Part shown: one piece after another, positions 1 through 64,000 of the stretch | Layout: every line of letters begins with the position of its first letter | Numbering within the stretch: the stretch's first letter is position 1 | Assembly: GCF_030463565.1 (NCBI RefSeq) | Contig: NC_134662.1 | Location: 1,984,001 to 2,048,000, forward strand | Length of the DNA stretch: 64,000 nucleotides | Origin: Pelecanus crispus | Taxonomy: Eukaryota; Chordata; Aves; Pelecaniformes; Pelecanidae | Direction: 5' to 3' | Program-made: the position numbers and the translations under genes | The notes under the pieces: model-generated | The model's database searches: none | The model's input: the letters and a program-made list of their open reading frames with translations, nothing else | What the model was told of the DNA's origin: nothing

Positions 1-1770
1 CCACCACCAAAACAACAAACGAATGAACTCGCCATGAATTCGCCCGCGTTGCACCCCGGCTCCCCACGCGGGACCGGGCCGCGGCCGCCCCACGGGGATC
101 GGCCGGGCCCCAGCCCGGGGGGGCACCGGGACGGGACCGCCCCCGCCTCCCGCGGCCCCCCCCGGCCCGGCCGCTTTGTCCGGCGCCGCTGCCGCCCCGC
201 GGGGACCCGCTTTCGTTTCGCTCCTCCCGCCGTGGCGGCCGTGGGGCCGGTTCAGGCCCGCGGGCTCGGCCCCGGCCCCGCTGCCCCGGGTTACGTGGGC
301 GGGGGGCGCGCCGGGGGGGGGCCGCTCCCGCCCGCCCCGATCGATGCAGGCGAATCCCCCCGACCCGGCCCGGGGCCGCGGCCCGGGCTGCTCGTCCCGT
401 CGGGCCGCCCCGGGCGGGGGGGGCCGGGGGGCTGCGACCCCCCCGGCAAGCAGGGAAGGGACCCCTTCCCCGCCTGGGGAGCGATCGTTTTTTTTTTCCC
501 TCCCAGTGCAAGCAAAAAAGAAAAAAAAAAAAAGGCTGTTCGACGGGGACGCGGCCGGGAGGAGGGCTGCTCCTGGCCTGATCCTGGCCCCGGTCCTGGC
601 CCCGGTCCTGGCCCCGGTGCCGCCGGCCGCAGGAGCCCGCCCGATGGATCCCCCCGCGTGGGCGAATCGCGGATCAATGAACACGCCGGGCCCTGGGGAT
701 GGCGATCGCCGCTCTCCTGCTCTCCACCCCAGCCCCCTCCCGCCCCGGCCGCAGATGACCCATGAATTATTCAGCCGGGACCGGGGGGGCTGCAGCTCCC
801 GCCCGCCTCGGGCTCCCTCCGGCTCCGCTCCCCCCGTGGGGGTCCGCAAAATAGTGGAGGTCCCACGGGGAAACATCTGGGCGGCAGCTGGCGGTGCCCG
901 GCCCCTCGGGGCAGCCGTCACGGCCGCAGCACCCCCACCCCCGCTCCAGATGCAGCCCCCGCAAACTTCGTGACCCCCCCACGAGGTCTGCGAGGGCCCG
1001 TGGGTGGCGGGGAGCCCCCGTGGGTGGCGGGGAGCCCCCACCGCCACGCCGTCGGGGGTCCCTGCGCGGCGGAGCCGGGCTCCGAGCCCCCACTCGCGAC
1101 ACCCCCCGCCCGCCATCCCCCGTGTCCCGGGGGCGAAGGCGGCAGCGGCTTCGTTCCCGTGGGATGATGCGGGAGGCGGGGGCGCTCCCACGCTCCCATC
1201 CCCGCGTGTCCGCGGAGGGCGGTGGGCGCCCTCCCACCACGCGTGTCCCTGGGTGCCCTCCCACCACGCGTGTCCCTGGGTGCCCTCCCACCACGCGCGT
1301 CTGTGGGCGCGCTCCCCTCCTGTCGCAGCCCCCGCCGGTGGAAAGCCCCCTCCCCGCCACGGATTTATTCCGACACTCAGGACCGGGAAATTCGCTCGTG
1401 ATTGTTTCAGGGGAGGGCCACAGCATCGCCGTGTCCCTGTCGCGACACGGCGACTGAGCTCGAACGAGCGCCCGGCTGACCCATCCTCGACACGCGTGTC
1501 TGTGCGGGAGTTTCCCCCGCCGGCGTGAAGCGGCCGGGCCGCGGGTGGGTGCGGGAGCGGCGCAAGGAGCGGGCTCCGCTGGCAGCCCCGGGGAGGCGGC
1601 GCGGTCCCGAGTGGGCCCCCGGCACCCGGCGGCGGCTGCTCCTGCCCACGGTGCTTGCCGTGGGGCGGAGCCGGGGGGTCGCGGCCGCGCTGCCCGTGGG
1701 AGCCCGTGGCCGGGGGAGACCCCCGGGCTGTGGCCAGGACGCCTGGGCAGCCCCCCGAGCCGGCCCGTCC
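1..1770. other. GC- and CpG-rich ONECUT3 intron 1 sequence (left part)
   Basis: This stretch is very GC-rich and holds no recognisable exon. I looked for the ONECUT CUT domain, which the first coding exon should encode, in all frames and did not find it, so it should lie to the left of the window. Small tandem repeats are present: a 12-bp unit three times near 580-617, a 19-20 bp unit twice near 1006-1045, and a 27-bp unit three times at 1231-1311. The open frames here are long only because stop codons are rare in GC-rich DNA. Confidence 0.5.
1231..1311. repeat. 27-bp minisatellite, three copies
   Basis: The unit begins CTCCCACCACGCGTGTCC. It occurs at 1231, 1258 and 1285; the first two copies are identical and the third is diverged. 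Confidence 0.85.
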
Positions 1771-2214
1771 CTGCTTCTTCCACATTTTCTTTTCCCTTTC
1801 CCTCTCTCATCCTTATTTTCCTTTTTGCTTCAGCCTCCCCCCCGCCCCGTTTTTCGTTCTCCTTTTTTCTTTTTTTGTTTTCGTTTTCTTTTCGTGTTTT
1901 ATTTTATTTTCGTTTTTCCCTTTCCTTTTCATTTCTTCCTTTCCTTTTCGTTTCTTCCTTTCCTTTTCGTTTCTTCCTTTCCTTTTCGTCCTTTCCTTTC
2001 CTTTCCTTTCCTTTCCTTTCCTTTCCTTTCCTTTCCTTTCCTTTCCTTTCCTTTCCTTTCCTTTCCTTTCCTTTCCTTTCCTTTCCTTTCCTTTCCTTTC
2101 CTTTCCTTTCCTTTCCTTTCCTTTCCTTTCCTTTCCTTTCCTTTCCTTTCCTTTCCTTTCCTCCTTTTGTCTTCCTTTCTTCGTCTTCCTTCTTTCGTCT
2201 TCCTTCTTTCGTTT

Positions 2215-2250
<36 letters not shown>

Positions 2251-2450
2251 TTCTTTCTTTCTTTCTTTCTCACTCTGTCGTCTTGTCTTCTTTTCTTTTC
2301 TTTTCTTTTCTTTTCTTTTCTTTTCTTTTCTTTTCTTTTCTTTTCTTTTCTTTTCTTTTCTTTTCTTTTCTTTTCTTTTCTTTTCCTTTCTTTTCTTTTC
2401 CTTTATTTTCTTTTCTTCCTTTCTTTTTTCTTCCCTCTCCTCCCCGGGCT
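1771..2450 (+). repeat. Long polypyrimidine microsatellite tract (TTTCC/TTTC/TTTTC)
   Basis: About 680 bases are nearly pure pyrimidine on the + strand. An imperfect lead-in is followed by an uninterrupted (TTTCC)n pentanucleotide run from about 1990 to 2161, a (TTTC)n run near 2216-2270, and a (TTTTC)n run near 2286-2402. It can be read open in all three + frames as repeated Phe/Leu/Ser, and as Lys/Glu/Arg on the other strand. That follows from the repeat and is not a gene. Confidence 0.95.
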
Positions 2451-3215
2451 TTCTCCCCAACAAGCAAATCGCCGCCGCAGCGGGAACCGTTGTTATCCAA
2501 AAAAACCCCCAAACCACCCCAAAACTGCAAGCACGATGGCGGGACTGGGCCAAGGCAAATGCCCGGGAGGTTTGGCAATGCCAATAATTAACGCCGCTAA
2601 TTAATGCTGCGAACACAGAATTGCCAGAATCAGGGACAAGATCGCGCCGCGTAAAAACTCGGGAAATTTGGGGTTTTTTTTTTTTTCACGAGTTTTGTTT
2701 TAATTTCAGCCTCTTCCAAACGACTTTGGCCCAACGACGGCTCCTCCCCGCCGGCTCCGGGAGACCCCGGCCCGGGAGAGCGGCGGAAAATCGCGGGCGG
2801 TTTCGCTGCTTTCGATCCGCGCGTGTCCGGGGGCGGCGGGGAAGCGCGGCGCGGCCGCGGGGGGAGGCGTAGGTTGGCGGGCGGGTTCCTTCGCCGCCGT
2901 GAAATGGGGGAAAACGAGAATTTGGGGGGGCAGGCGCCCAGCACCTCCCCCCCGGCGCGGGAGAGCTGCCCACCCAGGGAAGTGCAGAGAAAGCGAGAAA
3001 GCGAAAAAAGGTCCCGTTTTCCCCCTTGGGGAAAAAAAAAAAAAAAAAGTGGGTTTTCTTTTCCTTAAATTTCTCTTTTTTTTTTTTTCTGAAATTATTA
3101 CTGTTTTATTTTAGGTATCTTTTTAGCGCGTTAATAACAGGCAACTTTCTCCGCCGGCGCGGAGCCGCCCGCCGGGGCCGCCACCGCCGGGGCCGCCGGA
3201 TCCGCGGGGGGGGCT
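2451..3215. other. Intronic sequence, no gene seen
   Basis: Mixed sequence with several A/T homopolymers (for example near 2674 and 3031) between two tandem-repeat blocks. No exon, RNA gene or transposable element was recognised. Confidence 0.4.
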
Positions 3216-3765
3216 GCACCGCGCCCCGTCCCGCACCGCGCCCCGCACCGCGCCCCGCACCCCGCTCCGTGTCCCGCTCCGTGTCCCGCACCCCGCTCCG
3301 TGTCCTGCTCCGCGCCCCGCACCCCGCTCCGTGTCCCGCTCCGTGTCCCACTCCGTGTCCCGCTCCGCGCCCCGCACCCCGCTCCGTGTCCCGCTCCATG
3401 TCCCGCACCCCGCTCCGCACCCCACACCCCGCTCCGCGCCCCGCACCCCGCTCCGTGTCCCGCACCGTGTCCCGCACTGCACTCCGTGTCCCGCACCCCG
3501 CTCCATGTCCCGCACCCCGCTCCGCACCCCGCACCCCGCTCTGCGCTCCGCACCCCTCTCCGTGTCCCGCACCGTGTCCCGCACTGCACTCCGTGTCCCG
3601 CACCCCGCTCCATGTCCCGCACCGAGCCCAGCCCCGCACCGCGCCCCCGCACCCTGCCCCGCCCCGCCCCGAGCCCTGCCCCGCACCGACCCCAGCCCTG
3701 CCCCGCACCGCCCCGCACCCTGCCCTGCCCCGCACCCTGCCCTGCCCCGCACCGCGCCCTTATCA
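3216..3765. repeat. Degenerate GC-rich minisatellite
   Basis: Tandem variants of a short C-rich unit, CCGCACCCCGCTCCGTGT followed by CC, with shorter 10-bp variants (CCGCACCCCG, CCGCTCCGTG) interspersed. Order and copy number are irregular. The long open frames across it are repeat translations. Confidence 0.85.
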
Positions 3766-4189
3766 GCGCGGCGGGGCCGCCCCGCTCCGCCCGCGGCTGT
3801 TTTCCTGTTCGCTCCTAATCTGCGCCTCGGCAGGGGCCCATAAACCTCCCGCCGGTTAAATATTAAATCAGGTCCCCCCCGCCCTCCCCCCGCAGGACAC
3901 AACCCCCCCTCCCTGCGGGGCGGCAGCTCCGGGCACAGCCCCCCCGTGCCCGTGGGCTCCTGCTCCCGCAAACGCCGCCCCCCAAATCCCCCCCGGGCTC
4001 CGCTCCCGGGAGGGACCCCCCAACCCCGCAGCAGAGCCAGCGCCGCCTGCCCGACCCGGGGCCTTTCTTGCCGCCTCCTCATTTTTGGGTGCACATTTTG
4101 GGTGGGGTTTTGTTGTTTGTTTTTTCTGTTGTTTTTTTTTTTTCCTGGGCGTACAACGTGGGGGTGATATTTTTTTTTTTTTCTCTGTC
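3766..4189. other. GC-rich intronic sequence, no gene seen
   Basis: GC-rich up to about 4080, then T-rich with homopolymers. Nothing coding was recognised. Confidence 0.4.
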
Positions 4190-4350
4190 CTGTCAATCGC
4201 CACTGAAACCATAAGGGAGAGATAACAGAGAAGAGAAAACTCTCGGAGTGACCTTTGAATCAATTTGAAAAACCTCATTTAACTGATAAGTCTTGAAAGG
4301 CCCAGAACTAATTTGAAAATACATCTATTAAAATCTCATTGCCGCTGCCT
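4190..4350. promoter_or_regulatory. Candidate intronic regulatory element (AT-rich island)
   Basis: About 160 bases of non-repetitive, AT-rich sequence sit abruptly inside GC-rich intron. It contains AATCAAT at 4258-4264, the reverse complement of the HNF6/ONECUT core ATTGATT. It also has two ATTTGAAAA words and a GATAAC word. The composition resembles conserved noncoding elements near developmental regulators, but conservation cannot be judged from one sequence. Confidence 0.3.
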
Positions 4351-6302
4351 GGGAGCTGCCGGGAAGGGTGTGCGAGGCGACTTCCCAGGGTCGGGGGAGC
4401 CGGGAGAGCAGGTTTAAGCCCTGGTCAACAAAGAGATTGCAGAGCCGCCTGCAAAATGATGGGGTTTAAACCAGGAGAGAAAATAAGAATATTAAAAGAA
4501 AATCGTTCTTTCTTCCCCAGCTGGTGAGGAAAGGGGAGATTTACAGCATTTTCCTGCCATAACCAGGCACGGAGTCTGGGATCGCAGACAGAATATTGGA
4601 TTTTTTTTTTTTTTTTTCCCTCCAGAAAACAAATCCAATATTTTCTCATTCTGCTCAGATGCGGTTGCAGGGCCGGGAGCCTGTGCCTCTGGGTGGGGGC
4701 AGCTCTGCCCCCCAGCAGCGGCCGCGGGGGAGCCTCTGCCTGCGCTCCCCGTCGCAGGGGGTTCTGCCCAGCTTCCTCGGTGCCAAAACCGGGGACAAAC
4801 GCAGGGTCTGCCAGAGAGGAGGAAGAGGAGGGATGGTGAAGGCAGGAGGAGAGCAGAGCCAGGGCCCGGGCGCCTGTTTTCCTGCCCGGGGCTCATCCCA
4901 CCCTGCCCGGGCACGGCACCTCGCCTCCCCCGGCATCCCTCCAGCACCACCAGAAATCCCCTACGGAAACCTCCTGTGCACGCGGGTCTCCTTGTGCGAA
5001 GCCTTCGCAGGGCTCGTGGCAGGGTGGCGATGGCCGATGCGCGACACCAACAAAAAAATAAGAGGAAAAATTAAAAAAAAAACCAAAACCACCAGAGCCT
5101 GGCACGAAGAGGCTGGGGCTTTGCAGCTCGGTGGGGATTCGAAGACCCGCCGTGTCCTCCTGCTCCAGACCTCGGGGTGCGGTTTGCGACGCTGCTGCCT
5201 TAGGATGGGCTGCGTTTCCCGCGGGAATCGCTGCCTCGGCAGAAGCCGGACCGGTCACCTCCCAGCCCAGCACCTTGTTGGCTGGTGGGGAAGGGTTTCC
5301 CCCCTTGCCGCCTGATTCCCTGAGGTTTCTCGGAAAGGCTCGGGCAGAGGGAGCGCGGCACCCCAAGTGCTGATGGAGACATCAGGCAGCTTTGCCCTGC
5401 CCTACCCCCTGCATCCACGCACCCGCGCGGCTCTGCCCCAGCGCCCTTTTCGGAGCCGAGCTGCCGTGAGGAGCACAAATCCTCAGCTCAGCATCGAGCT
5501 GAGGCTGGCTCTGTGCGTCCGTCCGCCTGCGATGTGCTCTTGGCCGTCGCTCTCCACCCGCGCCGCACCAGCGGCAGCGCAGAGAGTCTGGGGTCAGCCC
5601 CTGGCTCTGAAAACTGGTGGAAAAGGGGAGCTGGAGCAAAAAATTTTCTCCTCCAGCCCATCCGCCCTCAGCCGAAAGCAATGCTGCGTGGGTGCAATGG
5701 GAGCGATGCAGGGCTGCGCCGGGGCGGCGAGGGGCCGGCGAGCAGCCGGCAGCGGGTTTCAGCAGCCGAGCGCGTTTATTCCTGGCTCCGCGCAGGACTG
5801 TGGCCACCGAGTGGCAAGATTTTGCCGATTAAAAAAAAATTTAAAAATCTCGTTAATACCTTGAATGATATAGAGCATCTCCAGCAAGATTTAAACCAAG
5901 GCGGGGTTGGGCAGGCAAAAGAGATGATGGATTTTTAAAACGCTGGGGTTGTTAAGAAAGAGCAAAACAAAAAGGCAAGCTGGATTCTCTGTTGCTGGAA
6001 GGAGGGGCCAGGACATTTGAAAAATAAAGACCCAATATTAAAATCGAGACACATTTGCATGGACATGGTTGGGATTTCCAGAATGACCTTAATAACTCTC
6101 TCTTAACGTGTGTACGTATTCCTTAGGGATATGCACCGTTGCTCTAAGTCCCGGGGGTTCCTGCAGTGCAGTGCGAGGAGGTCCAGGAATGATTTAAAAG
6201 GGATTCGGTGGGGTTCAAGGTGTTTCACGGGTGGTGCAGTTAAGGCACGGAGAAGGCAATGCTTTGCCGGAGCAAAAGCGGGGCCAGAGGTGCTGTATGG
6301 TG
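4351..6302. other. Intronic sequence with a possible second regulatory island
   Basis: No gene was recognised. From about 5820 to 6115 the sequence becomes AT-rich and non-repetitive. It includes a perfect octamer motif ATTTGCAT at 6053-6060 (POU-factor site) beside an AT-rich stretch, which could mark a regulatory element. An 8-mer alone is weak evidence. Confidence 0.3.
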
Positions 6303-6906
6303 CGAGGACGTACACCCACTTACACCCACGTACACCCACATACAGCCATGTACACCCACGTACACCCACTTACACCCACGTACACCCATGTACAGCCATG
6401 TACACCCACTTACACCCACTGACACCCACGTACACCCACACCCATGTACAGCCATGTACACCCACGTACACCCACGTACAGCCATGTACACCCACATACA
6501 CCCACGTACACCCATGTACAGCCATGTACACCCACTTACACCCACTGACACCCACGTACAGCCATGTACACCCACATACACCCACGTACACCCATGTACA
6601 GCCACGTACAGCCATGTACACCCACATACACCCACGTACACCCACGTACAGCCATGTACACCCACATACACCCACGTACACCCATGTACAGCCACGTACA
6701 GCCATGTACACCCACATACACCCACGTACACCCACGTACAGCCATGTACACCCACATACACCCACGTATACCCATGTACAGCCATGTACACCCACATACA
6801 CCCACGTACACCCATGTACAGCCACGTACAGCCACGTACACCCACATACACCCACGTACAGCCATGTACACCCACATACACCCACGTACACCCACGTACA
6901 CCCACG
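6303..6906. repeat. 10-bp minisatellite with 90-bp higher-order repeat
   Basis: About 60 tandem copies of a 10-bp unit, TACACCCACG and variants (TACACCCACA, TACACCCATG, TACAGCCATG, TACAGCCACG). One 6-base irregularity lies near 6438. The variants are arranged in a larger pattern: the 90 bases at 6571-6660 recur exactly at 6661-6750. Open frames reading Thr-Tyr-Thr-His-Val and similar are by-products of the 30-base codon period. Confidence 0.97.
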
Positions 6907-8149
6907 ATGGGTGGGATGCAGGCAGAGGCGATGGGCTGAGAGGGGCAGGGCTGCAGCGAGGGTGGTCGTATTCCCTGGCCCCATCCCGCTGCGGGCACCA
7001 ACTTTTTGTCCCCTCATTAGGGATCCGTGACGCTCCTTTCCTTCGCCTTCTCGTCCCTGGCGTTTTGCCTCCACGCTCTGCACCGCAGGACCTTGTCGCT
7101 CCAACCAAACCGTGCCCTGATTTCCTCTGGCATCATTTCGGAATGCAGGAGGACTCGGTGTCGCCGTGAGCTGAGTTCGGGGAGCTGGGGGGTGGAATTT
7201 GCTGCCTGGCCCCTAACCTGGGGAACGGCAGATGCCACCACCGCTGCCCTGCGTGGGGCAATGTCCCCGTCGGGAGACCTGGACCCGCCGTCCTGCCTCA
7301 GTTCTGTATCTCTGTGATCGTCCCTCTTCTTTTTCTCTTCCCAAACCCAAGGTATAGAACTCAACAAGAGGGAGTGACCCCTTTGGGGTCCGGGAAACCT
7401 CATCACCCCTGGCAGGCTGGAGGTGGCTCGGCTCTGCCCAGCCTGGGAGAAGGAGCCAGAAAATCCTCGTGCAGGAACCTGCCGAGGGGAAAGCAGGGGC
7501 TGGTTGTGGGAAGGCACTCGCTGGGACTGACTGTCATCTCCTTGCTTGCAGAGCAGCAAGGAAAACCCCGACATTTTGACCAAAAAAAAAAAAAAAAAAA
7601 AAAGAAAAGCAAATTGCGGCTTTTTCTGCTGCTGATGGCACGGGCAGCGGTAACCGACCCAGCTCAGGGGTTCGGCAGGAGGAGGCAGCGATGGGAGCAG
7701 GGGGCTGCTGGTCTCCCACCCACATCAGAGGAGAAGCGAGGTCTCCTGCTGTCAGCATGAGTCCAGGGAGCCCAAAATATTGGGGGCTGGCGGGCTGGGG
7801 GCATGCTGGGGGGGGCTTGGTGCGTGGCATGGCCCTGCAGGGCACAGCTGGGAACCCAATGCACCAGGTTTGGCTGTCAGACGCCCTAAAAAAACCCCAA
7901 AGCGGACCAAAATCAGGGGAAACACCTCATGCCAAAGTGATCTTCCAAGGGCTGTGAAGGTGATGGTCTCGCAGCGGTGCCGGGCACGGCCCTGGGAAGC
8001 CGGGAGCCATGGCAAGGCTGGCTCTGGCCGCCGGGAAACGTCCCAAAGCGTGGTCTCCCCTCCCCGCGTGACGTGCCACCGGCAGCCGAAGGGGCACGAG
8101 CTGCGGTTCGGCTGTGGCTTGACAGGTTGAGCACCCGCAAATCCCTCCG
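6907..8149. other. Intronic sequence, no gene seen
   Basis: Ordinary mixed-composition intron with a poly(A) run near 7583. No exon, RNA gene or clear transposable element was found. Confidence 0.4.
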
Positions 8150-8225
8150 TGCCTCAGTTTCCCCACTCGTACGATGACAGTGCTTTTACAGAGCGTATGA
8201 AGACACCAGCGCTGGGTGATTAAAG
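8150..8225 (-). repeat. Ancient MIR-like repeat fragment
   Basis: TGCCTCAGTTTCCCCA at 8150 is the reverse complement of the diagnostic 3' part of MIR-type CORE-SINEs (GGGAAACTGAGGCA). It is followed by diverged sequence with the expected drift toward CTTTTACAGAGCG. It is short and old. Confidence 0.5.
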
Positions 8226-10068
8226 CCGAGGAACTCGGTGATGCCGTGTAAAAGGCCAAACCTTTAAGCTGGAAGATGAGCTCCAGCGAGCGATACCCCT
8301 TTGTGGGAGTCACACTACCCTCGGCCGATAAAGAGCAGGTAATGAGCAAACTCTCTCCATTAGGGATAAAATTGCAAATGTATTGGGAGCTGCTGACGGG
8401 CGATGGTATCAGGGGCTGACAGAGATATCAACAGCTCTGCTCTGCCGCCGGCAAAGGCTGCTCCCACCACAGAGCATCGGAGACCCCGGCGCTCAGCGCC
8501 TGTCGCGGGGTCGGGGAGTGCAGCAGCGCGTGGCAATGACACCGGTGCCTGCCGGCAGCATCCCAACCCTTGCAATTTCTCCGGAGATCTGGCCCTACTC
8601 TGTATTGCTTCCCATCTTTTGAGCGTCCTTTTCTGCCCTGGACCTGGCACCCCCAGATAAGTTACAGCCCAGGGTGACGGATGGATCTCCGCTGGGTTTT
8701 GCTCAGTGGTTGCTCCGTGCACGGACCAGCATCCGGCCCAGTTCGGCTCCAACGCGACGCTTGAAAAAGTGCTGGGGTTGGTGCTGCAGCGGTTTGTGCC
8801 TCCAAAGCCCCCCCCAGAATGGGGGGGGGGGGGTCCCTTCTCCATTTGCCTCCCAAATCACAGGGGCTGAGGAGGAGGAGGGAGGGTGGGACAGCGGCAC
8901 TGCGCTGCCGGGCTGCAAAGTCACCCGGAGGCACCCAGGGCTTCAGCAAGAGGCCTCTGGAAATGGATCCGTGGATCAACGCCCACCGGTAGTTCTCTTT
9001 TTGGGGCCAAACTTCAGGGTTTTGATGGCATTGCTCACGCGGAGGGCAGTGAACCCCTACGCTGATATTCCCAGGGGAGCTGATATTCCCAGGGGAGCTC
9101 CCGTACAGGGGAGCCACTCTGCCCGCACGCACGGGCAGCCAGCAGCGGGACCGCGCTTGATTTAGGGCATTTAATTCGCTTTCTGTCGCGCGTCTGTGGC
9201 GAGGTGGGCGTTCGCACGCACGTCTGCGTTGCAGCTGCTTTCAGTTTGGCTGGGTCAGAAATGGGGCAAAAGGAGGCGAGTGAAAGACGCGGCGAAGGGT
9301 GCGGGTGTCATCGGGTGTTTTGCGTGCCAAGAGAAAAAAAAGAAATTGAAAAATAAGTCATCCAAATCAGGGCTTTTATTTAAAATAACGCTGATTTCAA
9401 ACCAACTTGCTTTTCCAAGAGAAAATTTGAAAGCATTTCCCCGAAACGGAAACATCCTTTTCCTCCCCAAATCGATGATACCCGGCCATTCCTCCACCTT
9501 CAACACCTCCAAGAAAAACCCAAATTATTTATTTGCTTTGATTTTTGGCACCGTCACGAGGCGGTTGCCCCACGGTGGGTGCCGGGGGATGGAGGAGGGT
9601 CGGTCCCGCTCTCTGCACGGGAAGATGCTGCTTCACCGGTCCAGCCCGGGGGTGCCATTACGGCACCGTCGTCTCCCCCGGAAAGGGGTCTCGGGGGGAC
9701 ATTTGGTGAACGGGGGGGCTCAGGCGTCCCCCCCGGGCTCCTGCGCGAGAGCTTTTCTAGTGGTGTTTGTGGCAGGTTTATGATTTCGCTCCAGCCCGCT
9801 CCTCTCGCCGTCGCCTGGGTGCTCCCGGAGGTGCCGGAGCCCAGCCCGGGCCCCGGGGTGCTGGCGGTGGGAGGGGGCGGCCCCCCGGGCAGCGGCACCG
9901 TCCCGGCAGAGCCCCCCGGCTCTTCCCGTTCTGCAAAACCGGGAGAAAAGAGGCGGGAGGGGAAAGGGGGACGGGAACGTGGGGAAAACAAAGGGGCTGG
10001 TGGCTGCTGGGCGCTGGGCTCGGACGGAGCTGGGACACCCGGCTGGGCTGCGCGTCCTCCTCGCCTTC
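8226..10068. other. Intronic sequence, no gene seen
   Basis: No gene was recognised. A 12-base G run lies near 8821, and an 18-bp unit (CTGATATTCCCAGGGGAG) occurs twice in tandem at about 9062-9097. The part at 9340-9540 is relatively AT-rich. Confidence 0.4.
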
Positions 10069-10915
10069 CCGTCCCTTTTCTCTTTCTTCTCCTCATTTCC
10101 TTTCTCTTCTTTCCTTTCACTTTTCTTCTTTTTCTTTTTCTTTTTCTTCTTTTTCTCTTACTCTTTTTCTTTTTCTTCTTCTCTTTCTCTTTTTCTTCTC
10201 TTACTCTTTTTCTTTCTCTTTTTCTCTTTTTCATCTCTTTTTCTCTTCTTCTTCTTTTCCTCCTTCTCCTTCTCCTCCTTCTTCTTCTTTTTCTTATTCT
10301 TTTTCTCTTTTTCTTCTCCTTTTCCTTTTCTTTCCCTTTTCCTTCTTTTCCTCCTTTTTCTTTTTCTTCTTTTTCTTTTTCTTCTTTTTCTTTTTCTTCT
10401 TTTTCTTCTTTTTCTTTTTCTTTTTTCTTTTTCTTTTTCTTTTTCTTTTTCTTTTCCTTTTTCTTTTCCTTTTTCTTTTTCTTTTTCTTTTCCTTTTTCT
10501 TTTCCTTTTTCTTTTTCTTTTCCTTTTTCTTTTCCTTTTTCTTTTTCTTTTTCTTTTTCTTTTTCTTTTTCTTTTTCTTTTTCTTTTTCTTTTTCTTTTT
10601 CTTTTTCTTCTTTTTCTTTTTCTCTTACTCTTTTTCTTTTTCTTCTTCTCTTTCTCTTTTTCTTCTCTTACTCTTTTTCTTTCTTTTTCTTCTCTTTTTC
10701 TTCTCTTTTTCTCTTCTTCTTCTTCTTTTTCTTCTTCTCCTTCTCCTTTTTCTTCCTCTTATTCTTTTTCTTATTCTTTTTCTCTTTTTCTTCTCTTTTT
10801 CCTTTTCTTTCCCTTTTCCTTCTTTTCCTCCTTTTCCTTTTCTTCTTCCTTTTCTCTTTTCACTTTTCTTTCTTTTTTCCCCTTTTTCTTCTCCCTCCCC
10901 CCCTTTCCTCCTATC
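10069..10915 (+). repeat. Second long polypyrimidine tract, (CTTTTT)n and variants
   Basis: About 850 bases are almost exclusively pyrimidine on the + strand. The core, roughly 10350-10610, is built of CTTTTT hexamers with CCTTTT variants. It is flanked by imperfect TTC/CTCTT mixtures in which blocks such as CTCTTACTCTTTTTC recur on both sides. All three + frames stay open through it, which is why a 461-residue open frame appears; it is not a gene. Confidence 0.95.
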
Positions 10916-12204
10916 TTTCTCAGCCCATTTTGCCCCCCACAGCCCCTTTCCCATCCAGCAATGAAATCTGGCCAAGAGAAACCATTCCCTTTAACCCCCG
11001 CTCCAAACCCTCCTCCTCAAGCCGTGCCATTACCTTTCGTTCTCCCACTTTCGGGGAGAAGACCTGGGGACGGGCAGCTCAAGGGAACAACCCAGGGAAT
11101 AACCCAGCTCCGTCGGGATTAATCCCCCGCTCCCGCAGCCCTTTTGCCTCCCTCCCCGCAAACCTGCCCGCGAGCTCCCCGCCAGTCACGTAGCCATCAA
11201 ACTGATGTGCCAGCAATATCCAACACGCAGTTAAAGCCACTCGTGGGAGTTTCAATAAAATCGACCGGGCAGGATCAATGGGCTGCGCCGGCCCCAGCCC
11301 CATCCCTGCACACTGGGGCTGGGGGGGCAGGAAAAATACCCAGGGCTGTGAAATGGGGCGGTGGAAGGGGGGGCACTGATTACAAATCCATCCCATACTT
11401 GCCGTGATTAATTGCTGCTTTACCAGAAGGAACAGCTCTGCGTGGGGGTCATTTTTAAAGGTAACGTTGTGGGGGAGGTTTCTCTGCCGTGTTCGGACAG
11501 GAGGAAGCAAAAGCCCGTTTTCTGCGGGAGTTTCCCTCCCGGCGGGACAGGGTTGGAGAGGGCAGGGAGCAGGACCCGGGGGCAGCGACAGCGGGCACAG
11601 CCCAGGCTGGGAATTGAGAGTTGGGAAGGGCCCTCCCCAGCCGCTCGGGAGCATCCCCGGCTGCTTTGCAGCCATGGCGGGATGCTGAACCCCGGTCAGC
11701 TGGGATCGCCGGTGTCCCGGTGCCCGGAGCCTGTGCTGGAGCTGGCCAAGCTCCCAGCCAGGGAATCGCTTGATGCTCGGTCACCCGGCGGGGCCCAGGT
11801 TTCTGGCTGCTCCTCACCCTAAAACCCCTCCCAGGAGCTGCTGCCTGCGCCCGAGCAGCCCCTTCACCCCACGCCAGCGGCGAGGGTGTCCGGCCAGATC
11901 CGTGCGTCAATCCCGGTGCTCGGGGGTCTCGGTCCCTGCCCTCCCCGGAGGTGCCCGGCTCGAATTAAAACATCATCCATCGTTACAGCGGCAGCGCGTA
12001 ATCCCTGGCAGATCAGTGCAATTACTCTGGGAAATACCTTGGGAGCTGAACTAATAACGCCGGAGCGGTGTATTAACAGTCACTGGCTTAGCGCCGGCCG
12101 CAGCCGCGCCAGCCCCACATGTGTGGGGGGACGGGCTGGGCTGCCCCAGGGGGCAGCGGGTTCCCTGGGGGTGGGTGGTTGTGGGGCCAGGGTGGGGGGT
12201 GATG
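10916..12204. other. Intronic sequence with possible regulatory patches
   Basis: No gene was recognised. Patches at 11180-11290, 11395-11470 and 11960-12090 are less GC-rich and carry homeodomain-like words (TTAATTGC near 11408, GCAATTA near 12018). Whether they are conserved needs other genomes. Confidence 0.3.
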
Positions 12205-12620
12205 GGGCGGCGATGATGGCCTGTGGGGCAGCTGTGGGGCTGTTTGTGGGGCAGCGATGGGGCGGTGATGGGGCAGCGATGGGGCGGTGATGGGGCAGCT
12301 GTAGGGCAGTGATGGGGTAGCCGTGGGGCAGGGATGGAGCGCTGATGGGGCAGCCGTGGGGCAGGGATGGGGCAGCCGGGGCAGGGATGGGGCAGCCGTG
12401 GGGCAGGGATGGGGCAGTGATGGAGCAGTGATGGAGCAGTGATGGGGCAGCCGTGGGGCAGGGATGGGGCAGCCAGGGCAGTGATGGGGCAGCCGTGGGG
12501 CAGGGATGGGGCAGCCGTGGGGCAGGGATGGGGCAGCCGTGGGGCAGGGATGGGGCAGTGATGGGGCAGCCGTGGGGCAGGGATGGGGCAGCCGTGGGGC
12601 AGCCGTGGGGCAGGCGGAGG
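12205..12620. repeat. G-rich minisatellite, ~22-bp unit
   Basis: Tandem variants of GATGGGGCAGCCGTGGGGCA followed by GG, with shorter GATGGGGCAGT units. Every unit contains G4 runs spaced by 7-8 bases, so G-quadruplex formation on the + strand is plausible. Pro-His/Ala-rich open frames on the opposite strand come from the repeat. Confidence 0.92.
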
Positions 12621-12639
12621 TTCCCCGCCCCGCAGCCGC

Positions 12640-13400
12640 GCCCGGAGGCGCCATTCCCGCGGCTCCCGGGACTGCCTGGCCCCGTCCTCCCCCCCCCCGG
12701 GACGCGGGTGGACCGCTCCGGCCCGGCGCGCCCCGTGTGTGCGAGGCGGCTGGAGCGGCCCATCGCGCTGAGCGGGGGGGGGTCGGGAACGGCTCATCTC
12801 CCCCCTGGCGGGGGGCGGCTGCAACGCGCCATTGGGCAGCGGCGGGGGGGCGGGGCGAGCTGTGCCGCTGCCCCGCCCCCGGGGGGAAATGCGCCCGTCC
12901 CTCCGCGGGGGGGCGCCAGCGCGGCGGGGACGGCCCATCGTGTCTGCGGGGGAGGGGGGGGGGCGGAATAAACCATTCCCCGCCGTGCGGGGGGCACCGG
13001 GCGGCACCAGCGCTCCAAAATGGCGGCGGGCGGTGGGGTGGGCCTCGCCGGGCGACGGCGGCTGCGGGGCCACCCCGGGCCTCGGTGGCTGCCGGGGCCT
13101 TGGGGCCGGGAGTCCCCTGTGCTCCGCCTCGGCCCCGCCGCCCTCGCGGCCCAGCCCGCAGGCAGGTGCGGCTGAGCGGGCTGCGCCCAGGCCGCGGGTG
13201 AGGGGGGCCCGGCATCGCCGCGGGCCTGGGCCGGCCTGGTGGGGAACTTGCCCCAGGGGCCCAGGCAGGAGGCCCCCACGGCGTCTGAGCGGCTGCCCTG
13301 TGTCACCCGCCCGCTCCTGAGCAGGCCCCGGCTCGCCCTGAGCGGCAAAATGGGGCGCTGGGCCCCGCCGTTGTCCCCGGACCCCTCCTCGGTGTGTGGT
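12640..13400 (+). promoter_or_regulatory. CpG-island-like block with a perfect YY1 motif
   Basis: Dense in CG dinucleotides. CAAAATGGCGGC at 13016-13027 matches the extended YY1 consensus, usually found just downstream of transcription starts in CpG-island promoters. A donor-like site, GCGG|GTGAGG, follows with GT at 13198-13199. This would fit a short first exon of an unannotated + strand transcript or an internal ONECUT3 promoter. No conserved protein is encoded. Transcription is inference only. Confidence 0.35.
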
Positions 13401-16400
13401 GACCGGCCTGGGCACGTGCCACCCGTGCTGGCTGCAGCCGCGCGACGTGGACGGCTTCGTGCTGGGTGCGAATAGCCGGGGAATTGGGTTACACTCGGGG
13501 CTGGGCTGTGGCACCCGTCAAGGTCAGGCTGTAAATTGCCTTCAGAGCACCAAGGCCTTCCGGGGTGGGGCGCGGTGGCAGGGAAGGGCTCAAATGTGGA
13601 AGCTGCCTTCCGCGCTGTGCTGCTGGAGCTAAGGGATCACCTGAGAGCAACCAGTGTCCCCGCTTGGGCCCTCCCGCCTGCCTTCAGAGGGTCCCAAACC
13701 CTGGCGAAGCAAACCTTGAACACCCAAACCTGGAGGACTGCAGATTTTCCTGTTTTTCACAGCACCGCAGAGCGAGAAAGCCAGCAGCCATCCATGAATT
13801 GACTCGGCCAAACCCTAAGGGAGCTTCCCATCTCACACCCGATAAATCCACCTGAGACCAGATTTAATCAGGAAATGCAAAAAACTGTCAAGTTTTTTCC
13901 CCCCACTGCTTTTCCCCTCTCTCCAGCAAATGGTCCTTGGCTGATAACGGCTCTGGGCTGTCTCTGGACACCCTCTCTCCACCAAGAGCAGCTCGGGAGC
14001 AACGTGCGCTCTGGTGAAATACACTTTATTGATTGCTGAATTTGTTTATCGTCCCCACTTAGAGAGCCAGATCTGAGAGCTGCTGAAGGCAGCAGGAGTT
14101 TGGCAGGAGGAGCCCGACAGGAACGGGCTGATGACAGTCACTGAGCAGTAGCCCGTGCTGATGCCAAAGGGAGATCCTTGCTGCTCCGTTCCTGTGCAAA
14201 GGAGCAAAGGTGGAGGTGGCCTGCGTGGGACCCACAGCTGCTCCTTGGGGAGAGGCTCCTTGTCCAGCGTTACTTGGTTCTCCCTGTCATTGTGGCATGA
14301 GTCGAACCCCAAACTCCCTTTTTCCCCCCGGATTCTGCAGCTGGGACTCTTGTGCCAAAGCTGAGCACAGGCAAGTGTCGCTGACTCCAAAGAAAACTTA
14401 TTTCAGGGGTTGGAGGGTCTCCAGGCGCTCCCCCCGAACCATCCCTGCATCCTCCCTCTCTCCCAGAAGGCGACGACCTTCCCCCGCCGCTGCCATCCCT
14501 CTCGGCGCTGCCGGCTTCTGCCTGCCGCGCTGCCTGACTCCAGCACTTCATTAGCACCAATTTGCTCTCATCACACTAAGTGGCAATGACTCAGGAGAAG
14601 AGTAAGGAGAAAGGAGCAGCCGGGAGGACTCCCAGGGCACCTCTGCCCAGCCCTGCCTCACGCCAGGTCCGGTCCCGGGCTGTGCTGGCAGCACGAGCGC
14701 TGAGCAGCTTGTGATGGCAGCGGTCTCCACGGGGACAATAAGAAGCAGCCGACCCTAGTCCAAAAAAAGGCCTAGAAAGGGAGGAAACGGGACAAATGGG
14801 GAAAGCGACTTTGCCAGCAGACGTGATGGCAGAGCTGGGGGCTGAGCCCAGTTCGCCTGGGTGCTGGGGAGAGTGGAGCAGGGTGCCAGGTCTCCCTTTA
14901 CGAAAGTCTCCAGAAAAGCAAGTGAAAAATCAAACCTCTGCAGGAAGGAAATGCTTTTAACAACAAACCCACATTTTAAAGTCATCTGAAACTGTTTATT
15001 TGTGTCCATGAGAGGAGTCTGATGCAGCCGACTCAGCCCAGGGCTGTCTCTGCCGGGGCCAGTAGCAGCTTACAGGACAAGAATAAAAATAGGGTAAAGG
15101 TGGAGGGATGGAGCCAAGCACACCTGCAGCCACCACAGCTTCTTGGTGTTCCTTCAGCTGCCCTCAGACCAAACTCATCAGCTTCAGCACTGGAAAAGGT
15201 GAAAATGCCATGCCGTGAAAACACAGACAAAGCTTGAGAAGTGCAGGAGAGGCAAAGCAGGCGTCCCACGGGGCTGGCATTGCCGCTCCGCTGTACGTTT
15301 GGGTGGCTCTCCTGGTCTCCTCCAGCCTCTGCCGGACCCGGCCGAAACCCCCTCTCAGGAGGGGCCTTCGTCACCCAAGCAGAGGACCGAGGCCTTGTGC
15401 TTTGCCTTGTCCCTTCCCTCCGCCCGCCAACCTGCGCTGCTCTGAAAGCCCCCGGGCTGCTGGGGAACGGGCCGGGGACATGGGTGCGGGCGGCTGGTGA
15501 AGCCTCGCAGCCCCAAATGGGTCGATCGGAGCTGCTCACTGGAACGAGTCACTGAAACCCTTCACAAGGAAAGGAAAATGCACCTAGCAACGCAGAGGCG
15601 AGCGCTTTGTCTCATCTCATCTCCTCATTTGCAGCTTTCAGAGGAAGATTTAATTTGCTGGGCTCGGGGAAGCGGCTCACCCTGCAGCGCGCTGGCTGCA
15701 TACCAATGACCGGGGGCTCTCCCCGGGTCTCGGGATTCATCCTCCGGCGGCTCCCAGGGACGCCAGCGGGGAAGCCTGTCCCCACCGAGGCAGGGACACA
15801 TGGCGCAGGGACACGCGCCGGGCCGGGAGCTCTGGCTGGACCGTGTGACTCCAACCCAGCAGGACTGCGAGGCTGCAGCTCTGCAGACGCATCGCAGCTC
15901 CCAGCCGCAAATCTCAGGCTCTGGATGGTCTCTGACGCACGGTTTTCCAAGCCTGCGGGTTTCTAGAGCGGGGCAGTTTTTACTGCAGCGTGGTTCAAAG
16001 CTTTCAGATGCTGCGGGACCCCAGCGGTCAAAATCCCTGCAGGTTTTGGAGCCCAGAAGGTTTGGTTTTTTTATTGTGTGCTGCTGAAGTCTGTTGGATT
16101 GCAGAGTTGCAGGGTGGCATTTGCAGGAATGGGCAGCGCGTGGCTGGCTCTGCCCCGGCAGTTGTGTGGTTGACACTGCATCCCCTTTGCCCATGTGTTC
16201 GCTAGTTTTTGGAATGAAATGAGGTTTCAGCAAAAAAAAGGCAAAAAGAAAGTTGGGGTTTGGTTTTTGAGCACTCTTTCTTCCTGCATTGTACACTGCT
16301 GACTCTCCCATCAGCACTGAGTCTTCCCAGCTAGAGAGGACCTGAATTTCCCCTGGAGAAATTCTCCCTATTTGTGAGAAATCTTTTTGGGCTCTTCCTA

Positions 16401-16760
16401 CAATGTAAAGAAAAGTCAAACAAACCTCTTGCAATTCCTAAGTTGCTCCAGTTCTGAGCATCCTGGCCGGTCCAACTGTGGACCAAAGGATTTTTGTTTT
16501 GCAGATGAAGCCCCCTGATCTCTGGTCCAGACTCTGCTCCAGCTTTGGGGGAGCAGATGCCGTGAGGTTAATTCAACTCAGGATCAGACACCGCTCTGCT
16601 GGCGGAGGCGCTGGGCTCATCCCAGTTTGCTCAGAGCTGCGGTTCCCCAAACCTTCCAGAATATCAGGGCAGGGTCTGAACCAGTAACACCCATTGCACA
16701 ACCCTACACCAGCCCCCCCTCTGTGAAAGAGGCTGAGATCCCTCTGCCCTTTCAAGGAGA
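13401..16760. other. Intronic sequence, no gene seen
   Basis: Mixed composition without a recognisable exon. ATTGATT (ONECUT-type core) occurs at 14028-14034, overlapping a reverse-strand AATAAA. Another reverse-strand AATAAA lies near 14998. These hint at a possible antisense transcript end, but no coding sequence supports one. Confidence 0.35.
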
Positions 16761-16800
16761 GGGGGAAACTGAGGCAGCCCAGGGGCTGACCCATCTTGAA
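16761..16800 (+). repeat. Possible MIR-like fragment
   Basis: GGGGGAAACTGAGGCAGCCC at 16761 resembles the conserved MIR segment GGAAACTGAGGCA. Flanking similarity is weak. Confidence 0.35.
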
Positions 16801-18269
16801 GGCATGGAGGGAAGCCAGCTTTGCTCAGGGCCATTTCCCACCTGGTGCCCACCAGCGAAGAGTCTGTCCTACCTCTGCACCGAAGAAACCTGTCCCAACA
16901 TGGCCAACCAGGCCCAGGTGCCCCCTCTCCATCCCTTCCTTCACCTCCCTTTGAGCCCCTAAACGCTCCTGGTCCCCTTGCACCGCTGCGAGCCGATTTG
17001 ACAGGGAGAAAAAGAGAAAAGCTGGTGGGTTTTTTTTTCCCCTAACCTCGCTTACAGCCAGCATGCTGGCTCTGAAAGCCCCTGGCTGTCTTTTGTGATT
17101 TCAACAAATCACCAGCACTTAAGCAAAGTGGGCAGAAAATTACAGGTTGTATTGCAAGTGAATGGAGAGGGAGAGCACGCTGGGGCTGAGAAAACAGAGG
17201 TTTGCGGGTATAATAGAGAAACCAGTGTCTGGCAGGCTGTGGAAGCCTGCAAAGCCATCAGGTATTAGTTAAATGCTTCGCGGAGTTCACGCTGCGAGGC
17301 ATAATCGCAGCTTCTGAACAGCAGCCGTTTGATTGTCTCTATTATGTCCCTTTAGAAATGATTTGAGAGATATTTTGCTTTGAGCTGTCAAGGTTAAGTC
17401 AAGGAAAACGCGCTCCCTCTGACATAAGTCTCCGGGGAGGCAGAAACCCTCAGCAGAAATCCTCCGGGGGAGGCAGGTGGGATGCCTCTGCTTTCAGAGG
17501 CCTTTCCTCCTGCTTTTCGCCCCAAGGTTCCTCCTTGCCTTTGCTCCCTGTGGTTTTTCTGCAGCCAGGTGATCTACCTTAGGGGTGAAATACTGCTAGG
17601 GTTGTGTGCCCGGTGTCCAGGAGGAAGGGGCTCCGTGCAGTCACCCCATCCCGCTGCGGCTGGCATTCCTTCCTTGTCACTCCTGCACTTGGCTCGTTTC
17701 AGCCGAGCCTGGCTGAGCTGCGGAGGTCTCAGAGGTGCAGGTGGTGTGAAATGAGCTGGGGAGAGACGGCGAGAGGAAAGACCTCCATTGTGGGTGAGCT
17801 CAACCCCTTACTGGCCACCGGAGCATCCCCCCTGGCCACGGGGGACCCCGGTCCTTCTCTCCCACTGTTGGCCCTGGTACCGCCAGGGTCTCCTGTGCCC
17901 CAGGAGGAGTGGGGAGCAGGACAAGCCAGGGAATAAATCCCGTGCTTTGAGCAATTGCTGGGGAGATAACACAGAGGCAGGGGTGGAAGCGCCCTGAAGC
18001 GTGTCCCCATCCCCACCAACTGCGGCCGGGCCCAAAGACCCCGGAGGGATGTGACCAAAGAACAGCGTTAAGCCAAGGGCGAGTCGTTTGGGTCTTGGGA
18101 CTTGGAAAAAAGGGATTTTGAAGCACAAAGAAAAACCCTCATCCTATGCTGGCCTGGGTGGGAGTCAGAGCCGTACCCCCGGCTGCCCCCCGTCCCCGGC
18201 TCCCACCGCCAGCCTGCCTGGGAAAGCAGCACCTGGGGGATGGGGAATAGGAAAAAGATCCTCCGTTGG
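16801..18269. other. Intronic sequence with a candidate regulatory island
   Basis: No gene was recognised. The segment at about 17080-17440 is balanced in composition, non-repetitive and rich in short AT words (for example TTTGATTGTCTC and AAATGATTTGAGAG). It differs from its GC-rich surroundings and could be a conserved noncoding element. Confidence 0.3.
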
Positions 18270-18420
18270 GGGGTTGATGGCCGCCGTAAATAGATCTGAC
18301 CAGCGTCACTATTGATTTCTGTTGTGCGGAGCTGTAATTAGATTGAACTGGGGAAGAGGGGTGTTGGGCTGCGTCAGCAGAAAAAGAAATTAATAAATAA
18401 ACAAACGAGCACAGGAAATG
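18270..18420. promoter_or_regulatory. Candidate enhancer with ONECUT and FOX motifs
   Basis: An AT-richer patch contains TATTGATTT around 18310-18318 (HNF6/ONECUT core), TAATTAGATT near 18334 (homeodomain type), and TAAACAAAC at 18398-18406 (forkhead core) within about 100 bases. ONECUT and FOXA factors are known to share liver and pancreas enhancers, and an intronic site in an ONECUT gene would allow feedback. Motif matches of this length also occur by chance. Confidence 0.3.
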
Positions 18421-21371
18421 TGGGATGTGTCCGCTGCCGGCGTCGCAGGCCAAAAATAACAAGGGGTGTCAAGGGGTGCAGAGCAGGGTGTCACCCCTGT
18501 CTGAGCAATACTCGGCACCGGTTTGAACGCTGGATCACAGTTTTACCAGCAAGACCCCGACGGTTAACGTTTGCCTCGGAGCTTCGAGTTATTAATGGGC
18601 GACTAGTTTGTAACGATTACTCCTAAAAATTGAAGCGGGGGGTGGGGATGCGAGGTTGGAAAGCTGAAATGCTGGGTCCCAGGCTGGCTGTCCAGCACCG
18701 CTGGTGCGAATGGGTGCCAGCAGGCAGGAGAGCAAGAGGACAACCTGGATCTCAGTGGCTTTGCTTGGGTTACGGCTGGCTCAGCACATCACCCTGCACG
18801 TCCCGTGGGGGCATGGCTGTATTTGCACATACCTACACACGCTTGTAGGTGCCTGGTGTGCACGTGGGAGAGAGATGTGTAAGTGTAAGATGTGTAAGGC
18901 GTAAGTGCCATCCACGCAGAGCAAAAGCCGTGCTCACAGGGAGCGTGCGAGGTGCCCACCGTCGGTACGAGGTCCCACCCGCGCCACTGGCACGGGACCG
19001 GAGCCGAGCATGCCGGGGGGACGCCGGGAGGGTGCGTGGTGGGCGGGCGAGGGGTCCGGCAGGGCGAAGACGTGCTGCTCTGAATGTGCACGTGCGGTGT
19101 GGGGGGGGACTTTTTCTGTTTGTTTGGTTTGGGGGGGAGTTTGGGGGGGTCTTTTTTTTTTTTTTTTAATTCATGTCTGGAAAAAAGTCAAATTTTCTAT
19201 AAAGGCTTTTTTTTGTTTGTTCTTTTTGCAAGCATCTGATGGTCATAGGGTAGGTTTCCACTAAAACATTCTCTGCTGGCTGTTTGAGTAAGGTACCCCT
19301 GGGACAGGATCCCCCGGCACCACCACTGCCCCTTGTCCCTGAGGATGGTGGTTTGCAGCCAAACCTGCCTGGGGGGGAGAAGGGGAGGGGAAGGTTCTCC
19401 ACTAACCGTCTTTACCAGAGACGGCTGATTTTGACTGAGTGTGGTTGGTTGTGCCAAGCTTGGTGCCTCCTGTCCCCTGCCCCAGCGGGAGCAGAACCGA
19501 AGGCTCCCACCACCCGCATGGGGACGGGGCGAGGACCGAGGCTAACAAGGCTAAATTTGTTGGATAAATTACCTGCTTCACTGAGCTCTAGATCTCCCCA
19601 GCTTTGGGTGGAAGGGGTGGATATCATCCTTCTCTGTTAGTTCAAGGTCATGTAAAGAGGACTTGTAGTGCAGGCCAGCACTGAAAAATCAGAGGAAGAC
19701 CTTCCTTGTTCTCTAATGAGGACAAAGTGACTTCAAACACCCCCCTGTTACTCCTAGGCTACATGGCTACCTACCCTTTTACTCAGCCTGGCCGTGGGGT
19801 GCGTTTTGTATAGCAGGCAGGTAGTTAGCCTGAAGGGAACACCTGTCCCGTGGACCCAAGATGCTGTCCCATCGTGGCAGTAGTGGCTTTCAGCCTTGGC
19901 CTCTGGCCCCTCCAAGGTCTGTGCACCAAAGAGGCTCCTGGAAGTGCCTGAGAGAAGCAAGTTGAAGCCTGTCATCCAGCAACGTTCTGACAGCAAATGT
20001 CTCAAAGGACCTGTGCCATCCCTGCAAAATCCTTTGGAAGATCCAAACCAAGAAACCCCAAAGGCTGAAAACTGCTGCTATTTGGGGCAAGAGCGGGGCT
20101 TTCCTCAGAAAGTCTTTCGCCTACAGTTTCCTAACTCTTTTCTGAGCTTTCCAGGAGGAAACAGTGTGTCCCCAGCCTTGGAGGGCCAGATCCGTGCCCT
20201 GCCTTGCCCATGGGCCTCTCGCACTCTGCAGTGCCTGCACGTGTCTGGCCAAGTCCTGACCCGGCGAAGCTCAAGAAGAAGCTTGAGCACCCTGATCTAA
20301 CCTCAACAGATTCGAGGTCATCCCCACTTTGAGTAGGAACTGGACCAGCAACCTCCACCAGCCTCAGTTATTCGATAATTTTCTAGAAAAATATCATAGC
20401 AAAAGGCTCCTTTTCTCACCCCTTCCACCAACAGCGTGCCTAATATTCCTGCAATTAAAATTCATATATTTACCAAAAGGTGCATACTTGCCTCCCCCCC
20501 TCCCTTGCACACAGCGTGGCGGTGTCAGGGGGGTTTTCCTGGCTTCCCACAGCCCGTCCCCGTGTGACAGCACCTCTGTCCTGACCTACCGCTCAGGCCA
20601 AATCTGTTGGGAAGGCTTTTAATTCGGTGCTGGCTCAAGCTGACACGTGCCACAGAATCCAGTAGCAAAGGCACGCAGGGGAGACTGAATTCCTGGATTT
20701 TCGGGTGGCTCAGGCTCTTCTCCAGCCTCCAAAGGCAGGAAAACCCCTTCCCAGAGCAGGTGGAACCAGGAATGGTCCTTCCAGGCTGTCTGCTGTGGGA
20801 TGTGGTGGCTGCACACTGGCCTTTTCACGGTGTGCCTGTCCCTGTCTGTTCCTTGCCTTTCAGAGGTGGCAGCTGGACGTGATGGCCAGGAGACACCAGT
20901 TCCCTGAGTCCTCCAGCGAGGTCCACAGAGGTGATGAGGAAGCAAGGGAGACCACACCAGAGTGCAGAGAGGGAGGGAGGCTGATGGATGACCCCCAAAA
21001 CTTAGGGACAGAGCAGGTCCCAATAGCCAGGCTGTGGGAGCAGAGTCAGCCCAGGAGTTTCCTTGGTCTCTAGTCCCAGGGTCAGCTGGAGATGCTGAGA
21101 CTTGGGCTTTTCCTGGGCATCTGAAGAGGTGATGGGCTTCACCCAGGCTTTTCGCATACTGATGTCGCAAGAGGCTGTCGTCCCATCTCAGCAGACGCTC
21201 AGGAGGCACAGGGAGGAAGAGGAGGGAGGTAGCCTAGGGAGTGGTGGGCAACAAGCCAGCAGGTTTACTGGAGGGAAGGGCCTGGTTTTTGGGAGGCAGC
21301 CAGGCAACCTGCAAGCGGGCCAGGGTGGTGAGCACCAATTAATGGCCCTATTCTCTCTTTTGAACATCTAG
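18421..21371. other. Intronic sequence up to the ONECUT3 acceptor
   Basis: No gene or clear transposable element was recognised. The intron ends with a pyrimidine-rich stretch and the acceptor AG at 21370-21371. Confidence 0.45.
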
Positions 21372-21664
21372 CTTGCAAACGCAAAGAGCAAGAGCAGCAG
21401 AAAGACAGGAGCCTGCAGCCCAAGAAGCAGCGGCTGGTCTTCACGGACCTCCAGCGCCGCACCCTGATCGCCATCTTCAAGGAGAACAAGCGCCCATCCA
21501 AGGAGATGCAGATGACCATCTCGCAGCAGCTGGGCTTGGAGCTAAACACCGTCAGCAACTTCTTCATGAATGCCCGCCGGCGGTGTATGAACCGCTGGCA
21601 GGAGGAGCCAGGCACCAACCCCGGAGTCCCCTCTTCTTCTACAAGCACTTTCTCCAAAGCATGA
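21372..21664 (+). CDS. ONECUT3: ONECUT3 last coding exon: homeodomain and C-terminus
   Basis: This exon encodes the end of a ONECUT (HNF6-family) transcription factor, a nuclear protein that binds DNA through one CUT domain plus a divergent homeodomain. Two bases after the acceptor AG (21370-21371) complete a codon split by the intron. Then come 96 codons, starting CKRKEQEQQKDR and ending TFSKA, with TGA at 21662-21664. The homeodomain covers about residues 16-76 of this segment. Its recognition helix contains SNFFMNARRR, the family's Phe at homeodomain position 48 and Met at position 50 in place of the usual Trp and Gln. The C-terminal wording and the ATP8B3-REXO1 neighbourhood favour ONECUT3 over ONECUT1 or ONECUT2. 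The CUT-domain exon is not in the window; ONECUT genes normally have two coding exons with a long intron between them. Confidence 0.95.
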
Positions 21665-22931
21665 TGTCCCCCAGACCTCCCTGCCCCTTCCCGGACATCC
21701 TCCTCATGACAAAGCCAACCCCAGACTCACACGCGTGCCCCGAGCCGACCGGGGTGGGTGCTTTTGGATGCTGCGGGTCCATCAGCCTCCCAAACCCTCA
21801 GCCGGGTGTTACCCCTGGACGTGGGCCTTGTGCCACATCCTGCTGCCATGTCCTCCCAGCTCGTGGAGCAGGGAAAGGGTTTGCAGCCAGGTCAGCTCTG
21901 TCCCCAGGAGGGCTCGGAGGAAACCCCTGTGGAGCGAGGGATGATGTGGAATGGAGGGAGAGGGGAAGGTGCTGTTTGGAAGCATCCCTGGTCCTCAGGG
22001 ACCGCAGAACCTTGTCCTCACCTGCCCACCAGAGTCTCTGGGGAGAGGGGCACCCCCTGACCCCCCCACCAACCTCGATCTCTGCCACAGCCACCCTTAC
22101 GGCTCCCACGGTGGAGGAGTAAAGGTGGGGGAGGTACAAGAAATGGAGTCATGGGGCTGGGCTCTGGCACAACCCCACCAAACCAGGGCCAAAGCCCCCG
22201 TGGTTCCAAGGGGGACGAGCAGGGAAAATGCTCCCCGTGTGCCCAGAGGGTGACCCCAGGCTCCTGCCAGGGCTCTGGCTGCTGAAGCTTTTTCCCCCCG
22301 GAGGTGCGGTGGGGTTCCCCAAGCAGCCAGACCCTCTCTGCCATTGGCACACGGGCGTTTCTCTCCCTTGAAGGTTTTGAAAACCTCGTTGAGGGCATCC
22401 CTGCAGCCCCAGTCTCCTCCTCCACGGGCATCTTCCTCCGACCCTACCCCCCCCCCCCCCGACACCCCCAAGAGCACCCACGTCCCCCAGCCCCCCACGC
22501 ACACACGCACCCTGACCCGCGAGAGCACCCATCCCCGGATCCCTCCCAGAGAAACTCCACAGCAAAGGAGACGCCCTCGCTGTGGCCGTCCGCCTCCGCG
22601 CGCCCGAGCATCCCCCAGCGCCGCGGCTGGAGGGGGACCACGGCTGCACCGCGTCGCCTGGCGCCCAAGCAGGTCAAAGAAGCACATTTTAGCTACAGAA
22701 ATCGGGTATTTAAAAATAATAATTGTTTGAAACGAGACGGGAGGAGAGACTTGGAGCGAAGGATCTGATCTTTCCTGGTGACTGGCTCCACCATTCACCG
22801 CTGGATTTCTGGTTCACTTTTCGGTTGAGGAATGGACTCAGACAAAGCAGATTTGTTGGCTTTGTGTCTCGCCCCATCCACCCCTCGACACACACTATTG
22901 CCCCCTCCCATGCCCCCTCTTCATCTCTGTT

Positions 22932-22939
22932 ACCAAAGA
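22932..22939 (+). promoter_or_regulatory. miR-9 8-mer seed match
   Basis: ACCAAAGA is complementary to miR-9 positions 2-8 with an A opposite position 1. It lies in the ONECUT3 3' UTR; ONECUT1/2 are known miR-9 targets. Confidence 0.6.
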
Positions 22940-23523
22940 AATTACAAAACCAAAAACCCAACAACAAAAAAATTCCCTCCTGGGAACCAACGTCGGTGTA
23001 CGGTGGGAAAAGAAAAATCCGAGGGATCTGGTGGCGAAATCCAGCCCTGGGTGTGAGAAGGGGGAAAACTCCCCGGTGAGATTGAAAGGGAAAAACACAA
23101 CCCAAAAAAAAGGAATAACAACAGAAACCACAACCAAACAAGCTCAACGCAAAGACCGGCAACTTACCAAAAAGACGCCAGATTTTTTTTTTTGTGCCAA
23201 TTAACAACCTGCCTTAAAACGCGAATTTCTGGAGCAATGGTACTAGCTTCAAAACGATCGTTTCCTCCGAGCTCTCAATGGTGACTTGTGCCATATAAAA
23301 AAGCAATCACGAGGCCAAACCCTTACAATCGGCCCTCGTCCCAGCTGCCCCACAGGCTCCTTGCCAGCCTGGGGTGTCCTCGGGAGGAGCAGGAGGTGCC
23401 GCCGGGGACAGGGGAGGACTGGGAGAGGCTTGGGGATGGAGGGGAGGCAAGGTCCCCTCCTTCCCCCACCACTTGAGGAAAAAAAAAAAACAACCCTCCA
23501 AAACCAACCATCAACCAAAAAAA

Positions 23524-23530
23524 ACCAAAG
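23524..23530 (+). promoter_or_regulatory. miR-9 7-mer seed match
   Basis: ACCAAAG followed by G (7mer-m8 type), in an A-rich context. Confidence 0.45.
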
Positions 23531-23820
23531 GGACACTATTGAATTTATGCGGGTAAAATAGTACCATCTGTGTTCTAGCGCTATGGTTTCTTCGATTCAC
23601 TTTACTTTGAGAGCAATCTGTTGTGTAACAGGAAGGCACCTTGTTGAAAAGAAGGAAAAAAGGAAAAAAAAAAAGTGTATGTGTTCACCAAAAAAACCCA
23701 AAAAAGCACCCCAAAAAATGAGGAAAGAAAGGACAAAAGAATGAAAGAAAGAAAGAAAAATCCCCTGCACACGAAGCCCTGACCAGCCGCGGTCACCAGC
23801 GGGGTTAGAGGACGTCTTTA

Positions 23821-23828
23821 ACCAAAGA
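23821..23828 (+). promoter_or_regulatory. miR-9 8-mer seed match, extended
   Basis: TAACCAAAGA at 23819-23828 pairs with ten consecutive bases at the miR-9 5' end, the longest match in the window. Confidence 0.65.
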
Positions 23829-24373
23829 GCTCCTGGGGTAGGTGGGCGGTGGAGGGGTTGGGGGGTGTCAGACTGGACACGGTCACACCAAACTAAACCA
23901 ATTTATTGCTGGAAAGAGAGGGCGGGAGAGAGGGATGGAGAGAGGGAAGGAGCGGGAAGGGGCAGGTGCCGCAGCGTATTTTGCCAACCACAACCCAAAA
24001 ACTAATGGCAAAACGAATCTCATCCCCCCCCAGGACCCCGCTCCCCGCCACTGATTTTTTTTCCCCTAACGTTGTTTCTTCTTGTCTTGTCGTGATGTGG
24101 TGACGATGGTGGTGGATTCCTGAACCCCATCAAGTAGTATTCAAGGGCTGAAAAGCCAGGAAGGGGGCCTTGGTTTGGGAAGTGAAAAACACACAGAAAA
24201 AAAAAAAGGGAAAAAAAGGAAAAGAAAGAAAAAGAAAAAAAAAAAGAAAAGAAAAAAAAAAGAGTAAATGCCACAGGCCCTCAAGGATGCAAAGACATTT
24301 CTAGTGAGAACCCGAGAATAAAGGCTACCTCACTTGAGTTTTCAATTTTTGTGATTTGAAAATCACGTCTGAT

Positions 24374-24381
24374 ACCAAAGA
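24374..24381 (+). promoter_or_regulatory. miR-9 8-mer seed match
   Basis: ACCAAAGA inside GATACCAAAGA, an 11-mer that recurs at 25599 and 28087. Confidence 0.6.
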
Positions 24382-24583
24382 TTTTGTTGCCTTGTCTGGT
24401 CTGTGCTGGAAATGCCACTTTCCCTGCTCCCCGCGGCCGGGCCGGCCGAGAGCCCCCCGCCCTGGCCGAGAGCCCCTCACCGCCCCCAGCCCCCCCAGCC
24501 CCGTCGAGTCCCCAGAGAGCGAGGGCGAAGGCGAGCGAGCGACCCCGGGATGGCAGCGTGGTAGATGAGTGCCTTTTTCTTGT

Positions 24584-24590
24584 ACCAAAG
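24584..24590 (+). promoter_or_regulatory. miR-9 7-mer seed match
   Basis: ACCAAAG followed by G. A GTGCCTT word (miR-124 seed match) lies about 15 bases upstream at 24569. Confidence 0.45.
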
Positions 24591-25601
24591 GTGTGTGGCC
24601 ATTTCTTTGCTCCTCTGCTTTGATCCTAAAGACTCACTATTACCTCAGCTCTCCAAAGGGATGGATTCTGGCAACTCGTGTAGTCTTTGGGTGTTGGGAT
24701 GAAGGAAAGAAACCCAACCCTTGTCCTAATTGAAGGGAAAAGGTCCCCCCTTGCCGCCCACTGTGGGAAAGGTGCTGGTTTCCCAGCATGTCCCCCCCTC
24801 TCAGATGTCCCTGTGTCCCCCAACCTGGCGTGGTCCCCAGGGTCCCTCCATCCAGCCCCTCTTGCCTCAGGAGCGCTGACCTGGTGTCCAGGTCCCTTTT
24901 TGCAGTGCTCCCGGGGGAAGGCTTTGCTCCGCGTCCTTCGTCAGCCCAGCTCGGCACTGGGGCCCTACAGAAGCCCACGAGATGTAGGTGTGGGTGTCAT
25001 CACGGGGCGTTCCTTCCTCGCTCAGCTCGGACTTGGTTCCCCTGTCGGGTAGTGCAAGGCGGGTTCGTGGCATTTCTGTGTGGGCAGATGAAGGCAGGAG
25101 TGGTGGAAAGCCTCACCCTGGGCTTTCGTCAAACCCTTGCTTTAGGGAACGGTTTGGAGCTGTGAAACCTTTCAGCAGGAACCGTTTCCAAGTCCCCAAA
25201 GGGGCATTTTTGGCTTGTTGGAGGAGATGGGCACAGCCGGGTCCACTCCACCGCTCAGCTTTAGCAAAAGGCAATGGGAGGACCCGCTGGAGAAGGTCTC
25301 GGCAATCTCCAGAATGTCTAGTTTAGGGAAATCTTGGGTTGAATTGTACCTACTTGGTTCAGGCTCCGGCCGAGGCGGCTCCTTTTGAGTTGGACCAAAC
25401 TTGCCCAGGGCCAACCCCCCTGGGGACAACAAGCCCGGCCGGGACCCCTGCAGGGTCCTCCATCCCCTGGGCAACCTGGCAGAGCCGGTCAGAGCGTCCC
25501 CGTCCCACCGTTCCCCCTCCACACTATTGCCTTGGCCAGATCTTGCCCGACCCCGTGGCCATGCCACCCCGCTTCTACCTGATACCCACATGGCTTGTGA
25601 T

Positions 25602-25609
25602 ACCAAAGA
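25602..25609 (+). promoter_or_regulatory. miR-9 8-mer seed match
   Basis: ACCAAAGA inside the recurring 11-mer GATACCAAAGA. Confidence 0.6.
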
Positions 25610-25885
25610 CGTTCTCTATGCAGGAGAAAGCCTTCTTTTCCACCCAGCACAGACCTTACAAGCCTTTGACAATGTTCTCTGAAATACCTCAAAATATTTA
25701 ATGTATAGTTTATGTGATAAAAAAAAAATTACTTAGCTAGTTTTTGGAATTTGTGACTTGAAGCTTTATACTGTTAAATTATAATTTTGCAGAAGACGGC
25801 ATGTTCTTATTTCTTTGACGCGTTCAGTGGGAGACATATTGAATGTTAAGGAAATGAAAGATGGATAGTTTCACGATTAAAAAAA

Positions 25886-25917
<32 letters not shown>

Positions 25918-28089
25918 AAGATTAAAAAAAAGGACCCTTGGAGTTTACAGATTTCATATTTAAACAAGTCCTTTTAAAAAAAAAGAAAAAAAAGAAAAAC
26001 TAATAATGATGACGATACCTTTGCGTTCAGATGTGTTACTTTTCTCTGAGTCATGTCGTACAAGAGTATTTATTATATGTGTTCTGTGTTCAAATGTAAT
26101 TTAAAGAAGACAAAAAAAAAGACAAAAAAAAAAAAGACAAGATGAGAATTTGATTTATGCATGAAAAAAATATACTCTTTCTTGAAGTAATGTAATAATT
26201 ATTCGGGAGGGGTGGTCGGGTGGGAGCGGGAGGGGACAAACTGTGCTTTTTTTGTCCACGAGTTTTTGGTTGATGAGGACTTTTCTGCATGGATCATGTT
26301 TTTTTCCAACTCACGCAACCACAGGAGAGTCGTCATTTATCCCCTCGGTTTCTTCCTTCGCATCTTTTCTTCATTTCCTCACCCTGAAAATTGCATGGCA
26401 GCGATGCGGGGAGGCAGGGGCCTGCTCAGAGGACCCCCGGGGAGGACAGGGTGCACGACGTGGCCCCGTGCCCGGCAAGCAGGGTAAGGGTATCTGGGGC
26501 ACGAGACCCTGGCATGTGCGCCCACCCGTCCCACCTGCTGCCGTGGGGTCCAGCTCCTCGCCATGCTTTGGGTTTGGTTTTTTGGTTTGCGGTTTTTTTT
26601 TTTTTTGCTTTATCCAGCTCCATGGGTCAAATCCCAAGTGCAGACAAGAGGAGAGACAATCAGCCGCCATGACCTGAGCCAGCAAAGCCACGGGGCTCCG
26701 CGTGTGCTCTGAGACAAGGGAAATGCCGCCGAGCACCCCAAACCTCCCCCTGGGGGCTGAGACCTTTCCAGGTGATGCTCCCAAGTCCCTGTCCCTCGGG
26801 GCGACCTCACAGATGTGCCTCTGCCCTTGCCCTGCATGGAAGGAAGCGCTGAAGATGGTGCTGCATCAACGCCCAACCGGACCCAGGGATGGACTGGAGT
26901 GACCCGTTTCTGAGGTCTTTCTCCCCAGGGATGTGGTTTGGGTCAGAGGCACCACCCAGCACACAGTGCCTGCCCCTGCCAGGCTTTCCTGTGCCACCCA
27001 GCCCGGCTCTCACCCTGCACGGAGACACCCGCTCTGGTTGAAGGGGTGAGAGGAAGAAGAAGAATCCAGCCAGTGGAAGAGGCCCCGGAGGACCCCGGCC
27101 ACCAGCAGGTCTCAGGGGACTTTGGAAAGTCTCCCTGCATGCCCTAGCCAGCCAGGGAGCTTTCTGCAAATGCCCAGAGAGCTCCCCCGAACAGGGCTGC
27201 ATCCCCTGCTCCTTCCTCCCCCTGCTCCTCCTCCTCTCCTTGCTTACAGGCAGGGGGAGAGTAGCAGCAAGGGATCACATCTTTGGAGGTCAGGAAGGTG
27301 ATGGGGGCCTGGAGGAGGCAGTGGTACCTAATTCTTTCTGTTTCCCCACCATTACCAGAGCATTTACCTTAAAATGCTGATTCCTCAGCCTTGTCCAGCC
27401 TTTCACCACTCCATCCTTCACCTCTGTCACCAGAGGTGGCCCCAAAGCTCAGCCCACTGCGAGGAAAGAGATCTCAGCTTCTTTGGGCCCCACCGGAGTG
27501 GCCCCCAAAAGCAAAGTAGGGTTTGGTTTTTTTTTAATCTGCATCTCTTGTCTAATGCAGTGTCCCTGCAGCCTTCCCCGCCTTCATGGCCAGCACCGAG
27601 ATGCTCAGTACCAGGTGGTGGTGGGAGACATGGGACCCACTGACCGAGGACCTGGGGTTTAGGAAGGAAGAGATGGTGTTTATTCCAGCAGCACCATTCA
27701 TCTACTAACCAACCTTCCTGTCCTCCAGGGAGCTCTGCATCCCCCCCTTGTCCCATTTCCTCCTACAAGACCTTTTCCACCATGAGAAGCTTTGGTGCTT
27801 GGAGGCCAAGACCTCATGTCCAACCACAAGAAGGTCTCACCAGGCTTGGATGCAACCCAGTCACAAGTCGTCGGGCCTTATAGAGACCAGCTGGTTTCCA
27901 TCACGGGGCATGAACCGAGTGGCTTGGGAAACCCCGGAGAAGCCAAGAGCTGAGCGCTCTCCCCTGTCCTTTAGCCCACCAGGACTTGCTGGATCAACCG
28001 TGGGCAGGCTGAGCCCTGCCCCATGCCAGATCTGGCCGTGCCTGCTGCCCACATCAACCAAAATGCCTTGAGGAGCAACTTGCCACGAT

Positions 28090-28097
28090 ACCAAAGA
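28090..28097 (+). promoter_or_regulatory. miR-9 8-mer seed match, most distal
   Basis: ACCAAAGA inside the third copy of GATACCAAAGA. Its position supports a 3' UTR that extends past 28 kb. Confidence 0.55.
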
Positions 28098-29636
28098 TTT
28101 TTTTTCTTTTCCCTGCAGGTAATGACAATCTGAGCTCTGTCCTAAAGACAATTCTCTCAATGAGGGTTGCCCTCGAAGGGCATTTTTGTGCTGTGGGAGC
28201 AGGAGCAAAACCAGGACCCCAGGGGCAACCTCTGAGGGTGATGGAGAGCAGACTGTCGGAGGGTGAGGAAGAGGAGGGGACCCAGGATCTCCCACTGAGA
28301 CCTGCTGGTTCCGGCTGGCCACCATCTCCTACTTCAGTTGTGGAAGTTTGCAGGGATTTGGGTCATTTCATTACCTGTGATGCTCCCCAGGCACTCCGGT
28401 TCCAGCTTGGGTGGAAGTTTTCCATGGATGGCTTTTGTGCTTTGAAGACCCACCACTGGCAGCGGGGCAGTGCTGTCCCGTCCCAGCGGGTGAGCAGGAG
28501 GAGCATGGGCTCCCCGAGGTGCCCGGCTGGGTTTTAGCCATTGTCATTCCATTATGGCGTAGTCAGAGCTGAGCTTTTCCTGCCCTAAGGACGGCTCCAC
28601 TGACAGGACATCAGCACAGAGCAGGCCAGGAGCTGGTGTTTCTCCATGCCGAGAAACGGCTTTGCCAAAAAAAAAAAAATCACCACTCATCCCTTTGCCT
28701 GAGCGTCTGAAGTCTGGGTGGGGAAGATGATCAGCTCCTCGTTACCTCTCTCCCGAACCCGCTTTGGGCATCGTGAAGATGCCGCTGGGTGGGGTTGGCT
28801 GCCGGCACCGCGCCAGCACCGCGCCGGCATGCTGCGTGTCCCCGGCACTGAATTGGCTCCTTTTCCCTTGTCTCAGAGGACACCCGCGACCGAGGCAGCG
28901 CTGGCAGCCGGCGATGGGGCTGGACCTGCAGACGCTGCCGCGCAGAACCCGGTTCCTCTTGTGTCTTTCTTTCTTTGGGGCTTTTAAAGAGAGGAAGTTA
29001 AAAATGCAAAGAACAAAATTAAGGGTTTTTCTCTTGTTTGTTTTTTTTTTTTTTTTCTTTTTCCCCTTAAAATTCTAAAGGAACAAAAGAAGTCAGACAG
29101 AATTAATCCCAGCCAGGAAGAACCCGCAGCCTCGGGTTTGCCAGTCCAGCCTCCTCCAGAAAACATTGATCATTTTTCTGTATAGCAATAGGCAACGCTC
29201 GCCCTTGTCCCGCACGGTCCGAGGGCTGCATCTCTGAGTTTTTAAATGACTTTTTCCTTAATTAAATTGATTTTTTTTTTTCTGCTGCTTCATTGTTACT
29301 CTCATGGGATAGGTTTTACTCTACAGCGAAATGCAATTGTTACTCCTCTGTGTCTTGCAACTATATTTGTTTAAGCTATTTACAAACGTTAAAAAAGAAA
29401 AAAAAAAAAAAAAAAAGAGTCTTATGTGTCAGGCACTTTATCCAAACTGTGCTGTGTGCTCTGGAGTTTGTTCCTTGTTCTTTGCAATGACTCATGCAGG
29501 GGAGGTTACCAGGAAACTTAACTCCAGCCTGTCAACAGGTTTTAAAAGAGAAAAAAAAAAAAAAAAAATTAATCTCTATTTGTTCATCCTCTACTGGTCA
29601 TGACTGTGTTGTATTTCTGCAGCTTTCTGTTTCTTC

Positions 29637-29642
29637 AATAAA
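29637..29642 (+). terminator. ONECUT3: Poly(A) signal, probable distal end of ONECUT3
   Basis: AATAAA follows a T-rich stretch, and a GT-rich element (GGCGTGCGTG) lies about 25 bases downstream. This is the expected arrangement of a vertebrate cleavage site near 29660. Confidence 0.6.
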
Positions 29643-29660
29643 TTATTTTCTAGTCATTCA

Positions 29661-31400
29661 CCCTGGCGTGCGTGATTCCCTGCTGATGCAGCTCCGCTGC
29701 CCCAGGAGCTGCTCGGGCAGGAGGAGGGCTGCTGGGAGGAGTAGCCCCATTTTAGCCATCTCAGCCCCTCTCCCTAGACCTGGCCTGAGAGCACCAGCGG
29801 CTGGGTTTGGGGATCATGCCCAGGCAGCTGGGAAGGGTTTCCCCCCCCCCAGTTTTCCAGCTGGTACGTGCAGGGGTAAGAGCTTTCCCAGAGGAAGCCT
29901 CAGATACTTTATTTCTTGGCACCACCCAGCATCCTTCTGGCCAGAGCCCAAAGAAAACGCTTTAATTCTCACAAACTCAGCGCAGATGAGGCCAAAGCAC
30001 TTGTTAAACAAACCCATCAAGTTGTGTGTGCTGCAGGCAGGTACCAGCCCCCATGGCTGATTTAATTATTTATCTTTTTACCTGAATATCTTGTCCTACT
30101 GTGAATTTTGCCATGGTACAAGTGCTGGCGGGTGGCAAAGAGCTGGTGGCGCACACCGAGGGACCACAGGACCTTTCTGTGCATTTTTCGCCCTCGGTGG
30201 CATAGCAGAGATTTACAGGAGAGGAGAGAAAAGCTAAAGTCCTTTTAATTAAAAAATAAAAACAATAAAAAGGGTGATCCGGTCACCAGTCAGTTGTTCA
30301 CACACAACGTTGCCAGCAGCCGCTGCTGACGTCCCCAAAGCACGGCTCTGCAGGACGCATGCTCCCGTGCCCGCTGGGCAGAGCTGATGCACATCACCCT
30401 GACGCTTTGCCCTCCCCCCCCGAAAAAAAGTACTTTTCAGGGCTTTGCAGCAAACAGCCTGTGGCCACAAGCTGTCCCCAAAAATGGGGACATAGGTCCT
30501 GGGGGAGTGGGAGATGGCTGCTGGGGAGATGGGGCACAGCTCGTAGCAGACACCACGGCCGTGTGCACCTCATGCGGGGATGGCAAAGACAAGGAGGTGG
30601 GGAGCGATGAGGAGAGGCTGCAAGAAGCCAGGCTGGAGAAACACCTGCAGGTAATCAACCATACATAGGTCCTCCTCCAGAAAATAGGGGGCATTTCAAA
30701 ATTATGCTGCTCGTATCCAATCTGTTGAGTCAATGCATGTGAAAGCCACGGGGGCCAGATCCAGCCCTGCGTGGCAAGGGCAGCTGGCTCTGCCCCGCGC
30801 TCCTTGCGGTCATGGGAAAACAAGACGAGGGTCTTCATGCAGCCGCTGCAGCTCAGCCCCCGGCGTGGGTGGGAGCGAGCAGGGGCGAAGGGCTGCACCC
30901 ACCACCCAGCCCCACTGCTGGTCTTGCATCAGGGCTTTGCATTAATTCAGAGGAGGAATAACGAGCCTGGGGCAGCAGAGTTGCTGTTTGTGGGTCCAGC
31001 CTGGAGCAGGATCAGCTTTGGGCAGGAGGAAGCCCCAGCTCTGAGGGGGCTCAGCAGAGGGAAGGGGCTGGGGTGCCAGCCAGGGAGCTGTGGGGTGAGG
31101 GCCAAGCGTGGCAGCAGAGGTTGGTGGTTTTCACAGCTTTACAGGCTCCTGCAAAGCCCGTGAACACGCCGCGTGGGGGAGATGGAGCTGCTGGCAGGAT
31201 ACGTCCCAGGGCTCAGGGCCCAGAGCAGCAGCACACGAGGTGGGGCCGGCCCCTCCGCAGCCATGGGAGCTGCCCACGCTTCAAACCCATCCAAATAAGA
31301 TTAATAAAATGCCCTTAAAAGGAGGGAGCCAGCCAGTTCTGTGCCTTGACAGCACCTCCCCTGTCCCAGCATGGTGGGAGGTTGGTGCCGGCCAGGGCAG
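29661..31400. other. Intergenic / convergent 3' ends of ONECUT3 and ATP8B3
   Basis: No coding exon was recognised. ATP8B3 3' UTR must run into this interval on the - strand. No clean reverse-strand AATAAA was found; weak ATTAAA-type words lie near 30243 and 30061. A + strand AATAAA at 31304 could be a cryptic ONECUT3 end. Confidence 0.4.
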
Positions 31401-48286
<16,886 letters not shown>

Positions 48287-49073
48287 GCTGGCGCTGCTAC
48301 CAGGATCTAGGAACGAGGACAACCAAAGATATTTGCAACACTGAGCAATGGCAGCACGATCCCTCCGGGATGCTCCAACATCCCAAAGCCAGGCCCTCCA
48401 CCTCTCCAGGGCAGGACATCACACAGAGGGGACACTCTGCTGGGCACAGCTGGGGATGAGTATCTTTCCTGGAGCCGCAAACTAACGTAGACCTTTTTAC
48501 TACCCTGGAGATGTAAAACCCCATTTTGACACGCAGTCCTCTGTAGCCATCTAAATGTCACAGATCAGTATCATCAGGCTGAATATTTGTCATCAGAAAA
48601 TGTCTTTCTCCCTTTGACGCCTGATGTCCTTTGCCCTGCCTTTTGCATGACCAGCCACAGCTCAGATCTGCATTGAAATCCACTTCACCCTGGCATTTTT
48701 TTTTTTCCCCCAACAGTCACAGATTTGCCCTTCATGGGTGCCTTATGCTTACTCAGACCTTGCATGGGCATTGGCACTGAGGGTTGCCTGGATAGACCCC
48801 TGCCTTCTCAGTGTCATCAGGGATGCTCGATGGCTTTGGCATGGGTCATCTTTCAGACCCACTGCCACCCAGTCCCGGCTTCCCATGACAACTCAAAGAC
48901 ATTTTTCCTCTCTGAGGAAGTTATGGGAAATCAGTTGAAGTCATCAGCGAGGAAGAGAATCTCTCCCTGTCCTGCCATCGCACCTGAGCATCCGTCATGC
49001 CTAGAGAACAGCTACCTTCATCAATGACAAGATTTTCCTTACGCTCAGTAGCTCAGTGACCTTCCCTGCAGGG
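48287..49073. other. Upstream flank of ATP8B3, no gene seen
   Basis: A 5' UTR exon or promoter of ATP8B3 may lie here or further right, but no CpG-rich promoter is evident. No other gene was recognised. Confidence 0.35.
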
Positions 49074-49172
49074 ATGTTAGGGAAGATTAATTAATGTTTG
49101 TGAAGCGCTTTGTGATCCTTACATGAAAGGAGTCAGTGAGGTATAAAGCATTAATTACCTTATTATTATATA
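49074..49172 (+). repeat. Ancient amniote SINE/LINE tail fragment
   Basis: GATTAATTAATGTTTGTGAA, then GCGCTTTGTGATCCTTACAT, then TATAAAGCATTAATTACC and a TTATTATTAT end. This matches a widespread old amniote repeat tail (AATGTTTGTAAAGCGCTTTG ... TATTATTAT), which is abundant in turtles and which I associate with CORE-SINE/L3-type elements. The exact family needs a repeat-library search. Confidence 0.6.
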
Positions 49173-52100
49173 ATCCCACACAGAAGTCTGTCCCTGCCAT
49201 TATTTTTTATCTGACTCCTTTGATCACTTCTTTTTTCCATTCTTTCACCGAAGTCTCTACTTGTCTCCATATTGCTTCTCATGGTACAAGGCAAATTTGA
49301 TATTGGTTTGCCCCAACGCACCATTTGCTGCCCTGGGATGCCACCAGCTGTGCCAGAGCTGTCACCTCATCCCGGGTCAAAGAGGCTCTGAACAGCAACA
49401 TGGGCAGCACCTCGGCCCCTGCATCCAAAAAAAAAAAGCTTTGATCCACAACATCATCCTTCTTTACCACAAAAGACTCGGCATTTGTCACTGTACTTGG
49501 ATCCTAAATGACACCCATGAACTCAGCACATTTGGGGCCCATCCGTATTTTCACGGCATGGCTGAAAAGGAAGGAAGGGTTGCAGGGAGCTGCTGTGCGT
49601 GGTGGGACACTCGTGCAACATCCCATGGCTCCAGCTACTATTTGTCCCACAGATAAGAGGGAGCAGGAAGAGCAGGGATACCTGGAGGGATGAGATTTCT
49701 TCCATACCCAGCTGCACAGAAGCCTCTTGGTGCCCAGACTGGCTGTTCCCACTGTATTTGGGCAAAATACGGTGACAAAGGGTTCGACACAGAGAAATGC
49801 AAGTCTCCCATCTTCCTCCCTGCTGTGATCTTACTCATGTCCTTGGTCCAGTGAAGCTGTCAGCTTGGGACATCTTTCCCTGCAGACAGCCAATTCTGGG
49901 CTGCGTCTGGTTGCAGAGAGACAAGGCGGGGGACACCAAACTGCCCTCCATCTCCTGCTCCTGGCAGGCGTGGTTCCCTGCCTCCTCCTAACAGAGGGGT
50001 GGGCTCCCCCGACCACGCAGGGGTACTCCTCCTCATGCGCCATAAACAGGCCAAGGGATATGGGCTAAAGGAGGTACCTGCACCGTGGAGAACATCCAAC
50101 AGAAGACAAGATGAACCTCGGGGCATCCAGAACAGGGAAAACTGAGCCACCTGCTCACATCGCTCTAAAGCAGCCAGCGTCCCTTGGCTTGTACTGGTGG
50201 AGGTAACCATCCCTGCCGCGACTCCATCCCCAACACTGGGCACAGCAAGGTGCCCAACCATCCTGCAGTCCCCCAACCATGGGCAAGCAGAGCAGAGCCA
50301 GGGATGGCAGCCAGGGTCAACCCTGAGCCCAGATCTCCAGTCAAGCTTGCGATGATGAGTTTGGTCCAGATTCAAGTCAGGAAGTCAACACACAGGTCAA
50401 CGTCAGGTGTGGTGACAAAAGCCAAGGTGAGGCATAGCCCTCCTTGCTATGGGCAGGCCGGTTGGGACAAGACAGCTCCAAGGCCAAGCCAGAAAGTGAG
50501 TCCATGGGTGGAGGGCTGGGTCCATGGCCAGGCACAGGCATATAGCCTGGCTGGAGACAGACTCACCTACAGTAAAGCTTAGGCTAGGACTAAGCCCCAG
50601 GGCTGAGCTTAAACAGAGTCCCATGTCCATGGGTGGGTGTGGGAGAGGTCCCAGGTGAGGCTGCTTGGGGCCATTAGTGCCTGTTAGTGCCCTCGGGACC
50701 CTGACCTATTGCTCAAAGCATCTTCTGACCTTGCTCCTTGCCCCAGGGCATCAATACTAAAGCTGAGGCCGGCAGTGATATGTGCCAAGATGTTTGCTTG
50801 AGCTCACTGCTTCCAAACCAGCAAACGGTGCGATCGTTTTAATCAAAGGATCTAAACCTGCCCTGCGTCTCCCTGAGATACATTGGAAGGCCTTAGTTTT
50901 GTCTGTGGCCATCCTTTCAGAAGGTCCCTCTGGCCTGAAGGTGAGTATCCATGATGTCCCCGCTGTGCTTGGCGGCTCTGAGCCCCCTTGCACCCAGCAG
51001 CGATTGCCATCCCCCCCTCCACGTGCCACTCATCTGCTCCGAAGCACCCCTGTTCCCGGGCGATGCCAGACAAAAGCGCAGCTAATGAAGCACCTGCACT
51101 TGGCAGATGCGGGACCCTCCATGGAGCCGAGCACCGTGCAAAGGCAGCCGGGAAAACAGCCCCTTGCCAGAGCCCAGGAGCACAGGGAAAGGGGAAAAAA
51201 ATGAAAAAAAAAAAACAAAAAAAAGAGTGATTCAAAGCACTGGAGAAATACTTCCAAGGGGGTATCTAAGAAACCTCAGTTCCAAGAAACCTCTCTAAAA
51301 ACCTCACTCATCACCTCAATAATTAGAAATCAAAAATTGCACTTTGGGTAGGCGGGAACAGGCTGGAAGCGGGTGCCAGGGTGCCCTGCCAGCCCCAGCT
51401 GCACGGGCGGGCGGCCAAACCCCGCGCCGGCCCCAGCCCAGAGCTTCCCGGGGCCAGCGAGGGCCAGCGACGGCCAAAGGCACAAGACATCCTCTGAGTG
51501 CTGCTCCACACCTCACCTAGACCGACGGTGATTTATTAACCCACGGGATGTTCCTCCAGCTCAGTGCCTGGCATGAACCAGCCGGTCCACCCGGCCCGGC
51601 GGGGAGCGTCCCGTCCGCTGCTCCCTGAGGTCTCCAGCTGTAAAGCAGCGACGCGGTGCTGCTGGGTGCTAACAAGACCGAAAGTGGGGCTTTTTCACCC
51701 AAAACCCATAGTTTTAAGCTAGCGGGGGTTTGCATGGCTGAACACAGATAAACCAGTTTTAAGCAGGAACGGGCACCGTGCCACAAGGGTTTGGCCTGGG
51801 TTAGTAAAACACGCAGAGATTTATGTCACTCGCTGATCCGGCCCGCTGCCGCGGGGTTTCTGTGGCGGTTTTGTTTCTGAAATCTCCGGATAAATGTTGA
51901 GTCGTTGCTCCGTACAGGAATTAGTGAGAGACGTGCTGGGCTCCCTGGGAGCACCCAGCAGACCCAGCACAGCCAGCGCTCATGGCTGGGGGTTTCTGGT
52001 TCCCTTTCTGCCCTTCCCGTTCCATCCCAGACAAAAAAAAAAAAAGCTGGGGTGGGGGGGGGATGGGACCAGCCTGGCCCCTGCCCCATCCCCTGCCTGG

Positions 52101-53640
52101 GGCTGGTGGGCGCTGCCGTAACCAGCCTGGGCAGCGCTGCTGCTGCTTCCCCGCTCACAGCATCCCCGTGGGACCCCAGCCGGCGCCTGCCGCCTCGGGA
52201 CCCCCCCTCCGCCAAGCCCCGGTTGTGGCAGCTCCAGCATCACCCCAGGCTCGGCCCCATTGCGCCAGGCGTGGGTGACGCCGGCCCGAGGACGGGCGAT
52301 GAGCCGGCGGGTGGGTGCGCGTGGCAGCAGCCAGCTCATGCTTCCTCCTGCCCTCGTCACGCCGGAAACGCCCCCGCGCTCCGGCCGGCTGGATCAGGGC
52401 TCATTAAAGCTTCTCAGGGTTTTTTCCCCAGCTCTGAGGACATGCCTGGGCCATGAGTTTCCCTCTGCTCGCCCTATTTTTCCGCCTGTTTTGACGCGAC
52501 TCCAGGTGAAAAGGCGGCTCTCCCGTCCCCATCCCGAAACGCTCCTCGGTGCCCAGCACCCAACCGCAGCTTCGTTAGAGGCGGGGGCTGCCCTGGGCTC
52601 CCCGCTGCTCCCTGGGGTCCGCAGGGACCAGGACAGCCCCGAAGGACCCTCTGGCAATGAGACCCCCACTGCACCCACTGCCCACTCGGGTCCCAGTGGG
52701 CACCCGTGGGTGCCCCGAAGCGAGCAGGAGGAGGAGGAGGATGGCAGCTCTTGGGACCCGCTGCCCCGTGCCATGCTCCCCCCCCCGGACCCCCGTACCT
52801 GCACCAATCCTGCCCGCAGCCGTGCCGACAGCCCTGGGCAGCCGCCGAGCTCTCGCCGCCGCGGCACCGAGCGGGACTGCTGCCACCCATCCTGCCCCAC
52901 GCAGGGACGCGGGGACAGCCCCCGCCACACCTCCTGCCCTGGCCCCCGCAGGGACCTGCCTGCCCTGCCCGCCTCTCCCCGCCTGCTGCCGGGGCACCCT
53001 CGCTGGGCACCCCCCGGGGCTTCCCCCTCCTCGCTGGCAGCCGGGCACGGCTCGAAACCTGCCCTGATTTATCGGCCCTGATTTATCGTCTCGGCGCGGC
53101 TTGGTTCAAAACAACCCGGAGCCGCTGCTGCAGGAGCTGTTCCCGTGGGATCTGCCGGGGGACGGGGACACGGTGCCAAGGCCCGGGCGTCCCTTCCACC
53201 GCCCCGGCAGAGAGGCGGGTGGTCCCAGACCGGGTCTGGGGGCAACTGGTGGGCACGAGCATCTCTGGGGCAGTGTTTAGGCAGCGAGCGGGCAGATTTG
53301 GGCAGCGGGGGTGTTGGGCTGCACCGGGGCTGAACTGGTTTTGCTGCGGAGTGCTCAGTGCCCCCCCAGAGCCGCCGGGGTCTGGAGCAGCTCGGTGGGG
53401 TTCAGGCTGTGCCTTGAAGACCGAGGAAGGTGGGAGCCGAGGAAGAAGAGGCCGAAGGCACAAACAGCACCGCCACCGAGCAGCCCCGCGGTGACAGCAC
53501 CGGGACTGCAAACCCAGCTGGGGACTAACTGCCTCGTTAGTGATGGCAGTTAATGAGACGAGAGCCAGCCCGGTGTCTCCCTGCTCTCCATCCCGCCCCG
53601 CACGCATCCCGCGTGCCCGCAGAGAGCCCCCGCCGTAGTG
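49173..53640. other. Intergenic sequence, no gene seen
   Basis: Ordinary sequence to about 51800, then GC-rich. The long open frames after 51900 lack any recognisable domain, splice pattern or family similarity and look like effects of high GC. A GC-rich patch at 51340-51500 or 51830-52500 could hold the ATP8B3 promoter; this is not shown. Confidence 0.4.
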
Positions 53641-53790
53641 GTCCCACGTTAGCTGTCATTAGATTAATTGCTCACTGCAATTAACCACAGCAACCTGGAG
53701 GCGATCAGCCAAGCGCTGGCCTGACAGTCCATAAAGCATTTACTGTGCAGTCATGAATAACTTGTTCAGGGTCCATAAACAGCGCGGCTG
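53641..53790. promoter_or_regulatory. Candidate regulatory element with palindromic homeodomain sites
   Basis: An AT-rich, non-repetitive patch inside GC-rich intergenic DNA. TTAATTGC (53664-53671) and GCAATTAA (53677-53684) form a perfect 8-base inverted repeat separated by five bases, preceded by CATTAGA. Both arms contain the TAAT homeodomain core. The composition is typical of conserved noncoding elements. Confidence 0.4.
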
Positions 53791-56700
53791 CGCCGTGTCC
53801 CCGTGTGTGTCCCCGCGGTGCGCTGGGTGACGCTGGCCAGCCCCCGACCTGTGGCGGTGGGGGCGGATTTGGGGGCTTCCCCATGCCAGGGCTGCTCCTC
53901 ACCGCCTGGAAAGGGAGGGGGAAACCTCACCCAACCCTTGCGCCTTGCTGGTGCTGAGAGAAGCCAAATTAACGAGTTCTTGTTCATTCTCACACAAAGC
54001 TGGTGAGCAGTGGCATGTGCCATTTTGAAATAAAGCGTGGGAGAGGTCTGGGTCGCGGCGGGCAGGACGGGACATTTTGGTCTGAGCAAACAGTGGTGAG
54101 AGCGGCCGCACGCTGGAGCGGGGCTGGGGCCAGGGAGTCTCCATCCTTGACCGCGGTCGGCTCCGGCCGGCCCCGCTGGGAGCAGTTTTTTGCGTTTTCA
54201 CAGCTCCAGACAATGGCTGTTGGCGTTAACCCAACCCCTCTCTCCAAATACAAGCGGAGTTTCTCCCTTCCATTGCCCCAAGCCCATCGCCTGCCTTTCG
54301 CGCCCGCTCTCCGGGGCAGTCACTCCGCCGCCGGGGCGCTGATCCCCGGCAGCTCCTGTGGGGCTGAAGCCTGGCCCTGGAGCGGCATCCCCGAGGAAAT
54401 TCAGCGTTTCGACCCTCATGTACCATCTCCTACCTGCTGCCCTGTCCCTGCCGCTCCCTGTGCACCGACGGCACGTGCAGCGCTGGAGACCCGCGAAGAC
54501 CCTCGGGTGAAGGCGGCACCGGCACCGCCGGGAAGGGCCCGCGGCCACGTGGGCATGGCGGGGACGCACCCCAGCCCCAAACCTGTGTCCCCCCAGCTTT
54601 GGCAGACGCTCACTGCTTCCGGCAGCAGCGGGCCGGATCTGGAGGAAGGAAAGGGATTTCCACATCTCACCCCGGCGTCCCCCCCGCAGGGACATGTGGC
54701 GGTGGCTTCAGGCACCCGGGAACCAATAACGCCGGCAGAGAACAGCCAAGGTCACCCTGGCAACCGCGGCTGGCGAAGATGACATTTTTACCAATCAATC
54801 GCCCCCTGCAATTAGCTGACCCCCCCCCCCCCCAGCGCAATTAAGCGAGCGCCGGGAGGCCGCGTACAGCCCAGCAGCGGGGCGGCGGATGCTCCGCTGG
54901 GCGCTGCGATGACCGTCCCAGCGCGTCCCCCTCTCCGGGGGCACAGAAGACACCGGTGGGGGCTTCCCCACGGCAGCGGCGCCGGATCCTGGGCGCAGCC
55001 TCCCATGCTTGGAGGGAAGAGTTAAACCTTTCAGCCTGGTTTTTACCTTCGGTTGCGGACCGAGCAGCTCCAGGTGCCCCGTTCCAACCGGCCGAGCACC
55101 CACAAAGCCCCGTTTGTTTGGAGAAAATAATAATAATGATAATTTAGAGACGTTTCCCTGTGGGACAGGGGTTGTTTCTCAGCCTGGGGGCAGCCCCACG
55201 CACAGCCCCTGGCCTCCAGCCGGCACCTCCCCGGGCTCCCCTTAATGCCCCAAACTTCGGTCCTGGCTCGGCCACCGGCAGACGCAGCCGAGGGGGCCGC
55301 CACGGCGCGATGGTGGGGCAGCGCTGCCTCCGGGCATGGCTGCTGCCTCCCACCGGCCCCTGGACCAGAACTGCCACATACAGAGATGGTGGAAGGAGCA
55401 AGCGACGCCCTCAGCACCCACGTCCAGCACCCAAAAACTCACCCACCCCCCAAAACCTGCACAACCAGTCGGCTGCTGCCCTCCTTCCTGCTCAGCACCC
55501 GCACCCTCCTCTTCCTCTTCCTCTGCTCCCGGCCACCCTGCGGCCATGGCGGGCCGGGGGACGGTGCTGGGAAGGGGACAGGGCTGGTCGCTGGTGCTGG
55601 CCCTGTTTCTCGCCCGCCGCCAGCCCCTGCTCCCCAGTCCGGCCAGTTCCCCTCTCCCGCCAGTGGCTGGGGGGTGCAGGAGGGCCCCGGTCCCTGCGGT
55701 GAGACCGGCATCACCCACCTCACCCTGCTGCAGGTTTAGGGCTGGGAACAGGGACCCCCACATCTGAGGAGCTCCGCAGCCCCCCGGCACTGCAGGGCAC
55801 TTCGGGGGTCCATGGCCATGGCGGGGCACAGGCATCTCACGCTGCCACCCCGGGTAAACTGAGGCACGGAAGAGCAGCCAGGGTGCCCGGGCTTGGGGCA
55901 TCGACCCCAGGTCTCGCCAAGCAAGAGGCTGGAGCGAGGAGCAGCGTGGAGCGGGGGGGCTGCCGCGAGGTCCCTGTCCCCATCGACCGTGGCAGAAAGG
56001 GCCTCACCGCACCGATGTCACCGCATAAGGAGCTTTCCCACCTGCACACACAAACCGTGGGACCCCCGGCATGTGAGGGACACTGGGCCCCAGCCCTCGC
56101 CCTCCTGGAGGTTCCGGACAAACCGTGGTAAAAAGCTTTTTAAAGAGAGGATTGATGACCGCGGTCACCTCTGACCCGTGTCGGGTGGCTCGGTGGCAGG
56201 GGGTGACATGCAGACGCCCCGTGGCTGCCCCTCAATGGGGGACAACGCTGCAGGACGAGACGGACCCTGGCACAAACCCTGGCATCATCAAACGCAGGGT
56301 TGCATGTGATGAGCTGCCCGGTCTCAGCTGCAGCTGCAGAAGAGGGACACGTAATGACCCCGTGTGCCCAGCCAGCCCCCAGGCTGCCCAAAACCTCTCC
56401 CCTCCTTGCAAGGGGGCAGGAGGCTGCTTTGATTTGGGTTTGGAAATTCCCTCCCTGCTCGGGAACGCGAAGGCACAGGGAGCAGCCGTGCAAAGCCGAG
56501 CTGCAACCAGCGCAGCAGAGACAGGAGCAGGGCAGGGCCCCCCGTCCCGGGGCTGAAACAAGCTCCGACAGCGGCAGGGCCATCCGGGACCCAGCGGGTC
56601 ACTGCATCCACAACAGCTCCGAGGACGCGGCCAGCCCAGCGGCACCGATTTGCTGGTAAAGAGCTTAGACCGGGACGGGGGCCAGAGGCTGTTTCCGCGG

Positions 56701-58045
56701 ATCGATACGGGCACAGTGTGCGGGGACGGGGGCCAGACCCCCGGCAAGGGGGCTGAGCTGCGGTGGCCATCGAGCCTTTTTTTCCAGCAAGCTACCTCGC
56801 GTCACCTCTCCAAATTTCAGCTCGCGCTGAAGCAGCTGGCTGTGCCTGTCCGGCCCCCCCGAGGGGGTTTTGGGAGGCGAGGGACCAGGGTTACGGCTCA
56901 GGGAGTCTCTGCTCATTTGCGTCCCCCGATTCAGCGCCGGCACCTGGAAGCTGAGCCCATGGCGGGGGGAAGGCAGCCCCAAGCCCAGGGGCCACGCTTC
57001 GAGCCAGAGACGAAGGACCCAAAGGGGCAAAGGTTTCAGAGCAAGCCCCTCGCTGCAGCTTCTGTTGGTGATGCCCCAGCTCCGGCAGTGCTGGAGACAA
57101 GGTTGTCCAGGGAAAAAAAATGAGGGTCTCAGAGCTCCGAGACAGATCTTGAACACACGCCTGCAGCATCAGTGTCCATCTGTCCATCCGCGTGTCCGCC
57201 TGCACACCCGAGGCTGGGTGAGCGCTGCTCCCCTGGGACCAGGGCTCTCGCAACCCTACAAACCCGGACAGCACCCGGGAGGTTAATGCCAGAACCCAGC
57301 GCACCCGGCACCTCAAAGGCCCATAGAGGTGGCTGAGAACACAGGTCAGCCGTGACTTTTACAGCATCCTAAGTAACCGCTGCCATCGCCAAGCCATCAC
57401 CAGCACGTTAAATAAAACACATTGCCAGTGAGGTCATCTAATAGCCTATTATTTTTTTATTTGAACTTTTTACCCTCACCTCTTCCTCCGTGCTGAATCA
57501 GCTCCTTCACTTGGCACTTTAATACTGCCCCATTTGCGAGATTGATACTGGGTCTCCCGGGGAGCCTGGTCAGGCGGTGGGAGGATGCAGAGGCGGGCGC
57601 CGGCGCTCCTGGGCTTTCGCCCCAGCTCCGGGACGGCGGCAAGAGGAGCCGGGACCTGCCCGGCTGCTGCCCAGGGCTCGCACAGAGCAAGGACACGGCC
57701 CACACCCCCAGGCACCGCGGGCATCGGCTCGTCTCACAGTCCCCGGGGTTTGGCTGGACTTTTGCAGCCGCCGAGCAGCACCGGTTTCGCCCCCTTTCCT
57801 CCAGCTCCTCAGCTCGCCCCAGCAGGCTGACGTGCGGTGGACAGGGATGGAGCATTGAGAGCTGCGAAGCCGGTGACAAGTGCTGGGGGAAGGCTGGGCT
57901 CTGCAGCTGAGCCGCTTTGTGAGGACACGAAGAAATAACAGCGGCTGCAAGTTGAAGGGATGCCCAAGCCCTCCCCGCCTCCGGGATGGCTCCAGCACCC
58001 ATCCTCCCCGATCCGACGGCAGGCAGAGCAGACCCAGACTCAGGA
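53791..58045. other. Intergenic sequence between ATP8B3 and REXO1, no gene seen
   Basis: GC-rich with no supported exon. GCAATTA words recur at 54808 and 54836 on either side of a 15-base C run. GTAAACTGAGGCACGGAAG near 55853 may be a MIR scrap. The 57350-57470 patch is AT-richer. Confidence 0.4.
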
Positions 58046-58067
58046 GCGTGCGTCTAGTCAACACCCT

Positions 58068-58073
58068 TTTATT
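58068..58073 (-). terminator. REXO1: Distal REXO1 poly(A) signal
   Basis: Reverse-strand AATAAA in GTTTTTAATAAAAGGGTGTTG context, with GT-containing sequence following. Cleavage is expected near 58045-58055. Confidence 0.5.
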
Positions 58074-60914
58074 AAAAACAATTACAAAAAGTTACAGGTT
58101 ACAATAGTTATGTACAACCCAAAAACCTCTCACCAACCACAAACCTCTGGTTTTACAGTGTTACGGCGCCCGGGGGCAGAGGCGATGGCAGCCCGTGGGT
58201 CCAACGCTTGCTCTGACCCACACCGACAGCGCGGGTGGACGGGGTCCGCTTTCCCACTAACATCTCACAAGGCAGGCAACCTCCCCCCCCCCACCCACCC
58301 ACTCCGAAAGCCTCATTTTAGGGGGTCCCAGCTGAACCATGGGGAAAGGAAGGGGAAACGACCGAGGTCCCCTGGCCTGGCAGGACTTGCGGCAGGAGGA
58401 ACGCACCCTGCAGCGACGCTCTGCCTTCCTGAGCCCAGGCCGTGGGATCAAGCCAAGCAACCAGCTCCCCAGGCAGGACACCAGCACACCAGGCCCTCGT
58501 CGGAAACGCGCTGGCTCTTCCAGGGAAGGCAGCTGCTGCGGGAGAGGGCCGGGGAGCTGGGGCTGCCTGTCGAGTAACGGGGGAACCTCGAGGCAAGAGC
58601 CGGCTTCGAAATCTAACGTGGCTGCGCGGTAGATCATGGGGCCGCTCCAGGTACGCTCCATCGCTGCGGCCAGGGGTGAAGATAAATGGGGGGATAAACA
58701 AGGGAAAGAGGCAGAAGCGGGAACAAACCTTCCCTCCCTGGTTAGGAAGCACTGAACTTTCTCTCCGTCTCTCCCACAGCCTGGGCAGGAACAGCATAGT
58801 TCCCTGCAGGCGATGGGAGAGGGGGATGAGACAAGGGGTCCCGAGGCTGCTGCATGGGGAAGCCCCACGGCAGGGAAGGAGGCGGCTGCAACGCTTAGCA
58901 AAAGCGGGCTGCAAGGAGAGCTGGATGCAACGTGCCCTACGGAGCGCTGTGGGAACGGCAGGGAGCTGCGCGGCCCAAAATTTGGGGTAACTAACCGGCT
59001 GGGAGCCCGTGCCACTGCCTGCCAGGGGAAACCCAGATGGGCTCAGCAATAACAGGAGCCTTCACGGTCCCCGCTTCTCCCGGTGGCTGCAGGAGAGCCT
59101 GACAGAGGCCAGGCACTGGAAGCCGTGTCCTTGCCTGAGGACAGCAGTGGGACGGGGAGAGCCTCCCAGGGCTTGCGCACGTGCCAGCACCTCCAGCCCG
59201 CGCCCAGGGGCCCGAGCAGGACACCCTGCCCCAGCACACAGCCCAGCCCCGCGCTCCTCCTCATCGCCACGCTGGGCACGGCGGTGGGACAGGTCAGCAG
59301 GATGTGCTGGGGGACGTGCAGCACGTCCCCAAACTCCGAGCCCAGCGCTGCCAGCAGGGTACAAAGGAGCAAGCCGGACCCCGCTCCGACAGGAACCAAA
59401 ACCCAGCAGCTCCCCTGCCCCACTGCCACCGGAGCAACACAGCCAGCCCGTGGCAGGGCCGCGGGGGCCAGCAGCACACCAGCAATGCCAGTCCCGCCTG
59501 GGAGAGGCGATCCCTGCTCTAGTAACGGGGCTAACCTGCTGCCTGGATCTCAGCTAAAAGACCTCATCTGCCAGGGCCCATTTCAATCAGCTCTGTTGTT
59601 CCCCTGACAGCAACGGAGCCTGGGCGGAGAGAGACCGCTACAGCCGTCCGGTCTGCCTGTGCTCCCAACCCAGCCGCCGCAAGTGCGACAGAGCCACGCT
59701 CTCGAGAGTTGCTTCTGTCCAGGGGGCTGCACAGTAACTGGGCCTTTTGCCCTTCTTAAAACACCCAACATGTAAACTAGTTTAAAAGAACAATTTTTAC
59801 CTATTGCTTTTGCTCTTGTCTGCATCAAGTCCCTGCTATCAGGGGCAGACTGGTGGGGAGTCCTGCAGACTGCTAGGGGCCACCCTTAGGTGCAACATTA
59901 GCTGCACCTAAGTCCCCTCAAAAATCTTGACCCCTACATACAAGCTTGCTGGAGACGTGCTGGAAGCTCAGGGTCAGGACAGCTTGTCCTAACCTGCGAA
60001 GACACGATGCCCGCTCTTAGCACTGTGCTCCCCAGCACGGCTCCTCCCCTGGAAGGCTGCAAGTTGCTGCTTGGCTCTGGGAGCCAAATTTGTCCCAGCC
60101 CCACGGTCCCTCGCCTCACCACTACGCACACGGCTGCCCGAGGCCTGGGCAAGGTCTGACACTTGTGGTTTCCCCCTTCTGCAGCGATTGCAGAACCTGG
60201 ATGCCAGCCCTCACCGAAGAGATCACCCGGGTCGCAGCAGGCGGTAATTCCCCTGACCCCACCTCATTCCTCTCCAACCGGCTGCTCTGAGAGAGAGCAC
60301 CCGCCACATGCTCCCAGGGACAGCCTCCCCCTCTTGCAGCTCTGCCTTCCTCCTCCACAGTGGGACTGCACTAGGATCTCCTCCCAGGTGGCTCGATCCT
60401 CGGCTCTCGCCACCCCTTGCTTGCCATTCACACACCAGCTACACAATCCACTCACTTTACAGCTTCCTGCCCAACTTTCTTCCATTTCCCTCCCATCTCC
60501 AAACACTGCGGGAATCTACCAGCTTTGGAGTACAGAGGCAATTTAAGTTACATTTGGGGGGGGGGGGGGGGGAGGGGGGGAGAGATCTACCTTTAACTGA
60601 ACCAGAAAGATCCTTCTGCACATATCCGATCTACCTCTAAAAGCTTCTCCTAGGAACCAAGAAGTTCTCTCTGGTCGTGCTACTCAAAACCACCTTGCCA
60701 TGCCTACAAGGCAATTGTTGTACCACAGAGTATCCCTCAGGAGGAGTAAAGCGGATCTGAGAGCCACTATCTGGACACAGGGACCTGCAAGCAGTGAGCT
60801 GGTGCCGTTGGGCTGCGCCAGCAGCAGTCCGTAAGTCCCATAGATACCTGCGAGTGCACGGGGAGTCTGGGGTAGCATGCTGCTGCGTACAGGTGGACAG
60901 TGTTACTCTGAGCA

Positions 60915-60920
60915 TTTATT
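60915..60920 (-). terminator. REXO1: Proximal REXO1 poly(A) signal
   Basis: Reverse-strand AATAAA only about 50 bases after the REXO1 stop codon (60971). Its use would give a very short 3' UTR. Confidence 0.55.
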
Positions 60921-60970
60921 GCACTGCTTCAAAGAGGTGGAGGAGGAACAGGAGAGAGAGAAAGCGCAAG

Positions 60971-61059
60971 TCATCGTTTCACTTTAGCATCTTCTTTGAT
61001 CTTCCAGACCATCAGCTCCATGCAAGCTCTGGCATCCTCACTGGAGTCGTGCCCTTCCA
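60971..61059 (-). CDS. REXO1: REXO1 terminal coding exon
   Basis: REXO1 belongs to the DEDDh RNA exonuclease family and was first described as an elongin A-binding protein. This exon encodes [20 protein letters not shown] and the tail KEDAKVKR, with TGA at 60973-60971. His and Asp of H-x4-D (in HDSSED) are the third exonuclease motif, so the catalytic centre is intact at this end. Two bases after the acceptor (CCCCAG) complete the codon begun in the upstream exon, consistent with its phase. Confidence 0.93.
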
Positions 61060-61951
61060 CTGGGGACAGAAAGACAAGGATGGCAGTCACCACCTCGGCC
61101 CAGGCAGCCCCTCCGCTGCGCCGGCGCTGCCTGCTCGCAGCACAAAGCACAGAGGAAGGCTTCCTGAGACGAGGTCCTGCCTGACACCGCTGGCCCTGCT
61201 GCTTGCTGCCCTGTGCCACAGCAGCCACAGGTGCATCTGTGATCACCGTGAACCACAGCGATGGATTTAAAGTAGAATTTCCAATAAACACAGTTTCTTG
61301 CAGGACTCCAGCCTGACACCGTTCCCTTATTTAAATTAAGGGCTGAGGTCCTGCTAGTTTGTAGGCCCTCAGGCTATGGAGTAGCTGGTCAGAGAGGCCT
61401 CAATTTCCCCAGCAGTATGTTTACAATCATAGAATGCTTTAGGTTGGAAGGGACCTTGAGAGATCATCGAGCCCAACCCCCCTGCAGTAAGCAGGGATTG
61501 AACCTGTGAACTTGGTGTTATTAGCACCATGCTCTAACCAACTGAGCTACCTGGCTGGTCACAATGTGCTCAAGGAAGATGGAAAAGAACACGCCATGCT
61601 TCAAACAGAAAGGTCAATCTCAGTTTGGTAGAGAGAGAAGGGAGGGCATGACATGGCCTTGACAGAGCTTCCTCTGGCTGCCTCACACCACTTCTCTGGT
61701 CCCCACTTAGCACAGAGAGGGAAGAAGCAAGTGCTGCTGGCCCTCAGAACGGGGTTCAAACTGAAATTGTCTGTGGCAGAGACTTCATATGCCGGGCCAT
61801 TCACATCTAGTGCCAGACACTATGCAGGAAAAAAAAGATTAGGAGTAAGCGGATGGGGCCTGGGGAGAGCAGAGGAAGGCGGGTCCAAGGAGCCCACATC
61901 CAGGTGGGAAGGGACACGAGCCCCTCACTCTCAGCTCCTCCTTGGTCTCAC
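61060..61951. other. Last intron of REXO1
   Basis: An 892-base GT-AG intron. Apart from the SINE at 61426-61560 it holds nothing recognisable. Confidence 0.85.
61426..61560 (-). mobile_element. tRNA-Ile-derived SINE with CR1 tail (TguSINE1-like)
   Basis: Read on the - strand, the 5' part is tRNA-like. It has an A box (TAGCTCAGTTGG), the anticodon region GTGCTAATAACACC (AAT, isoleucine) and a B box (GGTTCAATCC). It then passes directly into the avian CR1 3' end: GGTTGGGCTCGATGATCTCT, AAGGTCCCTTCCAACC and terminal ATTCTATGATT. A tRNA-Ile head fused to a CR1 tail is the structure described for TguSINE1 in zebra finch. The acceptor-stem half is replaced by tail, so this is not a tRNA gene. It lies in the sense orientation in the last REXO1 intron. 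Confidence 0.85.
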
Positions 61952-62072
61952 CGTTGTCCTGGATGATGCGCTTGAGGTAGTCTGCCATCAGCGTCCGGAG
62001 AGCCCGTTTGTAAGGCAAACCCAGCCGGTGGGGAAAGACGATCGCGGTATCCACCACTGTGCCATGGATAAG
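61952..62072 (-). CDS. REXO1: REXO1 penultimate coding exon
   Basis: Encodes [20 protein letters not shown] followed by [20 protein letters not shown], plus one base. It is part of the REXO1 exonuclease domain just before motif III. The acceptor CCCTCCAG precedes a phase-0 start and the donor is ACG|GTGAGA. The exon with the preceding LIGHSLESDL-type motif was not found before the window ends, so REXO1 continues to the right. Confidence 0.95.
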
Positions 62073-64000
62073 CTGGAGGGAGGGAGCAGGAAAGAAACAT
62101 GCTTATTTTCCCTCTCCCCCAGGGAAGGGCACTCCTTAGGATTAACCACACTAAAGCAATCTTCTGGTCAGCCTCTCGGGCTCTGTGTAATGCTGTTGCC
62201 CAGCTCTAACCCAACCAGTCTTGCAAGAGGCTCTGGCTGAATCAAAGATTACTCCCCCTTGAAGGGTGCATGCACACAGGCTTCCCAGTGCCCTGCCAGC
62301 CAACACACCTGCCCTCAAAGCCCTGCCTAACTGCACATTCAAAGCAGCAGAACTTCAGGGCTGATTCAGTTCATGTAACTCAAAGGACAGGACAGGTCAA
62401 TCCTTAATACCCTGGCCTGGAGAAGCTGGCATACCTCTGAGAGTGTCTTTCACAACGAAAAACTAAGCCGAGGAACCAGCTGACCCCACAAAGCTTGTAA
62501 CAGCCTTTCAACTGCTTCTCAAGATGTGAACGGAAGTGGGAAGGATGTGCAAGTCAAAACTGTACCTAATCCCTTGTACATCACAGTGCTTCTACAGAAA
62601 AGGCCTAGCCTTCAAGATGCAAACCAACCTCAAAACCTCCAGTCTATCAGCAATGAGTCAACAGGAAGTTTTTAAACCAGCACCGGCTTAGCAAGGATGA
62701 AATGGGACAAGGAGATCTTGTACTTCTGGGCATAAGGAACTACACAGTGGATGGGAGGGAGGCCCTGGCTGGTCCCATGTCTGGGTCAAAGTGCCTGGGC
62801 ACACAGCAGAGGCAAGAGGTTTTCTGTCCTCTAGGTATGAAGTGTCATCACGCTGGAGGAACTGAGGATGCCGAACAGGTCAACGTGCTACCTACCCCGC
62901 ACCAAGGGGCCCCGAGGAGGACCGCAAGGCCACATCTGACAGAGTCCATGAACACAGGGTAAGCTGGCTTTTTTAAAATACTAATTTCTTACTCTCAGCC
63001 TAAGACAAGATTAATCCTCTGTTGCCAAGAATACGTGTTCAGTGAGAGCTAAAGGAACGTGGATGAAGGCAGTCCCACATCTTGAGTACAGGAGTAAAAC
63101 ACAAGGTCTGAGAGATAAACCTGTGTGTCTGACCAAAACATGGCTCTGCAAGTCTCGACACAGGATGACTCAGACAGGACCCTGATAATCCAGTCTCCTC
63201 ATCTGCCTCGACTCTTCCTAGGCACCAGCTAATGTTGCATGACAATCCGCAACTTCATCATTAATAGTTTCATAGCCCAGCTCCGTAAATGCCTGAGAAC
63301 AGCTGCAGTTTAACAGAAACAACCTGCTACGCTCTTTGGAGTATAAAACTGCCAACATTATGGATAATCTCTCCTAGACTGCAGTCAAGTTTGGCATCCA
63401 CCCAGGCACAATGATAATTACTTATGTAGATCAGGAAGACTGAGGAAACAGGATAATACAGCTTTAAATAAAAATTGAAATGCTATCACCATTTGGAGCT
63501 TGCCACGGCCATTAGCGAGATGTCAACTTTACTGCCACAGCCTTCAGACATTACGACTTGACATGTCACTGCCTGTCACGCTCTGCTATATTGCTCTCGG
63601 GTTCGTTCTCTTGGCAGTGTCTGCGATGGTAAGAGAAAATCATGCCTCTAAGAGGCCAACGCAGTCATCTTGTGCTGATAAAACTGTAAATAATTTTTTT
63701 ATGATGATGATGAACTCTCTGAGATGCTGGGATAAAGGGTGCCATGGAGAGGTAAAGCGCTTTACAGGCATTAAAACCCCCTGCTTCCAAACCATCGCCG
63801 TGAGCTGGCAGCCACAGCTTCTTCATCAAAGCAGCTGCACGCTAAAGAATGGCTGGAGGAACTTCTTGCTTGTGAGCATAGACTAAAGACTCGGCTCCTG
63901 CTTGCCTGCCACACGCTTTCTTGGTGACCCGGGATGAGCCCCTGGGGATCTACGTTCAGAGTGCAAGGGGAGAGGACAGCCCTCCCTCGCAGGACAGCAG
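62073..64000 (-). other. REXO1 intron (continues beyond the window)
   Basis: No further REXO1 exon was recognised on the - strand up to 64000. The + strand open frame at 63500-63886 has no recognisable domain. The sequence looks like ordinary intron. Confidence 0.6.
63700..63750 (+). repeat. Possible second copy of the ancient amniote repeat tail
   Basis: TGAGATGCTGGGATAAAGGG followed by TGCCATGGAGA resembles the GAGATCCTNGGATGAAAGGN segment, then GCTATATAAG, of the same old repeat seen at 49074. Confidence 0.4.

Follow-up and report, generated by a model that had tools for sequence, protein, structure and literature searches.

Probable miR-9 target sites in the long putative 3' untranslated region of a bird-like ONECUT3 gene

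Seven matches to the miR-9 seed lie downstream of a gene that is most likely ONECUT3 in the window, that is, the whole 64,000-nucleotide stretch of DNA that was analyzed. With a probability of roughly 0.9, these matches would be ordinary canonical miR-9-5p target sites in a long ONECUT3 3' untranslated region (UTR). What is directly observed comprises the sites, their excess over chance, their sense-strand bias, an ONECUT gene, and a genome that also carries intact miR-9 genes. The link between miR-9 and ONECUT3 is already known from human and mouse cells; the window suggests that a second amniote lineage probably has this mammalian link as well, which would support a circuit of ancient origin in the developing nervous system and retina. 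Little is added in principle because all three ONECUT genes are already ranked by TargetScan as top vertebrate-conserved miR-9 targets, according to Deng et al. (2024, PMC10914762).

The gene and its putative 3' UTR

The start of the homeodomain exon was taken from the AG at 21370-21371, and its stop codon is TGA (21662-21664). Compared with PDB chains, the exon scores about equally against HNF6/ONECUT1 (122 bits) and ONECUT2 (117 bits). A CUT-domain peptide, found by its motifs, precedes the window on the same strand, beginning at about C20:1982051, and is separated from the homeodomain exon by an intron of about 23 kb; the CUT domain and the ONECUT homeodomain are thus divided between two exons, as in the ONECUT layout. 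The assembly yielded two ONECUT homeodomain exons among the best candidates, which were the ones scored, and thus no third exon to compare as ONECUT1. The second gene, on C46, is ONECUT2 (75/76 residues identical to a PDB ONECUT2 chain), leaving ONECUT3 for the window gene by elimination. The C-terminus of the window exon also fits ONECUT3. By this elimination and the C-terminus, with ONECUT1 and ONECUT2 as the references compared, the window gene is an ONECUT gene and most likely ONECUT3. No relatives of its homeodomain were detected in viral contigs (33 pattern stretches) or prokaryote contigs (464). Downstream of the gene, 10 open reading frames at 34777-62237, from a composition-filtered window total of 330 with 90 codons or more, had no Pfam matches.

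Table 1. Features of the putative ONECUT3 3' region, in window coordinates.
Feature	Coordinates	Strand	Evidence or predicted value
Last coding exon of ONECUT3 (most likely), homeodomain and C-terminus	21372..21664	+	Pfam Homeodomain, PDB relatives, translation
Putative 3' UTR, about 8 kb	about 21665..29660	+	Stop codon to AATAAA at 29637
miR-9 8mer site 1, TTACCAAAGA	22932..22939	+	
miR-9 7mer-m8 site 2, within A-rich stretch	23524..23530	+	
miR-9 8mer site 3, TAACCAAAGA, ten contiguous pairs with miR-9	23819..23828 (8-mer at 23821)	+	Predicted duplex -19.2 kcal/mol
Candidate proximal poly(A) signal AATAAA, then T/GT-rich stretch	24317..24322	+	Hexamer scan
miR-9 8mer site 4, inside GATACCAAAGA	24371..24381 (8-mer at 24374)	+	
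miR-9 7mer-m8 site 5	24584..24590	+	
miR-9 8mer site 6, inside GATACCAAAGA	25599..25609 (8-mer at 25602)	+	Predicted duplex -18.2 kcal/mol
miR-9 8mer site 7, inside GATACCAAAGA	28087..28097 (8-mer at 28090)	+	
Probable distal poly(A) signal AATAAA	29637..29642	+	Hexamer scan

Seed matches in excess of chance

The sense strand of the putative UTR carries five 8mer and two 7mer-m8 sites for the canonical miR-9-5p seed. The five ACCAAAGA 8-mers and two extra ACCAAAG 7-mers that the first-pass annotation had placed on the + strand between 22932 and 28097 were recovered by motif count; likewise, the longer word GATACCAAAGA that it had assigned to three of the 8-mers was read at 24371, 25599, and 28087, and the ten paired bases that the annotation gave at 23819 were confirmed in the sequence. 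The accompanying expectation of 0.1 8-mers in 5.2 kb was, however, too low, given that shuffles of this interval yield 0.29 to 0.48.

Even so, in the whole UTR (21665-29665), ACCAAAGA was observed 5 times, compared to 0.35 to 0.44 expected from local composition, and none of 1,000 shuffles attained this count, whether k was 2, 3, or 4. The same holds for the interval 22932-28097 alone, but the whole-UTR figure is the fairer one because the interval was picked after the sites had been seen. The 7mer-m8 matches in the UTR number 7, against 1.06 to 1.46 expected (reached by 0, 1, and 0 of 1,000 shuffles at k = 2, 3, and 4, respectively). After simple-repeat filtering, ACCAAAGA is the sole 8-mer ending in A, among 1,134 distinct ones, with at least five UTR copies, and the miR-9 seed ranks first among the 81 seeds compared. 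The 7mer-A1 word CCAAAGA was found on the UTR sense strand only within the five 8-mers, and its total of five was reached by 45 to 55 of 1,000 shuffles.

Chance clustering in a UTR rich in A and CCAAA, where runs such as AACCAAAAACC lift the ACCAAAG background, would account for some features of the locus: the local expectation is several times the earlier 0.1, the site at 23524 is embedded in a AACCAAAAACC-like run, the intron holds two more 8-mers and a further one occurs at 48322, and the 7-mer ACCAAAG is not enriched across both strands of the window (14 compared to 14.26 expected). We nevertheless consider chance very unlikely because five 8-mers were not reached even in shuffles that preserve tetranucleotides, no other A-ending 8-mer that passes the repeat filter has five UTR copies, and other loci of the same genome contain about 24 ACCAAAGA per Mb per strand, or 0.2 per 8 kb, a rate based on only 3 matches in 61 kb. 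Across both strands of the window, ACCAAAGA occurs 8 times, where 2.98 copies are expected and 4 of 100 shuffles reach the observed count; taken with the window-wide 7-mer count, this makes the excess local.

All eight of these 8-mers are on the + strand, whereas the - strand of the UTR has no 8-mers and a single 7-mer, at 27790. This asymmetry bears on the possibility that the words act not as RNA sites but as DNA elements within an enhancer, for example, as TCF/SOX-like elements with a CTTTG core, a sequence present on the opposite strand of the motif. Two copies in the intron would fit such a role, but DNA elements should occur in both orientations, and the 8-mers are distributed 5 sense to 0 antisense in the UTR and 8 to 0 in the window, as are the 7-mers in the 16 kb downstream of ONECUT2 (8 to 0); we regard this explanation as extremely unlikely. 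The two intronic 8-mers (18054 and 19925, + strand, in the intron segment 14000-21363) compare with 0.17 to 0.23 expected, a count reached by 11 to 23 of 1,000 shuffles, so that part of the + strand excess falls outside the mature mRNA.

miR-9, ONECUT2, and experimental precedents

The same genome encodes the cognate microRNA: two miR-9 genes were identified as RF00237 matches, on C7 and C20, and the 23-nt miR-9-5p is intact at both. If ONECUT3 mRNA reaches 29637 in cells that express miR-9, as we infer, miR-9-loaded Argonaute in neurons and neural progenitors would engage as many as seven sites by seed pairing and would lower ONECUT3 mRNA and protein, just as the mRNAs of all three ONECUT genes are lowered by miR-9 in human 293T cells (PMC10914762); this animal would then presumably use the sites. 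The first-pass annotation had called miR-9 control of ONECUT3 "natural but unproven," and the idea gains support from sense-strand UTR sites beyond chance together with an intact miR-9.

In mammals, this control has been demonstrated. The same study reports that miR-9 represses a luciferase reporter with the human ONECUT3 3' UTR and that miR-9 transfection decreases ONECUT3 mRNA in 293T and Neuro-2a cells, with few PAR-CLIP reads on ONECUT3, for which the authors suggest possible low expression (Deng et al. 2024, PMC10914762). The human and mouse system involves the same gene and microRNA as the window, and its 3' UTR likewise has several 8mer sites, but it is experimental and mammalian, whereas the window gene is a bird-like orthologue known by sequence alone.

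A further related system is that of Luxenhofer et al. (2014, Dev Biol), who reportedly described how miR-9 controls Onecut expression during motor neuron development. This system would have miR-9 and the ONECUT family in common with the window, although Table 1 of a review (PMC6861003) enters Luxenhofer et al. 2014 under chicken with Foxp1 as the target.

The paralogue ONECUT2, also present in this genome, offers a second comparison. Its 14.6-kb 3' UTR contains 13 conserved and 13 nonconserved miR-9 sites (PMC10356556); it is thus long and rich in sites like that of ONECUT3 here, but has more of them. Even with this many sites, ONECUT2 mRNA is reported to be resilient to miR-9, and strong repression therefore need not follow from site number. 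In the present genome, the 16 kb downstream of the ONECUT2 coding sequence contains 8 7mer-m8 sites on the sense strand, including 3 8-mers, and none antisense. In a 10-kb control within this region, 6 7-mers compare with 0.91 expected; because the threshold there was set at 7, the 8-mer figure is the one relied on from this control. Comparison of the site flanks of the two genes placed 1 of 56 pairs above the 99th percentile of 1,000 random pairs, about what chance gives for 56 tries. When the ONECUT3 UTR was compared with these 16 kb (blastn and shared words, leaving out two short stretches that read N), one 16-base same-strand match was found (ATTTCTAGTGAGAACC, window 24297-24312), along with two exact opposite-strand matches that, at 15 bases, are nearly as long. 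Among the best-scoring matches, several are runs rich in A or T; one same-strand match of 43 bases has E = 0.11. Homology between the two UTRs is unproven.

Polyadenylation and pairing

The range 21665-29700 contains only two AATAAA hexamers, at 24317 and 29637, and use of the former would remove sites 4 to 7, four of the seven. Most sites would then lie outside the main transcript, and miR-9 would act through three sites, two of them 8-mers. That 24317 precedes TTTTCAATTTTTGTGATTTG and is one of just two such hexamers in the range fits this scenario, but the 70 bases upstream of it lack UGUA, whereas 29637 has one; we consider predominant proximal use unlikely, albeit with an appreciable chance of being correct. 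A graded system is a more doubtful proposal: the three GATACCAAAGA 8-mers, with their predicted bulged pairing, are all downstream of 24317, and alternative polyadenylation might switch ONECUT3 mRNA between weak and strong miR-9 sensitivity. What could be newly learned here is whether the choice of polyadenylation site alters the number of usable sites.

RNAduplex predicts that GATACCAAAGA forms seven pairs with miR-9 (positions 1 to 7), followed by a one-base bulge in the microRNA and four further pairs (positions 9 to 12). Genome-wide, GATACCAAAGA is not enriched, with 384 + 421 matches compared to 428 + 453 for the reversed control. Over 23 nt, the copy at 24371 matches the one at 28087 at 87% of positions; internal duplication is not claimed as their origin, the upstream flanks being different by eye. 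Duplex energy was rejected as a separator of UTR from intronic sites because the intronic 8-mer at 18054 reaches a predicted -16.7 kcal/mol (-11.6 kcal/mol at 19925). Finally, predicted accessibility is above the UTR median for six of the seven ONECUT3 sites.

Canonical miR-9 sites in the probable ONECUT3 3' UTR

The inferred ONECUT3 3' UTR (21665 to ∼29660, ∼8 kb) contains a cluster of canonical miR-9 sites that is real and not due to chance, and the first-pass annotation, which had described a dense cluster of such sites in the ONECUT3 3' region, was correct. The five 8-mers (ACCAAAGA) and two further ACCAAAG 7-mers that it placed on the + strand were all located, as were the longer word GATACCAAAGA common to three of the 8-mers and the word TAACCAAAGA, which forms ten contiguous pairs with miR-9. 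The antisense strand of the UTR carries no 8-mers and one 7-mer, and all eight 8-mers in the window are on the + strand.

The whole UTR was shuffled 1,000 times each with preservation of di-, tri-, or tetranucleotides. Five 8-mers were reached in none of the shuffles (expected, 0.35, 0.42, and 0.44, respectively), and seven 7-mers were reached in 0, 1, and 0; the earlier expectation of 0.1 8-mers in 22932 to 28097 is, by shuffles of that interval, approximately three to five times too low. The 7mer-A1 site, CCAAAGA, was not found in the UTR outside the five 8-mers, and its total of five was reached by 45 to 55 of 1,000 shuffles. Among the 1,134 distinct UTR 8-mers that end in A and pass a simple-repeat filter, only ACCAAAGA is present in at least five copies, and miR-9 came first in a ranking of 81 microRNA seeds. 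In a Markov ranking of all UTR words with at least three copies, low-complexity words included, ACCAAAGA ranked 16th, 10th, and 8th at orders 1 to 3 (P ∼4e-5 to 1e-4), and the overlapping word TACCAAAG was stronger; CTTTGGTA likewise has five copies on the antisense strand, but each of these is simply a TACCAAAG copy read from the complementary strand.

The excess of sites is local, not window-wide: on both strands of the whole window, ACCAAAG is not enriched (14 vs 14.26 expected) and ACCAAAGA is mildly enriched (8 vs 2.98 expected; 4 of 100 shuffles). An argument resting purely on the UTR is slightly weakened because the ONECUT3 intron holds more 8-mers than expected (2 vs 0.17 to 0.23; two are reached by 11 to 23 of 1,000 shuffles). 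The RNAduplex energies of these intronic sites (−16.7 and −11.6 kcal/mol) fall inside the range of the seven UTR sites (−10.6 to −19.2 kcal/mol). Predicted 8-nt accessibility exceeds the UTR median at six of the seven, the site at 24584 lying at the 18th percentile.

At all three GATACCAAAGA sites, the predicted pairing consists of seven bases, a one-base miRNA bulge, and four bases. This word shows no genome-wide excess (805 copies vs 881 for the reversed control); three copies on one 8-kb strand have a Poisson probability of ∼2e-9 at genome density, for a word picked post hoc. GATACCAAAGA is a modest lead. CACTATTG has three + strand UTR copies (22893, 23534, and 25522) vs ∼0.03 to 0.07 expected, and is not known to match the seed of any conserved microRNA.

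Features of the ONECUT3 region and other elements in the window (C20, the contig carrying ONECUT3)
Feature	Position	Strand	Basis or context
CUT-domain peptide	from ∼C20:1982051, 1.9 kb before window start	+ (as homeodomain exon)	motif search
Tandem array, 10-bp unit ACGTACACCC, ∼60 copies	6308-6906		ONECUT3 intron
TTCTTT array, ∼124 copies	10126-10879		ONECUT3 intron
Further ACCAAAGA 8-mers	18054-18061, 19925-19932	+	ONECUT3 intron
CACTATTG, further copy	18307		
Last coding exon, ONECUT gene	21372-21664	+	Pfam Homeodomain match
ACCAAAGA 8-mers (n = 5)	22932, 23821, 24374, 25602, 28090	+	UTR word scan
Extra ACCAAAG 7-mers (n = 2)	23524, 24584	+	UTR word scan
TAACCAAAGA	23819	+	UTR
GATACCAAAGA	24371, 25599, 28087	+	UTR
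ATTTCTAGTGAGAACC	24297-24312		16-base exact same-strand match to sequence following the ONECUT2 coding end; shortly 5' of the AATAAA at 24317
AATAAA	24317	+	candidate proximal poly(A) signal
AATAAA	29637	+	puts inferred UTR end at ∼29660
tRNA-like match	61491-61549	−	RF00005, 36.4 bits, above gathering score

Gene identity and the ONECUT2 paralogue

Among solved structures, the window exon is closest to HNF6/ONECUT1 (122 bits), followed by ONECUT2 (117 bits). The best candidates of a homeodomain-exon search of the whole 1.31-Gb assembly included only two ONECUT exons, that in the window and one of ONECUT2 (75 of 76 residues identical to a PDB ONECUT2 chain); ONECUT1 was not recovered among them. 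Because the sole other exon found is ONECUT2, the window gene is, by elimination, most probably ONECUT3, as suggested also by its C-terminus, which is probably of the ONECUT3 type. Placing the CUT-domain peptide, found by motif search, against the homeodomain exon gives an intron of ∼23 kb. Both long tandem arrays are in this intron.

The 16 kb past the ONECUT2 coding end contain eight sense ACCAAAG words, three of them 8-mers, and none antisense. The first 10 kb hold three 8-mers (0.22 expected), a count that 1 of 1,000 Markov samples reached. Individual sites could not be convincingly aligned between this 16-kb region and the ONECUT3 UTR. ATTTCTAGTGAGAACC might have survived from the UTR of an ancestral ONECUT gene, or might match by chance.

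Transcript extent

AATAAA occurs in 21665 to 29700 only at 24317 and 29637. If the former signal were used, four of the seven sites (24374, 24584, 25602, and 28090) would be lost; such a choice of polyadenylation site is a modest lead.

miR-9 and ONECUT3 in other species

The first-pass annotation had offered miR-9 control of ONECUT3 as a natural but unproven inference; Deng et al. (2024, PMC10914762) had already established this link for mammalian ONECUT3. TargetScan places OCT-1 and all three ONECUT genes among the top vertebrate-conserved miR-9 targets, multiple 8mer sites are present in the ONECUT3 UTR of both human and mouse, the human 3' UTR confers repression in luciferase assays, and miR-9 reduces ONECUT3 mRNA in 293T and Neuro-2a cells; ONECUT3 had few CLIP reads, possibly due to low expression (PMC10914762). 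The 14.6-kb ONECUT2 3' UTR has 13 conserved and 13 nonconserved miR-9 sites, and ONECUT2 is reported as resilient to miR-9 (PMC10356556). Passages of PMC6582315, PMC6761228, PMC6861003, PMC5824543, and PMC7303929 do not treat ONECUT3 and miR-9 together. Searches for ONECUT3 with miR-9 or with microRNA-UTR-target terms returned no bird ONECUT3 study by title, which does not imply absence because Deng et al., who print OC3, escaped both searches.

In the pelican genome, Rfam mir-9 (RF00237) matches at least two loci, C7:9525163 (on a second contig) and C20:5079000, both with an intact 23-nt miR-9-5p on the + strand. The miR-9 gene at C20:5079000-5079075 and ONECUT3 lie ∼3.07 Mb apart on one 7.4-Mb contig.
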